A stretch of 64,000 nucleotides of DNA from Owenweeksia hongkongensis DSM 17368 (GCF_000236705.1 NC_016599.1:2790001-2854000), one strand, 5' to 3'. Shown: positions 1 through 64,000, numbered from the stretch's first letter. Notes: generated from the sequence alone by a model not told the origin. Numbers and translations: made by a program.

Positions 1-533
1 ATTTGCACGCCCGTGTTTCCGCGCAAGCTTATGGCTCCTTCAATATCTACATTTACTGAGGGTACGTTATTTAATACATCCAGTGCGCCCATACCAGAGG
101 AGCTGATGTCCTGACCAACATTAAAAACCCTTTTGTCAAGCTTAAATTCCATGCTTGATTTTTCGGCTGTAACCGATACTTCATCCAAGCTTTCTGAGTT
201 TTGAGAAAGTTTGATTTTTCCTAAGATTACAGAGCCATTTCTTATTGTAAAGTCCTTAATAGTCTTTTTTGTATAACCAATAAAGCTGATTTCAATGCTA
301 ATGTCTGTAGAGGTGCTATTCAAGCTAAACTCTCCATCATCATCGGTGGTAGAGCCATTGATTACTTTTTGATCTGAATTAGAAATTGCCACAGCAGTGG
401 CATAGGGAATTGGAGATCCATCAGTAGCATCCACCACGGTACCCGTGATGCTGATATTGTTTTGAGCAGGTAAAACAAAAACACTGAAAATCAATAGTGT
501 TGCAGCTAATGTGTATTTCTGTAACAGAGGCAT
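1..533 (-). CDS. TonB-dependent outer-membrane receptor, N-terminal part
   Basis: The gene runs off the left window edge; only about 177 N-terminal residues are present. The start is the ATG at 531-533, followed by a signal peptide ending near PAQ (residues 22-24). Next comes a carboxypeptidase-regulatory-like domain (about 28-100; motifs ITGTVVDA and SFIGYTKK), and then the beginning of a plug (LDKRVFNVGQDISS, then LDVLNNVPSVNVD and ISLRGN). That plug wording is typical of the Bacteroidota outer-membrane beta-barrel family related to TonB receptors (OMP_b-brl_3 type). Such proteins sit in the outer membrane; the substrate cannot be told. It is divergent from the histidine kinase at 778 and shares the 534-777 spacer with it. 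No SusD-like partner is visible. Confidence 0.85.
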   Translation of the reverse strand, partial: MPLLQKYTLAATLLIFSVFVLPAQNNISITGTVVDATDGSPIPYATAVAISNSDQKVINGSTTDDDGEFSLNSTSTDISIEISFIGYTKKTIKDFTIRNGSVILGKIKLSQNSESLDEVSVTAEKSSMEFKLDKRVFNVGQDISSSGMGALDVLNNVPSVNVDIEGAISLRGNTGVQ

Positions 534-743
534 TGGTTGTTAATTTTTAAAAACAGTGCAAAGGAGTAAAGAATATATAGAGGCCCAAAATTTTTTAGGG
601 CCAACGGCATATTCACCACCTTAAACAACAGTAAGAATTTATTTACGCGTCCCTTATCAATAAGCTGGCCATTTATGGTAAGCATAATCAGATGCGTTTA
701 CTTGCCGAATGAAGGTTTAAAACTGTCGTTCGCCAGATCGTTT

Positions 744-773
744 TTTGCAGCCACACCTTTGTAGCTACATTTG
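744..773 (+). promoter_or_regulatory. Candidate Bacteroidota promoter for the LytS-like kinase
   Basis: The box TACATTTG (766-773) matches the Bacteroidota -7 consensus TAnnTTTG, and a TTTG lies 18 bases upstream (744-747), close to the expected -33 spacing. The G of the -7 box is only four bases before the ATG at 778, so transcription would start at or next to the start codon. The rest of the 534-777 spacer shows no ORF or clear hairpin. This is inference from consensus only. Confidence 0.4.
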
Positions 774-777
774 TTGA

Positions 778-1815
778 ATGACGAAAAAGCAAATTTTATC
801 AAAACCTAACCGGTGGGAGCTGATTTTCCAGATTCTGCTGCTTGTGATGACGTTTGTTTTTTACGCTTCAGAGCGCAGCAAAGGGCAGGTGTCAATTCAA
901 ATTGATGAGCCAAAAGTGATGTTCTTTTTGAATTATGCATTGGCGGCATATGTTATTAATTATTGGCTCTTGCCTAAATTTCTATACCTAAAAAAATATT
1001 TGCTTTTTACTCTTTTGGTGGCTGCATTGATCGGTGTGGTTATCTTTATTGAAGAAGGAATTATAGAACAGATATATTACCCTGAAACTAGGGGTAGTCG
1101 CTTTCCGGGCTTTGCATTTACATTACTTACGGTAATGCCAATTATCACAATTTTAACGGGTTTTAAGTTTGCCTGGGATGCCCTTACAAAACAGCGACAA
1201 GTGGAGCAGCTTCAAAGTGCTGTAAAGGAAAGTGAGCTTCAGTATTTGAAGTCGCAAATTAACCCACACTTTCTGTTTAACAACCTGAACAATCTTTACT
1301 CTTACGCACTGGAAAGCTCACCCAAAACACCTGATATCATTCTGGAGCTTTCGGGCTTGCTGCGATACATGCTTTACGAATGCAAGGCGAAGTTTGTTCC
1401 TCTACAAAAGGAAGTAGAGCAGCTTGGAAATTTTGTAAACCTAAGCAGGCTTCAACTAGAGGAGCGAGGGGAGGTAGAGTTCAGCGCGAATCTTAAAGCT
1501 GATGGATTTCAGGTAGCACCGCTTATTCTTTCGGTGTTTGTTGAAAATGCTTTTAAACACAGCCTTTCCAGTGTAAGTGATGATATCAAAATAAAAATTG
1601 CTCTTGAGGTTGATGAAAATGGGAAGTTGATTTTTACATGCGTAAACAGCTTTTCAGAGGAATCCAATACAGAAGACCTTTCAAAGGGCATTGGACTCGA
1701 AAACGTAAGGAAACGTTTGAATATTTTGTATCCTGATGCATATCAATTGGATATAAACACTGACGGAGAATTGTATACCGTGAAGTTGATTATGGATTTA
1801 AAAAGACCGGTTTAG
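778..1815 (+). CDS. LytS-type membrane sensor histidine kinase
   Basis: This is a 345-residue inner-membrane kinase of the His_kinase (LytS/YehU) family. Four hydrophobic segments occupy about residues 14-130. A short linker leads to the phospho-acceptor motif INPHFLFNNLNN with the likely acceptor His164. The ATPase part has the N-box VENAFKH (Asn256) and the G-box GIGLENVRKRL (303-313). No periplasmic sensor domain is visible, so the signal is presumably sensed in or near the membrane. Its partner is the LytTR regulator that begins one base after its stop. The signal is unknown. Confidence in the family is high, and nothing specific can be said about the stimulus. Confidence 0.93.
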   Translation: MTKKQILSKPNRWELIFQILLLVMTFVFYASERSKGQVSIQIDEPKVMFFLNYALAAYVINYWLLPKFLYLKKYLLFTLLVAALIGVVIFIEEGIIEQIYYPETRGSRFPGFAFTLLTVMPIITILTGFKFAWDALTKQRQVEQLQSAVKESELQYLKSQINPHFLFNNLNNLYSYALESSPKTPDIILELSGLLRYMLYECKAKFVPLQKEVEQLGNFVNLSRLQLEERGEVEFSANLKADGFQVAPLILSVFVENAFKHSLSSVSDDIKIKIALEVDENGKLIFTCVNSFSEESNTEDLSKGIGLENVRKRLNILYPDAYQLDINTDGELYTVKLIMDLKRPV

Positions 1816-1816
1816 C

Positions 1817-2503
1817 ATGGATTGTATCATCATAGAAGATCAAGCTCCAGCCCAGCGCGTACTCAAAAAATACATTGCTGATATTGGGACGCTTTCGCTA
1901 AAAGGCACCTTCAATAGCGCGATTCCGGCCGTTGAGTTTTTGGCCAAAGAAAAAGTGGATTTGATCTTCCTTGACATTCACTTGCCCAAGATTTCGGGTA
2001 TGGATTTTCTAAAAACTCTCGCACATCCACCAGCTGTGATTTTTACCACGGCATTTTCTGATTATGCAGTGCAGAGCTATGAAATGGGAGTTGTAGATTA
2101 TTTGGTAAAACCCTTCTCTTTTGAGCGTTTTTTGAAAGCTGTGGCTAAAGTAAATTCGGTTTCTGTCCAAATTGCATCAGCTGCAGACGAGAGCCATGAT
2201 TTTTATATTAAATCGGGTTATGAATACATCAAAGTGAATAGTGAGGATGTGATTTTCATTCAGTCGGACATGGACTATACCGAAGTAAATCTGGCAACTA
2301 AAAAACTGCTAAGCCCCGAAACTTTACAAAATTGGGAGCAAAAGCTTGCGGGCTACAACTTTATTCGGGTACACAAATCCTATCTTATAAATGCTTCAAA
2401 AATTGAGAAGATAGCCGGCAATCAAGTGTTCCTTTCAGAAGGATTTACAGCTCCAATTGGGAGAGCTTACAAAGAAGATTTTTTGGCTAGGGTGGTGAAG
2501 TGA
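1817..2503 (+). CDS. LytTR-family response regulator
   Basis: This 228-residue DNA-binding response regulator has a receiver domain at 1-115 with phospho-acceptor Asp53 (LIFLDIHLP), a conserved Thr near 78 and Lys98 (LVKPF). A LytTR DNA-binding domain spans about 128-228 (YIKVNSEDVIFIQS and FIRVHKSYLIN). It begins one base after the kinase at 778-1815 and is surely co-expressed with it. Its stop (2501-2503) abuts the stop of the convergent ammonium transporter (2504-2506) with no spacer. Target promoters are unknown. Confidence 0.94.
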   Translation: MDCIIIEDQAPAQRVLKKYIADIGTLSLKGTFNSAIPAVEFLAKEKVDLIFLDIHLPKISGMDFLKTLAHPPAVIFTTAFSDYAVQSYEMGVVDYLVKPFSFERFLKAVAKVNSVSVQIASAADESHDFYIKSGYEYIKVNSEDVIFIQSDMDYTEVNLATKKLLSPETLQNWEQKLAGYNFIRVHKSYLINASKIEKIAGNQVFLSEGFTAPIGRAYKEDFLARVVK

Positions 2504-3781
2504 TTATTCCAGTTGTTCGCCATGTTGGCTTAGGTCTAAGCCTCTTTCTTCTTGGTCGGGGCGAACGCGCATCCTTAAAAGGATATCAACTACTTTAAAT
2601 AGAATATAGCTTCCACCAAAAGTGAATATGGCGGTGATTAGCAGGGCAATAAGGTGTGCATAAAAAGTAGTGGTTTCACCATAAATTAAGCCCACCTTAG
2701 AAGCCAAAATTCCTGTTAGTAGCATTCCCACAATACCACCAATGCCGTGGCTCGGGAAAACATCAAGCGTATCATCAATTCCAGATTTATGCTGAAGGTG
2801 AATCATCCAATTAGAAATGATTGAAGCAATAAAACCAATAAGTACGGATTGGCCAATATTTACAAATCCAGCGGCAGGGGTAATTGCCACTAAGCCCACT
2901 ACTGCGCCAATACAGGCACCAATCGCGGACATTTTCCGACCAAGCATTCTTTCGTAAAATAACCACGTAATCATAGCGGTGGCGGAGGCAATGTTGGTAT
3001 TTGCAAAAGCTATTACAGCATCTCCATTCACGCCAAGTGCAGACCCTGCGTTGAAACCAAACCAACCAAACCACAATAGGCCAGTACCGAGTATTACATG
3101 AGGAACATTTGCATGTTCCCCGATTTCTATCTTTCGTTTGCCTAGATAAATAGCTCCTGCAAGAGCAGCAAAACCAGCAGACATATGAACGACAGTTCCG
3201 CCTGCAAAATCCAGAACTCCCCATTTTCTAAAAAGTCCTTCCGGGTGCCAGGTCATATGAGCCAAAGGACTATAAATTAATAAACTGAAAAGGACCATAA
3301 AAAGGATGTAGCTGCGAAAGCGAATTCGGCCAGCAAAACTTCCCGTGATAAGGGCTGGTGTAATAATGGCAAACTTCAGTTGAAAAAGTGCATAAAGCAG
3401 AAAGGGGATGGTAGGTGCAAAATCGGGGTTGGGTTCTATACCTACATTTTTGAAGTTGAGGTATGTTAAGGGATTACCAATAATTCCACCAAGGCTTTCC
3501 CCAAAAGCTAAACTGAAACCAATGATAACCCAAAGTACACTGATCACACCCAATGCAACAAAACTCTGAAGCATGGTTGAAATCACATTTTTTTTGTTGA
3601 TCATTCCCCCGTAAAAGAAGGAGAGACCGGGAGTCATTAATAACACAAATGCGCTGGAAACAAGCATCCATGCCGTGTCGGCTTTGTCTATCTGCGTACT
3701 TAGTTCTTGATATCCGGTGGCCGTAAAAGCACAAAATACTACCAAAATTGATAGTACGATAAAGTTGATTTTTCTGCTCAT
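2504..3781 (-). CDS. amt: Ammonium transporter, Amt family
   Basis: This 425-residue inner-membrane channel for ammonium/ammonia has an N-terminal hydrophobic segment (about 6-22) followed by eleven further membrane spans. The twin pore histidines are His199 (GTVVHMSAG) and His345 (FPSHGIGG), 146 residues apart, close to the 150 of E. coli AmtB. The phrase FFYGGMINKKN is also diagnostic. It ends in a short cytoplasmic tail. Amt genes are usually followed by a PII (glnK) gene; none is present downstream here. It converges on the LytTR regulator, so the two genes are not in one operon. Confidence 0.96.
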   Translation of the reverse strand: MSRKINFIVLSILVVFCAFTATGYQELSTQIDKADTAWMLVSSAFVLLMTPGLSFFYGGMINKKNVISTMLQSFVALGVISVLWVIIGFSLAFGESLGGIIGNPLTYLNFKNVGIEPNPDFAPTIPFLLYALFQLKFAIITPALITGSFAGRIRFRSYILFMVLFSLLIYSPLAHMTWHPEGLFRKWGVLDFAGGTVVHMSAGFAALAGAIYLGKRKIEIGEHANVPHVILGTGLLWFGWFGFNAGSALGVNGDAVIAFANTNIASATAMITWLFYERMLGRKMSAIGACIGAVVGLVAITPAAGFVNIGQSVLIGFIASIISNWMIHLQHKSGIDDTLDVFPSHGIGGIVGMLLTGILASKVGLIYGETTTFYAHLIALLITAIFTFGGSYILFKVVDILLRMRVRPDQEERGLDLSQHGEQLE

Positions 3782-3886
3782 GTTTTCAGAATGTTTGACT
3801 TAAGCTATCTCAAATTTGTATAACCCGTTTGAAAAAACATAGCACAGTATTCCGAAACTTAAAAAAATCAAAAAGGATGCAGTTAT

Positions 3887-4300
3887 TTAGGTCTTGTTGA
3901 TACTCATTCCAATTTTACCGCCAATCCAGGCCATAGGAATATAGGCGAGGGCAATATCCAAAACAATAAACCAGGTGGGCGAAGGAATCATAAAGCTGAC
4001 CATAATTCCGCCAATAAGGAACAAAGCTCCAATGGCGTAGGCAAACTTCATTTTGTGAGTTGAGGCAATCAAAGCTGCAACTAATGCTCCTACAAGCGTA
4101 CCTAAAGCGTGTGCGAGAAATGGAAAGAGGAAATGCTCCGCACTGGCATTGGGCATAGCGGCAGCCAAAGCTTCCATATCACTTGGGTCTACTCCCTCCA
4201 AAGGAAATACTGAATGCCCTGCATTGATGAGACCCATGTTTACAGCACTACCAATGGCCCAGCCTACAATTACGGCCAATATATTTCTTACGATTTTCAT
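3887..4300 (-). CDS. Small four-helix membrane protein of unknown function
   Basis: This 137-residue protein has four hydrophobic segments, at about residues 5-25, 60-82, 88-107 and 112-130. It has a glycine-rich first helix (VGWAIGSAVNMGL) and a loop with a His near 63. I do not recognise a named family; similar four-helix proteins of this length occur as hypotheticals in Bacteroidota. It is the last of three short membrane-protein genes on the minus strand (4775 to 3887), separated by 10 and 24 bases, so they probably form a small operon. The spacer to the Amt gene (3782-3886) holds no clear element. Confidence 0.7.
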   Translation of the reverse strand: MKIVRNILAVIVGWAIGSAVNMGLINAGHSVFPLEGVDPSDMEALAAAMPNASAEHFLFPFLAHALGTLVGALVAALIASTHKMKFAYAIGALFLIGGIMVSFMIPSPTWFIVLDIALAYIPMAWIGGKIGMSINKT

Positions 4301-4310
4301 GTGTGTGATT

Positions 4311-4496
4311 TTAGCGTTTGTTAGTTTTTTCTTTTTTGAAAAGAAGCGACAAAAAGAATAGCAAACTTAAAAGTAAGAAAACGATATTAACCGTTCTGGC
4401 AAATGGGGGTGCTCCTTCTGGCCATACTTGCCCTAATAGGACAATAGCGTTTAACGCTACGAGTATTATTAAAATAAGAGTTTTTGGTTTGTTCAT
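4311..4496 (-). CDS. Short two-helix membrane protein
   Basis: This 61-residue protein has two hydrophobic segments (about 6-22 and 36-52) and a very basic C-terminus (KKEKTNKR). Ten bases separate it from the following gene at 4300 and 24 from the preceding one. The opposite strand also carries an ORF here, but the hydrophobic profile and the same-strand packing favour this reading. Its function is unknown. Confidence 0.5.
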   Translation of the reverse strand: MNKPKTLILIILVALNAIVLLGQVWPEGAPPFARTVNIVFLLLSLLFFLSLLFKKEKTNKR

Positions 4497-4520
4497 GGTG
4501 GACGGTATAGATAATTGTTA

Positions 4521-4775
4521 CTACTGTTGTTTTCGTCTTTTGTTTAAAGCCTTTCGGCAAGTCAGTACGCCCACCAGGATTAGCAGAACTCCGGAAGTCG
4601 CTTTTATGAAGTTAAGATTAAGAGCTGAAAGTACCGCTAAAGTTAATCCTAGAAAAAGCAAAACTATGCCTAACGCAAAGGAAAAGTTATAGCTAAGGCC
4701 AAAAGTATCACCTAAGAAGATAAAGCCAAGCGTGTCAAGCCAAGTGCGAGATGGGTTTTCTTTAGGTTTTTTCAT
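4521..4775 (-). CDS. Short two-helix membrane protein next to an attC-like site
   Basis: This 84-residue protein has a polar N-terminus, two hydrophobic helices (about 31-50 and 54-72) and a basic tail (RKALNKRRKQQ). Its ATG (4775-4773) lies two bases beyond the GTT end of the attC-like hairpin at 4777-4831. That is where the first codon of an integron gene cassette usually lies relative to the upstream recombination site. The family is unknown and function is not assigned. Confidence 0.55.
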   Translation of the reverse strand: MKKPKENPSRTWLDTLGFIFLGDTFGLSYNFSFALGIVLLFLGLTLAVLSALNLNFIKATSGVLLILVGVLTCRKALNKRRKQQ

Positions 4776-4776
4776 T

Positions 4777-4831
4777 GAACGATTTGGCTATGCGCAGTGT
4801 CCCGAAGAGCATTGCGTATAGGTGTTGTTGG
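4777..4831 (-). repeat. attC-like inverted-repeat element, copy 1
   Basis: Read on the minus strand the element is CCAAC, six bases, stem TATACGCAATG, a 10-base loop, stem CACTGCGCATA, eight bases, then GTTC. The two 11-base arms pair fully on the plus strand if G-T pairs are allowed. A second element at 19311-19500 has the same arm sequences with one change and the same 6- and 8-base spacers to its AAC and GTT ends. Terminal AAC/GTT triplets around an imperfect hairpin are the hallmark of integron attC sites, although the outer bases do not match the RYYYAAC/GTTRRRY consensus well. It lies between the WG-repeat gene and the 84-residue gene. The attC reading is inference. Confidence 0.55.
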
Positions 4832-4842
4832 TTGCAGTTTTT

Positions 4843-5856
4843 TTATTCAAATCTTGTCCCTCTATTAGGTTCATAAATTAGTGGAATAACAACTTGGCCT
4901 TTTTTGTCTATAAAACCTACTTTCCCGTTTAGTTCTACATATGCTAACCCATTATTAAACTGACTTGCATAATCGAACTGCGGTTCAATCACTATTTTAC
5001 CCTTCTTGTTTACAAATCCATATTTTTCATTCAAGCTAAAGTTTGCAACACCTTCATAAAAGTGCCATAAGCCGTCAAATTGTGGTTCGATTACCAAGTT
5101 GCCTTTTTCATCATATGCTCCCCACTTTTTATTTTTTGCTTGGACAATGTGCATTCCGTTGGACAAGTTCCCTGTGCTCAAATAATTCGGTGGGATTATG
5201 GTGTCGCCTTTGTCATTTAATCTGCCACATCCGTTTTCTGTCTTAAAAGCTCCTGGATAGCTTTCTTTTGGTGGAAGAATTTTACGGTCCCCAATATTTT
5301 CATCGTTATATTCAAATAGGTTCCCTGCCTTATCGATCAGTTTAAAATTATGCGTTGTATCCATAACCATAGCAATGTCTGACCTGAATGGGTAGCAAAT
5401 TTCGAATTGTGGAGAGATTACAAATTGACCTGACTTGTCTATGTATCCACTTTTTTCGTTGAGTACAACATCAGCAAGTCCGTTTGAGAAATCTCCCCAA
5501 GCATTTTCTTCAAATTGAAAGTCAATTATTGTATCTCCATCAATATTGATGTAACCATATTTATCTTCAAAGTTTGAAACAAGGGCTAATCCTTCACTAA
5601 ATAAATCGCCATCATTGTATTTTGGATTGATTAGGATTTCTCCTTTTCGGTTAATGTATCCGTATAAACCACTTTTTTCAACAAGAGCAGGTTTTCCCTT
5701 ATCGTCAAGGAGGATATAATCCCACTTAGGTTCAATAATAAAAGCACCTTTCTTGTTTATCGCTCCGAACTTTCCATTTTGCTTTACAACAGCAAGATGT
5801 TTGGAGCTACAAGACATAAGCATTGATGAAATTAATATGTAGATAAAGATTTTCAT
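4843..5856 (-). CDS. WG-repeat lipoprotein
   Basis: The preferred start is the ATG at 5856, which begins MKIFIYILISSMLMSC, a lipoprotein signal with the lipidated Cys at residue 16; an upstream TTG at 5868 would add four residues. The mature part consists of about nine tandem WG-type repeats of 30-40 residues, with the pattern xGyIdkkGxxvIxPqFdxx (for example KYGFVNKKGKIVIEPQFDY). WG repeats form extended solenoids and are common in secreted or surface proteins of Bacteroidota; their ligands are mostly unknown. A perfect 26-bp palindrome lies just upstream and an attC-like hairpin just downstream, so it may be a mobile cassette gene. Confidence 0.85.
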   Translation of the reverse strand: MKIFIYILISSMLMSCSSKHLAVVKQNGKFGAINKKGAFIIEPKWDYILLDDKGKPALVEKSGLYGYINRKGEILINPKYNDGDLFSEGLALVSNFEDKYGYINIDGDTIIDFQFEENAWGDFSNGLADVVLNEKSGYIDKSGQFVISPQFEICYPFRSDIAMVMDTTHNFKLIDKAGNLFEYNDENIGDRKILPPKESYPGAFKTENGCGRLNDKGDTIIPPNYLSTGNLSNGMHIVQAKNKKWGAYDEKGNLVIEPQFDGLWHFYEGVANFSLNEKYGFVNKKGKIVIEPQFDYASQFNNGLAYVELNGKVGFIDKKGQVVIPLIYEPNRGTRFE

Positions 5857-5876
5857 TTCAAATTGCAATCAACTAA

Positions 5877-5902
5877 GATATAACGGGAATTCCCGTTATA
5901 TC
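5877..5902. repeat. Perfect 26-bp palindrome
   Basis: The left arm GATATAACGGGAA is followed directly by its exact reverse complement, centred between 5889 and 5890. It lies about 20 bases upstream of the WG-repeat gene. It could fold as a cruciform or serve as a binding site for a dimeric protein. It is not followed by a T-run on either side, so a terminator is unlikely. Confidence 0.8.
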
Positions 5903-6103
5903 CATTATATATTTTAAGCGGTAACCTTTGCTGGCAAAAGCAATTTTGGCTTTTGTAACACAGGCAACGCTTTTGCAATATACAATCGCCTTCAGAGATT
6001 CTCTATTCCTTAAACTTCGCAATAGTCTTTTCAATCTTTGAAATTGATAGCAGCTTTCGAACAATTTCAATGCTAATTTCTTTTTTCTCTTAAAACATTA
6101 AAG
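5903..6103. other. Structured spacer without a convincing gene
   Basis: This spacer holds GCAAAAGC (5934-5941), which can pair with GCTTTTG at 5949-5955 or with GCTTTTGC at 5969-5976, giving two alternative hairpins. A 65-codon minus-strand reading frame covers most of it but has no recognisable domain and ends in the palindrome, so I do not call it a gene. The end nearest 6104 is AT-rich and probably carries the promoter of the next gene. Confidence 0.4.
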
Positions 6104-6949
6104 ATGAAAAAAGCAATACTAGGTCTATTCTCATTACTTTTTTTTAGCCTCGGCTCATGGGCACAGTCAGGGGGTAATTCTGAAACTCCACAAGATTTCA
6201 AAATCAGAGCGGTGGCAGAGTTAGGGTTCCTTTCTGTAATTGACCATAAGGTTCAGTTTAGTAATTCGGGAACCTATTTTGACTATCGAGATCAAGGTGG
6301 TCAAGATGTGTTGTTCCCCGTTTCACGATATTCTTTGGAGTTGGAATTTAATAAGAAGAACACTTTTTACCTTCTCTATCAGCCTCTGCGCTTAGAGTCT
6401 CAGGTGCTTTTGCAGGAAGACCTTATTGTAGATGATATGGTTTTTCCCGCCAATACCGGTGTAAACCTATTGTACAGCTTTCCCTTTTACAGACTTAGCT
6501 ACACAAGGGAGCTTCTTAGCGATAATGATAAATGGGCGTTTGCAATTGGCGCTTCATTGCAAATACGCAATGCCACAATTTCATTCGAATCTACTGATGG
6601 TTCCCGCTTTAGAACTAATCGCGATGTTGGGTTGGTGCCAGCACTTAAAATTAAATCAAGAGCATACTTAAGTGATCGGGTGTTTGCGGAACTGGAAGCA
6701 GATGGAATTTACGCCCCTGTAAGCTACATTAATGGTAGCGATAATGAAGTTGTTGGTGCTATTTTGGATGCCAGCCTTAGGATGGGGGTGGAACTTAATG
6801 CTCCGGTAACAGCATTTTTGAATGCAAGATATCTGGGAGGAGGAGCTGTTGGCACTTCAGATGTGGATGGGCCGGGTGATGGTTATGTAAGAAACTGGTT
6901 AAATTTCTTCACTTTGACGGCTGGCTTTATTTATGAATTTGCACCGTGA
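6104..6949 (+). CDS. Secreted, probably outer-membrane beta-barrel protein
   Basis: This 281-residue protein has a signal peptide ending near GSWAQ (residues 17-21). The mature protein has alternating hydrophobic and polar residues in strands of 9-11 residues (for example RYSLELEFNKK, FYLLYQPLRL, FYRLSYTREL and LNFFTLTAGFIYEF), typical of outer-membrane barrels. I do not recognise a specific family. It stands alone, with a 134-base spacer before the GH3 gene. Being a barrel is inference from the strand pattern. Confidence 0.75.
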   Translation: MKKAILGLFSLLFFSLGSWAQSGGNSETPQDFKIRAVAELGFLSVIDHKVQFSNSGTYFDYRDQGGQDVLFPVSRYSLELEFNKKNTFYLLYQPLRLESQVLLQEDLIVDDMVFPANTGVNLLYSFPFYRLSYTRELLSDNDKWAFAIGASLQIRNATISFESTDGSRFRTNRDVGLVPALKIKSRAYLSDRVFAELEADGIYAPVSYINGSDNEVVGAILDASLRMGVELNAPVTAFLNARYLGGGAVGTSDVDGPGDGYVRNWLNFFTLTAGFIYEFAP

Positions 6950-7084
6950 TTTTTTCAGTTAAATAGACATGAATAGGTGTGTTAATTTACTTTCTCCTTC
7001 ATTGAACCTATTTGTCAAAGAGCGGTTAATTTTCATGAAAAGCGTTTTGCCAAGCGCTTAAATAATCACCAAACATATTTTTAG

Positions 7085-8611
7085 ATGTCCTTATTTGGAA
7101 CGCTCGTAAAGGGAGGTATTAAGTTAAATCACGCACTCAGTTTTGACAATGAGAATGCTGCGGAGCAACAAGAAAAGCAGCTTCGCCTATTATTGAAAAA
7201 AGCCAAAGACACTGCTTTTGGAAAGTATTATGGTTTTGCAGAAATGCTAAAAGCGGATGATGTAATAAAAGCTTTTCAAGCGGAGGTTCCTCTTTTTGAC
7301 TATCACCAGATGCACGAAGCTTGGTGGCAAAAGCAACAAGAGCATCCAGATATTAGTTGGCCGGGTAAGCCCGAATTTTTTGCGCTAAGCAGTGGTACCA
7401 CGGGTAAAAGTAGCAAGCGCATCCCCATTACAGATGAGTTTTTGCAAAGCATGAAAGATGTAGGAACATCGCTCATAAAGTCAATTCCTGAGTTTGATTT
7501 CCCCGAAGAGTTGTTTGAAAGTGAAGTGCTGATGCTGAGCAGTAGTGCTAATCTCAGCAAAAATGAAAGCGGCCATTTAGAGGGCGAAATTAGCGGAATA
7601 AATGTGAGCAATTTTCCTGGTTGGTATGATGTGTTTTATCGTCCGGGAAAGGAAATAGCCTCCATCACCGACTGGGACGAGCGCGTGCAACGAATTGCTG
7701 AAGAAGCTCCCAACTGGAATATTGGGGCTATAGCCGGCATACCTTCTTGGGTGTTGCTTATGTTGCAAAAAGTGATAGAGCATAATGACCTGAAAAATAT
7801 TCATGAGATTTGGCCAAATCTTACCGTTTATGCTAGTGGTGGTGTGGCCTTTGAAACCTATCGTAAAGATTTTGAAGCGATTTCAGGAAAACCAATTACC
7901 ATCATTGATACCTATTTAGCTTCCGAGGGTTTCTTTTCCTATACGGCTCATCCCAACACTATGGACATGCGATTGGCCTTGGAGCACGGCTATTTTTATG
8001 AGTTTATTCCTTTTGATGAACGCGGAGTAGATGAACATGGGGGCTTGCTTGAAAATCCTGTGATTCACACCATAAGTGAGGTGGAGCTGGATCAGGAATA
8101 TGTTCTTATAGTGAGCACCTGTGCCGGTGCTTGGCGATACCAAATTGGGGATGTGGTGAAGTTTACCAACCTGGAACCGCATGAAATAAAAATTACCGGA
8201 CGCACCAAGTTCTTTTTAAATGTGGTTGGTTCACAGCTTTCTGAAGAAAAGATGGACGATGCTATTTTGGAAGTTTCTAAGGCGCTGGATATTACGGTAA
8301 ACGAATATTCGGTGGCAGCCATAAAAAATGAGGAAGGCGAATATATTCACCAATGGGTGGTAGTTTCTGAAATGGAAATTGATGAAAATGCTTTTGCCGA
8401 GAAATTAGATGATTCGCTCAAAGAGGCGAATAAAAATTATGGAGTAGCCCGCAGCAAGGCCTTGAAAGGAATTAGAGTAAAAGGAATAGGCAAGGAAACT
8501 TATCACAATTTTTTGGCAAAGGGCAAGAAAAAAGGAGGGCAAGTGAAGACACCTAAGGTGATGAATGAAGAGAGGATGAAGGGGTTTTTGGAGTTTATTC
8601 AGACAGCATAG
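7085..8611 (+). CDS. GH3 family acyl-acid-amido synthetase
   Basis: This 508-residue protein belongs to the GH3 (auxin-responsive promoter) family of the adenylate-forming superfamily, enzymes that activate a carboxylic acid with ATP and join it to an amine, usually an amino acid. The phosphate-binding motif SSGTTGKSS is at residues 102-110. Further family motifs are YLASEGFF, the YxxGD-like WRYQIGDVVKF and the hinge-region ITGRTKFFLNVVGSQLSE. Plant members conjugate hormones; the natural substrates of bacterial members are generally not known. The length is slightly below that of plant enzymes (about 580-600). It stands alone on the plus strand; a repeat-rich spacer and a strong hairpin follow it. 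Confidence 0.9.
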   Translation: MSLFGTLVKGGIKLNHALSFDNENAAEQQEKQLRLLLKKAKDTAFGKYYGFAEMLKADDVIKAFQAEVPLFDYHQMHEAWWQKQQEHPDISWPGKPEFFALSSGTTGKSSKRIPITDEFLQSMKDVGTSLIKSIPEFDFPEELFESEVLMLSSSANLSKNESGHLEGEISGINVSNFPGWYDVFYRPGKEIASITDWDERVQRIAEEAPNWNIGAIAGIPSWVLLMLQKVIEHNDLKNIHEIWPNLTVYASGGVAFETYRKDFEAISGKPITIIDTYLASEGFFSYTAHPNTMDMRLALEHGYFYEFIPFDERGVDEHGGLLENPVIHTISEVELDQEYVLIVSTCAGAWRYQIGDVVKFTNLEPHEIKITGRTKFFLNVVGSQLSEEKMDDAILEVSKALDITVNEYSVAAIKNEEGEYIHQWVVVSEMEIDENAFAEKLDDSLKEANKNYGVARSKALKGIRVKGIGKETYHNFLAKGKKKGGQVKTPKVMNEERMKGFLEFIQTA

Positions 8612-8866
8612 TTTACTTTTCAAGCCACAAGCCACAAGCCGCATACTTTGTTGCAAGTGCGGTTTGTGTTTGGGATAGGCCTTTCAGCTTTTCTGTAGTA
8701 AGCCAAAAGGAGTGGAGCGTAAAAATTCAGACTGTTTGAGTTTCGCTGTAAGGCGGAACGAGTTTCTAAATTTTAGCGAAACGAAATTTAGGCTTCAAAG
8801 AAAAGATGAGCAGCCTGGGACTTTTTGTTTACTTTTTTGACTCGAGAAAAAAGTAAAGGAGTAAAA
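8612..8866. repeat. Repeat-rich spacer after the GH3 gene
   Basis: The start has the tandem CCACAAG (8624-8637). A second module contains AAATTCAGA and TCTAAATTT, which can pair with one G-T pair. The end carries the 11-bp hairpin listed separately. From memory, spacers with this wording (TTCAGACTGTTTGAG followed later by a T-rich hairpin) recur in many Bacteroidota genomes; this was not checked. No gene was seen. Confidence 0.5.
8828..8857. terminator. Bidirectional hairpin terminator
   Basis: A perfect 11-bp stem (TTTACTTTTTT with its complement) surrounds the 8-base loop GACTCGAG. Each arm supplies a run of six T on one strand. It lies between the convergent GH3 gene and the peptidase-like gene at 8867 and can serve both. 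Confidence 0.65.
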
Positions 8867-9553
8867 CTAAAGCTCAGGTTCTGGAGCCCCCGGAACATGC
8901 TTATGTTCCCATACTTCCGCCTCTTCAATCGGCATATAATACCTCCTAATTTTCTCTTTATAGGTTTCGTCCAGCAAATCATGTTCAAGGATGAATCGCT
9001 TAGTGGCGATGATCTCATCGCGGAATCCATGACGAATAGCCACATAATCTGCAGCATGCTCGGCATTGGTTTTAAACTTGTTTGAAAACACATACTTTAA
9101 ACCGTAGAATATCATTTGAAAATTGCTGTGGGGGCGATAATCTACCAAGTGGCCCAGCTCATGGGCAAACCATCCGGTAAGTACATCTGCCGGAAGATCC
9201 GCTACTTTTATGTCTTTACTATCACGCACCAAAATAGCAAGCTTTACTCGGTATTTTTTGGTTTCTCCAAACAGATTCGAAAGCTTGACAACGGGCTGAG
9301 CCTGCATGGTGGAAGATTTTATCGGGCCTTGCACTAGCGTAACTTCGCTATTGTGGAGTGCCTCATAGCGCTCCATCACTTCCATAAAGCTGTCCTTTAT
9401 TTTTTGATTTTCTACGTTTTCAAAGTGTACTATCATTTCAGGCTTAGTTTCAGAAGTGTCATTATCTGTGCTTATAAAATGTTGAATAGGAGTGTGCGGC
9501 ACTGAAAGTGCCGTGATGGAGGCAATAGCCAGCATGTACACTTTATTCAACAT
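8867..9553 (-). CDS. Secreted gluzincin-like metalloprotease
   Basis: This 228-residue protein has an N-terminal hydrophobic segment (about 3-18) likely to be a signal peptide. The zinc motif HELGH has His131, Glu132 and His135 in WFAHELGHLVDY. A third-ligand candidate is Glu165 in NAEHAADYVAIRHGF, an ExxxD arrangement 30 residues later as in M48-like and other gluzincin peptidases. No membrane helices follow. Substrate and exact family are not determined. It is convergent with the GH3 gene and stands alone. Confidence 0.72.
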   Translation of the reverse strand: MLNKVYMLAIASITALSVPHTPIQHFISTDNDTSETKPEMIVHFENVENQKIKDSFMEVMERYEALHNSEVTLVQGPIKSSTMQAQPVVKLSNLFGETKKYRVKLAILVRDSKDIKVADLPADVLTGWFAHELGHLVDYRPHSNFQMIFYGLKYVFSNKFKTNAEHAADYVAIRHGFRDEIIATKRFILEHDLLDETYKEKIRRYYMPIEEAEVWEHKHVPGAPEPEL

Positions 9554-9664
9554 TTATAGATTATAATAGAATTTTACAATGCCGCAAAAAATAAATGCGG
9601 CTTGTAGTATATACGTGAAGTGTGGCTATAATGTTTGATGGAAGGTGAACAGTCTCAACGAACC

Positions 9665-10351
9665 TTATTTCATATTTCGCGCTAAGCGAAAACCGAGATC
9701 ATCGATTTTGAAGGATGTTGGATGGCTTCTTCTTCGATTGGTAGCCATGCAACCGCGTTCTTCATCGCACCAACCGCCACCTCTAAAAATTCGATAGGAG
9801 CCGTAAACCGTTTCGTCATAAATGTCAGAACACCACTCCCACACATTGCCCAGCATGTCGTAAAGTCCCCAAGCATTAGGTTCTTTTTGGCCAACGCCAT
9901 GAGTGCTTTGATTGGAGTTCTTTTTATACCATGCGATTTGATCTATTTCACCATAACGGACATCGGTGCTTCCGGCTTTGCAGGCATATTCCCACTCAGC
10001 TTCGGTAGGAAGTCGGTAGCCATTGGCCTTGGTGTTAAAACTTATTTCTTCCCCGCTGTGAATAATGTAGTAAGTTTCTAGGTTCAGCATTTCAGAAAGG
10101 GTATTGCAAAACAAGGCTGCATCTTTCCACGAAACCGTTTCTACAGGTTTGTTGTTCCCCTTAAAAGTACTTGGTGATTTCCCGGTAACAGCAAAGTATA
10201 GCTCTTGTGTGGCGGGGTGCTTAGCCATCAAAAAATGCTCGATGTCTACCGTCCATTTTTGCTTTAGTCGATCATCATTTAAGGTGATTTGACCTGCGGG
10301 AATCGGGAGCATGAGATCATTGTGAATAGTTTTTAGTTCTTGGGAATGCAT
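9665..10351 (-). CDS. SUMF1/FGE-domain protein without the FGE cysteine pair
   Basis: The preferred start is ATG at 10351; a TTG at 10357 would add two residues. Motifs of the formylglycine-generating-enzyme fold are present: YRLPTEAEWEYACKAG, NVWEWCSD, FRGGGW and LGFRLAR. True FGE enzymes have two cysteines four residues apart in a GGSW-C-xxxx-C-YRYR context. Here the corresponding stretch is GGGWCDEERGCMATNRR, with five residues between the cysteines and no RYR motif. It is therefore more likely a ligand-binding or scaffold member of the family. There is no signal peptide, suggesting a cytoplasmic protein. No sulfatase gene is nearby. Confidence 0.88.
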   Translation of the reverse strand: MHSQELKTIHNDLMLPIPAGQITLNDDRLKQKWTVDIEHFLMAKHPATQELYFAVTGKSPSTFKGNNKPVETVSWKDAALFCNTLSEMLNLETYYIIHSGEEISFNTKANGYRLPTEAEWEYACKAGSTDVRYGEIDQIAWYKKNSNQSTHGVGQKEPNAWGLYDMLGNVWEWCSDIYDETVYGSYRIFRGGGWCDEERGCMATNRRRSHPTSFKIDDLGFRLARNMK

Positions 10352-10546
10352 ATTCAAAGTTCTGGAATATTCTTTACTCCCAACTATTTATACCTGCAGA
10401 CCTGACAGTATCGTGTCCACGATTTTTGAAGATGGCCTCAGCCGTCCTACTTCTCCATTTATTTATGCTATAGATAAAATTATGTTCAATGTTTTTGATT
10501 TTAAGAATCAACATATCGTTTTTTTGTAACTCATTTTGAGTGCAAG
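10352..10546. other. Spacer between SUMF1 and ArsO-like genes
   Basis: This 195-base stretch has two short hairpins, TTGATT/AATCAA with a 5-base loop and ACTCA/TGAGT with a 3-base loop, both near 10490-10545. Neither is followed by a good T-run on the minus strand. No gene was seen. Confidence 0.3.
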
Positions 10547-11620
10547 TCATTCTGCTTTTTTTGTTTCAAGAAATGACACAATTTCCTTGGCAGTATGCTT
10601 TGCTGTTTTTCCTACTCCAAAAATGGTAGCGGAAGCAAACCCCGTCCAATTACCATAGCCTACCAGCCACAGCCCGGGTTGTTGTACGGAGCGGGTGTAA
10701 TTGGTTTCGGTCCTGTTGTTATCAATTATGTCCAGCTTTTCTAAATGGCTCAAGTTTGCTTTAAAACCAGTACACCAGATTATTACATCGAATGGTTCTT
10801 TGGTGTCATCATTCCAAATCACACCGTTTTCATAAAAGGCTTTGAACGGCCTGTGGTCCTTAAAGACACCTCTTTTCAAACCTTCCCTGACACTTTCTAC
10901 TTGTACGATATTACTCAAGGAAATTTTAGGACCAGATTCTTCCGCCTGTTTGTTGAAATACTTATCATTGGCTGCAGCAAATAAATGACGGCCATCAATG
11001 TGTTCAGGTAAAAATATGGGCTCGTTTAATGTGACCCACTTTGTAGAGGCCACTTTTGAAACTTCGGCCAAAATCTGAGCTCCAGAGTTTCCACCACCCA
11101 CAACTATTACTTTTTTGCCAATCAAATCATTAGTATTTCGGTAGTCTACCGAATGTATTTGTCTTCCTTTAAAATCGTTGGCATTAGGGTGTGCTGGAAT
11201 AAAAGGATTCTTAGAGGTGCCAGTTGCACTTACCAAGCTTTTGCAGTAAAATTTTCCTTGATTCGTTTCAACTTGAAAGACTTCCTCACTTTTAGAAACC
11301 TGACTTACCGAAGTGTTTCTCAAAACCGGGAAGTCATAACGTTTTTCGTACTCCGCTAAATAAGTTAGGAGTTCATATTTGGTGGGATATTCTTTTTTGC
11401 AAGGCGGCATTTGCCAGCCAGAAAGCGAGCTGTACTGTGATGGAGAGAATAAATTCAGGCTATCCCAGGTGTGAAGCCATGCACCACCCGGTTCACTCTG
11501 GTCGTCCAATATTAAATAATTGGAGCTTGTTCTTTTAATGAAATAAGCAACCGATAATCCGGCCTGACCACCCCCAATAATGATGGTGTCGTAAATCTTG
11601 TTTTCTGAATAGTGAAGCAT
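10547..11620 (-). CDS. ArsO-like flavin-containing monooxygenase
   Basis: This 357-residue cytoplasmic flavoprotein has an FAD-binding Rossmann motif GGGQAGL (16-22), a second NAD(P)H-binding motif VVGGGNSGAQ (173-182) and the connecting ATGTSKNPF. The N-terminal wording LDDQSEPGGAWLHTWDSL followed by FSPSQYSSLSGW closely resembles ArsO, the flavoprotein monooxygenase found in some arsenic-resistance operons. No arsR, arsB or arsC lies beside it here, so the arsenic link is not supported by context. It could also oxidise another small substrate. It is transcribed alone. Confidence 0.82.
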   Translation of the reverse strand: MLHYSENKIYDTIIIGGGQAGLSVAYFIKRTSSNYLILDDQSEPGGAWLHTWDSLNLFSPSQYSSLSGWQMPPCKKEYPTKYELLTYLAEYEKRYDFPVLRNTSVSQVSKSEEVFQVETNQGKFYCKSLVSATGTSKNPFIPAHPNANDFKGRQIHSVDYRNTNDLIGKKVIVVGGGNSGAQILAEVSKVASTKWVTLNEPIFLPEHIDGRHLFAAANDKYFNKQAEESGPKISLSNIVQVESVREGLKRGVFKDHRPFKAFYENGVIWNDDTKEPFDVIIWCTGFKANLSHLEKLDIIDNNRTETNYTRSVQQPGLWLVGYGNWTGFASATIFGVGKTAKHTAKEIVSFLETKKAE

Positions 11621-11716
11621 TATTCGAAAATAGAATATTTTGGGAGCAGTGTGGCGTTACCTAATTATATCCTGAAGAAAAGGAATCGTTAGAAAGGCGA
11701 TGGTTGAGGCTTTGGA

Positions 11717-11731
11717 CGGACTGCAAGTCCG
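11717..11731. repeat. Short hairpin in a geneless spacer
   Basis: CGGACT and AGTCCG form a 6-bp stem with the loop GCA inside the 256-base spacer 11621-11876. No ORF, T-run or promoter consensus is evident around it. The spacer otherwise shows nothing I can assign. Confidence 0.45.
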
Positions 11732-11876
11732 CGTGATCAGGGTTATGTGTTTTTAAAGACCTAGGCTGGAAGTAGTGGCGTGGATTAACTCTTACTTATC
11801 TAAGTACATACCAAGTTGGAATTTCCAAAATAGGCGCAAACAAACAATTGCTTACAGCCTTTATTATAGAGCGCTT

Positions 11877-12416
11877 TTATCCGCGCTGTTCTTCGTGTTC
11901 TTGAGCTAATTCAATCATCATATTTTCAAAATTCTCATATTGTAATTGAAACTCATCATAAACTTCGTGGTCCCAAAGTACAATTGGATATTCGAAATTT
12001 TCACACTTTAAAGTAGTGTCAAAGCATAAAAGTCCCCAATCGCTCCAACTGGCAAATGGAATTCTCCCTGTCTCAATTAAATTTTCACTTGGATAATCGT
12101 TAAATATCATTTTCATTAATTCCACACGCCACGTATTTACTGGATGTGAACAGAAAGAACACTCAGCAATATAGAATTCGTAAAAATGCTTATGCTTTAG
12201 AAAACTCTTGTAGCTATCTGGAAGTTTATATCCAATTTCTTTTTCTAACTCTTGCAACTCTTTATCAGTTACTGTACTTTTTATCGGAAACCATTTATTC
12301 CATTCCTGATATTGGTCAGCATTTTTATCTGCCATTTCAGGTTCTATTTTAATCGGTCTTGAATTTAAGTCAAGAGTGATTATTTCATCCAGATATTTGT
12401 CAATTATTTTGTCCAA
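11877..12416 (-). CDS. SUKH (SMI1/KNR4) family protein
   Basis: This 179-residue protein begins at a TTG (12416). The SMI1/KNR4 signature is present: TDKELQELEKEIGYKLPDSYKSFL (about 50-73), then IPFASWSDWGLLCFDT and YPIVLWDHE. SUKH proteins are known mainly as immunity proteins against secreted polymorphic toxins in bacteria. No toxin gene adjoins it, so it is an orphan; it could protect against toxins from neighbouring cells. It has no signal peptide. The 62-bp repeat at 12437 lies 20 bases upstream of the start. Confidence 0.82.
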   Translation of the reverse strand: MDKIIDKYLDEIITLDLNSRPIKIEPEMADKNADQYQEWNKWFPIKSTVTDKELQELEKEIGYKLPDSYKSFLKHKHFYEFYIAECSFCSHPVNTWRVELMKMIFNDYPSENLIETGRIPFASWSDWGLLCFDTTLKCENFEYPIVLWDHEVYDEFQLQYENFENMMIELAQEHEEQRG

Positions 12417-12436
12417 AGTGTTTTTCTAGGATGCTC

Positions 12437-12498
12437 AACTAAAGGCTAAACCAACTTGATTTATGGCCTATTATATTTTCTCTGCAATATAATCACTC
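12437..12498 (+). repeat. Roughly 62-bp dispersed repeat, copy 1
   Basis: It starts AACTAAAGGCTAAAC and ends CTGCAATATAATCACTC. The copy at 20684-20746 has the same 17-base end exactly and a 15-base beginning with one change; the middle is similar. Both have the same orientation and bracket an 8.3-kb segment with the phytase locus and the Abi_2 gene. Confidence 0.65.
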
Positions 12499-12601
12499 TT
12501 CAAATCTAGCAGGCATAATGTAGCTTGCTTTGTTAAGTCAAAGTAAGACAGGCTTAATGTTCAATTTACATGTAGTTCATCTTTTTGCCGAAAACTTTTA
12601 G

Positions 12602-14242
12602 GTGGGTAAATATTTACTTCTTGTTCTATTAATATGTGGAACTGTGGCTGGCTTCGGCCAAAATGCTCGTGGTTTATATAAAGAAGCTGTTCTTCGAGAA
12701 AAATCATCGCCCGAAGAGGCATACCTGAGTGCTACCAAAGCTTTAAAGCTTGCCGAGCTTGAAGAAGATCAATTGCTGGAGGCAGAAGTTTTGCAGCTAC
12801 TGGGGAAGATATTTTACGATCAAGGGGCCTTTATGCAGGCCATGGAATATTACCATGAGTCGGATGCTATTTATATGGAAAGTCATGATGAAGACCGACA
12901 TGCCCAAAATCAGTTGGAGCTCGCCAAGGTGTATTACTACCTAAAACAGCCCGACAAATCTTTCGATCTTATTACAAAAGCGCAGAGCTTTTATGAGCGC
13001 ACAGGTGCCAATAAATGGTTAGCCGAAGTGTATGGCCAGCTGGGGCACATGTATGAAAAAGCTGAGAAATACGATACGGCCTGGTTTTATGAAAATAAAG
13101 CGCTGAAGCTTCATCAGCAGTTTGGAGATTCGGCAGGGGTAGCCCGGGTATATGAGAATCTTGGAAGTATTTTGGAGGATAAGGAAGACTATGCTCAAGC
13201 CAGACATTGGTTTAGCAAAGCAGCAAGCTTCAATAGTGCCTTAAAGAACGAAGTGGCTCTTGTGGGAAACCTAAATAATATTGGCGATAGCTACCGAAAG
13301 ATGGGTGTTTTGGATAGCGCCTATTTCTTTACCCACCGTGCTTTGGAGATTTCTCAAAGTCTGGAGCTTCGTTATCAGGAAAGTTCTGCTTTGCGCGATT
13401 TGAGCAAAGTGTTTTTGGACAGTGGCGAGAGCAAGATTGCCTATCAATATTTGGATAAAAGCAGCCAGCTTTATGAAGAGCTGTATTCGCAGGAAGCGGG
13501 AAAACAAGTGGCGCTGTTGCAAACGCTTTATGATCTGGAGCGAAAAAATGCAGAGATAATCGAACTGGAAAACCAGCAGCGTATTGAAGGAATCAAGCGC
13601 ATCGGCATGATGGCTGGCGGGCTTTCATTGCTGCTTATTGGCGGAATTGTGGTGAGCAGGCAAAGGCTAAAAATCCGAAAGAATCAGCAACTGATGGATC
13701 AGGAGAAAGCACTGCACAAAGCAGCATTGGAAAACTCTGAATTGCAGGCGGAGCAGCTAAAGATGGAGCTTGAGCATAAGCAACTACAGGAAAAACATTT
13801 AGAGCTGGAATTGGAACTGGGTCAAAAAGCATTGGCTTCAAGGATGCTTCAATTGATTGAAAAGAACAAGTTGCTGGAAGCTTTACGAGAGGATATTTAC
13901 GAAATAGAAAGTGAAGTGCCAGCTGCTACGCAGAAGAAGGTAAAGTACATCGCCAACCAAATTAACTACAGTTTTAACCACGATAAGTCTTGGGAAGATT
14001 TTAGAAAAAGCTTCGAGCAGGTTCACTCGGGCTTTTTTGATAAACTAAAAAAAGGGAGTGCTGAGCTCACCTCAAATGACCTTCGAATTTGTGCCTTGAT
14101 GAGAATCAATTTAGGATCAAAAGACATCGCAAGCCTTTTGGGGATTTCCACAGACAGTTTACGGGTGGCTCGTTATCGTTTACGCAAGAAACTTAACATT
14201 GACCAGGGTGATAATCTCCGGAAATTCATTCTAAGTATTTGA
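12602..14242 (+). CDS. Membrane-anchored TPR protein with C-terminal LuxR-like HTH
   Basis: This 546-residue protein starts at a GTG directly after an in-frame TAG (12599-12601). The start is supported by the signal sequence that follows (YLLLVLLICGTVAGFGQ). Tetratricopeptide repeats fill about 25-320 and would lie in the periplasm. One transmembrane helix (about 339-353) follows, then a long coiled coil (about 355-430) and a C-terminal helix-turn-helix (LGSKDIASLLGISTDSLRVARYRLRKKL). Proteins of this architecture in Bacteroidota are thought to regulate nearby genes from the membrane. The next genes, same strand, are a TonB receptor, a lipoprotein and a phytase, so it is the likely local regulator. 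Confidence 0.85.
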   Translation: MGKYLLLVLLICGTVAGFGQNARGLYKEAVLREKSSPEEAYLSATKALKLAELEEDQLLEAEVLQLLGKIFYDQGAFMQAMEYYHESDAIYMESHDEDRHAQNQLELAKVYYYLKQPDKSFDLITKAQSFYERTGANKWLAEVYGQLGHMYEKAEKYDTAWFYENKALKLHQQFGDSAGVARVYENLGSILEDKEDYAQARHWFSKAASFNSALKNEVALVGNLNNIGDSYRKMGVLDSAYFFTHRALEISQSLELRYQESSALRDLSKVFLDSGESKIAYQYLDKSSQLYEELYSQEAGKQVALLQTLYDLERKNAEIIELENQQRIEGIKRIGMMAGGLSLLLIGGIVVSRQRLKIRKNQQLMDQEKALHKAALENSELQAEQLKMELEHKQLQEKHLELELELGQKALASRMLQLIEKNKLLEALREDIYEIESEVPAATQKKVKYIANQINYSFNHDKSWEDFRKSFEQVHSGFFDKLKKGSAELTSNDLRICALMRINLGSKDIASLLGISTDSLRVARYRLRKKLNIDQGDNLRKFILSI

Positions 14243-14278
14243 AATAAAAACAATTAAAAGCGATGTATCCTGTTTTCG

Positions 14279-14324
14279 ATGTTGCCTTTTTTTAATGCTT
14301 TTTAAAACACATGTTGCCTTTTTT
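14279..14324 (+). promoter_or_regulatory. Direct repeats upstream of the phytase-locus receptor
   Basis: The 14-base sequence ATGTTGCCTTTTTT occurs at 14279-14292 and again at 14311-14324. The spacing is 32 bases, close to three helical turns. The repeats lie 76-121 bases before the receptor start at 14400. They are candidate half-sites for an activator, perhaps the regulator encoded just upstream. Confidence 0.4.
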
Positions 14325-14399
14325 GTGCCATGTAATTAACCTTCACACAACCCTAAGTGCGCTCCTTTGCCCCGTACTAAATCACAAATCAAAGTATTA

Positions 14400-17102
14400 A
14401 TGAAAAGATTATTATGCACTGTTCTTTTGGGGTGCGGGGCCATGTTTCAAATGATGGGACAAGGGGCTATTCTAAAAGGAAAAATTAGCGATGCGGTGAA
14501 TGAAGAGCCGCTTCCCGGAGCTGAGGTATACCTTAAGGGAACCTCTACCGGAAGCACTTCCGATTTGGAAGGGCAATACAGCTTTAACCTTCCGGAAGGT
14601 GAGCACACCTTGGTTTTTAAGTTTATAGGATATGAAGACCAGGAGCGTACGGTAACCCTAAAGGCAGGGCAAACATTGGTGGAAGATGTAGTTCTTTCTT
14701 CTAAATATGAGCAGCTGAATAGTGTAACCATTACGGGAAATCTGCAAGGGCAATCAAAAGCACTTAACCAACAGCGATCTGCGGATAACATTAAGAATGT
14801 GATAGCTTCAGATCAAATGGGGCGTTTTCCAGATCCTAATGCTGCTGAGGCTTTGCAGCGTGTTTCGGGTGTAAACATTGAGCGCGACCAAGGAGAAGGA
14901 CGTTATGTTTTTGTTCGTGGATTGGCGCCACAGTTTACCAATATTAGTGTAAACGGGGAGCAGATTCCTTCGCCTGAAGCGGATGTGCGATTTGTAGCCT
15001 TGGATGCAATTCCTGCAGATCAGCTAGCTTCCATGGAGGTTACAAAATCACTTACGCCTGATATGGATGGAGATGCGATTGGTGGTTCTGTAAACTTGAT
15101 TACACGCACCGCAGAAACTAAGAAACCCCAAATTAGAGGTTCACTTGTGGGTGGTTATAACAACCTTCGTCAAACACCAAATTTTCAAGGGTCACTTTCT
15201 TACGGTCAGCGCTTTTTAGAAAACAATAAACTGGGTGTGTTGCTCAACGCCAGTTATTATGAAAATGAGCTAGGATCGGACAACTGGGAGCGCGAGCCTT
15301 TTGACAATGAAATGGAGCTTCGCGACTATGAACTTACCAGAACACGTACGGGCTTTAGTAGCACCATAGATTACAAATTCAACCCAAATACGGAAGTTTA
15401 TGTAAAAGGTTTGTATACACGTTTTACTGATCGCGAATGGAGAAGACGTTACGTTTTTGCACCTGAGGATGATGAGGTGTCGATGGCTTTGAAAGACCGA
15501 TTTGAATCACAAACAATAAGCACGGTAAACATTGGTGCTCGTCACAATTTTCCGCGTATTCAGGTGGATTATGAAGCACAGTATTCTTACGGTGAGCAAA
15601 ACACTCCTTATGATAATGAATTGACTTTTGTAGGAGATATTTCAAGTAATCTTGATTTTTCGGGAGAGTATCCGAGCCTTGATGCTCCGGGATATTTAGA
15701 CAATTCACAATATGGTTTTGACGAATTTGAAAACGGAAACACCTTAGCCGAGGATAGAAACCTTACCGGTAAATTCAATATTGGGATTCCTTACAAAACA
15801 GGAAAAAATGAAGGTCTTTTGAAATTTGGTGCAAAAGCCCGTTTTAAAGACAAGTCATTTACCATAGTAAATAATAAGTACGAAGACCTTGGTGGCGTAC
15901 CCGGAGCGGATTCTTTTGAAGAAGATGAAGCCTCTAAAAACTTTTTGGGAGACCGTTATGAATTTGCGGCATTCCCGGATATGGGTAACTTCATTACCTA
16001 CTTCAATGACAATCCTGCTCAGTTTGAATTGCAAACTGAAGACAAGGCTATTGACGAAGCAGTGGAAGCTTTTGAGGCTACCGAAAATGTAATTGCAGCT
16101 TATGTGATGGCGCGCCAGCAGTTTAATAAGCTTACCGTGCTTGGAGGTGTTCGCTATGAGCGCACCGAAGTGGAGTACAAATCAAACGATGTGGTGATTG
16201 ATGCGGCTGGTGATTTGGAGGCAATCATCCCGCAGGATGGCGGAACGGACTACGACTACATTTTGCCACAGCTGCATTTTAAGTATGCTTTGGATTATTA
16301 CACCAACATTAGAGCGGCCGCTACCTTCTCGTATGCTCGCCCCAACTTCTCACAAATTGTACCTGCACAGGAGGCAAATCTAGAGGACAATGAAGCGACC
16401 GTTGGAAATGCACAACTAAAACCGGTTGATGCTTTTAACCTTGATCTTTTGGGAGAACATTATTTCAAAAGTGTGGGTGTGCTTTCAGGAGGTTTGTTTT
16501 ACAAAAATCTGAACAACTTTATTTACAACCGCACTATTTTCAATGCAAGCTATCCGCTTACTGCGGTTAACCCAATTGCTACAGGTGTTGACATTACGCA
16601 AGCGCAAAACGGGCAGCAGGCTAATATTTATGGTGTGGAGCTGGCTTATCAGCAGCAGTTGGCTTTCCTTCCGGGATTGTGGAAAAACTTCAATGTTTAT
16701 TTGAATTATACCTACACGCATTCAAATGCAAAAATTCAAGCCAGAGGCTCTTCCAATGCTGATGATACAGAAGATTTGGCTTTGCCAGGGCAAGCAGCAA
16801 ATTTGGGTAATGCGGCTTTGGCTTATGAAAATAAGAAGTTTTCAGCTCGTGTGGCGGTAAACTTCAACGGGTCGTACTTGTCAGAGATTGGAAGTTCAGA
16901 GGCGGAAGATATTTATATCGCCAACCGTGCCCAGCTTGATGTTTCAGCTTCCTACACCATCACTCCAAAATTCAGAGTGTTTGTAGAAGCAATGAACCTT
17001 ACCAACCAGCCTTTTGAAGCGTATCAGGGTAGTGAGGATGTAGTTATTCAGCGCGAGTATTACTCATGGTGGACTCGCGTGGGTGTGAAATTCGATTTGT
17101 AA
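14400..17102 (+). CDS. TonB-dependent receptor of a putative phytate locus
   Basis: The start is the ATG at 14400 (MKRLLCTVLLGCG), which opens a signal peptide; a TTG at 14367 would add eleven unlikely residues. The roughly 900-residue protein has a carboxypeptidase-regulatory-like domain (about 22-110), a plug (DQMGRFPDPNAAEALQRVSG, then RYVFVRGLAPQFTNISVNG) and a 22-strand-type barrel ending in WTRVGVKFDL with a terminal aromatic. The plug wording matches the TonB-receptor subfamily found in Xanthomonas and Caulobacter (TIGR01782 type). A lipoprotein and a beta-propeller phytase follow with 20- and 27-base gaps, so inositol phosphates are the most likely transported ligand. The ligand is inferred from context only. 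Confidence 0.92.
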   Translation: MKRLLCTVLLGCGAMFQMMGQGAILKGKISDAVNEEPLPGAEVYLKGTSTGSTSDLEGQYSFNLPEGEHTLVFKFIGYEDQERTVTLKAGQTLVEDVVLSSKYEQLNSVTITGNLQGQSKALNQQRSADNIKNVIASDQMGRFPDPNAAEALQRVSGVNIERDQGEGRYVFVRGLAPQFTNISVNGEQIPSPEADVRFVALDAIPADQLASMEVTKSLTPDMDGDAIGGSVNLITRTAETKKPQIRGSLVGGYNNLRQTPNFQGSLSYGQRFLENNKLGVLLNASYYENELGSDNWEREPFDNEMELRDYELTRTRTGFSSTIDYKFNPNTEVYVKGLYTRFTDREWRRRYVFAPEDDEVSMALKDRFESQTISTVNIGARHNFPRIQVDYEAQYSYGEQNTPYDNELTFVGDISSNLDFSGEYPSLDAPGYLDNSQYGFDEFENGNTLAEDRNLTGKFNIGIPYKTGKNEGLLKFGAKARFKDKSFTIVNNKYEDLGGVPGADSFEEDEASKNFLGDRYEFAAFPDMGNFITYFNDNPAQFELQTEDKAIDEAVEAFEATENVIAAYVMARQQFNKLTVLGGVRYERTEVEYKSNDVVIDAAGDLEAIIPQDGGTDYDYILPQLHFKYALDYYTNIRAAATFSYARPNFSQIVPAQEANLEDNEATVGNAQLKPVDAFNLDLLGEHYFKSVGVLSGGLFYKNLNNFIYNRTIFNASYPLTAVNPIATGVDITQAQNGQQANIYGVELAYQQQLAFLPGLWKNFNVYLNYTYTHSNAKIQARGSSNADDTEDLALPGQAANLGNAALAYENKKFSARVAVNFNGSYLSEIGSSEAEDIYIANRAQLDVSASYTITPKFRVFVEAMNLTNQPFEAYQGSEDVVIQREYYSWWTRVGVKFDL

Positions 17103-17122
17103 TCAACAAAGAAATTTAGGAG

Positions 17123-18118
17123 ATGAAAAAGATAATTTACAGCACGCTGATGCTGGCCATACTCGCGGCATGCAGCAAAGAAAATAAAGACGTGGTCACG
17201 CCAACTTCGCCAGAAGATATGCCCATCCAAATAGTTTTGGATGCGGACGAAGAGGGAAATGTAGAAGATGATGACAAAGCTACAATGGCCTTCACTTTTA
17301 CTGATCGAATGGATCCTACAGGAGAGGAGATTGGTGGAATTACACCAACGCTTAGCCAGCCAGCCACCATCACTTGTATGATAAAGGGCCCTGAAGGTTT
17401 TAGTAACCTGGGTGATTATATTTTGGATATCAAAGCGCTGTATGAAGTTGATGATTGCACCGAGGCTGATATTACGGTTACTTACGATTTGAGCACAGGT
17501 GAATTTAGCTTTGAATTCCCTGCAGGGGTAGAAGAAGTGGAAGTGGAGTTTGAACTTGATGACGTACTTTTTGACGATGATGTGGTAAGTGACGATCGTG
17601 GTTTTGTGGTTGAGGTGCTAGGTCATAGCAACACTTCAGAAAAGGTGGTGATCAACACAGATACAGAGTTTGAGTATAAGGTGCTTGACGATGAACTGAT
17701 TTTTGGGGAGTATGAATTGGATCTTACTCAGCAAAATCTGGATATGTTAATAACCCTATTTGGAGTGGTGAACGAAGATTTGGCGGACCTTGATTTGGCC
17801 GATATCGATGCATTTGAAATGGAGGTTTCTCTGGAGGACATCGAGTTCAAAACGGTGCTAATAGAAGAGGAAGCTGATGAGTGCGATCCCGCTGATTTTA
17901 GTAATGTAGAAGTAAGTGTAGAAGGTGAATTTGAAGAATTGACCGATGATGAGCTTACTGGCGATATTGTGTTTATCGTAGAGCTTGAAGCTGACAACGG
18001 AGCAGTGGAAGAGTTTACATACGAAGGGAATTTTGAGATTAATGGTGATAACCTGATCCTTACGCTGGAATGCGAAGATTTGGAAACAGGGGAAGTTACC
18101 TTAACCTACACCCGCTAG
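17123..18118 (+). CDS. Highly acidic lipoprotein of the phytase locus
   Basis: This 331-residue protein has a lipoprotein signal with the lipobox LAAC (Cys17). By hand count about 90 residues are Asp or Glu, in clusters such as DADEEGN, FELDDVLFDDD and IEEEADECD. I do not recognise a family. It lies between the TonB receptor and the phytase, in the place a SusD-like surface protein takes in sugar loci, but it has no SusD wording. Such a negative surface would repel phytate unless charged with a divalent metal. Beta-propeller phytases need calcium, so calcium binding is an appealing but untested idea. Confidence 0.8.
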   Translation: MKKIIYSTLMLAILAACSKENKDVVTPTSPEDMPIQIVLDADEEGNVEDDDKATMAFTFTDRMDPTGEEIGGITPTLSQPATITCMIKGPEGFSNLGDYILDIKALYEVDDCTEADITVTYDLSTGEFSFEFPAGVEEVEVEFELDDVLFDDDVVSDDRGFVVEVLGHSNTSEKVVINTDTEFEYKVLDDELIFGEYELDLTQQNLDMLITLFGVVNEDLADLDLADIDAFEMEVSLEDIEFKTVLIEEEADECDPADFSNVEVSVEGEFEELTDDELTGDIVFIVELEADNGAVEEFTYEGNFEINGDNLILTLECEDLETGEVTLTYTR

Positions 18119-18145
18119 ATAGTATTAATAGAAAATTAAAAGATT

Positions 18146-19246
18146 GTGATAAAGATAGATTTTAAGACAGTGGCCATTGCAGCTTTGGCCATTAGCGCAG
18201 CAGCTTGCCAGCAAAATGTAGAAGCCGGAAACACGGCTACTCAAGAGGATAGTACTTCAGTAGTAAAAGTGGTGGAACCGGTTTACGTAAGTGATCAGGT
18301 GCGTTTTGATACGGATGATCCTGCTATTTGGGTAAACCCAAAAGATGCTTCGAAGAGCATCATATTTGGAACGGACAAAGACGAAAACGGGGCTCTTTTT
18401 GCTTTTGATCTAAAAGGGAAAATTATAGCCGACAAAGTGGTGGATTCACTGCAAAGACCAAACAATTCCGATGTAGAATACGGATTGATGGCAGGTGATT
18501 CGACTATTGATATTGCTGTGGTGGCGGAGCGTTTTACGCACAAGATTCGTGTATACCGATTGCCTGATATGATGCCTATTGACAATGGTGGCATTGACGC
18601 TTTTGTAGGCGAAAAAGGTGAAGAGTTTCGTGACTTGATGGGCATTAGTAGCTATAGAAACCCGGCTGACGGAAAAGTATATGTGATAGTAGGTCGCAAA
18701 AATGGCCCAACCGATGGAACCTATTTGTGGCAGTATGAGCTTACCGCTAATTCTCCTGAAAGTGTGAGTGCAGAGCTGGTTCGCAAGTTTGGAGCTTACA
18801 GTGGCAAAAAGGAAATTGAAGCCATAGCTGTAGACGATGAGTTGGGCTACATTTATTATTGTGATGAAAATGTAGGTGTGCGCAAGTACTACGCTGATCC
18901 TGCTAAAGGGAATGAAGAACTGGCCATGTTTGGCGAAGGAAAATTTGCGGATGACAATGAAGGTATTGCCATCTACAAAACAGAAGGCGGCAAGGGTATC
19001 ATTTTCGTGTCAGATCAGCAGGCTACCCGCTTGGCCGCTTTTCCGAGAGAAGGAGCTGATAACGATGCCCACAATCATCCATTGCTTGGCTATGCAGCTT
19101 ACAAAGCTTTGGAAACGGATGGTATAGAAATAGTGAGCCAGCCGCTTAATGAAGATTACCCTAAAGGAATATTGGTGGCTATGTCAGAAGGAAAGACATT
19201 TCACCTGTATAGCATGAAGGATATTTTAGAGGCCCTGAAAAAGTAG
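18146..19246 (+). CDS. Beta-propeller phytase lipoprotein
   Basis: This 366-residue protein starts at a GTG and has a lipobox at Cys21 (ISAAAC), so it is anchored in an envelope membrane facing outward or to the periplasm. It carries the alkaline phytase (3-phytase, PF02333) wording: DDPAIWVNPKD with IIFGTDKDENG, NNSDVEYG, IDIAVVAERFTHKIRVYRLPD, EIEAIAVDDELGYIYYCDENVGVRKY and DNEGIAIY. These enzymes use calcium to remove phosphates from inositol hexakisphosphate at near-neutral pH. The acidic residues that bind calcium in the family lie in the DDP, DNEG and CDEN stretches. It closes an operon of receptor, acidic lipoprotein and phytase; a terminator follows. Confidence 0.92.
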   Translation: MIKIDFKTVAIAALAISAAACQQNVEAGNTATQEDSTSVVKVVEPVYVSDQVRFDTDDPAIWVNPKDASKSIIFGTDKDENGALFAFDLKGKIIADKVVDSLQRPNNSDVEYGLMAGDSTIDIAVVAERFTHKIRVYRLPDMMPIDNGGIDAFVGEKGEEFRDLMGISSYRNPADGKVYVIVGRKNGPTDGTYLWQYELTANSPESVSAELVRKFGAYSGKKEIEAIAVDDELGYIYYCDENVGVRKYYADPAKGNEELAMFGEGKFADDNEGIAIYKTEGGKGIIFVSDQQATRLAAFPREGADNDAHNHPLLGYAAYKALETDGIEIVSQPLNEDYPKGILVAMSEGKTFHLYSMKDILEALKK

Positions 19247-19272
19247 TTGTCTTTTTAAATTCTAAAATGAAT

Positions 19273-19303
19273 CCCCATCGGCAGAGGCTGGTGGGGGTTT
19301 TTT
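19273..19303 (+). terminator. Terminator after the phytase gene
   Basis: A 10-bp stem (CCCCATCGGC pairing with GCTGGTGGGG, two G-T pairs) with a 4-base loop is followed by TTTTTT at 19298-19303. It lies 27 bases after the phytase stop. Confidence 0.8.
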
Positions 19304-19310
19304 GGTTTTT

Positions 19311-19500
19311 GAACGGCCCGGCTATGCGCAGTGGGGGATTGAAAAGCGATAGTTTTCAATCGTGCACGGCTGGGAGCCAAAGCTGTGGTTTTGGATTTTA
19401 AACTTAATCATAAAAATACCAAAGCGGAGCTTTCGCGGGATAGGGGATTAGCCCCTTCGGGTTTACCTACTGCCCGCATTGCGTTTAGGTAATGTTGGCA
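19311..19500 (-). repeat. attC-like inverted-repeat element, copy 2
   Basis: The outer arms match copy 1 at 4777-4831: AAC at 19312-19314, eight bases, TATGCGCAGTG (19323-19333), a long insert, CATTGCGTTTA (19477-19487), six bases and GTTGGCA (19494-19500). The spacer lengths of 8 and 6 are identical to copy 1. The 143-base insert folds further: GATTGAAAA and TTTTCAATC form a perfect 9-bp stem (19337-19361), with smaller GC stems after it. A long structured centre between conserved ends is also a feature of large attC sites. It lies directly before the Abi_2 gene. No integrase gene is in the window. Confidence 0.55.
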
Positions 19501-19538
19501 AATGTTTTTATTCTATTGGGTTTGTTTATTTTCACACG

Positions 19539-20444
19539 ATGAAAAATGGCAAGTTATCTACAACAATAGATGAACAAATTCAAATTCTTCAAGATCGTGG
19601 AATGATTCTGGATTTTGAAGATCAAAAGATTAAGGACATTCTTGGCGATATAGGTTATTATAGGTTGGGGTTTTATTGGAGAAGTTTCGATTTAAAGTAT
19701 GATAATGGATCGGATAAAGAAGACCACCATTTTAGGGAAGGCACCAAGTTTTCGACAATTGTTCAATTATATTACTTGAATTATGAGTTAAGGTTGTTAC
19801 TCCTTAGGTTTCTGCATCGAACTGAAATAAATTTTCGATCAAAGATTATATATAGGTTATCCAGAAAGTATAAGGACGATCCGCTTTGGTTTTGCGATAA
19901 GAATGTAATGAATGAGGAGTAGGTAGATAAGTTTAACACCAGTATTTATAAGAACCTCAAATTTTGGAATAAGCCGATAAGGTATCATCATGATAAATAT
20001 ACTGAAGATACTTATGCTCCTTCCTGGAAAACAATTGAGTTTTTTGATTTTGGACAAACTTTAGGGCTTTTTCAGAACTTAAAGTTTGACTCGGACAGAA
20101 AGATGGTCACTCGAGATTATCCAGAATTTTTTAAAACTAATCACTTCAGAACTGCGATTAGGAGTTTGATCGATCTAAGAAACGCTTGCTCGCATGGTAG
20201 TGTGTTATTCGATTACAGGGGAAATCATACATTGCCTACAATTGAGGGTGTTGCTTACAATGAAAAGGTTCCAAAGAATTTTGATAGCCACTTGAGACTG
20301 CTATCGTATTTCGTGGGTAAAATAAGTGAAAACAGAAAAAAGGAGCTGCATGAAAAGCTTAATATGGTTTTCGCTAAGTTCTCGTCAAACCCTGAAATTG
20401 AGGAGATTGTGAAACATGAAATTGGATATATACACTTTAAATAG
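19539..20444 (+). pseudogene. Abi_2 family abortive-infection gene with in-frame amber codon
   Basis: Read through the TAG at 19920-19922 (codon 128), the frame encodes about 301 residues of the Abi_2 (AbiD/AbiF-like) phage-resistance family. Before the stop are LSTTIDEQIQILQDRGM and IGYYRLGFYWRSF; after it are APSWKTIEFFDFGQTLGLF, HFRTAIRSLIDLRNACSHG and a C-terminal helix region. Everything after the stop is in the same frame with no other defect, so a single base change explains the break. The upstream half alone would give a 127-residue fragment; the downstream half could restart at ATG 20103. It may be a recent pseudogene, a readthrough gene or a sequencing error. The preferred start is ATG 19539. 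Confidence 0.85.
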
Positions 20445-20524
20445 TGTGATTGTGTTTTATTGCGTACATTTGCATCAGAGTGTGCGACTAACATGGTTTA
20501 GCGTATCACTATAATGAAATCTAG

Positions 20525-20549
20525 CCCAGACTTTGTTCTGGGTTTTTTT
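20525..20549 (+). terminator. Terminator after the Abi_2 gene
   Basis: CCCAGA and TCTGGG form a 6-bp stem around CTTTGT, followed by seven T (20543-20549). It lies 80 bases after the Abi_2 stop. Confidence 0.75.
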
Positions 20550-20683
20550 ATGCCTGTATGTTTTAGGGGTCTCAATTTCTCGGTTATCCACTTTTTTCAG
20601 GCTTCTTATTTAAATATTGTAAAATCAATACAATAAAAGTGGGATTTTTGGCTGTACCCCTTTTCCATTCTTTAAAGTTTGCC

Positions 20684-20746
20684 AACTAAGGGCTAAACAA
20701 TATGTTGTTTATATTCCTAATATGTTCCCCTGCAATATAATCACTC
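20684..20746 (+). repeat. Roughly 62-bp dispersed repeat, copy 2
   Basis: This is the partner of 12437-12498 in the same orientation. It contains TAAACAA and TTGTTTA around TATG, a perfect 7-bp hairpin that is weaker in copy 1. Its end overlaps the stop codon of the reductase at 20741. Confidence 0.65.
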
Positions 20747-21703
20747 CGCAATATTTATAATCACTTTCCCTTCGTGCAGGCCATCGCCAAAATACTGCAC
20801 GGCTTCTCCGGCCTGGCTTAAGGTAAACTGCTTGGGTTCAAGTACACATTTTAGTTTTCCCTCGGCTATTAGTTGGTGCATATAGTCTAGGTCTTTGTTG
20901 GCTTTAAGGGCTAGTATGCGCATCTTCTTTTTGTAAAACGGCCCTTTTATAAGAATCCCTAAAAGCTTGCTTACATCACCACCCACGGTTATATATTCTC
21001 CTCGTGGTTTTAAGGCTTTTGAATAGTCTGCTGGTGTGCGCGTGGTTTTTGCATCCAGAATGAGGTCGTACTCAATCCCACTTTTTGTAAAGTCTTCCTT
21101 CTTGTAATCTATTACATGGTCAAAGCCAAGGTTGCGCATCATGTTCAATTTATTGCCTGTGTCTACGCCTGTTACATTGGCATTGTGCAGTTTGGCCAGC
21201 TGCAGAGCAAAAGTGCCCACTCCGCCACCAGCCCCGTTTATCAGTATCTTTTGGTTTTCTTTCAGGTTTCCACAATCAAAAAGCCCTTGGTAGGCGAGCA
21301 TGCTGGCGTGTGATAAGGCGGTAGCTTCAGCAAAACTCAAAGTTTCTGGCTTAGTTGTAAGCACCTTTGGGTTCACGCAAACATATTCCGCGAAAGCGGC
21401 AAAATTATCATCCGAAATATCGCCATACACGGCATCACCTACTTTGAGCGATTGCACCGATGAACCTACAGCATCCACCACTCCTGACATTTCCATACCA
21501 AGGATAGGGCGCTTGGGTTTTGTAAAACCAAACATCAGCCTGTAAACGTTTGGTTTGCCGCGTACTGCGCTCCAGTCATAATCATTCACCGCGGCAGCGT
21601 GTACTTTTACTCGCACTTGATTTGCCTTGGGTTCGGGCTTTGGTACTTCCTGTAATGTTAAATTGCTGGAAGGTCCATATTCAGTATAAACTGCGGCTTT
21701 CAT
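20741..21703 (-). CDS. Zinc-independent medium-chain (quinone-type) reductase
   Basis: The likely start is the ATG at 21703 (MKAAVYTEYGPS); an ATG three codons upstream is possible. The roughly 320-residue NAD(P)-dependent MDR-family oxidoreductase has an N-terminal GroES-like domain (NQVRVKVHAAAVNDYDW, GMEMSGVVDAVG) and the nucleotide-binding motif INGAGGGVGTFALQLAKL. The GHE zinc motif of alcohol dehydrogenases and the structural zinc cysteines are absent, pointing to quinone reductase or enone reductase activity. It is cytoplasmic. It is divergent from the amine/GABA operon across a 420-base spacer. Confidence 0.88.
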   Translation of the reverse strand: MKAAVYTEYGPSSNLTLQEVPKPEPKANQVRVKVHAAAVNDYDWSAVRGKPNVYRLMFGFTKPKRPILGMEMSGVVDAVGSSVQSLKVGDAVYGDISDDNFAAFAEYVCVNPKVLTTKPETLSFAEATALSHASMLAYQGLFDCGNLKENQKILINGAGGGVGTFALQLAKLHNANVTGVDTGNKLNMMRNLGFDHVIDYKKEDFTKSGIEYDLILDAKTTRTPADYSKALKPRGEYITVGGDVSKLLGILIKGPFYKKKMRILALKANKDLDYMHQLIAEGKLKCVLEPKQFTLSQAGEAVQYFGDGLHEGKVIINIAE

Positions 21704-21795
21704 CTTTTCCATGATGCTTATAGGGGTTTTTGGAAGCAGCTGCCGGAAAGCTCGCTGCTCTTGTGGTTTAGTCGAATTGTAGGGTTTCGGTTGTA

Positions 21796-21819
21796 CAAGT
21801 ATTCGGGGTCAAATACTTG
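21796..21819. repeat. Inverted repeat in the divergent spacer
   Basis: CAAGTATT and AATACTTG form a perfect 8-bp inverted repeat with an 8-base centre, about 90 bases upstream of the reductase start. No T-run follows. It could be an operator. Confidence 0.4.
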
Positions 21820-21951
21820 CGGCTCGAAGTTAGGGTTTAGAGTCTGTTTTTAAAAGCTTCTTTTTTAATAAACACTTTCACTGAATTTGGTTTGAAGAAT
21901 TAGGCTTGGGCTTAAAGGTGAGTCTAAAATTGTCTTCAACAAATTGTTGTA

Positions 21952-22007
21952 GACCCTTGATATTGTGGGAAATTTCTTTATATATTTAAAACCGTTGATC
22001 AAGGGTC
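21952..22007. promoter_or_regulatory. Inverted repeat upstream of the amine/GABA operon
   Basis: GACCCTTGAT (21952-21961) and ATCAAGGGTC (21998-22007) are perfect 10-base complements separated by 36 bases. CAACAA/TTGTTG lies just before it. It is 127 bases ahead of the first operon gene. It could be a paired operator or the base of a structured leader. The rest of the 21713-22133 spacer holds no gene. Confidence 0.4.
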
Positions 22008-22133
22008 ATTAGTACTATCAAACTCAAGATTCGCTTGCTGCACAAAATAGTGGAGCTGTTTCCTGACCACGTTCATTATTTACATAAAGAAAATGAAAGC
22101 TAGTGAAGATCCAAGCGGGACTTTGCTCTAGCG

Positions 22134-23519
22134 ATGTATTTGCTTCAAATGAGTGAGCTTGATCAATTAAAACCAATTCAAAAAAATAATTTTAATCGGA
22201 TGACACTGGTAAAAACAAAATCGGAGGAGCTTCTGGAAAGAAGAAGCAATGTAGTGGCGAATGGCGTGGGTGTGTTTAATACCGCCACGGTACGCGAGGC
22301 CAAGGGTGCCATAATAATAGATGAGGATGGCCGTGAGTTGATTGACTTTGCTGGAGGTATTGGTGTGGTAAATGCGGGCCATTGCCCTGAGCCTGTGGTG
22401 AAAGCCATTCAGGAACAAGCAGCTAAGTATATCCATACTAGTTTTAATGTGGTGACCTACGAGCCTTATATTAAGCTATGTGAGGAGTTAGCTGAAATTT
22501 TGCCACATGGCGAAAAGACCAAAGCTATGCTTGTGAGTACCGGAGCCGAGGCGGTAGAAAATGCTATCAAGATTGCGCGTCAGGCTACAGGTAAGCAAGG
22601 TGTGCTTTGTTTTACAGGCGCTTTTCATGGGCGTACCATGATGGCGATGACGCTCACTAGTAAAATCAATTACAAAACCGGATGTGGCCCTTTTGCACCT
22701 GAGGTTTACAGATTGCCTTTTCCAAACTTTTACAGATATAGTGAAGCGAAGGATATGGATGAGTTTGTGAAAAATGAACTTCATAGACTTCACGAAAGCA
22801 GCTACAACCTGGTGCAGCCAGAAAACTTGGCGGCTATCATTTTGGAGCCCGTGCAAGGTGAGGGTGGCTTTAATGTGGTTCCCCCAAAATATCTGGAAGG
22901 GCTACGTGAATATTGCACCAAGCATAACATAATGCTTATTCTGGATGAAATTCAAAGTGGATTTGCAAGAACGGGTAAATGGGCAGCTTGGCAACATTAT
23001 AATGTAAAACCAGACATCAGCACTTATGCTAAGTCTTTGGGTTCAGGTATGCCTATATCGGCAATTCTGGGCCGTGCTGAGGTAATGGACGCAGCTGCTC
23101 CCGGAACAATCGGAGGAACATATATTGGTAATCCACTCAGTTGTGTTGCAGCTTCAGCTACCATTCAGTTTATGAAAGATGAAAATCTGAATGAAAGGGG
23201 TACGGAAGTAGGGAACATTATACGTGAAAGATTCCTTAGGATAATGGGTGAATGTTCAGAAGTAGGAGATGTGCGTGGTTTGGGAGCCATGGTGGCTATT
23301 GAATTTGTGAAAAATGGAGACCCCAAAAAACCCAATGCGGAGATCTGTAGCGAGGTAATAAAAGGCTGTGCTGAGCGTGGCCTTGTTCTATTGAGTGCCG
23401 GAACGTTCAAAAATGTAATTCGAGTATTGGCACCACTGGTTATCACTAACGACCAGCTCAATCAAGGTTTAGATATTTTAGAATCAGAAATTAAAAAGGC
23501 TTCGGCCAAAACAATATGA
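22134..23519 (+). CDS. Class III aminotransferase, GABA-transaminase-like
   Basis: This protein has up to 461 residues; ATG codons at 22134, 22149 and 22200 are all possible, and homology of MTLVKTKSEELLERRS to typical starts favours 22200. The PLP lysine is Lys300 (STYAKSLGSGMP, counted from 22134), the cofactor aspartate is Asp271 (LILDEIQSG) and the phosphate-binding region is VSTGAEAVENAIK. The wording fits 4-aminobutyrate:2-oxoglutarate aminotransferase (GabT) better than ornithine or acetylornithine enzymes. It would convert a terminal amine to an aldehyde. It overlaps the next gene by four bases and opens a six-gene operon that ends with a succinate-semialdehyde dehydrogenase. Confidence 0.9.
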   Translation: MYLLQMSELDQLKPIQKNNFNRMTLVKTKSEELLERRSNVVANGVGVFNTATVREAKGAIIIDEDGRELIDFAGGIGVVNAGHCPEPVVKAIQEQAAKYIHTSFNVVTYEPYIKLCEELAEILPHGEKTKAMLVSTGAEAVENAIKIARQATGKQGVLCFTGAFHGRTMMAMTLTSKINYKTGCGPFAPEVYRLPFPNFYRYSEAKDMDEFVKNELHRLHESSYNLVQPENLAAIILEPVQGEGGFNVVPPKYLEGLREYCTKHNIMLILDEIQSGFARTGKWAAWQHYNVKPDISTYAKSLGSGMPISAILGRAEVMDAAAPGTIGGTYIGNPLSCVAASATIQFMKDENLNERGTEVGNIIRERFLRIMGECSEVGDVRGLGAMVAIEFVKNGDPKKPNAEICSEVIKGCAERGLVLLSAGTFKNVIRVLAPLVITNDQLNQGLDILESEIKKASAKTI

Positions 23520-24466
23520 AACCATTTGCAATAGCGGGAATCCAAATGAAGGTTTCCGCAGTAGCGTCCAACGTAGAAATGATGAAGCTGAAGTTGGACA
23601 TTGCCATGAATCTTTATCCATGGGTAAATATGGTGGTGTTTAGTGAGCTGTGCGCGCATGGTCCACTTACCCACAATGCCCAGGAAGTTCCAGGGGAGTT
23701 TGAGCAAGAAATGCGAGCCATGGCTAAGAAGCATGGAATTTGGCTTTTACCGGGATCTATTTTTGAAAAGAGTGAAGGAAAGATTTTCAACACGGCAACT
23801 GTAATCAACCCCGAAGGAGAAGTAGTAACGAGATATCGCAAGATGTTCCCGTTTTACCCTTATGAAGTGGGCGTAACTCCAGGTAGCGAGTTCTGTGTGT
23901 TTGATGTGCCGGATGTCGGTCGATTTGGAGTTTCCATCTGTTACGATATGTGGTTTCCAGAAACCATCAGAACACTGGCAGTGATGGGTGCGGAGGTCAT
24001 TCTTCACCCTACCTTGACAGGAACGATTGATCGCGGAATTGAGCGTTCTATAGCTCTGGCAATGGCAGCTGTAAATCAATGCTTCTTTTTTGATGTGAAC
24101 GGTTTGGACACAGGTGGTAGTGGGCTATCCGTAGTGTGTGGCCCTGACGGAAGGTTTATTCACGAGTCAGGAGGTACAGAGGAAATATTCCCAATAGAGA
24201 TAGATATGGAACGCGTAAAGCGTAGCCGTGAGTTAGGTGTTCTTCGTTTAGGACAGCCTCTCAAGAGCTTTCGTGACCACATTGGTGATTTTAATATTTA
24301 CCAACCTGGAGCGGATCATTCTTATTTAAATTCATTGGGTCCACTTATTAAGCCTACTCGCATGGATAAGCTGGCAGAGCTAAAAATTATTGAAGACGGA
24401 TACGATCATGAACAAGCCGCATCTCTAGTTGGATACAAGGGTGATGGGCAACTAAATCCAAAATAA
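23516..24466 (+). CDS. Nitrilase-superfamily carbon-nitrogen hydrolase
   Basis: This 316-residue cytoplasmic enzyme has the complete Glu-Lys-Cys triad: Glu44 (FSELCAHG), Lys109 (RYRKMFPF) and Cys142 (SICYDMWFPE). Members hydrolyse amides, carbamoyl groups or nitriles. The context with an amine-forming decarboxylase and an ATP-grasp ligase suggests an amidase that releases an amine or GABA from an amide-linked intermediate, or an N-carbamoyl-amine amidase. A C-terminal extension of about 50 residues after the nitrilase core (after FRDHIGDFNIY) is somewhat unusual. Translation is probably coupled to the upstream aminotransferase through the ATGA overlap. Confidence 0.9.
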   Translation: MKPFAIAGIQMKVSAVASNVEMMKLKLDIAMNLYPWVNMVVFSELCAHGPLTHNAQEVPGEFEQEMRAMAKKHGIWLLPGSIFEKSEGKIFNTATVINPEGEVVTRYRKMFPFYPYEVGVTPGSEFCVFDVPDVGRFGVSICYDMWFPETIRTLAVMGAEVILHPTLTGTIDRGIERSIALAMAAVNQCFFFDVNGLDTGGSGLSVVCGPDGRFIHESGGTEEIFPIEIDMERVKRSRELGVLRLGQPLKSFRDHIGDFNIYQPGADHSYLNSLGPLIKPTRMDKLAELKIIEDGYDHEQAASLVGYKGDGQLNPK

Positions 24467-24467
24467 T

Positions 24468-24875
24468 ATGGGATCAGTTACTTCAAGTAAAGGAAAGGCA
24501 CCGGGCCGGTTGAAGGACTTTATAAGTTGGTTTGAAATACCAGCCGTCAATTTTCAAAATGCGGTTAATTTTTACAATCATATCTATGGAATAGAAATGG
24601 AAACTCATTTTTCCGTGGAGCATTCTATGGCCTGGTTTCCCGCAAATAGAGGTATTGGAGGGGCCATTGTGAGTGGTCCCGGCTCTACCCCAAGCGAAAA
24701 AGGTCCTTTGGTTTACTTAAATGGAGGAGCGGATCTTAATACGGTGCTCAACCGTGTAGAAGAAGCTGGCGGGCGCGTGGTTTTACCCAAAACTTTAATC
24801 AATGAAGAATCTGGCTATTTTGCTATCTTCATAGACTCTGAAGGGAATAAACTCGCGCTACACTCAAAAAACTAA
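24468..24875 (+). CDS. VOC-superfamily protein in the amine operon
   Basis: This 135-residue glyoxalase/bleomycin-resistance fold protein has ISWFEIPAVNFQNAVNFYNHIYG in its first half and GYFAIFIDSEGNKLALHS in its second. Metal ligands of the enzymatic members cannot all be matched, so the role may be binding or catalytic. It begins one base after the nitrilase stop and ends three bases before the decarboxylase, so it belongs to the operon. Its function in the pathway is unknown. Confidence 0.88.
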   Translation: MGSVTSSKGKAPGRLKDFISWFEIPAVNFQNAVNFYNHIYGIEMETHFSVEHSMAWFPANRGIGGAIVSGPGSTPSEKGPLVYLNGGADLNTVLNRVEEAGGRVVLPKTLINEESGYFAIFIDSEGNKLALHSKN

Positions 24876-24878
24876 GTT

Positions 24879-27620
24879 GTGACTAAAAAGAAGCAAATAA
24901 GTGCCCCATACTATAATATTGGTCAACTTCGTGTAGACTTTTGGACGGGGCTGAAAAATGAAACCACCGAATTGGCACGCTGCAACAACGGTTCAGCAAA
25001 TCAAAAGAGCCATATAAAGGAGGTGAAAGAATATTTGCGGAAGTTGGAATCTGTAGAGTCGTTTTTTGCTTTTCCTGGTTTCCACCGAATGAAAAGCTTT
25101 TCACAGCAATTGGAGGACGGAAGATACGGAGAGTTAGCACGAAACGTGGCTGAAGATGTAAAGCAGCTGGTAAGTGATAGCTACAGAGGTAACCCCCGGT
25201 TTTTAGAAGAGGATTTGCTGAATGAGCAAACCCAGCATGCAACGGGTAATCAAGGTGTAAGTAAAACTTACTTTGAAGTACTCTTTGTAGAGGAAATGAC
25301 AGAGCAGGAAGAGTTGGACTTGCGTGTGGACATGGCTCAGCTTCGCAATCCTAATGATCAATTCACTTATGGCGTGGTGGTAAAGCGTTCTTTTCAAGAT
25401 GCATTGATCGCCTTACTTTTCAATTTTAATATTCAGGCTGTAGTTGTGCGTTATGCACCTTCTTATTATTCAAAAGGAATTGAACCGGAGGTTAAGCCCT
25501 ACATTGAGTATGTAAAAAAATTAGATTTTTCTTCCAGACCTGAGTATGAATTGGGTCCTATCTTAGGAAGGCTTATTCGTCAGTTTAGGCCCGAGCTGGA
25601 TGCATATTATGTTACGGATACATCTTTAGGAAATTTAAAGGATAAGACCATTAGTGCGTTTAACCGCATTTTTTATAGAAAAGAAGACCTTCAGGAAATT
25701 CACCTCACTATAATGCGGGGCATTGAAGAAAGGTACGAAGCGCCCTTCTTTTCAGCATTAAAAAAGTATAGCCAAAAGCCTACAGGTGTATTTCATGCTA
25801 TGCCCATTTCGAGGGGAAACTCGGTTTTTAAATCCAGATGGATAAAAGACTTTGGAGACTTTTATGGAAGGAATATGTTTTTGGCAGAAACATCGGCAAC
25901 CACTGGTGGATTGGATTCATTGCTTCAACCAACTGGCCCGCTTAAAAAAGCGCAGGAAATGGCGAGTGATGCCTATGGGTCTAAACGTACTTTTTTTGTT
26001 ACCAATGGTACTTCTACCGCCAATAAAATAGTGATGCAGGCGCTGGTAAAGCCTGGTGATGTAGTGATGATTGATCGCGATTGTCATAAATCACATCATT
26101 ACGGATTGGTGCTTTCGGGTGCTTTTCCGGTGTACCTGGATTCATACCCTATCGAAGAATACTCCATGTATGGAGCTGTTCCGCTTGAGGAAATAAAAGA
26201 AAAGCTTCTAAAACTGAAAGCTGCAGGAAGGCTGGATAAGGTAAAAATGCTGCTGCTTACCAATTGCACCTTTGATGGATTGGTGTATAATGTGCAGCGA
26301 GTGATGGAGCAGGTTTTGGCTATAAAGCCGGATATGATATTTCTTTGGGATGAAGCCTGGTTTGCCTTTGCGGGATTTTCTTACCTGTATAAGCAACGTA
26401 CGGGTATGTTTGTGGCCAGAAACCTTTACCGAAAATATAATAGCGATAAGTATAAAAGGTTTTACAAGCAATACATTAAGGATTTGCCGGAAGGTGAATG
26501 CTCACTTTACCCTGATCCCGACAAAGTGAAAATTCGGGTGTATTCTACTCAAAGCACCCATAAAACACTGAGTAGTTTCCGTCAGGGTTCGATGATTCAT
26601 ATTTGGGATGAAGATTTTAAAAGGAAAAGTGAAAGCACCTTTTTGGAGGCCTACATGACGCACACTTCCACATCTCCAAATTACCAAATGCTGGCATCGC
26701 TTGACATCGGCAGGAGGCAGGTGCAGTTTGAAGGCTTTGAGCTGGTGGAGAAAAGCTTGGAACTGGCGATGGTGCTTCGGGCGAAGATTAATGATACCCC
26801 AGAACTACATAAGTATTTTGAGGTGCTTACTATACAGGATTTCATACCTGAGAAGCATCGCGAAACCGGAATTAAGGAATATTACGATAAGGAACTTGGG
26901 TGGAGTAGAATTGAAGAGGCCTGGGAGAAAGATGAATTCATTCTTGATCCTACCAAAATCACTTTGAATATTGGGAAGACTGGGGTTGATGGAGATACTT
27001 TCAAGAATAAGTATTTGATGGATAAGTTTAATATTCAGATTAATAAAACCTCCAGAAATACTGTGCTTTTTATGACCAATATTGGTACCACCAGAGGGAG
27101 TGTTACTTATCTGGTGAACTCTCTTCTGAAAATAGCCGCGGCATTAGATGAGGATATAAAAGCATTGAGTGGTGCAGAGGTGAAAATACGTGATGCACGA
27201 ATTCATTCACTTACTTGTGAGGTACCGCCCCTGCCGGATTTTAGTCATTTTCATGAATCTTTTCAAGCTGTGCCTGGTGTGCCTGGTGGTAATTTGCGCG
27301 AAGCTTATTTCTTAGTTTATAATGAAGAAAACTACGAATATATACCGCTAGATGAGTGCTTAGAAGCTATGGCCTTGAATCAAGTTTTGGTGGCGTCTTC
27401 ATTTGTCATTCCCTACCCACCAGGATTTCCTGTGTTGGTGCCAGGCCAGGTGGTAAGTGTAGAAATAATCAAGTTTTTGCTGGCTTTAGATGTATCTGAA
27501 ATTCATGGGTATCGAGCAGATTTAGGCCTTAGGGTATTTAAGCAAAGTGTACTCGATCGTCATAAAACCACCACATCAATTGGTATGAAGCAAACCAAAG
27601 GAACCTATAAACCGAAATAA
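24879..27620 (+). CDS. Large PLP-dependent ornithine/lysine/arginine decarboxylase-family enzyme
   Basis: This 913-residue protein starts at a GTG. Fold-type I PLP decarboxylase features are the FFVTNGTSTANKIVMQAL motif, the acid DxxxH step (IDRDCHKSHHYGL), cofactor Asp491 (FLWDEAWFAFAG) and PLP Lys562 (STQSTHKTLSSFRQGS). The 71 residues between Asp491 and Lys562 are about 34 more than in E. coli inducible lysine decarboxylase, and the whole protein is about 200 residues longer. The insertion contains a basic YRKYNSDKYKRFYKQY stretch. The N-terminal 300 residues are poorly recognisable. The product would be putrescine, agmatine, cadaverine or a relative; the substrate cannot be chosen from sequence alone. 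Confidence 0.88.
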   Translation: MTKKKQISAPYYNIGQLRVDFWTGLKNETTELARCNNGSANQKSHIKEVKEYLRKLESVESFFAFPGFHRMKSFSQQLEDGRYGELARNVAEDVKQLVSDSYRGNPRFLEEDLLNEQTQHATGNQGVSKTYFEVLFVEEMTEQEELDLRVDMAQLRNPNDQFTYGVVVKRSFQDALIALLFNFNIQAVVVRYAPSYYSKGIEPEVKPYIEYVKKLDFSSRPEYELGPILGRLIRQFRPELDAYYVTDTSLGNLKDKTISAFNRIFYRKEDLQEIHLTIMRGIEERYEAPFFSALKKYSQKPTGVFHAMPISRGNSVFKSRWIKDFGDFYGRNMFLAETSATTGGLDSLLQPTGPLKKAQEMASDAYGSKRTFFVTNGTSTANKIVMQALVKPGDVVMIDRDCHKSHHYGLVLSGAFPVYLDSYPIEEYSMYGAVPLEEIKEKLLKLKAAGRLDKVKMLLLTNCTFDGLVYNVQRVMEQVLAIKPDMIFLWDEAWFAFAGFSYLYKQRTGMFVARNLYRKYNSDKYKRFYKQYIKDLPEGECSLYPDPDKVKIRVYSTQSTHKTLSSFRQGSMIHIWDEDFKRKSESTFLEAYMTHTSTSPNYQMLASLDIGRRQVQFEGFELVEKSLELAMVLRAKINDTPELHKYFEVLTIQDFIPEKHRETGIKEYYDKELGWSRIEEAWEKDEFILDPTKITLNIGKTGVDGDTFKNKYLMDKFNIQINKTSRNTVLFMTNIGTTRGSVTYLVNSLLKIAAALDEDIKALSGAEVKIRDARIHSLTCEVPPLPDFSHFHESFQAVPGVPGGNLREAYFLVYNEENYEYIPLDECLEAMALNQVLVASSFVIPYPPGFPVLVPGQVVSVEIIKFLLALDVSEIHGYRADLGLRVFKQSVLDRHKTTTSIGMKQTKGTYKPK

Positions 27621-27638
27621 AAAATCAAATCGTACAAG

Positions 27639-29114
27639 ATGAGTAAGAAGAAGACTTCCACAAAACCGCTAAAAGGTATATCGGACATAAGAAGGTATTT
27701 TCATAAAAATGAGGTGCCACTATATTTTATAAGTGCCACCAACTTCAACTTGCTTGGCGCGGATGAGTGGATAAAAGGTTTTAAATACATCACCTATATC
27801 GAGTGCTTTGATGGTCTGCACCCAAACGTGTTTTCACCAAAAGAGGAAATTCCACATGACGACTTTGAAAGTATTGAAGACATCAACAATTATATGCTTC
27901 AGCACCCCGAGGTGCAGGATTACTTGAAAACAAGAAGTAAGGATGGTAAGGCTGGCAAAGCCATGTTTTTAATGTTTGATGAAAAAACGGAGGATTTAGC
28001 GGATAAATTGGGATTGGAAATTATGTTTCCACCAGCCAAGATGCGAACCTTTATGGACAATAAGGTAAATACAAATCGACTGGCCGAAAAGGCTGGAGTG
28101 GCTTGTGTACCTTATGTTTTGTCCAATGTAAAAGATTATGAACACCTATGTGAGGTTTCCAAACATTTAGGAACCGACCTTGTAATTCAAACTCCTTTTG
28201 GTGATTCTGGACACACTACTTTTTTCATTACAAATGAAGAAGAATTTGAAAAGCATGAGGAGGAAATTGTTGCTGAAGATGAGGTGAAAATCATGAAGCG
28301 CATCAACTGTAAAGGTGCTGCTATTGAAGCTTGTGTTACAAGACACGGAACCATTGTAGCCCCCTTGATGACGGAGTTGGTAGGTTTTAAAGATTTGACT
28401 CCATACAAAGGCGGCTGGTGTGGAAACGAGATTTATCCAAATGCCTTTACAAACACCATTCGCCATAAGGCAAGAAAGTATACAAGGCTGTTTGGTGACC
28501 AACTGAGAGAGGAAGGTTACAAAGGATATTTTGAGCTTGACTTTTTAATTGATCAGGATAATGGCGAGGTATATTTGGGTGAATTAAACCCGAGGGTAAC
28601 TGGGGCGAGCTCTATTACCAACCATGCGGTTTTTGCTTTGGCAGATGCGCCATTGTTCGTGTTTCACATTTTAGAGTGGATGGACATTGACTACGAGCTA
28701 AGCATTAAAAGCTTGAATGCCCGTTGGGGGAAACAGGAAAACATTGATGGCTGGAGCCAATTAATTATTAAGCACACCGAGGATACCATTGAATATGTAA
28801 GTAGTGCTCCGAGGTCTGGAATTTGGAGGATGTTTGATAACGGTCACATTCGTTTTGATAGGATGGACACACACAGGCGTGCCGTGGAAAGCGAGAGTGA
28901 AGCCTTCTTTTTGCGCATAACGCGCCAAGGGGATTATTTGTACGAAGGTGCGGATATGGGGATTTTGGTATCGCGAGGCCGTATGATGACGGACGATTTC
29001 GAGCTGGTTCCACGTGCCAAAGATTGGATAAAAGGTATTCGTGCTCAGTATGTGAGTGAGCTTATAAAAGACAAAAGGAAAAAAGGGAACCTAAGTGGAA
29101 CCTTAACAAAATAG
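27639..29114 (+). CDS. ATP-grasp ligase in the amine operon
   Basis: This 491-residue protein has an ATP-grasp fold with wording like biotin carboxylase: DLVIQTPFGDSGHTTFFI, MKRINCKGAAIEACV and FELDFLIDQDNGEVYLGELNPRVTG, the last carrying the acidic and Asn residues that bind magnesium-ATP. No biotin-carrier domain is present. ATP-grasp enzymes without one typically join a carboxylate to an amine or thiol through an acyl phosphate. In this operon it could attach an amino acid to a diamine or amino acid. Its gene sits 18 bases after the decarboxylase and 12 before the dehydrogenase. Confidence 0.86.
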   Translation: MSKKKTSTKPLKGISDIRRYFHKNEVPLYFISATNFNLLGADEWIKGFKYITYIECFDGLHPNVFSPKEEIPHDDFESIEDINNYMLQHPEVQDYLKTRSKDGKAGKAMFLMFDEKTEDLADKLGLEIMFPPAKMRTFMDNKVNTNRLAEKAGVACVPYVLSNVKDYEHLCEVSKHLGTDLVIQTPFGDSGHTTFFITNEEEFEKHEEEIVAEDEVKIMKRINCKGAAIEACVTRHGTIVAPLMTELVGFKDLTPYKGGWCGNEIYPNAFTNTIRHKARKYTRLFGDQLREEGYKGYFELDFLIDQDNGEVYLGELNPRVTGASSITNHAVFALADAPLFVFHILEWMDIDYELSIKSLNARWGKQENIDGWSQLIIKHTEDTIEYVSSAPRSGIWRMFDNGHIRFDRMDTHRRAVESESEAFFLRITRQGDYLYEGADMGILVSRGRMMTDDFELVPRAKDWIKGIRAQYVSELIKDKRKKGNLSGTLTK

Positions 29115-29126
29115 CAAGAAAACATT

Positions 29127-30482
29127 ATGGAATTTAAAAGTATTAATCCCTACAATGGAGAAGAAGTAGGGACATACACAGGCTTGTCCGATACTGCTTT
29201 GGATGCCAAATTAAAATTAGCAAAAGAGGCCTTCACTAAATGGAAAAAAGTACCATTGGAAGAGCGAGCCAAATTGATGTCAAAGGCTGGGGAAGTGCTA
29301 AAGGAAAACGTAGAGAAATACGCTAAAATGATTACGCTGGAAATGGGTAAACCTATTTCCGAATCAAGGGGCGAGGTAAATAAATGCGCTTGGGTGTGCG
29401 AGTATTATGCTGAAAATGCCCAGGAGTTTTTGAAAGATGAGGTGATTGAAACGGATGCTCAAAAAAGCTTTGTAAGACATGACCCGATAGGGGCTGTGTT
29501 TGCTGTAATGCCATGGAATTTTCCCTTTTGGCAGGTATTTAGGTTTGCTGCTCCAACCCTCACAGCTGGAAACGTAGGCCTACTCAAACATGCTGCAAAT
29601 GTATTTGGCAGTGCCGAAATGATTGAAGAGGTTTTTACCAAAGCCGGTTTCCCTGAAGGTGTGTTTCAGAATTTGATTATTCATCACGACAAAACTGATA
29701 AGATTGTAAAGGATGATATTGTAAAAGCAATTACCCTTACGGGAAGTGGGCGTGCGGGCTCAGCTGTAGCCGAAATTGCTGGCCGTAACTTGAAGAAGTC
29801 TTTGCTTGAACTTGGAGGTAGTAATGCTTTTATCGTTTGGGAGGATGCGGATATTGATAAGGTTGTAAAAACTGCTATTACCGCTCGTATGATGAACTGT
29901 GGGCAAAGTTGTATTGCAGCCAAACGTTTCATTTTATTAGAAGGAATTTATGACGAGTTTGTGGAGAAGTTTACGGTTTCTGTAAAAGACCTTAAGGATG
30001 GTGATCCGCTAAATGAAGATACCAAAATTGGCCCCATGGCACGTAAGGATTTGGCGGATGAACTGAACCGCCAGGTTAATGAATCAGTGGCTTTAGGGGC
30101 GGAATTACTACATGGTGGAAATCAAAAAGAATGTTATCATGAGCCTACAGTTCTTGGTAATGTTACTCCTGAGATGCCGGCATTCAAAGAAGAGACTTTT
30201 GGGCCATTGGCCACCATGATAAAAGCTAAAAGCATAGAGCATGCGTTTGAGCTTTCTGAGCAGTCAGATTTTGGTTTGGGCGTTACAGTATGTACTGAAG
30301 ATATTGAGAAGGCCTTAAGCATGGCAGGAGAGGTGAGCGATGGAGCTTACTTTGTAAATGAACTTGTAAAATCGGATCCTAGATTGCCGTTTGGAGGAAC
30401 TAAAAACTCAGGTTTTGGACGTGAGCTTGCCAAAGATGGAATGATGGAATTTGTAAACCGTAAGACTGTCTATGTGAAATAG
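29127..30482 (+). CDS. Succinate-semialdehyde dehydrogenase-like aldehyde dehydrogenase
   Basis: This 451-residue aldehyde dehydrogenase has catalytic Cys262 (NCGQSCIAAKR), general base Glu228 (LLELGGSNAF) and Asn131 (MPWNFPFWQ). Its short N-terminus and SITxx-free wording fit the NAD(P)-dependent succinate-semialdehyde dehydrogenase group. With the GABA-type aminotransferase at the start of the operon it would complete conversion of GABA to succinate. Coenzyme preference is not clear. It is the last gene of the operon; a long hairpin follows. Confidence 0.9.
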   Translation: MEFKSINPYNGEEVGTYTGLSDTALDAKLKLAKEAFTKWKKVPLEERAKLMSKAGEVLKENVEKYAKMITLEMGKPISESRGEVNKCAWVCEYYAENAQEFLKDEVIETDAQKSFVRHDPIGAVFAVMPWNFPFWQVFRFAAPTLTAGNVGLLKHAANVFGSAEMIEEVFTKAGFPEGVFQNLIIHHDKTDKIVKDDIVKAITLTGSGRAGSAVAEIAGRNLKKSLLELGGSNAFIVWEDADIDKVVKTAITARMMNCGQSCIAAKRFILLEGIYDEFVEKFTVSVKDLKDGDPLNEDTKIGPMARKDLADELNRQVNESVALGAELLHGGNQKECYHEPTVLGNVTPEMPAFKEETFGPLATMIKAKSIEHAFELSEQSDFGLGVTVCTEDIEKALSMAGEVSDGAYFVNELVKSDPRLPFGGTKNSGFGRELAKDGMMEFVNRKTVYVK

Positions 30483-30502
30483 ATAGAAGTAAGATATATA
30501 AA

Positions 30503-30546
30503 AACGACAAAGCCCGCAAGGAAGATTCTTTGCGGGCTTTGTCGTT
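30503..30546. terminator. Strong bidirectional hairpin
   Basis: A perfect 17-bp stem (AACGACAAAGCCCGCAA with its complement) surrounds a 10-base loop. On the minus strand it is followed by TTTTTA, so it is a good terminator for the 76-residue gene; on the plus strand it ends the amine operon, with T-rich bases within the stem. Confidence 0.75.
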
Positions 30547-30570
30547 GATAATTATAAAAAAATCCTAGGC

Positions 30571-30801
30571 TTATATCTGAGCCTTGTCAAAACTTGAGTT
30601 GAACTCTTTGCCCTCAAGTTGTGCTTTTTTCACAACTCTAAAATAATAAAGAGGCCCTCCAATTGGAACAAAAATGATTACATAAGCCCATCGGGTTTTT
30701 GTATCAGGATTTTTGTAAAGTGAATAAGCCAAGTCTAAAAGTGCCCATATAAGAAGCGAAATGGCGAGTACAATAATTGCACTGGTGATTGATTCGATCA
30801 T
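30571..30801 (-). CDS. PLDc_N-like small membrane protein
   Basis: This 76-residue protein has two transmembrane segments (about 5-27 and 38-54) and the pattern TRWAYVIIFVPIGGPLYYF, which matches the short two-helix PLDc_N domain found alone or before phospholipase-D enzymes. It is a stand-alone gene here. Its function is unknown. Confidence 0.75.
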   Translation of the reverse strand: MIESITSAIIVLAISLLIWALLDLAYSLYKNPDTKTRWAYVIIFVPIGGPLYYFRVVKKAQLEGKEFNSSFDKAQI

Positions 30802-30967
30802 AGTAATTCCCCTGTTTTTAATTGTTAAGCTTCATGAGCTTGAGCCGACTGTAGGTGGTTAATCTACAGGTGTGGTTTTGTCTATCAAGTATAGAAATTT
30901 TTGGTGAGTGCTGCAAGCCCTCTATAGAATAAAATACCTGAAATCAGGTAGGTAGGTGAATTCTGAC

Positions 30968-30975
30968 TACTTTTG
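30968..30975 (+). promoter_or_regulatory. Candidate -7 box four bases before a start codon
   Basis: TACTTTTG matches TAnnTTTG and is followed by AAAC and the ATG at 30980. No convincing -33 TTTG was found 17-23 bases upstream. A 6-bp inverted repeat, TACCTG/CAGGTA around AAAT, lies at 30935-30950 near the expected -33 region. Confidence 0.35.
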
Positions 30976-30979
30976 AAAC

Positions 30980-31636
30980 ATGCCTTCTAAGAGTATAAAA
31001 AAGGTACTCAGCTTTTTATGGCCAATTATATCAAAGGTTGAATCTCAATACAATGGTACTTTAGAGATCTCCTGGTATAATGGTAGAAAGATGCTGAATA
31101 GTAAAAATGCTAATTATTCCTACGGGAAGTTGCAGAAAGTATTGGTTTTTGGTTTGTCCAAAATGACGTTTAGTAAACAAGCTCCTGTTCTAATTTTGGG
31201 ATTGGGTGGTGGTAGTATTATTAGACCCTTGCGAAATAGGTTTGGTTGTACAGGAAAGATTACTGCCGTTGAATGTGATGAAGTAGTCTTTAAACTATCA
31301 GAAACGGAATTTGATATAAGTAAGAGTGGGAACGTAAATAAAGTTTTAGCTGATGCATTTACTTATGTGGAAAATTGCAATGAAACTTATGGGTTAATAA
31401 TTGTCGACCTGTTTGTGGACAATATAGTTCCTGTAGCTTTTTATAGCATCCCGTTTTGGGAGAATCTATTGGCGATAACTCAGCAAGGAGGGAGTATACT
31501 TTTTAATGCAGGTTTATACATAAGAGGTGATTCATCCATTCTGAAGGTTGCAAGCTTTCTTAATGAAAAGGCTAAAGTCATCATACTTGAAAATGTGGAA
31601 GATGCCAACACACTTGTTCTAGCACGGTTTGAATAA
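30980..31636 (+). CDS. Spermidine-synthase-like methyltransferase-fold protein
   Basis: This 218-residue protein has a Rossmann-type motif LGLGGGSIIRPL (about 71-82), an acidic loop AVECDEVV and the wording DAFTYVENCNETYGLIIVDLF seen in spermidine/spermine synthases. The N-terminal beta domain is shortened (EISWYNGRKML, YSYGKLQKV). It may make polyamines by aminopropyl transfer, but many proteins of this family with short N-termini have unknown roles. Its position half a kilobase after an amine-forming operon makes a polyamine link attractive, yet it is a separate transcription unit. Confidence 0.75.
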   Translation: MPSKSIKKVLSFLWPIISKVESQYNGTLEISWYNGRKMLNSKNANYSYGKLQKVLVFGLSKMTFSKQAPVLILGLGGGSIIRPLRNRFGCTGKITAVECDEVVFKLSETEFDISKSGNVNKVLADAFTYVENCNETYGLIIVDLFVDNIVPVAFYSIPFWENLLAITQQGGSILFNAGLYIRGDSSILKVASFLNEKAKVIILENVEDANTLVLARFE

Positions 31637-31713
31637 ATACAAAGTCACGACACACTTCGATTTTCTTTTTTTTATCGCAATTTTCAGAGTTCGCAGGTTG
31701 ACTTATTAATTGC

Positions 31714-32085
31714 TTAGACATGCTGGTCAATAAGAATATGGTTTCCATCGGGATCGGTCATTACTATGCTTGCAGGCCCAGTGGTAGATGTGTCTGCTTC
31801 CCTTTGTAGCTCTACACCTTTATCTTTTAGGTGCTTTTGTATATCGCGCACATCATCAAATGATTCTAGTTTATTTGCACTCTCATCCCAGCCTGGGTTG
31901 AAGGTGAGAATGTTGTTTTCAAACATTCCTTGAAAAAGGCCTACAAGTGAGTTACCATTTTTCATGATGAGATAATTTCTTTCTATGTCTCCAGCAAATC
32001 TTTCAAACCCTAACTTTTCATAGAATTCCTTTGACGCATTGAGATCTTTTACCGCTAGACTAATGGAAAATGCTCCTAATTTCAT
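31714..32085 (-). CDS. VOC-family protein
   Basis: This 123-residue glyoxalase-fold protein has the opening [18 protein letters not shown], the central [10 protein letters not shown] and the close [18 protein letters not shown]. Such single-domain members act on or bind small electrophiles or antibiotics; nothing more specific is visible. It stands 20 bases from the LamG-protein gene at 32106, which is in the same direction upstream, so the two may share a transcript. Confidence 0.88.
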
Positions 32086-32105
32086 AGTGTGATTTTTTGG
32101 GTTAC

Positions 32106-33479
32106 TTATTTTAGAATCAACCTTTCTACAAGGCTTGCTCGCTGATTTTCTACTTTTAGGATATATACTCCTTTTGGAAGTTTATCCAACTTTATTCTGG
32201 TTTCACTAGTTCCGATGAACTTGGCAAAATATACTTCAGCCCCTTGTGCGCTAACAACTGTAATTTCTCCTTCATTCAACTGAGGGTGTAATATTACTAC
32301 TTCGCCTTCTGAAGGGTTTGGAAAGATTTTTATGGAGGAACTTTCTGCTTCCAAAAGGCCAATCCCATCAAGGCTGAAACATGCTGAGCTGTCGGTACAT
32401 CCACTAAAAGAAACTTGTACGGCATAGCTACCATTTGGATCTGGGGGAGTGAGGGTTTGCTTAGTTCCACCAACTACCAACTTATAATTATCGTTACAAT
32501 CCATCCATCGGTACGATCCATTATTTTGATCTGCCTTCATGGTACTGCTAGTCACTGTCACCCCCACATTTAGTTTTTTGATGGTTAGGGTTGTTTCTAT
32601 TACGGAGTCACAGCCATAAATGTTTTGCAAAGTATCTTGGTATACACCCGTAGAGTCATATATGTTTCCATTTGGTCCACGATAATCGTTGCATCCTGAG
32701 GCAGTAACTGCAACAAAGTTCGAACCTGGTGTGATTCCTGATCCAGCAACCCAATTGGAAGATGAGCCAGTTAGAGCAAATGAGTTTAAGGTTCCATTGT
32801 TGTTATTGTTTGAAAAATCCACAGTTGTAGTTTTCCCCCCATTGTTTCCAGAAGCTATTCCTTCATTTAACCTATAGCAAGCCACTAATCCTGGAGCTAC
32901 ACTGCAAAGTTCTCCATTCATACTATTGAGTATTTCGGTTCTGCTTCTTGCAACGTTCCATACGCGGGCTTCATCAATGCTGCCAATAAAAGTTCGATTA
33001 CTGGATGCATCACTCCAATTGCCGATGGTAAGGTTTTGTGACGCGCTGGTAAATGAAAAGTTAGCAGCCATGGAATCTACCAAAATGCCATTTACATAAA
33101 GTCTCATTTTGCTGCCATCATAAGTGCCGGCTACGTGCTGCCACGTGTTTAAGGTAAGTACATTGTTTGTTGTAGTTTTTTCATGCCAGCTACCATTGCC
33201 AATGTTGAAGTTTAACTTACCTCCATTTCCACATCGTAGCATGTACCCATAATCGGGGTTGTTATTTTCTTTGTTAATAATGTTGCCTTGAAAAACATTG
33301 GGCTGCCAGCCTGTGGGATAAATCCAAGCCTCGAGAGTAATGCTATTACCCGAAATCTGCGTACTTATTCCGTTTCCACAACTCACACGATCATCCACAC
33401 CGTCAAAGTTTAAAGCATTTTGGCCAATGGATAAGGTGCTAAATAGGCTAGCGATAAACGCGAAATATATTCGTTTCAT
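32106..33479 (-). CDS. Secreted LamG-domain protein with type IX sorting tail
   Basis: The likely start is ATG at 33479 ([14 protein letters not shown]); an ATG at 33503 would add eight residues. A signal peptide ends at SIGQ. A LamG/concanavalin-like domain (about 25-190) has the motifs [45 protein letters not shown] and [13 protein letters not shown] linker with repeats of SVIETTLTI and TDSSACFSL type follows. The last 75 residues form a Por secretion-system C-terminal sorting domain ([26 protein letters not shown]). It is therefore exported by the type IX system and probably surface-bound or released. Confidence 0.9.
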
Positions 33480-33563
33480 GGGCTGAGGATTTGCTGAGTG
33501 CATAGGTTTAGTTTAATATCAGCAAATTACGAATTTCTTAAAATTGTAAAATCTGGTTTAGTC

Positions 33564-33928
33564 TTAGCTACTGTACTCTCTAATCTCAAAAAGATGTCTA
33601 TCAGGATCAAGGAAAAAGCAGCGTGTTTCTGCACCATTGGTAGAAGGCGGAGTGATAAACTTTGCGCCACGAGCCTTTAAGAGTTCATAGGAATTTTGGC
33701 AATCTTTTACGCGGATTGTAAAGGCATGGCTGACTTTATTTTTGTCAATAGGAGGAAGGAATTCAGTGTTGGGTTTATCTACGGTAGAGCCGCCTTTAGT
33801 TACCAGTAAATCCAGTTTCCTAAAAACTCCAATACGATTGAATCGCCTCCTAATTCTCGAAAAATGGAAGCTCCCAACACGTCTTCATAAAACGCTTTAG
33901 ACTTTAAGAGATCAGAAACTGATAGCAT
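33564..33928 (-). pseudogene. Frameshifted VOC-family gene
   Basis: From ATG 33928 the frame reads MLSVSDLLKSKAFYEDVLGA and then GGDSIVLEFLGNWI. There it would stop, but one frame over it continues LVTKGGSTVDKP, KVSHAFTIRVKDCQ, GAKFITPPST and TRCFFLDPDRHLFEIREYSS to a TAA at 33564-33566. Both halves match one VOC/glyoxalase protein of about 120 residues. The break is one missing T near 33805-33812 (GGATTTACTGG instead of GGATTTTACTGG), in a short T-run. It may be a decayed gene or a sequencing error. Confidence 0.8.
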
Positions 33929-34032
33929 GGTGGTAAGGGCTGAGTCTTGAAAAGGGTTGGGTTTGGTAATGAGAGGTTGATTTGATTATCAAGGTATGAA
34001 TGGATGCTGAGATTGATCGTTTTCCAATAAAA

Positions 34033-34063
34033 AGCCCTGACAGGTTTCAAACCAATCAGGGCT
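34033..34063 (-). terminator. Terminator of the envelope gene cluster
   Basis: AGCCCTGA and TCAGGGCT form a perfect 8-bp stem with a 15-base loop that folds further. On the minus strand it is followed by TTTTTATT. It lies 23 bases after the stop of the EnvC-like gene. Confidence 0.75.
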
Positions 34064-34085
34064 GCAATAAGATTTTCTTAGAATG

Positions 34086-35456
34086 TTACTTCCCAGCCAA
34101 CCAAGGCTGAGGGTCCAGCATTTGGGTTTCTTTCCAAAGCTCAAAATGAAGGATAGTTTTTCCTTCGGTAGGGTCTGTGTATACCAAGCCGAGTTCCTGC
34201 TTAGCAGTTACTTTGTCCCCTGATTTTACGTATACTTCCGCCAGATTTTGATAAATGGTAAAATAGTTACCATGGCTCACAATAATGGTAATGGCACCTC
34301 CAGGCACACGAATTACCTTGCTCACTTCACCATCAAAGGCTACACGGGCTTTGCTACCTTTCTCGGTGGCAATGTCAATACCGTTGTTGTTCATCACTAC
34401 ACTTTTGGCAATTGGATGGCGGTAAGGTCCAAAACCCTGAACTACCAATCCACGCTCTACCGGCCAAGGCAGTAAACTTTTGTTAGCAGCAAAGCCAGCA
34501 GCAAGTTTTGTAGCTTCAGGGGTTAAACTAAAGCTGGATGCAGGAGCACTTGGCTTTGCTGCAACGGGTTTGTTGGCCGCTTTTAGCTCGGCCTTCTTTT
34601 TATCAATAAGGTCATTCAAAGCACGGTTGGTGGTGCGGTTTGTAAAATCTTTGCCAAAAACAAGACCTACACGTTTAGCTTCATCCTCTATACCTCTTCG
34701 CACAGCGGCTTCTTTGGCCTTCTTAATTTCAGCTGCAATTATGCGCTGTATTTCATTTTCCAGCTTTTTAGCCTGAACCTGCTTTTCGGTCAGTTCTTTG
34801 GTAATTTCACTTTCTTTTTCTGATAGGCTGGCAATGGCTTGCTGCTGCTCGTTTCTTTCAGCAATTAGTTTGTTGCGTTCATCTTCCATTTGTGCCTTCA
34901 GCACTTCCTTCTTTATTTTTTGACGATTGAGCTCTACCAGTTTATCGCTCAAGTCATTTTCCTTTTGCTTTATTTCTTCCACCTGACGTCTGCGATATTC
35001 GCTGTATTGCTTTAAGTACTCTAATCTCCGCAGAGCTTGATTAAAGTCTCTTGAAGAAAGGATAAACATCAAGCGACTATAATTGTCACTGCTCTTTCGA
35101 GCCTGACGAATCATTTCAGCATAATCTTCTTTTAGGTTGGCAACCTGTGCTTCCAAGGTGTCAATCTCTTTTTGGAGCTTGAGACTCTCACGCGAAAGCA
35201 TTTCCGTTTCTCTATCAAGGGTATTGATGAGGTTTTGGCGCAAGCGTAACTTTTGCTCTACGGTTTCTACGTTGCTTAGCGAAAGCTTTTTAGTATTTCG
35301 CGTTTCCAGCAAGATTTTGTTGGCTAGCTCAATTTCATCCTGTAAACGGATTTTTTGGCGTTCCAACTTTTGCTTACGATCATCACGCTGAGCTATGGCT
35401 ACAACGGAAAAACATAAGAACATTAAAACTAAAAGTTGCTTAGCGCATCTTAGCAT
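34086..35456 (-). CDS. EnvC-like murein hydrolase activator with degenerate LytM domain
   Basis: This 456-residue protein has a signal peptide ending at VAIAQ. A long coiled coil spans about 25-270 and a C-terminal LytM (M23) domain about 330-456 (WPVERGLVVQGFGPYRHP). Active M23 enzymes bind zinc with HxxxD and HxH; here the first site reads NNNGIDIAT (His replaced by Asn) and the second ILHFEL (first His replaced). This loss is known for EnvC-type proteins, which activate amidases instead of cutting peptidoglycan. It is the last gene of the envelope cluster; its start overlaps the end of the DUF4292 gene by 17 bases. Confidence 0.9.
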   Translation of the reverse strand: MLRCAKQLLVLMFLCFSVVAIAQRDDRKQKLERQKIRLQDEIELANKILLETRNTKKLSLSNVETVEQKLRLRQNLINTLDRETEMLSRESLKLQKEIDTLEAQVANLKEDYAEMIRQARKSSDNYSRLMFILSSRDFNQALRRLEYLKQYSEYRRRQVEEIKQKENDLSDKLVELNRQKIKKEVLKAQMEDERNKLIAERNEQQQAIASLSEKESEITKELTEKQVQAKKLENEIQRIIAAEIKKAKEAAVRRGIEDEAKRVGLVFGKDFTNRTTNRALNDLIDKKKAELKAANKPVAAKPSAPASSFSLTPEATKLAAGFAANKSLLPWPVERGLVVQGFGPYRHPIAKSVVMNNNGIDIATEKGSKARVAFDGEVSKVIRVPGGAITIIVSHGNYFTIYQNLAEVYVKSGDKVTAKQELGLVYTDPTEGKTILHFELWKETQMLDPQPWLAGK

Positions 35457-36297
35457 AGCTGGAAGGAATGTTAAAAGGGAAATTTAAACCAGATTCGTCA
35501 ACGTCTACTTTTCGCACATCTATTCGCACCTTGGTGGTTTCGTTTTGAGTGTAGCTCAAAGCAATTGTCTCAGGGTATCTTACGCTTCCCATTGCTTTGA
35601 TATCTTTATTTTCTACGCTATAGCTTTTGCCAGATGTAGGTTCTTTTTGCACTTGCATTGCAGGCTTATAAGTAGCCGGGTCAATGTAGGCTTGCCTGAA
35701 TTTGTCTTTGCCAAAATACTTTTCCATGCCTTCCTGCTCCCCTCTTGGGTCGGGGTTAAAGTCAGAAAGTAAATACGCTCCGGGCTTGTAAAACAGCTCA
35801 AACTCTTTATTGTCCAAATTGAAAAGTGTGTTTGCACTTAAAATGGCTTGCAAGGTTTCAAAACCAAAATCTAACTTGAAACGCTGCTGTAAGGCACCGA
35901 TGTTTCCTGTAAAGTATTCTTTTTCCAGGCGATTCATGAAAGCCACGCTGTCTTTGTAAACAATGGCGCGAGCTACTTTTATTCCAATCAATGGATCGGC
36001 AATGTCTACCCAAATAAGGCTATCATGAAGGATGCGGATTTCCAGGCGAAAACTTTGAGCATCTTTATCATTGGAATAATTACCGGTACCTACTATGTGT
36101 AGGGTATTGAACTGATTTTCCGCATTGGCAATTTGCTCCTGAAGCTGCTTAGGCTTAATGGCAGCCGGAGCTCCTTCTGGTAGTTTTTTGCTCGATTTGC
36201 AAGCAGAGAAAAACAGTGCTGAAAAAAGCAGTATGTAAAGCGATTTATTCAAGGATGGATTGGGTATTAATCTTTTCGTCAATAGTAGGGGAGGCAT
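35440..36297 (-). CDS. DUF4292 lipoprotein
   Basis: From ATG 36297 the protein has 285 residues and a lipobox LFFSAC with Cys33. A TTG at 36252 would give a more usual 18-residue lipoprotein signal (NKSLYILLFSALFFSAC) and only an 8-base overlap with the upstream TPR gene, so it may be the true start. The rest matches the DUF4292 family of Bacteroidota: FNTLHIVGTGNYS, DSLIWVDIADPLIGIKVARAIVYKDSVAF and YKPGAYLLSDF. These proteins resemble LolA/LolB-like folds in strand pattern, but the function is unknown. Context with EnvC suggests a role in envelope assembly. Confidence 0.85.
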   Translation of the reverse strand: MPPLLLTKRLIPNPSLNKSLYILLFSALFFSACKSSKKLPEGAPAAIKPKQLQEQIANAENQFNTLHIVGTGNYSNDKDAQSFRLEIRILHDSLIWVDIADPLIGIKVARAIVYKDSVAFMNRLEKEYFTGNIGALQQRFKLDFGFETLQAILSANTLFNLDNKEFELFYKPGAYLLSDFNPDPRGEQEGMEKYFGKDKFRQAYIDPATYKPAMQVQKEPTSGKSYSVENKDIKAMGSVRYPETIALSYTQNETTKVRIDVRKVDVDESGLNFPFNIPSSYAKMR

Positions 36298-37999
36298 CGC
36301 CTAAGGCTTTGGCTTTTTGCCATTGCTCCAGAGCTTTGCTTTTCATTCCATTTTTGTACAAAATATCGCCATAGTGCTCTACTACTTCACCAGATTTTCC
36401 ACCACCGTGTACCATGGCTTTTTCAATTACTTCTAAAGCCTTAGAGTAGTTTTTTTGCTGATAAAGTATCCACGCCCAAGTGTCTAAAAATATAGCGTTG
36501 TTGGGTGAAAGATTGTTACTCTTTTCGCTCATCTTAAGAGCCTTGTCTAAGTTTTGGTTTCTTACCGAAAGGTAGTAGGCATAGTTATTTAGAGCAGTTG
36601 GGTTATTTTCATTCAAGGCCAAGGCCATGTCAAAGTAATTGTCACTTTTCTTGTGCTCTTCCAGCTGATGGTATATGTCTGCGAGCTGAGTATAAAATTG
36701 CTCTTTTAGCCTTGGGTTGCCAATCACATAAGGTAGGCCGGCCTCAAGATATTCAGCGGCCTCGTCCAGCTGCTTGGTCATATTTAGGGCTACGCCACTA
36801 AAAAAATAGGGCACCGGTTGATTGGGAAATAAATCAACTACAGTAGGGCCGTCCACAGCAAGGCTGTCCCACATTTCAGTTTGTATTTCTATCAACAGGA
36901 TTTGATCCCAGATGTCGTAAATATTTCCACCATCTAAGCGAGTGGCTTTTTTGTACATCACTAAAGCTTCCTTGTTTTTTTGATCGCGACTAAGGAAATC
37001 ACCATATATGGCGTACGCTTTTGGGTCATTAGGATTTTGATCAATAATGGTGGCGAGCATATCATAACTTTCCCTTCTCAGCAACGTATCGTTATCCGAT
37101 GCATCGTAAAGTGAAAGGAGCACACCAATTTTTTTGTCAATCTCCAAAGAAGGGCTGAGCATAGCTTTCTTTAGGTGATAAATGGATTTCTCGAAATCGC
37201 GCTGATCTTTATAATACTGTGCCAAATCCAAATGTGGGCGAGGGTCTTCTGGAGCTATTTCCAGCATTTTGTTGTACACCTTCAGCGCATCCTTTTCTTT
37301 ACCATTTACCATGTAGATTTGCCCAAGAGTGCCATAAAAATCTACGTTTTTCGGATAGGTTTTTATAAGATTTTCAATTTCTTTTACCGCGGCATCAAGG
37401 TCGCCTTGCTCCAGGTATATTTCCTTTTTTTGGTTACTAATAATTTCATTTACACCAAGTATAGCTTCAAGTTCATTGAGTGCAGCAATAGCTTCGTCAT
37501 ATCTTTCGTACTGCTGGTATGAAATGGCTAGTTCAAACCTGTAGTCAGGGTTTAGAGAATCTAGTTTTACTAGTCTCTTGAAGATCTCAATCTCCTTTTG
37601 CTGATTGTCAAAATTGCGATAAGCAGAAGCCAAAAGCATAAGCATCCACTTGTTTTTTGGTTCAAGTTGTACTGCGCGTTCAGCATAAAATAGGGCATCA
37701 TCAGACTTATTTCCAGCTGCATAAATCTGCGCCAATTCAAAACACACCGTGGCATTGGTGGTGTTCATTTTGTAAAGCGCCTGATATAGATCCAAGGCTT
37801 TTTCAAGATTGCCTAGGTTCTTCTGTTTTTCGGCTTCAAAAAACATTTCATTAAAAGCGCCTCGTTCCTTTTTAGAAAGAGGATCCCCCTCCTCTTGTGA
37901 AAACAAAAGGACGGGGGAAAATGATATTACTAATAAAAGGCTAAGAACTTTAGTCCAGCCTGCTGTAGTCTCCGATGCTAACGGAAGAAAATTTGCCAT
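36245..37999 (-). CDS. Tetratricopeptide-repeat protein of the envelope cluster
   Basis: The likely start is ATG 37999 (MANFLPLAS); an ATG at 38020 adds seven residues. Either start lies inside the end of the nucleotidyltransferase gene (overlap 50-71 bases). After a hydrophobic segment (VLSLLLVISFSPVLLF) about twelve TPR units follow, for example ALDLYQALYKMNTTNATVCF, ALKVYNKMLEIAPEDPRPHL and KALEVIEKAMVHGG. It is probably periplasmic and a protein-interaction scaffold. It is placed between sugar nucleotidyltransferase and DUF4292, an order I remember from other Flavobacteriales. Confidence 0.88.
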   Translation of the reverse strand: MANFLPLASETTAGWTKVLSLLLVISFSPVLLFSQEEGDPLSKKERGAFNEMFFEAEKQKNLGNLEKALDLYQALYKMNTTNATVCFELAQIYAAGNKSDDALFYAERAVQLEPKNKWMLMLLASAYRNFDNQQKEIEIFKRLVKLDSLNPDYRFELAISYQQYERYDEAIAALNELEAILGVNEIISNQKKEIYLEQGDLDAAVKEIENLIKTYPKNVDFYGTLGQIYMVNGKEKDALKVYNKMLEIAPEDPRPHLDLAQYYKDQRDFEKSIYHLKKAMLSPSLEIDKKIGVLLSLYDASDNDTLLRRESYDMLATIIDQNPNDPKAYAIYGDFLSRDQKNKEALVMYKKATRLDGGNIYDIWDQILLIEIQTEMWDSLAVDGPTVVDLFPNQPVPYFFSGVALNMTKQLDEAAEYLEAGLPYVIGNPRLKEQFYTQLADIYHQLEEHKKSDNYFDMALALNENNPTALNNYAYYLSVRNQNLDKALKMSEKSNNLSPNNAIFLDTWAWILYQQKNYSKALEVIEKAMVHGGGKSGEVVEHYGDILYKNGMKSKALEQWQKAKALGDASPTIDEKINTQSILE

Positions 38000-38954
38000 C
38001 AAAATGTGCTTTATTACCAATCATTGAGTTTGTAAGCTTTGCGTTTATCACGTGGCTATCTTCCTGAATGATGGTATTGTCAATAGTAGAGTCTTCAATT
38101 ACGGTGTTGGCACCAACACTTACCAAAGGACCTACTGTACTGTTTTTAATTACGGCACCATCAGCTATGTAACATGGCTCAATGATTTCCGAATTTTCGA
38201 TGGTAGCCTTGCTGCTTTGCAATTGCTCATCATCTTTTACGAAACCAAGTATCTTGCCATTAGTTTCTACGGTAACATCTTTATTTCCACAGTCCATCCA
38301 TTCGTTTACCGTGCCTGAAGTAAATTGGCTGCCCTTGTTCTTCATGTTTTCAAGCGCATTGGTAAGCTGATACTCGCCTTTATCTTTAATGTCATTATCC
38401 AAAAGATATTGCAATTCGCTCTTTAGGAAATCACCATCCTTGAAGTAATAGATACCGATAATGGCTTCGTCAGAAACAAAAGTTTCGGGTTTTTCTATAA
38501 AGTCGGTAATGAAACCGTCAGCGTTTTTCTTTACTACGCCAAATGCACTTGGGTCGTCCACTCTCTTAGTCCAGATTACACCATCGCTGTTGCTGTCCAA
38601 TGTAAAATCAGCACGGAAAAGAGTATCAGCAAAAGCTACTACCACGTTTCCGGTGATAGAAGGACCAGCACACATAATAGCGTGAGCGGTGCCTAGTGGT
38701 TGATCTTGCGTGTAAATAGAACCTTTAGCACCCAAGCTTTCAGCAATAGCTTTTAGGTTTTCTTCGGTTTCTTTTCCAAAATCACCAATTATGAAGGCGA
38801 TTTCGTCAACCGGTTCACCACATACTTTTACAATATCTTCTACCAGGCGCTGCACAATAGGCTTGCCGGCAATAGGAATAAGAGGTTTAGGAATAGTGAG
38901 TGTATGTGGGCGAAGGCGGCTTCCGCGGCCAGCCATAGGAACAATTATTTTCAT
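37950..38954 (-). CDS. Sugar-phosphate nucleotidyltransferase
   Basis: This 334-residue cytoplasmic enzyme opens with the nucleotide-binding motif VPMAGRGSRLRPHTLTIPKP and contains AHAIMCAG and VVAFADTLFRADF (magnesium-binding Asp). The C-terminal third has hexapeptide-repeat wording (IENSEIIEPCYIADGAVIKNST, VSVGANTVIEDSTI), a left-handed beta helix. Such enzymes make NDP-sugars from sugar-1-phosphates for surface polysaccharide; the exact sugar is not clear. It is the first gene after the inserted REP block and leads into the TPR, DUF4292 and EnvC-like genes. Confidence 0.9.
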   Translation of the reverse strand: MKIIVPMAGRGSRLRPHTLTIPKPLIPIAGKPIVQRLVEDIVKVCGEPVDEIAFIIGDFGKETEENLKAIAESLGAKGSIYTQDQPLGTAHAIMCAGPSITGNVVVAFADTLFRADFTLDSNSDGVIWTKRVDDPSAFGVVKKNADGFITDFIEKPETFVSDEAIIGIYYFKDGDFLKSELQYLLDNDIKDKGEYQLTNALENMKNKGSQFTSGTVNEWMDCGNKDVTVETNGKILGFVKDDEQLQSSKATIENSEIIEPCYIADGAVIKNSTVGPLVSVGANTVIEDSTIDNTIIQEDSHVINAKLTNSMIGNKAHFDGKFSSVSIGDYSRLD

Positions 38955-39097
38955 CTAGGTTTTTCTTTAGTGAGGTGAAAACACCTTTGTGGTTTAAGTT
39001 TTATTTAGGGGCAATGGAGAGCAAAAATAAGCCTATGGATGGGAATTCAAAGGAAAGGGAGATTAAGGGTGAAATAAAACGTATAGGACATGAAAAT

Positions 39098-39646
39098 TTA
39101 TTCTTCCCAAGCCAAATTATCCTTATTAAAGATATTCATGTCTTTTTGTAACATGCTTAAAATGGAATCTCTAACTCTAATACCCTTCAAGAATTCGTAA
39201 TGCTCAGATAAATTAGAAATTATCCACTTTTCCGTATTGGAAAGCGTTTTGGCATCCAAAGGCTTCTTTGTGCAAAGAAGCATTAGTTCAATAGAACTAT
39301 TGACATAAACAAACCAATTATTTTGATTGCCTTGCTTCAATGAGAATCTTTCAGCAACAAGGAAGAAGTTTTCTTTTTCATATCGTCTAAGGTTTTGCAG
39401 TAACTCTTCTCCCTTTATTGCCACTTCATGTTCTGTAAGGATATGGCCTCCTTTTTCATCATGATATGAAACTTCTGTATAGTTTTGAAGTAAAACCTTA
39501 TCATGAATTGCACCATTTGCAATACTCTCTAAAAGCTGCATAAATAACTCCTGATCGGCTATGATAAAGTCTGAATGAATTATGTATCTATACGAATAGT
39601 CAAGAATTTCATTTGGGAAGTGTATAAGTCGTGAAAAGGTGTTCAT
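39098..39646 (-). CDS. Protein of unknown function in the inserted block
   Basis: The preferred start is ATG 39646; a TTG at 39664 would add six residues. The roughly 182-residue protein has no signal peptide or membrane helix and a mixed alpha/beta composition. Recognisable stretches are few (FSRLIHFPNEILDYSYRYII, ENFFLVAERFSLKQG). I do not recognise a family. It lies between the nucleotidyltransferase and the first REP copy, in the region that interrupts the envelope cluster. Confidence 0.65.
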   Translation of the reverse strand: MNTFSRLIHFPNEILDYSYRYIIHSDFIIADQELFMQLLESIANGAIHDKVLLQNYTEVSYHDEKGGHILTEHEVAIKGEELLQNLRRYEKENFFLVAERFSLKQGNQNNWFVYVNSSIELMLLCTKKPLDAKTLSNTEKWIISNLSEHYEFLKGIRVRDSILSMLQKDMNIFNKDNLAWEE

Positions 39647-39768
39647 TTTGGGAGTTTTAGACAATTTTAAATTTCCATAGAGTCCCGGCTAGTACATTCT
39701 ATAGTAAGATTTGTAGTAATAATAAGGTGGCAATAATTGAAAGAATTAGATTTACTTTGAAGTATTTG

Positions 39769-39804
39769 CCCCCGCTGGTGCGCAAATCCTTTCGCGTTCA
39801 GCTA
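39769..39804 (+). repeat. REP-like hairpin repeat, copy A
   Basis: This 36-base sequence begins CCCCCGCTGGTGCGC and ends CCTTTCGCGTTCAGCTA. It matches the reverse complement of copy B (40410-40446) with two differences plus one extra C. A CGCGAA/TTCGCG hairpin around TCCT is its core in copies B and C; in copy A one stem base is changed. It is 22 bases from the stop of the transposase gene. Confidence 0.85.
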
Positions 39805-39826
39805 AAATAATAATCAACACCGCGAA

Positions 39827-40384
39827 TCAAATATCAACCACGATTACATTTTCTAATACGCCCTGTATGCCTGCATAATCTGATGCACTGCTATACACAT
39901 AATCCTCTGGCCTGAAAACAAAACCTTCCTCAACCGGATTGTTATGCACATAATTGATTTTCTCAGAAATCACTTTATTGCTCCACACTTCTATGGGCCT
40001 ATTGTCGTGTCTCCAAAACTGGAAATTCTTAACATTTGAACTTCCCATGGCTGCCTCTTTAAACTTTGCAAGCAACCATTCTCGTCTACGTTCTCGGGGG
40101 TTATTTGAAATTGCTTCAACAATCTCTTTGCTGGTAAACCTCTTAAAGTCTCCTAAAACAAGTTCTGGTTTCTGGCTTGCGGTAGTTCTAAATACAAGAT
40201 GAACGTGGTTGGTCATTATGCACCAAGCAAATATTTCCATGCCTTTTTTCTTTTGGCAGAATCTCAAACTTTCTAGCAGGATATCTTTATACTCATTTCT
40301 GGTAAACACATCAAGCCACTCCACCACAGCAAAACTCACAAAATAAATTCCTTCAGGATTATGGAATTTATACTTTCGACTCAT
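39827..40384 (-). CDS. REP-associated tyrosine transposase (Y1_Tnp / RayT)
   Basis: This 185-residue single-domain protein of the IS200/IS605-like HUH superfamily has the metal-binding HUH motif as NHVHLVF with WCIMTNH before it. The catalytic tyrosine is most likely in the helix VISEKINYVHNNPVEEG. Typical opening and closing phrases are YFVSFAVVEWLDVF and YVYSSASDYAG. RayT proteins bind and cut REP hairpins at single-strand DNA and are thought to spread them. Inverted REP copies flank the gene 22 bases beyond its stop and 25 bases before its start. The reading frame is intact. Confidence 0.92.
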   Translation of the reverse strand: MSRKYKFHNPEGIYFVSFAVVEWLDVFTRNEYKDILLESLRFCQKKKGMEIFAWCIMTNHVHLVFRTTASQKPELVLGDFKRFTSKEIVEAISNNPRERRREWLLAKFKEAAMGSSNVKNFQFWRHDNRPIEVWSNKVISEKINYVHNNPVEEGFVFRPEDYVYSSASDYAGIQGVLENVIVVDI

Positions 40385-40409
40385 AAGAGGAAAGGTAAAT
40401 ACTTAATCA

Positions 40410-40446
40410 TAGCTGAACGCGAAAGGATTCGCGCACTAGCGGGGGG
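40410..40446 (-). repeat. REP-like hairpin repeat, copy B
   Basis: It is the inverse of copies A and C: TAGCTGAACGCGAAAGG, then ATTCGCGCACTAGCGG and further G. The core CGCGAAAGGATTCGCG pairs as a 6-bp stem with a 4-base loop. It lies just upstream of the transposase start and just downstream of the 91-residue gene. Confidence 0.85.
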
Positions 40447-40489
40447 CAATTAAACTTTATTGTAGACTAATACTACCTAAGGAAGATTA

Positions 40490-40765
40490 TCAGCCTAGAA
40501 ATAATGAAGCAAATAGATAAAATACCATTGAGGATACAATCGTTGCAATCGTATACTTACGACCTCTGCTGAACAATTTCTCGTCCATTTCAACATCTGA
40601 TGGCCAAATGAAAATGTACGGAAATGTAGCAATAACAATCCTTAGGAAAAAGTTTGTTTCCTTGGATTTAAGTAAAACTCGAAGTTGAAACAATAGTCTT
40701 AACATTCCAGAATACATTACAACTACAAGACTTACCAATACCACTCCTAAATAGAAATCCTCCAT
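40490..40765 (-). CDS. Small membrane protein between two REP copies
   Basis: This 91-residue protein has hydrophobic segments near 6-30, 42-56 and 71-90 (IATIVSSMVFYLFASLFLG). I do not recognise a family. REP copies B and C in inverted orientation lie 43 bases beyond its stop and 21 bases before its start, so it may have travelled with them. Its function is unknown. Confidence 0.6.
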   Translation of the reverse strand: MEDFYLGVVLVSLVVVMYSGMLRLLFQLRVLLKSKETNFFLRIVIATFPYIFIWPSDVEMDEKLFSRGRKYTIATIVSSMVFYLFASLFLG

Positions 40766-40786
40766 TGATTATTTAAATTCCAAAGA

Positions 40787-40821
40787 CCTCGCTAGTGCGC
40801 GAATCCTTTCGCGTTCAGCTA
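40787..40821 (+). repeat. REP-like hairpin repeat, copy C
   Basis: It has the same orientation as copy A: CCTCGCTAGTGCGCGAA, then TCCTTTCGCGTTCAGCTA. It differs from the reverse complement of copy B only at its outer end. It lies 15 bases downstream of the dut stop codon. Confidence 0.85.
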
Positions 40822-40836
40822 AATTATAATTAAAGC

Positions 40837-41280
40837 CTACTTCCCCGTACTTCCAAAACCACCAGCTCCGCGATCCGATTCCGTCAATTCTTCTACTTGA
40901 ATAAAATTGGCGCGGGCATGTGCGGCAATTACCATTTGGGCAATGCGTTCGCCTTTTTTTATAGTGTAAGTTTCGTTGCTTAGATTTACCACAATCACAC
41001 CGATTTCGCCACGATAATCGCTGTCAATAGTTCCGGGACTATTGAGTACACCGATGCCGTGTTTTAGGGCCATTCCGCTGCGAGGGCGAATCTGTGCTTC
41101 GTAGCCCATAGGTAGCTCTATGAAGATGCCTGTTTTGGCCAATTTGCGCTCTAGCGGTTGTAGGGTAATATCTTCTTCACCACAGTATGAAAGGTCCATT
41201 CCTGCAGACTCTACGGTTTTGTATTCGGGCAAAGGCAGCCCTGACTTGTTGATGATTTTAACTTTCACGTTATCAGCCAT
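40837..41280 (-). CDS. dut: dUTP diphosphatase
   Basis: This 147-residue enzyme converts dUTP to dUMP and pyrophosphate, keeping uracil out of DNA. All five trimeric-dUTPase motifs are visible: [48 protein letters not shown] and the C-terminal [11 protein letters not shown] that closes over the substrate. Its start overlaps the end of the flippase gene by eight bases, so the two are translationally coupled. Downstream on the minus strand comes the REP block. Confidence 0.97.
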
Positions 41281-42745
41281 TTTTCAATAATTTTTTGAGT
41301 TCTGATTTTTCTAATAATGCTATAAATCCGGCCAAAACCAATATGATGGCGGTGTTTACAAAATACATTTCGCGGGTTTGGGTAAATACCACGTATCCCA
41401 AAATTAAGCTTACCGCCAAATAAATAAGAATACGCCCGGTTTCGTAAGGTGTTTTAAAGTGCTTTTGGTTGAGGTAAAAGGAGAAAAGCGTCATGGCTCC
41501 ATAAGAAACCAGTGTAGCGATGGCAGCTCCCATGATGCCCATTTTTGGGATAAGGAGTAGGTTTAGCACCACGGTAAAAAACAAGCCGAAAAAGGTAATG
41601 TAAGCGCCATAACGGGTTTTGTCTTCCAGTTTATACCAAAAGTTGAGGTTGAAATTGATGCCTACCAAAAGATTGGCGAAGAGTAAAACAGGTACTACCG
41701 GCAGGCCAATCCAATATTTGTCGTCAATAAAAATCTTGACGATATCAATAAAACCAAGTAGCCCAACAAAAATGAGCACCTGAAAAATGGTGAAGAACTT
41801 AAGAATTTGAGCATAGGTTTTTCTTGGGCTTTCGCCTTTGTATTGCGAAAAGATGAAGGGCTCCACCGCAAATCGGAAGGCCTGAATAAACATCATCATA
41901 AAGGTGGCAATCTTGTAATTGGCGGAGTACACACCAATTTCGTCAAAAGCAATGCTCTTGGGAAGTAGGTATTTTAAAAACTGTTTGTCTACCATTTCGT
42001 TGGCAATACCCGCCAAGCCCGCAATTACTAATGGTGCAGCATAGGCGAGGTAGCGTTTTTCCAATTTCCAATTGAAGATGAATTTGACCTGCGTCCACTG
42101 TGGAGCAAGTAGTAGAATTACCAAACCGCTGGCAATAAGATTGGAGATAAAAATGTAAGCAACACCAAGTTCTGGGTGGTAAACTAAATCTGTAAGCGGG
42201 GTGGCAAAATTGTTTTCTACCATAATTGGGCACAGCCAATAGAAGAAGTAGTTGAGCAAAACAAAAAGTATGATTTGCATCATCTTGAGTGAAACGAATC
42301 GGAAGGCTTTGTTTTCGGCTCTAAGCTTGGCAAAGGGAACGGCAGTGAGAGCATCCAGAACTACAATTATCGCGAGGTAAACAACATACTCTGGATGATT
42401 CTCGTACCGCAAGAGCGGGGCAATTACCGGAAGGAAAACCACCGCCATTATCAAGAAGAAACTTGCAAAGGTGATTACCGGGAATAGCGCATGGCTAAAA
42501 ATGGTTCCGGGATTTAAGTGCTTATCCCGGTTTTGGTAAAAGCGAAAAAAAGTGGTTTCCATACCAAAAGTAAGCACCACCATAAGGAAGGCGATAAGCG
42601 AATACACATCGCTATTTATACCATAATCTTCTTTGGTAAGTACTGTGGTGTGTAGTGGCGTAAGGAAAAAATTGAGGAAGCGTGCCAGTATGCTGCTCAG
42701 TCCGTAAATGGCCGTTTGGCCCGCCAGTTTTTTTAGTGCCGACAA
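41273..42745 (-). CDS. Oligosaccharide flippase, polysaccharide biosynthesis family
   Basis: This 490-residue inner-membrane protein starts at a TTG. About fourteen membrane segments and the opening [27 protein letters not shown] identify the MOP (Wzx-like) flippase superfamily. It would move lipid-linked sugars across the inner membrane for surface polysaccharide. It heads the envelope cluster; a 128-base spacer separates it from the divergent M28 peptidase gene. Confidence 0.92.
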
Positions 42746-42844
42746 TTAGTTTGGATTTTTGGTAAAAATAGAAAGCTAAGGTGCCACATTGCAAGCTGTT
42801 GGCGATAGTTCTTAACTAAATAATTAAAAGCAATATCAGCTTAC

Positions 42845-42852
42845 TATATTTG
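42845..42852 (+). promoter_or_regulatory. Candidate -7 box of the M28 peptidase gene
   Basis: TATATTTG matches TAnnTTTG, 21 bases before the ATG at 42874. No clear -33 TTTG is found at the usual distance. The stretch before it is AT-rich. Confidence 0.4.
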
Positions 42853-42873
42853 ACGCCCTAAAAAGAATGAAGA

Positions 42874-44559
42874 ATGAAGAGTAAGATTGCTAGTATAGTT
42901 TTGGTTTTTGGATGGGCAAGCACGGCTTGGGCGCAAGCACCATGCGGTGAGATTGATGGCGAAAGAGTGTCTCGACTTCAAGAAGACATTTATTTTTTAG
43001 CGTCTGATCAACTGGAGGGGCGTGAGCCTGGTACTGCTGGTGCTGAAGCGGCTATAGAATATATTGAAGTAGAATTTAGAAAAGCAGGGCTTAATCCTTA
43101 TTTCACTGATGGTGGCTATCGCCAAAAGTTTCCGATAGCAATGAGGGTGACTTTTGACAAGGACAATCGACTGGTATTGAATGAGGATACTTTAAAAGTT
43201 GGTAAAGATTATTACCCCACATCATATTCTGCAAATGGCTTGGCTAGTGGTGAGCTGCTTTATGTAAAGTATGGAATCACCGCTCCCGAAATGAAGTATG
43301 ACGATTACAAAAGGATAAAACCAAAGCACGCTGAAGGTAGCATATTTGTGATGGATGTTTCATCGCCTGATGGTATCCACCCACATTCTGAATATTTGAA
43401 ATATCATGATTTGGGCGAGCGTATTTCTGCCGCTAAGGCAAAAGGTGCAGTGGGTGTAGTTTTGGTAAACCTAGAAGGCTCAGCAAATGATATTGATCCA
43501 AATTTTAGAAAAATACACAGCAGCGGAATTCCTGTAGTTTTTGTGACTAATAATGAGCTGGCTAAAAATTTTACCAAGAAGGGAGAAGCGAAATTTGTAA
43601 CTCGTCTGCAGGAAAACTATGTGGACGGATTTAATATTGCAGGTTTTAAGGATAATAAAGCTGAGCGTACTGTGGTGATAGGTGCACACTACGATCACCT
43701 TGGACTTGGTGGAAACGGTTCGTTATCTACAGAAAAAGCTATACATAATGGAGCAGATGACAATGCTAGTGGAACGGCTGCTCTGATGGAAATTGCACGG
43801 TTTATAAAAACTGCTGAGGAAGATTATAAGAAATTCAACTACTTGTTTGTCGCTTTTTCGGGTGAAGAATTGGGGCTATTAGGCTCAAAGTTTTTTACCG
43901 GTAAAATGGAAGATTTGCGCATCGGTAAAATTGCTTTTATGCTAAATATGGACATGGTGGGAAGGCTTGAAGAAGGAGCCTTGGCGGTGAATGGTGTTGG
44001 CACTTCGCCAATATGGAATGAGGTGCTTGAAGAAAGCAGGTGTGATGAGATTGTGATTAAATCTTCTAAAAGTGGTGTTGGGCCATCTGATCATACTAGC
44101 TTCTATTATTTAGATATTCCTGTATTGCATTTTTTTACGGGTACACATAGCGATTATCATAAACCAAGTGATGATGCTGATAAAATAAATTATGAAGGTG
44201 AGGCCGTGGTAATAAGTTACATCTTGAATGTGATACAAAATGCTTCACACTATGATGGAATGCCATTTACCAAAACGGTAGAACAATCCAAAATGGCACC
44301 TAAGTTTAGCGTAACTTTAGGGGTGATGCCTGACTACATGTACGAAGGTGAGGGTATGCGTATTGATGGTGTGAGCCTGGATAAACCAGCCGCAAATGCC
44401 GGACTCCAAAAAGGCGATATTGTAACGCATCTTGGTGACGTAAAGGTTGTAGATATGATGAGCTACATGAAGGCTTTAGGACAATTCAAGAAAGGAGATA
44501 CTGCAAAAATTGAGTATATCCGTGGTGGAAAGTCTCAAAAAGCGGAAGTGAAATTTTAG
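42874..44559 (+). CDS. Secreted M28-family aminopeptidase with PA and PDZ domains
   Basis: This 561-residue protein has a signal peptide ending at TAWAQ. It has an M28 N-terminal region with LASDQLEGREPGTAG, a PA insert (about 110-240) and a zinc catalytic domain. Di-zinc ligand motifs are GAHYDHLG, HNGADDNASGTAALMEIAR, FSGEELGLLGS, NMDMVGRL and HFFTGTHSDYH. The C-terminal 90 residues form a PDZ domain (GMRIDGVSLDKPAANAGLQKGDIV). Such enzymes remove N-terminal amino acids from peptides outside the inner membrane. The PDZ domain may bind the peptide C-terminus. It stands alone, 50 bases before gpsA. Confidence 0.94.
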   Translation: MKSKIASIVLVFGWASTAWAQAPCGEIDGERVSRLQEDIYFLASDQLEGREPGTAGAEAAIEYIEVEFRKAGLNPYFTDGGYRQKFPIAMRVTFDKDNRLVLNEDTLKVGKDYYPTSYSANGLASGELLYVKYGITAPEMKYDDYKRIKPKHAEGSIFVMDVSSPDGIHPHSEYLKYHDLGERISAAKAKGAVGVVLVNLEGSANDIDPNFRKIHSSGIPVVFVTNNELAKNFTKKGEAKFVTRLQENYVDGFNIAGFKDNKAERTVVIGAHYDHLGLGGNGSLSTEKAIHNGADDNASGTAALMEIARFIKTAEEDYKKFNYLFVAFSGEELGLLGSKFFTGKMEDLRIGKIAFMLNMDMVGRLEEGALAVNGVGTSPIWNEVLEESRCDEIVIKSSKSGVGPSDHTSFYYLDIPVLHFFTGTHSDYHKPSDDADKINYEGEAVVISYILNVIQNASHYDGMPFTKTVEQSKMAPKFSVTLGVMPDYMYEGEGMRIDGVSLDKPAANAGLQKGDIVTHLGDVKVVDMMSYMKALGQFKKGDTAKIEYIRGGKSQKAEVKF

Positions 44560-44609
44560 TAAAAAGTCAAGTCAAGTAGGCTTTATTTTAAAATTAGAAA
44601 GATACACGT

Positions 44610-45593
44610 ATGAAAATAGCGGTGATAGGTGGAGGAAGCTGGGCAACGGCAATTGTAAAAATCCTTACGGAGAATAACGATTATGTGGGCTGGTGGATGC
44701 GAAATGAGGAGGCAGTTGATCATATTAAAAAGTTTCATCATAACCCTCATTATCTGAGTTCTGTAGAGTTGATGACCGAAAAGATTGATGTCTCTACCAA
44801 CTTAGATCATGTAATAAGTGAAGCTGATTACGTGATTTTTGCGGTTCCATCAGCGTTTCTAAAGAATGCTTTGGAAAGCCTAACCATTGATCTTTCTACC
44901 AAAACTGTTTTTAGTGCAATTAAAGGTATTGTGCCTGATGAGAATGTGATCGTAGGTGAGTTCTTCCATCAAAAGTACAATGTGCCAATGGAGAATATAG
45001 GGGTAATCACAGGCCCTTGTCATGCGGAGGAAGTTGCACTTGAGAGACTCTCATACCTGACCATAGCGGGATTGGATGATGAAAAAGTGGATACATTGGC
45101 CCGCCACATGGAAAGTGATTTCATCAAAACCAAAAAGACAGATGACATCATTGGAACTGAATACGCAGCAGTGCTAAAGAACATATATGCCTTGGCAGCG
45201 GGCATTTGCCATGGACTTGGTTATGGAGATAACTTTCAGGCGGTATTGGTAAGTAACGCCATTCGTGAAATGAAAAAGTTTATAAAAGCTGTTTACCCAC
45301 TAAAGCGCGATATCAATGAGTCTGCTTACTTAGGGGATCTATTGGTAACGGCTTATTCTCAATTCAGTCGTAACCGTATGTTTGGAAACATGATTGGTAA
45401 AGGTTACACTATTCGTTCAGCTAAATTGGAACTCAATATGGTTGCCGAGGGTTATTATGCTGCAGCGCTAATTCATGAAGTAGCTAAAGCTAAAGGTGTT
45501 AAAATGCCTATTGCGCATGCTGTTTATAAGATTCTTTATAAAGATAAAAATCCCAAAAAAACAATGAGTAAGTTGACGGATAAACTCAATTGA
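44610..45593 (+). CDS. gpsA: Glycerol-3-phosphate dehydrogenase [NAD(P)+]
   Basis: This 327-residue cytoplasmic enzyme interconverts dihydroxyacetone phosphate and sn-glycerol-3-phosphate, the backbone of membrane phospholipids. The nucleotide-binding motif is AVIGGGSWATAIVKIL (GxGxxA). Catalytic-region motifs are GPCHAEEVA, GTEYAAVLKNIYALAAGI (active-site Lys) and NRMFGNMIGKG. The length fits the family. It is followed by a hairpin terminator. Confidence 0.95.
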   Translation: MKIAVIGGGSWATAIVKILTENNDYVGWWMRNEEAVDHIKKFHHNPHYLSSVELMTEKIDVSTNLDHVISEADYVIFAVPSAFLKNALESLTIDLSTKTVFSAIKGIVPDENVIVGEFFHQKYNVPMENIGVITGPCHAEEVALERLSYLTIAGLDDEKVDTLARHMESDFIKTKKTDDIIGTEYAAVLKNIYALAAGICHGLGYGDNFQAVLVSNAIREMKKFIKAVYPLKRDINESAYLGDLLVTAYSQFSRNRMFGNMIGKGYTIRSAKLELNMVAEGYYAAALIHEVAKAKGVKMPIAHAVYKILYKDKNPKKTMSKLTDKLN

Positions 45594-45643
45594 TTGGATA
45601 TCATTCAATCATTGTGACTATTTTTAGCGGTATTTGGTCAATT

Positions 45644-45685
45644 GCTCATTGATGATGGTGATAACCGTTGATGAGCTTTATTTTT
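45644..45685 (+). terminator. Terminator after gpsA
   Basis: GCTCATTGAT pairs with GTTGATGAGC over 10 bp with three G-T pairs and a 13-base loop (45644-45676), followed by TTTATTTTT. It lies 51 bases after the gpsA stop. Confidence 0.6.
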
Positions 45686-45711
45686 GAGTAAACACCTCAA
45701 TCAACTTCTGC

Positions 45712-47721
45712 TTGAACCGCTTAATTGTCATATTATTTTTCATTCTGTGGGGGAATGTAGGGTCGGCTAAGGCAGACACCTTAATGGTGTCTCAAATTCG
45801 CGAATATATTTACGTGGATTCTTTTGCTACCTATTCTTCTATGCCGTTGCCCGATAGCTTACATGGGCAGTTGCCAATAATTCCGAACGATAATTTATAT
45901 CACACCCTAGCCGTAAATCTATACAATGATATGGATGACACGGTGGATCTGTTTGTAGGTGTAAGGGGGAACGAATACTGGCAGTTTAATCAAATATCAG
46001 CAACTGGCGAAAGGTATACCACACAAGCCGGAGCCTTTGTGCCGTATAGAACTATCTCGTTTCCAAATAATAGGTATGTCGTAAAAACAAGTCTTGCTCC
46101 CCGTGAGCACTATTCGTGGACTCTTAATACCTGGAATATTTCCAGTCGAGATGCCAGTACAAAAGCTGTATACATTGCCACGGCCAGAAATATGTATTGG
46201 CATGAATTGGTAAAGGATGAGTACCACAAAGTTCCAATGGCGGTTTCGGTATTTTTTCAAGGTGCCATTTGGATAATGATGTTTTATATGTTCTTCCTGT
46301 ATTTTCAGAATAATAGGGATAGAGCATACCTGTATTACGGGCTGTATATGATGTTTGCCATGTATTACCTATTGCAGAAAGTTGCTGGAGATGGGCCGTT
46401 CTATTTTGTTTTTGGTGAAAACCCAATGATTAGGTACGTACTCAACGAGCCTGTGCAATGGATGATTTACTTTTTCTACAACCTGTTTGTCATTAGCTTT
46501 TTAGAAATACAACGTCATTCTTATCGCTTGTATAAATTTCTAATCGGTTTAAATGTGGCTTATGTGCTTTACCTGGTTGGGGAAAGCACCTATTTTATAC
46601 TAACATTTGACAAGGAAGTACAATCTATGCTATTTATTGTATCACGGGTGATAGCACTGGTGATTTCATTTATTACGATTATCTACATATTCATCGTAGT
46701 AAAGGGACCTTTGGTAAAGTACATTATTTCGGGGTCCATTGTGTTTGTTCTTTCCGCGATGCTTTCGATGTTTTACAGCTTACAAGTGAGTTGGTTGCCA
46801 GAAACAGGACTTCATCCTATCAGCTTTATGCAGCTGGGAATTTTAGCCGAAATACTTCTGTTTTCACTAGGGCTTGGCAGGCGTATAAATCTTATGTCCA
46901 CTGAAAAAGAGGAAGTGCAGCAGGCTTATATTGACCAGTTGGTGAGAAACGAAGAAATCATTCAGGAGTCAAACCGAGACCTTTCAGAAGAGGTATTCAA
47001 GCGTACCAATGAGATTATTTATAAATCTAAAGAACTAGAAAAAGAGCGGGAGCAAAAGCTAAAGACGGAGTACGAAAAGCAACTTATGGAAAGCGAAATG
47101 AGTACGCTTAGGCTGCAGATGAATCCACATTTTATTTTCAATTCCTTGAACTCTATCCGCTATTATATTTTGAAGGAAGACAGTGAAAAAGCATCTGATT
47201 ATATCACCGCATTTTCAAAGCTACTGCGGATGATATTGCAGCACTCACGCGAAAAGACCATTAAACTAGAGGATGAATTGGATGCACTACGATTGTACAT
47301 TGAGTTTGAGCGAACGCGATTTGAAAACAAGTTTGACTACAGTATAAATGTGGCCGAAGATGTTGATGTGTCCAATATTCCAATACAACCTTTGCTCATT
47401 CAGCCTTTTGTAGAAAACTCGATTTGGCATGGGTTGTTACACAAAGATGGAACCGGACATTTGAACGTGGAGGTGTTTATGGAGGGAGCGTTTTTAACGG
47501 TAATTGTAGAGGATGACGGAATAGGAAGAAGAAAATCAAGGGAGTATAATTCTGCAAAAAGTAGTACTTACAAATCCATGGGAATGCAAATAACCAAGGA
47601 CAGGCTGCGCATGATGGCTAAGGTGCAAAATGCAGATGCTGGTTATGAAATAGTGGACATGGTAGATGCGGAAGGCTCTGCTGCAGGAACCAAAGTAATT
47701 TTAAAAATCAAAGTATTATGA
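45712..47721 (+). CDS. 7TM-type LytS-family sensor histidine kinase
   Basis: This 669-residue protein starts at a TTG, supported by the signal sequence NRLIVILFFILWGNVGSAKA. The N-terminal periplasmic part (about 20-170) and seven membrane segments (about 175-390) have the layout of the 7TMR-DISM receptors. A coiled coil follows (about 398-465), then the kinase motif QMNPHFIFNSLNSIRYY with acceptor His473, an N-box VENSIWHG and DDGIGRRKS in the ATPase domain. 7TMR-DISM extracellular domains resemble carbohydrate-binding folds, so a sugar signal is possible. Its stop overlaps the start of the regulator at 47718 by four bases. Confidence 0.93.
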   Translation: MNRLIVILFFILWGNVGSAKADTLMVSQIREYIYVDSFATYSSMPLPDSLHGQLPIIPNDNLYHTLAVNLYNDMDDTVDLFVGVRGNEYWQFNQISATGERYTTQAGAFVPYRTISFPNNRYVVKTSLAPREHYSWTLNTWNISSRDASTKAVYIATARNMYWHELVKDEYHKVPMAVSVFFQGAIWIMMFYMFFLYFQNNRDRAYLYYGLYMMFAMYYLLQKVAGDGPFYFVFGENPMIRYVLNEPVQWMIYFFYNLFVISFLEIQRHSYRLYKFLIGLNVAYVLYLVGESTYFILTFDKEVQSMLFIVSRVIALVISFITIIYIFIVVKGPLVKYIISGSIVFVLSAMLSMFYSLQVSWLPETGLHPISFMQLGILAEILLFSLGLGRRINLMSTEKEEVQQAYIDQLVRNEEIIQESNRDLSEEVFKRTNEIIYKSKELEKEREQKLKTEYEKQLMESEMSTLRLQMNPHFIFNSLNSIRYYILKEDSEKASDYITAFSKLLRMILQHSREKTIKLEDELDALRLYIEFERTRFENKFDYSINVAEDVDVSNIPIQPLLIQPFVENSIWHGLLHKDGTGHLNVEVFMEGAFLTVIVEDDGIGRRKSREYNSAKSSTYKSMGMQITKDRLRMMAKVQNADAGYEIVDMVDAEGSAAGTKVILKIKVL

Positions 47722-48461
47722 CACGAGCTATTATTATTGATGATGAAAAGCACTGCTCGGAATCCCTTGCCCTGCTTATAGAAAAGTATGTTCCCGAAAT
47801 GACGATTGAAGCTGAGCTCAATGATCCCATTGAGGCGGTGGATGTGATAGTCTCCAAAAAGCCGGATTTGGTGTTTTTGGATATTGAGATGCCAAAACTC
47901 AACGGTTTTGACCTACTCAAAAGTCTACCGGTAATTGATTTTGAGATCATTTTTACCACAGCTTATGATGATTTTGCCATACAGGCATTTAAGGTGAGCG
48001 CTATTGATTATTTATTAAAACCAATAGAAAGAGACGAACTAACCAAGGCGGTGGAGAAATTTAAAAAGCACAGGGCTGATCGTGACTTTGAAGATCGCTT
48101 TATGGTTTTTTTAAGTAAATATGGACGTGCAGAAAAAGGAAATTTAGGGAAAGTAGCACTCCCTACACAGGAAGGTTTTGAGTTTATCGATCAGGATATT
48201 ATTGTGCGATGCGAATCGGATAGTAATTATACCACGGTGGTGCTTGAGGGGCAAAAGGATATAGTAGTATCCAGAACCTTGAAAGATGTGGAAAGCATGC
48301 TGGATTCCACATCATTTGTGCGTGTTCATCATTCACACCTTATTAATTTAAGACATATAAGAAAGTACCACAAAGGAAGCGGTGGGGTAATAGTGATGGA
48401 TAATGGTGATAATGTAAGCGTAAGCCGAAGTAAAAAAAGCGAATTTTTGGATCGAATATGA
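47718..48461 (+). CDS. LytTR-family response regulator
   Basis: This 247-residue regulator has phospho-acceptor Asp55 (LVFLDIEMPK), the receiver Lys in YLLKPIERDEL, and a LytTR domain in the last 100 residues (FEFIDQDIIVRCES, FVRVHHSHLINLRHI). It is translationally coupled to the kinase before it. Target genes are unknown; the next gene on the strand is a deiodinase-like flavoprotein 56 bases on. Confidence 0.94.
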   Translation: MTRAIIIDDEKHCSESLALLIEKYVPEMTIEAELNDPIEAVDVIVSKKPDLVFLDIEMPKLNGFDLLKSLPVIDFEIIFTTAYDDFAIQAFKVSAIDYLLKPIERDELTKAVEKFKKHRADRDFEDRFMVFLSKYGRAEKGNLGKVALPTQEGFEFIDQDIIVRCESDSNYTTVVLEGQKDIVVSRTLKDVESMLDSTSFVRVHHSHLINLRHIRKYHKGSGGVIVMDNGDNVSVSRSKKSEFLDRI

Positions 48462-48517
48462 TGATGATAATTAAGAGGGAATCTTATATTGGTCATTATA
48501 AATAGTTGTGACTCCAA

Positions 48518-49186
48518 ATGAATGATGACCCAATTAAAACAGTTCCTTACAAAAGGCCTGTTCTTTCTTCTGATCAGATACTAGAAAAGAGTGCAGAATA
48601 TTATGATTTTTTAAACTTGCGAAGGTCGGTTCGTGAGTTTGAGGAGAAGGATGTACCGAAAGAGGTAATTGAAAACCTCATAAAAACGGCAAGTACCGCA
48701 CCTAGTGGAGCGCACAAGCAGCCATGGACTTTTGTGGCCGTAAATAGCAAAGAGCTCAAAAAGAAAATTAGAGCTGCAGCTGAAGCGGAAGAAATGGATT
48801 TTTATAATAACCGTGCTACTGAAGAGTGGCTCAAGGATTTAGCTCCATTAGGTACGAATTGGTCCAAGCCTTTTTTAGAAAATGCTCCCTGGTTGATTGT
48901 AGTTTTTAAAAAGGTGTATGATGAATTGCCAGAAGGAAGAGCTAAGAACTATTATGTTCAGGAATCTGTGGGAATCGCGAGTGGGTTTTTAATATCGGCA
49001 ATTCACAATGCTGGTTTGGTAACGCTTACACATACTCCAAGCCCGATGAATTTTTTATCAGATATACTAGAGCGCCCCGCTAATGAAAAGCCGTTTTTAC
49101 TGTTGCCGGTGGGTTACCCGTCTTCACATGCGCAAGTTCCAGATTTGGAAAGAAAGCCCTTGGATGAAGTGAGTGTGTTTCTTTAA
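48518..49186 (+). CDS. Iodotyrosine deiodinase-like nitroreductase-fold flavoprotein
   Basis: This 222-residue FMN protein of the nitroreductase superfamily has wording much closer to iodotyrosine deiodinase (IYD) than to nitroreductases. FMN contacts are RRSVR (35-39) and APSGAHKQPW (61-70). The three residues that hold the substrate amino acid in human IYD (Glu157, Tyr161, Lys182) align to Glu92, Tyr96 and Lys117 with identical spacing. The closing phrase LPVGYPSSHAQVPDLERKPLDE is also an IYD hallmark. IYD removes iodide or bromide from halogenated tyrosines; bacterial homologues are known. No membrane anchor is present. Its stop shares four bases with the stop of the convergent Crp/Fnr gene. 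Confidence 0.88.
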   Translation: MNDDPIKTVPYKRPVLSSDQILEKSAEYYDFLNLRRSVREFEEKDVPKEVIENLIKTASTAPSGAHKQPWTFVAVNSKELKKKIRAAAEAEEMDFYNNRATEEWLKDLAPLGTNWSKPFLENAPWLIVVFKKVYDELPEGRAKNYYVQESVGIASGFLISAIHNAGLVTLTHTPSPMNFLSDILERPANEKPFLLLPVGYPSSHAQVPDLERKPLDEVSVFL

Positions 49187-49863
49187 AAAGCGCTTGGCTT
49201 TTTGATAATTACTTGTCTTCTGCTAAAATCAATTAAGCCTTCATCTCTAAGTTCATTAAGGGTGGTGGTTACCGTTTGGCGGGAGGTGCCAATGAGGTTT
49301 GCTAAATTTTTGTGGGTAAAAAAGTGTTCCACCTCGATGCCATTATCAGTTTGTTTGCCTTTTTCCTGAGCCATTTCTTTTATAAAATCCATTAGCCGGG
49401 AACGGACATCTTTAAAGATGAGATTGTCTATCCTACGCTCCATCTTTTTCATACGAAGGCCAATCCATTTGTATATTTTGAAAGTGAATTCAGCATCATC
49501 CTGCATGAGCTCCTGAAGGTAATCGGTGTGAACAGAACATACCATCGTTTCATCATCCATAGCTTCTGCTATTTCAGTTCTTTTATCTTCACCCAATAGG
49601 GCAAGCTCACCAAACATTTCCCCTTTTCCAAGTATTGCTCTTACCACCTCGTCACCATCTTCAGAGTAATTGAGAATACGCACTTTGCCGCTCGCTATCA
49701 GATATAGAGTGTTTGCGGGATCATCTGTAAAGTAAATAGTTTCGCCTTTTGAATAAACTTTATGGCCATCCTGGGCGGCAGGGTGGTGGGTAAGTTTACT
49801 GGGGCACATTACCTGAAACAGGTTAACATCATTAAACATCCAAAATTGGTGACTTTCACTCAT
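49183..49863 (-). CDS. Crp/Fnr-family transcriptional regulator
   Basis: This 226-residue regulator has an N-terminal cyclic-nucleotide-binding-like barrel (about 20-140; KGETIYFTDDPANTLYLIASGKV, GEMFGELALLGEDKRTEIAEA) and a C-terminal winged helix (HKNLANLIGTSRQTVTTTLNELRDEG). No N-terminal cysteine cluster of FNR is present, so iron-sulfur oxygen sensing is unlikely. The barrel has the RTEIAEA phrase that usually contacts cAMP phosphate. The ligand and targets are unknown. Confidence 0.92.
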   Translation of the reverse strand: MSESHQFWMFNDVNLFQVMCPSKLTHHPAAQDGHKVYSKGETIYFTDDPANTLYLIASGKVRILNYSEDGDEVVRAILGKGEMFGELALLGEDKRTEIAEAMDDETMVCSVHTDYLQELMQDDAEFTFKIYKWIGLRMKKMERRIDNLIFKDVRSRLMDFIKEMAQEKGKQTDNGIEVEHFFTHKNLANLIGTSRQTVTTTLNELRDEGLIDFSRRQVIIKKPSAF

Positions 49864-49924
49864 GGGGTATACTATTTTTGAGGTGATGTGAAGTTAACAA
49901 AAACGAGGCCGAATCTGTTTATTA

Positions 49925-52114
49925 TTAAAACCAAAAACCAAGGCTGACGTATGAGTATACATCCTTGTGGTTTGTACTACCGGCTACACTTATCTCAAGA
50001 GGCCCGATCGGGCTATCATAACTGTACCCCAAGCTATATCCATCCAGCACTATGTTGGACTCAAGCGTGTTTTGGATGGAGTTCTCCAGTTTTCCTGCGT
50101 TGGCCTTAACCATGACGTAGTGGTTTTTTAAAAACTCAATGTTGAGGTCAACCCTTACAACAAGTGCGGTGCGGCCGATTAATTCCATGTAGCGATAACC
50201 AATAAAAGGGGTGATATAGTTAATGTAATTTTTACCCATACTCCCCAAAAAGATATTGTAAGGATAGTCTAAATCAGGACCAACTGTGGTTATAAATTTT
50301 GACCCCGCAACCATAGAAACCCTTTTGCCAAAACTCATGGCTTGCCGAAACTCAACATCAATTACTGAGCTGGGTTCATAAAAAGTGTTAAACTTTTCTT
50401 GACGACCAATAATTTTTGCCTTGGCCGAAAACTTAGAGCCGTGAGTAGGGTAGTTAGCATCATTGAAAGAGTCAAAATCTATAAAGCCGTAGTAGTTCAG
50501 ATAGCTACTATAGCCGGTATCTGTTTGTATTTTGGATAAATCATCTGATAAAACTACTCCATCAAACTCAATACCTGCGCCAATGGCAAAGGCATCATAT
50601 ATGGTAGACTGCAAGAATAAATCTGTACTAAAGTCAAAGTAATTACTTTGAGCAACGGGATCCCGGTTTTCATCATAAATACGATATGTAAAGCGGTTGG
50701 TTCTAAAACTAAAACCAAGAGTGGGCACAAGTCCGCGATCAACATAATAATGAATATTGGCACGGGGATTTTGGCTTAAAGCTATTTCCGCTGAAAAACG
50801 AGAGTTTTTGAAAAGAATATTGCGCTGGGTATAATTGAGCAACAGGGCGGTTTTAAAGTCGTCATCATAATGTAGGCCTAAGCGAAAAAGGGTAAGTGCT
50901 TCTTCTTCTTTTACAGAAAGGGTAATGCGATAGCCGGTATCTACTGGTGTGAGTGAGTAGTTTACATGCTTAAAATACTTGGAACCATAGAGCTGATCCA
51001 AACCACGATCAAGTTTTTCAATGGTACATACATGCCCTTCTTTTACGCGTAGTTTGCCTAAAATGAATTCTTCACTAGAGCTTTTAATCCCTTCTATTTT
51101 TATGTCAGCTACATAAAAAGTATCAAGCGGAAGAGCTGTGCACTGAGCGCGATTTATTGGTGCAGAAGTATCTGATTTTGCCAATGCTAAGAGTGGAGCA
51201 AGTTGCTCACGCGCAGCTTTTTCGCCACGGGCTATTATAGTGTCGAATAAGTCAAAAGTGGTGATGCTTGCTTCATGCAAGTCTGGTTTTATGAGTAAAT
51301 CAGTAAATTGTATTTGATCTTGGTACTGGCGCGCGTTTACAAATGATGAGGTCTGTTCAAGAATACGCATTACAGAATTAAGCTCATCCTTCTTATATAA
51401 AAAGTCCTGCACGTCCACACCAATAATGTATTCGATACCCTTTTCTTTCAAAGGTTCTACTGGGTAATTGTTAACCAAACCACCGTCAGCATAGAGTTCG
51501 CCATCTATTTCATAGGGGGTAAAAAGCGAAGGGAAAGCAGCACTGGCACGTAGGGCATCGGAAAGGTTTCCTTCTTCGAATACTTTCATGCTACCATCTT
51601 CCAAGTTGGTGGCTACACACAAAAAGGGAATAGGGAATTCAGAAAAATCAGCATACTGATGGCATTGCTGGGTAAGGTAGTTCAGTTGTTTTAAAATGTA
51701 TTGTGCATAATTGAGCCCGGTAGGAAGGTTTACTTTTCCATCGTGCACAGGCAGTGTGAGAAGATATCGAGAATCTGATTTTCTATCAAAATAGCTAAGC
51801 CGGTTTCTTGGGATTTCATTGTTGAGAAGAGCATCCCAGTCCACTTTTCGCATGTATTCCTCAATCTCATCTACGGAATAGCCCAAGGAATAAAGTGCGC
51901 CAATTATGGCCCCCATGCTTGTGCCAGCTATGTAGTCGATCTTTACCCCAGCTTCTTCAATTACCCTAAGGGCGCCTATTTGTGCAAGAGATTTTGAACC
52001 TCCTCCGCTAAGAACCAATCCAATAGAAATGTCGCAGGTGTCGCTGTTTTGACCTTGGCCCGGGCTGGCCATGATTAGTATTGCAGAAAATGTGAGGAGG
52101 AGTTTCCGAAACAC
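49925..52114 (-). CDS. Patatin-like phospholipase fused to a BamA-type barrel
   Basis: This 729-residue protein has a GTG start and a signal peptide (about 1-22). The patatin domain (about 30-320) has the oxyanion loop LSGGGSKSLAQIG, the nucleophile Ser66 (GTSMG) and the dyad Asp210 (ADGGLVNNYP). A POTRA-like segment (about 335-420) and an outer-membrane beta barrel (about 420-729) end in GFWF. This is the PlpD-type architecture: the barrel in the outer membrane and the lipase at its periplasmic side or exported. The stop is four bases upstream of the uvrC end, so the two genes may be co-transcribed. Confidence 0.92.
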   Translation of the reverse strand: MFRKLLLTFSAILIMASPGQGQNSDTCDISIGLVLSGGGSKSLAQIGALRVIEEAGVKIDYIAGTSMGAIIGALYSLGYSVDEIEEYMRKVDWDALLNNEIPRNRLSYFDRKSDSRYLLTLPVHDGKVNLPTGLNYAQYILKQLNYLTQQCHQYADFSEFPIPFLCVATNLEDGSMKVFEEGNLSDALRASAAFPSLFTPYEIDGELYADGGLVNNYPVEPLKEKGIEYIIGVDVQDFLYKKDELNSVMRILEQTSSFVNARQYQDQIQFTDLLIKPDLHEASITTFDLFDTIIARGEKAAREQLAPLLALAKSDTSAPINRAQCTALPLDTFYVADIKIEGIKSSSEEFILGKLRVKEGHVCTIEKLDRGLDQLYGSKYFKHVNYSLTPVDTGYRITLSVKEEEALTLFRLGLHYDDDFKTALLLNYTQRNILFKNSRFSAEIALSQNPRANIHYYVDRGLVPTLGFSFRTNRFTYRIYDENRDPVAQSNYFDFSTDLFLQSTIYDAFAIGAGIEFDGVVLSDDLSKIQTDTGYSSYLNYYGFIDFDSFNDANYPTHGSKFSAKAKIIGRQEKFNTFYEPSSVIDVEFRQAMSFGKRVSMVAGSKFITTVGPDLDYPYNIFLGSMGKNYINYITPFIGYRYMELIGRTALVVRVDLNIEFLKNHYVMVKANAGKLENSIQNTLESNIVLDGYSLGYSYDSPIGPLEISVAGSTNHKDVYSYVSLGFWF

Positions 52115-52117
52115 TAT

Positions 52118-53923
52118 TTACTGTTTTTGGTCTTTAGCAAAGTAAGCGATAATTCGCGTGGCTCGCGCGTGTCCCACTACTTCTGTTAATTCTTCCTGAG
52201 AGGCCTCTTTTACTTTTGTTACGGACTTAAACTTGCTCAACAGGTCTTTTATTGTGGCCGGCCCAATTCCCTCAATTTGGTCAAGTTCTGATTTAAATGT
52301 GTTCTTACTTCTTCTATTTCTGTGATGGGTAATTCCAAATCGGTGAGCTTCGTCACGCAGCCTTTGTATTATTTTTAATGTTTCAGATCGTTTGTCTAAG
52401 TAGAGCGGATATTTGTCTCCCGGAAAGTAAAGCTCTTCAAGACGTTTGGCAATTCCGAGGATGGCAATTTTCCCGCGAAGTCCAAGGGTTTCCAAAGCTT
52501 TTAGGGCAGCGCTTAGCTGACCCTTACCTCCATCAATTACGATGAGTTGTGGTAAAGGTTCTCCTTCATTTTGTAATCTATTGTATCGTCTAAAAACTAC
52601 TTCCTCCATACTGGCAAAGTCATCCGGGCCCACCACCGTTTTTATATTAAAATGGCGGTAATCTTTTTTGCTGGGCTTTCCATCTTTGAACACGACACAA
52701 GCGGCCACAGGGTTGGTTCCTTGTATGTTTGAATTGTCAAAACACTCAATATGACGAGGTTCTTCGCTCATTCGAAGATCCTGTTTCATCTGCTGCATCA
52801 GTCGGTTCACATGGCGATCCGGGTCTACAATTTGAATATTTTTCAACTTCTCCATGCGGAAGTAGCGTGCATTTTTTAGGCTCAAATCCACCAAATGCTT
52901 TTTGTCGCCACGCTGAGGCACGGTAAGTTTTAGGTTCGGAATTTCTAAGTCAATTTTATGTGAAAGATAGGCCTCTTTGGATGTGCTCTGAAAAAGCTCA
53001 CGAATTTCAGGGATGGTCATTTCAAGTAGCTCCTCAGCAGTTTCGTCAAGCTTCTTTTTTAGTTCTACAGTGTGCGATTGCAACACGGCACCATCTATAA
53101 TTTTAAGGTAATTTACATAGCCATACTCGGCATCGGTTGTCACGGAAAAGATGTCAATATCTGTGATGGTGGGGTGAACCACGGTAGATCGCGCCTGGTA
53201 CTTTTCTACCATGTCAATTTTCTCCTTCACCTTTTGAGCTTCCTCAAACCTGAGTTCCTCGGCCAGAGTATGCATTTGCTTGGTCAGCATCTTTTTTACA
53301 GAGTTCAGGTTTCCCTTAATCAGATCGCGAGAAGCTTCAATATCTTTCAAATATTCTTCTTCGCTTTGGCGATCTTCACAAGGGCCTTTACAATTGCCAA
53401 TGTGATATTCCAGACAAATTCTAAACTTGCCTTCATCTATATTTTCTTCTGACAGAGCTAGTTTGCAAGTGCGAATGTGATAAAGTTGTCTAATGAGATC
53501 CAACACAGTGCGCATCACTTTTACTGATGCATACGGGCCATAATATTCAGAGCCATCTTTTACCTGATTACGCGTTGAAAATATTCGCGGAAAGCGCTCC
53601 TTTTTGATGCAAATCCAAGGATAAGTTTTATCGTCTTTCAGGTTTACATTGTACTTCGGCTGGTATTCTTTTATCAGATTATTTTCCAGAAGGAGGGCGT
53701 CAAATTCCGTTTCGGTAATAATGGTTTTGATGTCTTCAATTTTGCGTACAAGCATGTGCGTGCGCGCATTGTCATGACTTTTGGTAAAGTAAGATGACAC
53801 GCGCTTACGTAAATCCTTGGCCTTACCTATGTAGAGTATTTTCCCGTTTTTATCCAGATGCTGATACACTCCCGGCTTATTGGGAAGGCTGCGAAGTATG
53901 TTGCTGATTTTGTCTGAAGCCAT
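52118..53923 (-). CDS. uvrC: Excinuclease ABC subunit C
   Basis: The start is ATG 53923 (MASDKISNILRSLPNKPGVY), giving about 601 residues; a longer frame to 54022 runs into the divergent Nudix gene and has no homology. It has a GIY-YIG nuclease domain (GVYQHLDKNGKILYIGKAKDLRKR), a UVR motif region (about 200-240), a C-terminal RNase H-like nuclease (ECFDNSNIQGTNPVAACVVF, LIVIDGGKGQLSAAL) and helix-hairpin-helix motifs (LDQIEGIGPATIKDLLSKF). It makes both incisions in nucleotide excision repair with UvrA and UvrB. Confidence 0.96.
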   Translation of the reverse strand: MASDKISNILRSLPNKPGVYQHLDKNGKILYIGKAKDLRKRVSSYFTKSHDNARTHMLVRKIEDIKTIITETEFDALLLENNLIKEYQPKYNVNLKDDKTYPWICIKKERFPRIFSTRNQVKDGSEYYGPYASVKVMRTVLDLIRQLYHIRTCKLALSEENIDEGKFRICLEYHIGNCKGPCEDRQSEEEYLKDIEASRDLIKGNLNSVKKMLTKQMHTLAEELRFEEAQKVKEKIDMVEKYQARSTVVHPTITDIDIFSVTTDAEYGYVNYLKIIDGAVLQSHTVELKKKLDETAEELLEMTIPEIRELFQSTSKEAYLSHKIDLEIPNLKLTVPQRGDKKHLVDLSLKNARYFRMEKLKNIQIVDPDRHVNRLMQQMKQDLRMSEEPRHIECFDNSNIQGTNPVAACVVFKDGKPSKKDYRHFNIKTVVGPDDFASMEEVVFRRYNRLQNEGEPLPQLIVIDGGKGQLSAALKALETLGLRGKIAILGIAKRLEELYFPGDKYPLYLDKRSETLKIIQRLRDEAHRFGITHHRNRRSKNTFKSELDQIEGIGPATIKDLLSKFKSVTKVKEASQEELTEVVGHARATRIIAYFAKDQKQ

Positions 53924-53927
53924 TGCA

Positions 53928-53935
53928 CAAAAATA
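53928..53935 (-). promoter_or_regulatory. Candidate -7 box four bases before uvrC
   Basis: On the minus strand TATTTTTG matches TAnnTTTG and is followed by TGCA and the uvrC ATG. The whole uvrC-Nudix divergent spacer is 28 bases, so both genes must have very short leaders or promoters inside each other. No -33 TTTG was found. Confidence 0.35.
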
Positions 53936-53951
53936 GGTATCATTGTGAGTA

Positions 53952-54344
53952 ATGATACGAGTAGTTTGTGCGATTATAAAGAATGCTGATGGAAAACTTT
54001 TGCTTACCCAACGAAGTGGCAAAATGGACCATTCCTACCATTGGGAATTTCCCGGAGGCAAGGTGGAAAATGACGAGACTGATTACGCTGCAATTACCCG
54101 TGAAATATGGGAAGAGCTTCAAATTGAGGTTGAACCATTGAAAAAATTAACACAAGTAGACTGGCAGTATCCCAACAAAAAGATTGCTTTAGTTCCTATT
54201 ATTTGTGAAATTCGTTCAGGAACTTTGAATCTGAATGAACATTTGGATTTTGTGTGGTTAGCTATTAATGAGCTTACCGAATTAAATGTTCTGGGAGCCG
54301 ATCGAGAGGTAGTAAATAACCTGAAACGCGTCTATGAAAATTAA
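53952..54344 (+). CDS. Nudix hydrolase, MutT-like
   Basis: This 130-residue enzyme has a Nudix box GGKVENDETDYAAITREIWEELQ that matches the GX5EX7REUXEEXGU pattern. The opening RVVCAIIKNADGKLLLTQRSG and short length resemble MutT-type 8-oxo-dGTPases or CTP pyrophosphohydrolases, which clean the nucleotide pool. It is divergent from uvrC, an apt neighbour for genome maintenance. Its last 11 bases overlap the following VOC gene. Confidence 0.9.
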   Translation: MIRVVCAIIKNADGKLLLTQRSGKMDHSYHWEFPGGKVENDETDYAAITREIWEELQIEVEPLKKLTQVDWQYPNKKIALVPIICEIRSGTLNLNEHLDFVWLAINELTELNVLGADREVVNNLKRVYEN

Positions 54345-55011
54345 ACATTTGACTTTAGACTGTGCCAACCTACAAGAGCAGAAATACTTTTATACAAACA
54401 AGTTTGCTTTTGATGTGGTGGAAGAAAGTGATGAGTCAATAACCCTGCAAATGGGCGACTCCAAACTTACCTTTTTGGAGAATAGACTCAAAAAATCGTA
54501 CTACCACTTTGCTGTAAATATTCCTTTTGATTCTATTAATAAGGCTCTTCATTGGTTGGATAAAAAGGTAGACATCATAGAAACCAAGGATGGTAAGATT
54601 CAAGACTTTTCTAACTGGAAGGCACTGGCTATTTACTTTCTAGATCCTGCAGGCAATGTGGTGGAGTTTATTGGACGCGAGCGCATAAAGTCCAAGTCAC
54701 GCACTGTTTTTAATGAAAAAGACATCATAAATATTAGTGAAGTTGGAGTTCCTGTATTTCAGGTAAGTGAAGCTTTCAAGATAATCAGTCAAGAGTCTAG
54801 CCTGCAAAAGTTTGATTGTGATGCGAGCACATTTTGTGCTTCAGGTGATGATGAAGGCCTTTTTATAATCGTAGACAAAGCTGAGAAAACGTGGTTCCCC
54901 ACCGATGAAGCAGCCAAAGCATACCCTTTAAAGGTGCTGTTTGAAAACGAAAAGAAGACGTATACACTAAGGATGGAGAGTGGAATGCTTGGAGTGGAGG
55001 AGGAAAAGTAA
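54334..55011 (+). CDS. VOC-family protein, two-part
   Basis: This 225-residue protein has an N-terminal VOC/glyoxalase unit (HLTLDCANLQEQKYFYTNKFAF, LAIYFLDPAGNVVEFIGRE) and a less conserved second half that may be a diverged second unit (GVPVFQVSEAFKIISQESSL). It overlaps the Nudix gene by 11 bases, suggesting co-translation. Substrate and activity are unknown. Confidence 0.82.
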   Translation: MKIKHLTLDCANLQEQKYFYTNKFAFDVVEESDESITLQMGDSKLTFLENRLKKSYYHFAVNIPFDSINKALHWLDKKVDIIETKDGKIQDFSNWKALAIYFLDPAGNVVEFIGRERIKSKSRTVFNEKDIINISEVGVPVFQVSEAFKIISQESSLQKFDCDASTFCASGDDEGLFIIVDKAEKTWFPTDEAAKAYPLKVLFENEKKTYTLRMESGMLGVEEEK

Positions 55012-55111
55012 GTCCACTTTTACTCAATCAAACATTTTAGGATAATGGAAGTTTCTTAATTATGCACTGTGAAATGGAAGTGCTATTGAAAACTCTAAAC
55101 ATCTCTACATC

Positions 55112-55738
55112 ATGAAATTAATAAAAACACTACTCGTGTTATTGGTCGTGTCATCCGGCTTGTTTGCTCAGCCTGCTGATAAACGTCTTTACATCAACCC
55201 ACAATTTGGTATCAACATTTCTGGACTTACTGACGAGTTGGAAGGAGTTTCTCAGTCGGGAAGGGCCGGTTACAATTTTGGCATCGATCTTAGAATGGGA
55301 CAGGGACATGTGTTTTTTCAGCCTGGAGTATCTTACTTTCAGTACAATACTAAGTATACGGTGGTAGAATCGAGCCTTTTGCCTGATGGCAGAACAACTT
55401 ATGAAACGGATGTAAAGGTGGAATCAATTAAGGCTCGAACTCTTATGGGAATTCGCATCTTCACAACGGATTTAATCTCAATCCACGCTAATGTCGGTCC
55501 AGCTTTTAACTTTCCTGTAAAAGTAGATAGTGATGATGATTTTGTACTGAAACGAGGAAATTATAAGGATGTAACTGTGGGGGGAGTAGTTGGCGCAGGT
55601 GTAGATCTTATGCTGTTTACCTTTGATTTAGATTATGAGTTTGGCCTTTCTGATTATGTTGAGTTTAGTAACCCTAATGTACAGTCATCTAGCTCAAACC
55701 AGTACACACTTACTTTTTGTGTAGGTATCCGACTGTAA
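55112..55738 (+). CDS. Outer-membrane beta-barrel protein
   Basis: This 208-residue protein has a signal peptide ending at GLFAQ. Strand-like amphipathic segments throughout and the opening LYINPQFGINISGL match the Bacteroidota PorT-like OMP_b-brl_2 group. It ends in LTFCVGIRL. It is single and convergent with the serine-hydrolase gene four bases further on. No function can be given. Confidence 0.83.
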   Translation: MKLIKTLLVLLVVSSGLFAQPADKRLYINPQFGINISGLTDELEGVSQSGRAGYNFGIDLRMGQGHVFFQPGVSYFQYNTKYTVVESSLLPDGRTTYETDVKVESIKARTLMGIRIFTTDLISIHANVGPAFNFPVKVDSDDDFVLKRGNYKDVTVGGVVGAGVDLMLFTFDLDYEFGLSDYVEFSNPNVQSSSSNQYTLTFCVGIRL

Positions 55739-55741
55739 TTT

Positions 55742-56881
55742 TTAGTATCCAAAATATTTTAGGCTTTCTCGAGCAATCACTTTAAAGTCTTTAGGGTGAT
55801 TGTCTTCGTCTTCTAGCCTCCGTTTTCCAAGGCGGCACACTACCAAATCCTTTTCAGGGAATACTATTATGTATTGACCCAATATCCCACGGAAATAATA
55901 AATAGGTGTGTTCAAATCATTGTATATCCAAAATGACCATCCGTAATAATCTACACCTACACCATGGCCTGCTTTGGCAACAAATGTTGAATCCAAGATT
56001 TGATTTCCATCCCAGTTTCCATAATTGAGCATAAGCTTACCTAAACGAGCAAAGTCTCTCGCGTTGGAATTAAAGCAGCAATAGGTAAGCTCATTTCCAT
56101 CTTTATTATCTAGGTGCCAGGAAGCATCATGCATGGCTCCAATTTTTGACCAAAGGACTTCTGAAGCAAATTCACTTACTGTTTTGCCAGTTGCTTTGGA
56201 TAAAACCAAGCCCAATAACTGAGGGGCTCCACTTTGATAATTATAGGTGTCGCCCGGCTTATTAACTACAGGAACCTCCCGATATATAAGGGAGGCAATG
56301 TCATTTCCGTAATAAGCTCTTGCGGTTATGTCAAAGGGATTGGTGTAGTGCTCGTTCCACTGAAGTCCAGCGGTCATGGTGCTAAGGTGCCATAGCTCAA
56401 GATCATTAGCATAAGGACCCTCTAGTTCAGGGAGAAAAGTATTTACCTTTTCATTCCAGCTTTTAATGTAGCCTTGTTCAATCGCAATTTCGGTAAGTAT
56501 AGTGATAATGCTTTTTGTCATACTAAAACTGTTGCTATGGCTGGTGTCACTATATCCATCCCAATATTGCTCAAAAAGAAGTTTGTCATTTTTTACCACC
56601 ACAAAAGCTACTGATTCCGATTCCTGCAAAGTGGAATTTAGCTCATCGCTAAGTTTTACTGCATTGTACCTTTTATGTATGGGCCAAGGTTCAGGGTTGT
56701 TGGCCGCCACTGTTCGTGTTTCAAAAAACCGGTCGTCATCAATGGTAGCAGTTTTTTCACCATGAAGGTATGTTGCCCAAACGCCTTTTACCAGAAATTC
56801 ATTTCCGGTGATAAAGAGACCCAAAACTAGAAGTAGTATGATAAGGAAGATTGAAGCTAGAATTCGAGATAGAGTTTTCAT
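55742..56881 (-). CDS. Serine hydrolase of the beta-lactamase/class C family
   Basis: This 379-residue protein has an N-terminal membrane anchor or signal segment (about 7-26). The SxxK catalytic motif is Ser120-Met-Thr-Lys123 (NSFSMTKSI), and a YxS/N-type motif appears as TYNYQSGAPQLLG. Family members include D-aminopeptidases, esterases and penicillin-binding relatives; true beta-lactamase activity is not implied. Late conserved phrases are YGWSFWIYND and FRGILGQYIIVFPEKDLVVCRLG. It is probably periplasmic and membrane-tethered. Confidence 0.9.
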   Translation of the reverse strand: MKTLSRILASIFLIILLLVLGLFITGNEFLVKGVWATYLHGEKTATIDDDRFFETRTVAANNPEPWPIHKRYNAVKLSDELNSTLQESESVAFVVVKNDKLLFEQYWDGYSDTSHSNSFSMTKSIITILTEIAIEQGYIKSWNEKVNTFLPELEGPYANDLELWHLSTMTAGLQWNEHYTNPFDITARAYYGNDIASLIYREVPVVNKPGDTYNYQSGAPQLLGLVLSKATGKTVSEFASEVLWSKIGAMHDASWHLDNKDGNELTYCCFNSNARDFARLGKLMLNYGNWDGNQILDSTFVAKAGHGVGVDYYGWSFWIYNDLNTPIYYFRGILGQYIIVFPEKDLVVCRLGKRRLEDEDNHPKDFKVIARESLKYFGY

Positions 56882-56926
56882 AATGAGCTTGTGTTGATGG
56901 CAAAATGTATGAAAATAAATTAAGGA

Positions 56927-57562
56927 TTAGTCACATCGCAGAGATACCTGAAACACTTCTGCAAAATACCTCTTCGCCTTATCCTTTATCTCCTCCATGG
57001 GCACTTTATGGCCCAATTCTTTTTCAAGAGATGTAACGTCTTTATCGTCTATCCCGCAAGGAATAATGTTTTTGAAATAATGGAGGTCTGTATTTACATT
57101 AAAAGCCCAACCATGCATGGTAACCCAACGGCTGGCTTTTACGCCAAGTGCTAATATTTTACGTGCATTGGGTTTGCCCACATCCAGCCATACGCCTGTT
57201 TCTCCGGGTGAGCGCTCCCCTTGAAGGCCATAATCAGCCAAAATGCGAATAAAGATTTCTTCGAGATAGCGTAGGTATTTATGAACATCGGGAAAGAAGT
57301 GGTCGAGATCTAGTATTGGGTAGCCGACCAGCTGACCAGGGCCGTGATAGGTGATATCTCCACCGCGATTGATTTTATAATAGGTAGCTCCAACTTCGTG
57401 AAGTTTTTCGGGGGCTATTAATAAATGCTCAGGCTTACCACTTTTACCTAGAGTGTACACATGAGGATGCTCACAAAACAGCAAATGGTTTTGTGTAACA
57501 ATATGTTCGACTTCCGAAACTTTGCGGTTGTGAAACTTCGATTGAACAGTTTTGTCAAACAA
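56927..57562 (-). CDS. lipB: Octanoyltransferase, start codon uncertain
   Basis: LipB transfers octanoyl groups from acyl carrier protein to lipoate-dependent enzymes. Motifs are RGGDITYHGPGQLVGYPI, the catalytic Lys in ALGVKASRWVTMHG and the catalytic Cys in IIPCGI. A TTG at 57562 gives 211 residues, but the frame stays open upstream to about 57680. There it encodes conserved LipB N-terminal wording (LFQDLGLIDYQKAWDYQ) with no ATG, GTG or TTG. The real start is therefore probably a rare codon near 57649-57625, overlapping the end of the isomerase gene at 57631, or the ATG has been lost. Confidence 0.9.
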   Translation of the reverse strand: MFDKTVQSKFHNRKVSEVEHIVTQNHLLFCEHPHVYTLGKSGKPEHLLIAPEKLHEVGATYYKINRGGDITYHGPGQLVGYPILDLDHFFPDVHKYLRYLEEIFIRILADYGLQGERSPGETGVWLDVGKPNARKILALGVKASRWVTMHGWAFNVNTDLHYFKNIIPCGIDDKDVTSLEKELGHKVPMEEIKDKAKRYFAEVFQVSLRCD

Positions 57563-57630
57563 TTCCTCTTGATAATCCCAGGCTTTTTGGTAGTCAATAA
57601 GACCTAAATCCTGAAAGAGAACTTCGGTAT

Positions 57631-58620
57631 TTACAGCGGTATTTTTGATAACTCGGACTTTAGCAGGTCAATGGATTTGATGTCCATAATGTCCACTTTA
57701 TTGAATTCCGAAAGGTAGTAAGAAACCCAATCGCCAAAGTGCACCAGATACAAGGTTTTTTCTATTGGGCCATTGCCTTTACTCCATACTTCATTTATGT
57801 GGTTGGTCTTTTCGCCAATTATATTTTTAATGATTTCAATACGCTTTTGATTGCGGTCAAAATCATTGTCATGACGGAGAAAAACCGGGGCATACTGCGC
57901 GCTTCCACCTTCCCATCCTACCAGTTCATTGTGATTCATTTCAGGAATTTCAGCTTCCCACGCTAGCATTTTTGCATTTTCGTTTAGCTGCTGGCGCCAG
58001 CGTGCTGCTATACCCGCGCTTCCGCTTATGGCGTAAATGATGGCTGTTTTTCCGCGCAAGCGACTGGCCAATTGCTCAGCTTCAATGAGTACGGAAGCTT
58101 CTTCACCATTGATAAGGTTTACTGCATTTTCCAGACCAGCAATGACATCAAGATCGATAAGCTTGTAATGGCTAAGCATATAGCTGAGGTAGGAAAACGA
58201 AAAAGCAAACATGCTTCGTGGAGGGTTTCCACCGCGCATGGTAAGTGTGTTCCATCCTGCAGACTGAGCCATTTGATATAATTCACCACCAGAGGTGATG
58301 CAAGCAACTTGTGCTTTCTTTTTCAAAGCTTCACGGGTGGCGCTCAGTGTTTCTTCGGTATTTCCGCTGTATGAACAGGCAATCACCAAAGTGTTTTCAT
58401 CAACAAAACCAGGGATGCTGTAGTTCTTATTTACCGTAATGGGTACCGAACAAGTAGGAGCTGCTAGCTCAGCCACGATAGTTCCACCAATACCAGATCC
58501 ACCGAGCCCTGTGATCAACACATTTTTGATCGGGCGCTCAGCAGGTTTAAGATTGGAAGACTGGATGCTGTTTAAAGCGTCCGAAATATGTTCAGCGAAA
58601 TTGGAAATAAGGTCTTTCAC
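57631..58620 (-). CDS. Phosphoglucose/phosphomannose isomerase-like SIS protein
   Basis: This 329-residue protein starts at a GTG. Two SIS domains carry GLGGSGIGG, CSYSGNTEETLSA and SAGIAARWRQQLNENAK. The wording and length match the bifunctional phosphoglucose/phosphomannose isomerases of Bacteroidota and archaea, which interconvert aldose- and ketose-6-phosphates. A TAnnTTTG box (TAGATTTG on the minus strand, 58652-58645) is a plausible promoter with a 20-base leader. It is upstream of lipB on the same strand with overlapping reading frames. Confidence 0.88.
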   Translation of the reverse strand: MKDLISNFAEHISDALNSIQSSNLKPAERPIKNVLITGLGGSGIGGTIVAELAAPTCSVPITVNKNYSIPGFVDENTLVIACSYSGNTEETLSATREALKKKAQVACITSGGELYQMAQSAGWNTLTMRGGNPPRSMFAFSFSYLSYMLSHYKLIDLDVIAGLENAVNLINGEEASVLIEAEQLASRLRGKTAIIYAISGSAGIAARWRQQLNENAKMLAWEAEIPEMNHNELVGWEGGSAQYAPVFLRHDNDFDRNQKRIEIIKNIIGEKTNHINEVWSKGNGPIEKTLYLVHFGDWVSYYLSEFNKVDIMDIKSIDLLKSELSKIPL

Positions 58621-58699
58621 GCGTGATTGGTTTTATCGATGGTTCAAATCTAACACGAAAATTGAAAGAGCCACTACTGCTTTCGCTGAATTAATACAT

Positions 58700-59347
58700 T
58701 TATGCGATTTCGGGGTACAATTTTAGTGTTTCCTTGATGGCTAGGTCGGGTAACCTTAGAATAGAAACAAAAATAAAGGTCATCAAACTAAAATAGGTAA
58801 CTAGTAAAATGTGGCTTGGGTAATCATTAAAAGCAATTAGGTGATTGCCTGGCAGAAAAATAGCAAGATAAAGTATGAGTCCTAGCGATCGATTGGCTTG
58901 GCGAGGCATATACATTTTCACATCTTTAAGCCTATATGCATTTATGCCCCAAACCATAATTGCACCTACAATTATTGAGAAAAAGTATATATAGTCCGGG
59001 TCTACCGCAATGTTTAGAAACAAGAAATACCAACCTAAAACAATAAGCGCAGTAAGAATTGTGTAAGGCCAGTGCATAAACTGTAGCATTAGAGAAAACA
59101 ACATGCGATTGGTTTTCTTTCGGACATCTCTTTCAATGCCATCTAAATATTTCCAAATTCCTTTTTTACCACCAAAGGCTTGATGAGCTTTCTTAAAAGC
59201 ATCTCTGAAATTAAGCTCAGGATTTTCTCTCTGGTATTTTTCGATGGCTGTGGCAAAATGATCAATCAGCTCGGCCTGTACATCGTAGTATTTAGCGTCA
59301 TAAAAACTGAGGTATTTTTTTATGGCTTCAATTTTCTTGGCTTCCAT
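58700..59347 (-). CDS. Membrane protein paired with a PadR regulator
   Basis: This 215-residue protein has an N-terminal cytoplasmic helical region (about 1-85; IKKYLSFYDAKYYDVQAELIDHFATAIEKY) resembling the DUF1700/permease-prefix segments, then four or five membrane helices. Its ATG follows the PadR stop with no gap. PadR genes are often paired with such membrane proteins, and the pair may sense membrane stress or drugs; the exact role is unknown. Confidence 0.78.
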   Translation of the reverse strand: MEAKKIEAIKKYLSFYDAKYYDVQAELIDHFATAIEKYQRENPELNFRDAFKKAHQAFGGKKGIWKYLDGIERDVRKKTNRMLFSLMLQFMHWPYTILTALIVLGWYFLFLNIAVDPDYIYFFSIIVGAIMVWGINAYRLKDVKMYMPRQANRSLGLILYLAIFLPGNHLIAFNDYPSHILLVTYFSLMTFIFVSILRLPDLAIKETLKLYPEIA

Positions 59348-59680
59348 TTAATTCGCTTTTGGTTGAATGATCATTTGAATAGAACTCAAAAACTCTTGAA
59401 GTTGATCTAGTTTACTTTGAGTAGCTTTTTGACCTTTTGGGCTAAGGGAATAGTATTTTCGAGTTCTTCCCGAAACAGGGCGAAGCTCACTTTTTAGCAG
59501 TCCGTTTTGCTCCATTTTGTGTAGAGCTGGGTATAGTGCACCTTCGGTAATTTGCATTTGGTCAGCGCTGGCTTCTTTTATTTTTTGGATAATTTCATAG
59601 CCATACATCTGGCCATTATCAGCCAATAGTTTTAAAATAAGTGTGGATAAAGCACCCTTCAAAAGTGAGTTGTCTTTCAT
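59348..59680 (-). CDS. PadR-family transcriptional regulator
   Basis: This 110-residue winged-helix protein has the PadR opening LLKGALSTLILKLLADNGQMYGYEIIQKI, then ITEGALYPALHKMEQNGLLKSEL and GRTRKYYSLSPKG. Members usually repress their own operon and release it on binding a small molecule or a partner. An inverted repeat (59693-59709) lies 13 bases before the start and is a likely operator. It is the first gene of a two-gene unit with the membrane protein at 58700. Confidence 0.93.
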   Translation of the reverse strand: MKDNSLLKGALSTLILKLLADNGQMYGYEIIQKIKEASADQMQITEGALYPALHKMEQNGLLKSELRPVSGRTRKYYSLSPKGQKATQSKLDQLQEFLSSIQMIIQPKAN

Positions 59681-59692
59681 GAAGACGAAGAT

Positions 59693-59709
59693 ACCTAAAA
59701 TTCTTAGGC
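59693..59709. promoter_or_regulatory. Candidate PadR operator
   Basis: CCTAA and TTAGG form an inverted repeat around AATTC, 13-28 bases upstream of the PadR start. It differs from the ATGT/ACAT operator of classical PadR but is in the right place for autoregulation. Confidence 0.4.
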
Positions 59710-59722
59710 ATGAAAAGCTGTG

Positions 59723-59848
59723 TCACGCAAAGTCGCAAAGCAGCAAAGAAAACTCAGCAAAACTCCGTGTGTTCAGTGGTTAGATAGCGCGTTGATTTCG
59801 CTGGTAAGCGCTGATATTTAGTCTTAAAACATTTGCGGCTTTGCGTGA
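59723..59848. repeat. Long-range inverted repeat of cgcaaag type
   Basis: TCACGCAAAGTCGCAAA (59723-59739) is complementary to TTTGCGGCTTTGCGTGA (59832-59848) with one mismatch and a 92-base centre. The spacer 59681-59868 contains no gene. Wording of this kind (cacgcaaagncgcaaag) is, from memory, a common repeat in Bacteroidota genomes. Confidence 0.55.
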
Positions 59849-59868
59849 AAAAGTGACCTGTCACTAAT

Positions 59869-62460
59869 CTACCTGCGGTCAACTTGAATAAGCGAGCCAA
59901 CACCAACCCGGATCCCAAAAGTTAATGGGTCGATTCCATCAAAGCTTTGTACAAACTCTATTCGGAAAATGCGGAACACATTATCAATACCATAACCGAT
60001 CTCTGTGTAGTGTGGCGAGTTGGTGGTTTTTAGATAGTTTACAAAAAGGTTTTCCTTCACTCCACTTAGGCGCACCAAGGGCAATTGGGTAAATAGAAAT
60101 TTGCGAAAGCGGATGTAGGACAGAGCCGAAATATATTGTTGCTGCGTGCTGTAATTGTAGTAATCCAAAAGGCGATAATTGCCCGTAACGCTCAATGGCG
60201 CAATCTCGGTAAGGCCACCGTTAAAATGCTTGAAGTCGGTGAGGAGCATTCCATCATTATTGAAGAAAGTTCCCATTTGGGCATCGATATCAAAAGTGGC
60301 GCGAACACCTAAGTCAAAAGAAGTTTTTACGCCAAGTTCCAATTGCTGAAAATTGACGGTGCTTCCTAAGATATTGTCCCAACCCGCATTGTAGGCCAAG
60401 CGAAACTCAGGTGAAGATTCTTCAACCGGACGAAGCATGCCGTTGTATTTTCTAAACTTTAGCCAGGGTTTCCAAGCCACATTTATTTTGCTGGTTAGGG
60501 CTTTGCTGTTTTCAAATGTAACGGGGGCATTCTCCACATTTACCGGATCATTGCTGGTATAATGATACTTGTCATACCTAAAGAAACCAAAGTCGGTGGT
60601 GTTGTTAAGGCTGTTTCTGGAGGCCCATTGTAACGAAGCGTTTGCCCTCCATTTGTACCTGAAGTTTCTATCCCAACTGAGTTTTACGTAATCCTGATCA
60701 TAGAGTTTCATGTAGTTGCGCTCCACAAACAGTGTGTAAACCGTATTGATAAATGGATTGATTGAATTTTCATAAAACTGATTGATGAAATGGCCGCCTT
60801 CAAGATTCCAGCTGGTGCGTTGTTCTATTGTGCCATAAGTAAGTCCTGTGTTCAACTTGGCGTAAAGCTCTGTGCTGGAAAAGCCATAGCGTACGGTTGG
60901 CGTGATTGACCAATGGTACTTTTTGTTTTCATAAAGGTTTAAAGTTGCCTCCAAATCCAGATTGAAACCTTCTACGGTATTAAAGCGAAAGCGAGGAATA
61001 ATACCAGGTGTGGTGAGAATGACGCTATCGGTGATTTGGCTACGACCACCCATTAGTAAATCTCCAAAGTCAAAACGCCTCGGGTTGTACGGATTTGTGG
61101 AATCTTGCTTTTCGGCTACATATATGCTGTCATCTTTTCTGTAGCTGTCAATTTCTTTTTGCGTAAGCGGCACGCTGCGAATATTGGCCCAGTAAGCGGA
61201 ATCACGCTGAGCGGCCAGCGAGTCTATCTTGTATTCGTAGTCCGAAATAATGTCTTCTGTTCCACTTTCCTTTTTCTCTTCTTTCTCGTATTCCTTCATC
61301 AGTTTTCTAAACTGCTTCCGGCTTACACCTTTGTCTTCGGCAAAAACCTCTTCCAGACCTTTATCGACATTTCCTTTTTTGATGGCCTCAATTTCTTCAG
61401 GTGCCTCTTCAATTTTTTCATCAACAAGAATCACGGTTTCGTCCAGCTCATCATTTTTTTTAACCTTATAATTAATCACCGAAGCCATGTATTTATACTT
61501 TCCTGAAAACCCGAAAATAGTGGCTTTGTAATCAAATTGCTGGGTAACGGGCATCCATATTTCATCCTGAACGGGGGCGAAAAACTGCACGAGTTTAAGG
61601 TCTAAAAACTGCACTTTGGTATTGAGCTCCAAGCTGTGAATGTTCCAAAACTCATCTCGCACATATAATAAACCTTCAAAAACTTGCTCACCACCCGAGC
61701 GTGGTTTCACTTCTATTTTGTGAATTTTATAACCGCGGTCTACAAAATTGCCGAGGTAGCGAAAGCGATAGTAGGAGAAAGCCTTGGGCGAAAATGGGGA
61801 AATAGATTCCGCAACTTTGGGCTGGTAAAAGCTAGCATTTACAAAAGAGTTAGGGTTGGCACCATCCAAATCTTCACCTGAGGTGCGCACAGAAATCACC
61901 TTTTCTTTAAAAGTGTTTGGCCTCTCAAAACTTACCTCGCTTACGGATTCGGAGGTGAAAACGCGTGAAGTATCTACGCCATCCTTTTCCATGGTTTTTT
62001 GAAACATCCCCGGGATTTTGTCAAGGCCACCAGTGCCTTTCATGTACACCGCGGCCGTGTAACCGTCATTCTGCAAAAGGTGGTAAGGCGCTTTGGCAAT
62101 GGCTTTACGCATGATGGAGTAAGCCGGGTCTTCAGTGCTTCCAGTCACCGCTACTTCCTGCAAGCTCTCGGTTTGTGGCTGTAGCTTAATGTCCACTACC
62201 TTGATGGTGTTATCTATGGTTACAGTTTTTTGCTGTGTAGTAAAACCTACAAACTGATACGTGATTTCATATTTCCCCGGAGGTAATCTCAGTTCATATC
62301 TACCATCAATATTGGAGCTGGTTCCGGTGCCTTTTTGCTTTATGTAAATGGAAGCATAAGGCATGGGCTCATTGTTTTCATCGGTAATCAATCCTCGGAT
62401 GCCTTGCCCAAAAGCGGAGGTAAAGCAAATAAGAAAAGCGAAAACTAAGGGGAGTTTCAT
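59869..62460 (-). CDS. DUF5686 outer-membrane protein with carboxypeptidase-like domain
   Basis: This 863-residue protein has a signal peptide ending at SAFGQ. A carboxypeptidase-regulatory-like domain (about 19-100; IRGLITDENNEPMPYASIYIK, QFVGFTTQQKTVTI) is followed by the DUF5686 region with RKAIAKAPYHLLQNDGYTAAVYMKG and a long barrel of strands ending in IRVGVGSLIQVDRR. A charged linker (about 370-440) is rich in Lys and Glu. DUF5686 proteins are common in Bacteroidota outer membranes; their function is unknown. It is transcribed alone. Confidence 0.9.
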   Translation of the reverse strand: MKLPLVFAFLICFTSAFGQGIRGLITDENNEPMPYASIYIKQKGTGTSSNIDGRYELRLPPGKYEITYQFVGFTTQQKTVTIDNTIKVVDIKLQPQTESLQEVAVTGSTEDPAYSIMRKAIAKAPYHLLQNDGYTAAVYMKGTGGLDKIPGMFQKTMEKDGVDTSRVFTSESVSEVSFERPNTFKEKVISVRTSGEDLDGANPNSFVNASFYQPKVAESISPFSPKAFSYYRFRYLGNFVDRGYKIHKIEVKPRSGGEQVFEGLLYVRDEFWNIHSLELNTKVQFLDLKLVQFFAPVQDEIWMPVTQQFDYKATIFGFSGKYKYMASVINYKVKKNDELDETVILVDEKIEEAPEEIEAIKKGNVDKGLEEVFAEDKGVSRKQFRKLMKEYEKEEKKESGTEDIISDYEYKIDSLAAQRDSAYWANIRSVPLTQKEIDSYRKDDSIYVAEKQDSTNPYNPRRFDFGDLLMGGRSQITDSVILTTPGIIPRFRFNTVEGFNLDLEATLNLYENKKYHWSITPTVRYGFSSTELYAKLNTGLTYGTIEQRTSWNLEGGHFINQFYENSINPFINTVYTLFVERNYMKLYDQDYVKLSWDRNFRYKWRANASLQWASRNSLNNTTDFGFFRYDKYHYTSNDPVNVENAPVTFENSKALTSKINVAWKPWLKFRKYNGMLRPVEESSPEFRLAYNAGWDNILGSTVNFQQLELGVKTSFDLGVRATFDIDAQMGTFFNNDGMLLTDFKHFNGGLTEIAPLSVTGNYRLLDYYNYSTQQQYISALSYIRFRKFLFTQLPLVRLSGVKENLFVNYLKTTNSPHYTEIGYGIDNVFRIFRIEFVQSFDGIDPLTFGIRVGVGSLIQVDRR

Positions 62461-62528
62461 GGACGTTAGTAAAAGGGACGGGAATATCAGAAAATTTGAT
62501 GAAAACTGGCGGCTCTCCTTTGAACGGA

Positions 62529-63014
62529 TTAATCAAACGTGAGCTGCCAATAACCAACATCTACCCATTTTTCAAACTTAAAACCGACTTCTTTAAAGTG
62601 AGCCACTTTTTTAAAGCCAAACTTTTCATGGAGCTTTATGCTAGGTTCATTGGGTAAGCCCAAAACGCCCATAACCGCGTGAATACCTTGCGCTTTCAGC
62701 TTTTGAAGTAGCTCTGCATAGAGCAGTGAGCCAATTCCTTTTGGTGGTAAATCATGTTTAAGGTAAACAGCACTTTCGGCAACAAAGCGGTAAGCTGACC
62801 GAGTGCGCCACTCACCGGCATAGGCGTAGCCGAGGATTTCGCCATCTTCCTCAAAAACTATCCAGGGGTATTTTGCGGTAATGATCTCAATTCGCTTCTC
62901 AATTTCAGCGGCATCAATTTCAATTTCCTCAAACGTAATAATGGTTTCGCGTACGTAGTGGTTATAAATTTCAGCTATAGCTGGGGCGTCATTTAGGTTT
63001 ACGGGGCGAAGCAT
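62529..63014 (-). CDS. GNAT N-acetyltransferase, phosphinothricin-type
   Basis: This 161-residue acetyltransferase opens AIAEIYNHYVRETIITFEEIE and contains YAYAGEWRTRSAYRFVAESAVYL, then GIGSLLYAEL (acetyl-CoA loop) and LPNEPSIKLHEKFGFKKVAHFKEVG. This wording matches the PAT/MnaT group that acetylates phosphinothricin, methionine sulfone or related amino acids. The natural role is often methionine-sulfoximine or -sulfone detoxification. It stands alone, 42 bases after the TlpA-like gene. Confidence 0.92.
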   Translation of the reverse strand: MLRPVNLNDAPAIAEIYNHYVRETIITFEEIEIDAAEIEKRIEIITAKYPWIVFEEDGEILGYAYAGEWRTRSAYRFVAESAVYLKHDLPPKGIGSLLYAELLQKLKAQGIHAVMGVLGLPNEPSIKLHEKFGFKKVAHFKEVGFKFEKWVDVGYWQLTFD

Positions 63015-63056
63015 AAGGATTTATAAAGTGTAACCCAAAAGTAAACTTCTTGAGGC

Positions 63057-64000
63057 TTACTCAATCAACTCCTCAATTTGATGCGGATAGGTTCTTAAAC
63101 TTACAATCTTACCTTTTGGATCAATAAGTATGTAGCGTGGATATTCATCTGCCAAAAAGGTTTTCATAAACTCTTTTGTAGTTAAAGCTTGTGTCCAGTC
63201 ATGACCATATTTAGTAGTGTAATTAGCCACAGCATCATTTAGATTATGAGGACTTACGCCAAGCATCTTGACTTTGTCCCGATGTTTTTCGGCAAACTCT
63301 TTAAGTTTGGGAGCCGAAGCGTGGCATGGTTTACACCAATCAGCCCACATATCAATCACCAAATAATGTTTGCCATCAATCATACTTTTTAGCGAAAGCG
63401 AATCACCCTGCGGAGTGGGAAGCATCAAGTTGGGCATTGGGTCGCCTGGTCCAAGTGACTTTTCGTAAGCTAAGTTGGAAGGCTCAATTGTGATAAACTT
63501 TCCAAAAGGATCCACTTCAATAACCTTATATACTTGGTTGTGGAAAGAGAAAAGCGTGGCGGATGTATCAAGCGTTAATGCCCCAGAGATTAGATCCGCA
63601 TCAAAAGGGAAGTTGGGCTCACCAAAGAAGATCATGTCTTTGCCAGCATCATCAAATCGTCCATTTATATTATAATCATGGAGGGCAACTTTTACACTAT
63701 CCCCGTTTAAAGTGGTTTTGGTAATTCGGCTTTCATAGCGTTTGGTTTTAAACCAATATAGGGACGACATCATGTCTATTCCCTTTTCTCTCATGCCCTC
63801 AACATTAAACATTTTGTCGTGAAAGCTGGTGCTGGCAGTATCTAATTTGTCAATCCAATACTTCATGCCAAATTGTTCCTTAGGGTCAGATTTTCCTGTG
63901 AGAACGAAGAAAGTAGAAGAGTCTCTAAAACTGATCGGAGAATTGTAATCATCTCCAAAGTCAAGGTTATTATTTCTGTCAATGTATAAGGTTGGGTTCC
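63057..64000 (-). CDS. TlpA-like thioredoxin-fold protein, C-terminal part
   Basis: The frame is open to the right window edge, so the ATG at 63866 is internal. Upstream of it the frame reads NPTLYIDRNNNLDFGDD and FVLTGKSDPKEQFG, clearly still coding. At least 314 residues are present. The last 140 form a TlpA/AhpC-like thioredoxin domain with the redox pair CxxC in DMWADWCKPCH and the late cis-Pro loop (EYPRYILID). The upstream part is a Bacteroidota-specific extension. Members usually reduce disulfides outside the inner membrane. The N-terminus and signal are outside the window. Confidence 0.88.
   Translation of the reverse strand, partial: NPTLYIDRNNNLDFGDDYNSPISFRDSSTFFVLTGKSDPKEQFGMKYWIDKLDTASTSFHDKMFNVEGMREKGIDMMSSLYWFKTKRYESRITKTTLNGDSVKVALHDYNINGRFDDAGKDMIFFGEPNFPFDADLISGALTLDTSATLFSFHNQVYKVIEVDPFGKFITIEPSNLAYEKSLGPGDPMPNLMLPTPQGDSLSLKSMIDGKHYLVIDMWADWCKPCHASAPKLKEFAEKHRDKVKMLGVSPHNLNDAVANYTTKYGHDWTQALTTKEFMKTFLADEYPRYILIDPKGKIVSLRTYPHQIEELIE

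Follow-up and report, generated by a model that had tools for sequence, protein, structure and literature searches.

A group of four genes of the marine bacterium Owenweeksia hongkongensis DSM 17368, comprising a membrane regulator, a TonB-dependent receptor, a very acidic lipoprotein and a beta-propeller phytase homologue, is probably a locally controlled operon that uses inositol phosphates, or esters similar to them, as a source of phosphate, with the regulator acting through a paired sequence motif. As a system of receptor and phytase for organic phosphorus it belongs to a known kind; what appears to be new, judging from sequence comparison, is the dedicated clade of regulators with its putative paired operator and a receptor-lipoprotein cassette that seems to be exchangeable. 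In soil and water, phytate constitutes a large reservoir of phosphorus in organic form, and the Bacteroidota rank among the major users of such phosphorus.

Gene order and distribution

The window, i.e. the whole stretch of DNA analyzed (64,000 nucleotides), carries the four open reading frames on the plus strand (Table 1), with gaps of 124 nt between regulator and receptor, 20 nt between receptor and lipoprotein and 27 nt between lipoprotein and phytase when the listed starts are used. The last two distances and the common strand confirm what an earlier note on this DNA had described. The listed receptor start (14367-17102, TTG) falls within a conserved promoter-like TTTG block and for this reason was moved to the ATG at 14400, which is almost certainly the true start. 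A search of the window against Rfam and for tRNAs found no feature.

Table 1 Features of the phytase locus, in positions counted from the first nucleotide of the window
Feature	Position	Strand	Evidence or remark
Membrane one-component regulator	12602..14242	+	TPR, TM, HTH architecture; clade of phytase-linked regulators
Putative operator copy 1, CGATGTTGCCTTTTTTTAATGC	14277..14298	+	Motif score 18.0 bits
Putative operator copy 2, ACATGTTGCCTTTTTTGTGCCA	14309..14330	+	5.3 bits alone; spaced exactly 32 bp from copy 1, like the pairs of relatives
TTTG block, probable core of Bacteroidota -7 promoter element	14366..14369	+	Conserved offset +89 from copy 1
TonB-dependent receptor, N-terminal carboxypeptidase-D-like domain, TIGR01782 type	14400..17102	+	Start moved from TTG 14367
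Acidic lipoprotein, lipobox Cys17	17123..18118	+	Composition; model with Calx-beta-like and FABP/lipocalin-like domains
Beta-propeller phytase homologue, lipoprotein	18146..19246	+	PF02333; Cys21 invariant in 21 homologues
Terminator-like hairpin, 14 pairs and T-run, predicted end of transcription unit	19269..19300	+	Hairpin prediction from sequence

The locus is patchily distributed, since among 395 Bacteroidota genomes sampled 48 had a relative of the phytase, as did 8 of 60 close relatives, and none was detected in three further species of the genus that were sampled. When the four-gene order was sought in other genomes, as the earlier note had proposed, the exact order regulator-receptor-lipoprotein-phytase was found in seven belonging to several families (Emticicia, Rufibacter, a Fluviicola MAG, Pedobacter metabolipauper, Mucilaginibacter limnophilus, Flavihumibacter and the sampled genome G006), and in an eighth, Desertivirga, with one phosphoesterase gene inserted. 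This recurrence in unrelated families rules out a chance adjacency of the four genes and supports the view of them as an arrangement that extends across Bacteroidota.

An alignment-based scan of genome contigs for the phytase provided 80 named phytase loci. The receptor was adjacent to the phytase in 79 of them, and 68 had a regulator homologue no more than four genes upstream; among the remaining 12 some are truncated by contig ends. Five of the 68 have receptor and phytase swapped, giving the order regulator-phytase-receptor (Belliella, Algoriphagus, Cyclobacterium, Chryseosolibacter), with the regulator still in first place. Three architectures could be distinguished by the partners of the phytase. 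Architecture A, with the receptor and the acidic lipoprotein, is present in 7 of the 80 named loci, plus G006 and the window; architecture B, with a different receptor and a beta-helix-like lipoprotein, accounts for 58, and architecture C, a receptor without lipoprotein, for 15.

A dedicated regulator and its putative operator

The regulator has a signal peptide, TPR repeats (TPR_12 profile, 2.7e-21) predicted to be outside the inner membrane, one transmembrane helix at about residues 333-352, a predicted cytoplasmic coiled coil and a C-terminal LuxR/GerE-like helix-turn-helix (HTH). It had been described previously as a dedicated membrane regulator of TPR/LuxR type, a description that stands for the TPR repeats and, given the single clade and the motif described below, for the dedication, but less firmly for the HTH, which scores 15.7 bits against the GerE profile, below the cut-off of 23.5. 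Its domains (TPR, membrane segment and, at the C terminus, HTH) are arranged as in the TPR-TM-HTH regulators of Bacteroidota, the nearest NCBIfam model being the BT3442 family; however, the phytase-linked regulators make up a separate clade, and the one in the window falls far below the cut-off of that model (51.6 versus 940 bits).

In the genomes bearing the locus it was the phytase-linked gene that matched this regulator best, usually by a wide margin over the runner-up, and genomes without phytase gave weak matches only. Eight of the nine strongest matches in the 395 genomes (own copy included) adjoin a phytase; the remaining match, from genome G308, is a second copy that is not linked to one. 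A tree of the TPR-membrane-HTH family placed all 49 phytase-linked regulators, the one in the window included, in a single clade (support 97/87), with the G308 copy as the one unlinked intruder and the other 16 homologues outside. Dedication of the regulator to the phytase operon is thus well supported at the level of sequence.

The 22-base motif CGcTGTTGCCTTTTTGTaaaCG was found by an unsupervised search in 56 non-redundant regulator-receptor gaps, with a log-likelihood of 623 compared to 132-136 for shuffled sets. Usually there are two copies per gap, spaced 32 bp in 46 cases and 31 bp in 8, and the TTTG block is conserved at a fixed distance after them. The motif exceeded 9 bits in 73 of 74 regulator-bearing loci versus 1 of 38 regulator-less ones, and this single exception (L174) has a displaced regulator homologue, with a small ORF call in between. 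A matrix trained on architecture B loci only gave 9.8-35.2 bits in held-out B loci, 9.6-26.7 bits in all eight A loci and at least 11 bits in five of eight C loci, compared to at most 6.8 bits in the loci without regulator, L174 excepted. Where the gene order is rearranged (five loci), the motif precedes the start of the phytase gene by 117-121 nt. When the 395 genomes were searched blindly for the paired motif, 17 matches were obtained, of which 7 are in regulator-receptor gaps of phytase loci and the other 10 are about the background expected from a reversed-pattern control (9 matches). The pair next to the target operon in the window was the only match without mismatches in the whole set, and the only occurrence in the 4 Mb Owenweeksia genome. 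The association between regulator and motif is partly confounded with taxonomy, and a sister-pair test, with about five supported contrasts, had 4.3 in agreement and none in disagreement (p ~0.125). We consider the paired motif as very probably the operator of the regulator. There was no sign of autoregulation, the best motif score upstream of the regulator genes being 10.5 bits, in one locus.

Receptor and lipoprotein

The receptor contains CarbopepD_reg_2 (8.1e-23) and Plug (8.9e-15) domains and belongs to the TIGR01782 type (528 bits, cut-off 310), while its score to the SusC-type model TIGR04056 is 73 bits for a cut-off of 368. Among its 48 nearest relatives 32 adjoin a phytase gene and about six more, identified by eye, adjoin other phosphate-ester enzymes or a sugar-phosphate transporter. 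Some relatives are next to other phosphatases or to unrelated genes; a prevalence of unrelated enzymes, which the earlier note had regarded as evidence against a phytate locus, was not what we found.

Receptors accompanied by the acidic lipoprotein are 56-63% identical to that of the window, and those without any lipoprotein 33-37%. When the three architectures were mapped on the receptor tree only two changes were required, which is the minimum, versus ten on the regulator tree and nine on the phytase tree. The class of lipoprotein therefore tracks the receptor, indicating that both move as one exchangeable cassette while regulator and phytase stay in place. Co-inheritance of the pair is well supported by these trees, and the swapping reveals the modular components of uptake systems of this kind.

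The mature lipoprotein has 91 acidic residues (D/E) versus 11 basic ones (K/R), and the acidity is common to all nine homologues (21-29% D/E). Its description as an acidic lipoprotein in the SusD position was right regarding composition and link to the receptor, but the resemblance to SusD is positional only; equivalence to SusD was rejected as none of the nine members matched a SusD profile in Pfam. Neither was there a Pfam match to Calx-beta in these members, nor did the sequence of the lipoprotein match any solved structure. An AlphaFold2 model built from the nine sequences reached a mean pLDDT of 73 (46 with two sequences). In this moderate-confidence model, and without sequence support, residues 33-190 resemble Calx-beta domains, the best match being the calcium sensor of NCX1 (Z 10.1, 2.7 A, 115 residues). 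Residues 189-331 resemble FABP/UnaG barrels (Z ~6.5), a similarity that could reflect simply a common arrangement.

Phytase homologue

The phytase matches PF02333 (2.4e-36, 126 bits, cut-off 21) and, by sequence, the Bacillus beta-propeller phytase structures 1POO, 1CVM, 1H6L and 3AMR (1.5e-24). The protein keeps the majority of the residues that serve as ligands for calcium and phosphate in the Bacillus enzyme. Twelve of 15 active-site or neighboring positions are the same (D55, D56, K76, N99, N100, R122, K179, E211, E227, D258, E260 and D314) and three differ (K77, Y159 and D308). Tyr159 and Asp308, active-site residues of the Bacillus enzyme, are respectively replaced by Met and lacking an equivalent in all 21 homologues compared, and for this reason hydrolysis of phytate is not certain. 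Also unlike the Bacillus enzyme, the protein is predicted to be lipid-anchored, as Cys21 is invariant among the homologues.

Proposed function and alternatives

In the mechanism that we propose, the TPR domain of the inner membrane regulator would sense something periplasmic, and its cytoplasmic HTH would bind the two copies of TGTTGCC-TTTT-TGTnnACG, spaced 32 bp (three turns of the helix) and situated immediately before the promoter. Binding would activate, rather than repress, receptor, lipoprotein and phytase as a single unit that extends to the hairpin. The ester, perhaps complexed with calcium, would be captured or imported by the receptor together with the acidic lipoprotein matched to it, and the lipid-anchored phytase, which may lie at the cell surface and depend on calcium, would release phosphate from it. 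Phytate may be both inducer and substrate. The regulator clade with its paired operator offers a testable handle on whether such bacteria sense phytate itself or only phosphate shortage, and with the motif, perhaps for the first time, a DNA target is predicted for the TPR-HTH regulators, which are abundant in Bacteroidota and uncharacterised. More tentatively, there could be a branch of these regulators devoted to phytate, each reading a periplasmic inositol-phosphate or calcium-phytate signal and switching on its operon by way of a motif pair with 32-bp spacing, behind which receptor-lipoprotein pairs of different origin, one of them with a Calx-beta calcium module, have been swapped while regulator and phytase remained the same.

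Pho boxes are made of 7-mers that begin with TGT, repeat every 11 bp and have a T-rich spacer between them, and should recur at other phosphate genes. The motif resembles two such 7-mers with this period and spacer, and it could be read as a PhoB box that makes the operon a plain member of the phosphate-starvation regulon, the TPR regulator having a secondary or another role. The phosphate-inducible homologues of F. johnsoniae (PMC8115612) would fit with this. We consider it improbable, given that the motif follows the regulator even among phytase loci, the one regulator-less locus that has it being the one with the displaced homologue, that a single paired copy exists in the Owenweeksia genome, and that in the rearranged loci, where the regulator directly precedes the phytase, it is in that gap that the motif appears. 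Another phosphate ester could be captured instead (sugar phosphates, glycerophospho compounds, polyphosphate or phosphorylated glycans), the phytase homologue being a general phosphatase. Receptor relatives located, by eye, beside alkaline phosphatase, calcineurin-like phosphatases or a GlpT-like transporter with a glycerophosphodiesterase point in this direction, as do the two altered active-site residues; yet most close receptor relatives adjoin phytases, and the conserved Bacillus positions and the PF02333 score argue for a phytase, so that we regard this as rather unlikely.

Beta-propeller phytases require calcium and act on calcium-phytate, which makes a calcium role of the lipoprotein attractive, as far as the model goes. 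Instead of being a lid over the substrate, it might hold calcium as an accessory, loading it for the phytase or binding calcium-phytate, a reading that concerns the lipoprotein only and is compatible with the operon proposed above. It is quite possible in view of the conserved extreme acidity and of the fold shared with the sodium-calcium exchanger's sensor. Against it, that fold match comes from the model and has no counterpart in sequence or Pfam, and other operons pair a similar phytase with a different lipoprotein or with none.

Comparison with known systems

The core of receptor and phytase is not new, since it has been published for Flavobacterium johnsoniae (PMC8115612) and Citromicrobium (PMC3400609). 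The latter, a TonB receptor next to a phytase for which phytate uptake was proposed, agrees with the earlier statement that such pairs are known in Proteobacteria; the passage concerned mentions no regulator or lipoprotein, and the Bacteroidota locus described here has both. No earlier description seems to exist of a dedicated regulator, of its predicted docking sites or of the extremely acidic partner protein, and a literature search that covered few subscription papers found none tying a TPR/LuxR regulator to a phytase. The Pus systems of Flavobacterium (PusC/PusD) are SusCD-like and phosphate-induced, and the regulators named for them are ECF sigma/FecR (PMC8115612). They share with window-type loci the logic of receptor, lipoprotein and phosphatase for organic phosphorus, with a matched receptor-lipoprotein pair, but differ in that the window receptor is of TIGR01782 type, below the SusC cut-off, and its lipoprotein has no SusD domain.

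In F. johnsoniae the receptor Fjoh_1368 and the 3-phytase Fjoh_1367 are strongly induced on phosphate depletion, and uptake of organic phosphorus was proposed for them by the authors (PMC8115612). As in that pair, the window has a receptor beside a PF02333 phytase in a member of the Bacteroidota. The Flavobacterium-like loci examined also have both genes adjacent but, unlike the window, are devoid of TPR regulator, acidic lipoprotein and operator motif. As these pairs are still phosphate-inducible, the regulator appears to be dispensable for the phosphate response elsewhere.

Related regulators, receptors and phytases at other loci

A motif-like site scoring 16.0 bits lies shortly 3' of a TPR-HTH regulator homologue without phytase linkage at locus L126; the putative operator type may be common to the wider regulator family. 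A second regulator copy in one Chitinophagaceae genome (G308, locus L123), also unlinked to a phytase, was placed within the phytase-linked clade. The next-nearest relatives of the receptor (loci L129-L133, about 39-47% identity) are partnered by a more divergent phytase type that escaped the main phytase search.

Gene neighbourhood

At five loci in other genomes an MFS transporter gene is apparently located 3' of the phytase or the receptor. Those of L042 and L148 were read by eye as GlpT/UhpC-like, the latter followed by a glycerophosphodiesterase-like gene, and those of L054, L070 and L072 were assigned to the MFS from gene position and length only.

In the window, the gene immediately 3' of the phytase operon has a single in-frame stop after residue 128 and is probably decayed. 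The gene immediately upstream belongs to a family whose members are often immunity-type proteins. Further downstream there is a densely packed gene run, which looks like a separate pathway for an amine or amino acid.

Features flanking the phytase operon and motif-like site elsewhere
Feature	Location	Strand	Remarks
SUKH/SMI1-KNR4 family gene	window 11880-12416	-	strand opposite to phytase operon
Abi_2-type (PF07751) gene	window 19536-20441	+	
Gene run	window 22134-30482	+	aminotransferase, amidase-like, glyoxalase-like, large PLP decarboxylase-like and other genes (read by eye)
Motif-like site	L126 8377-8398
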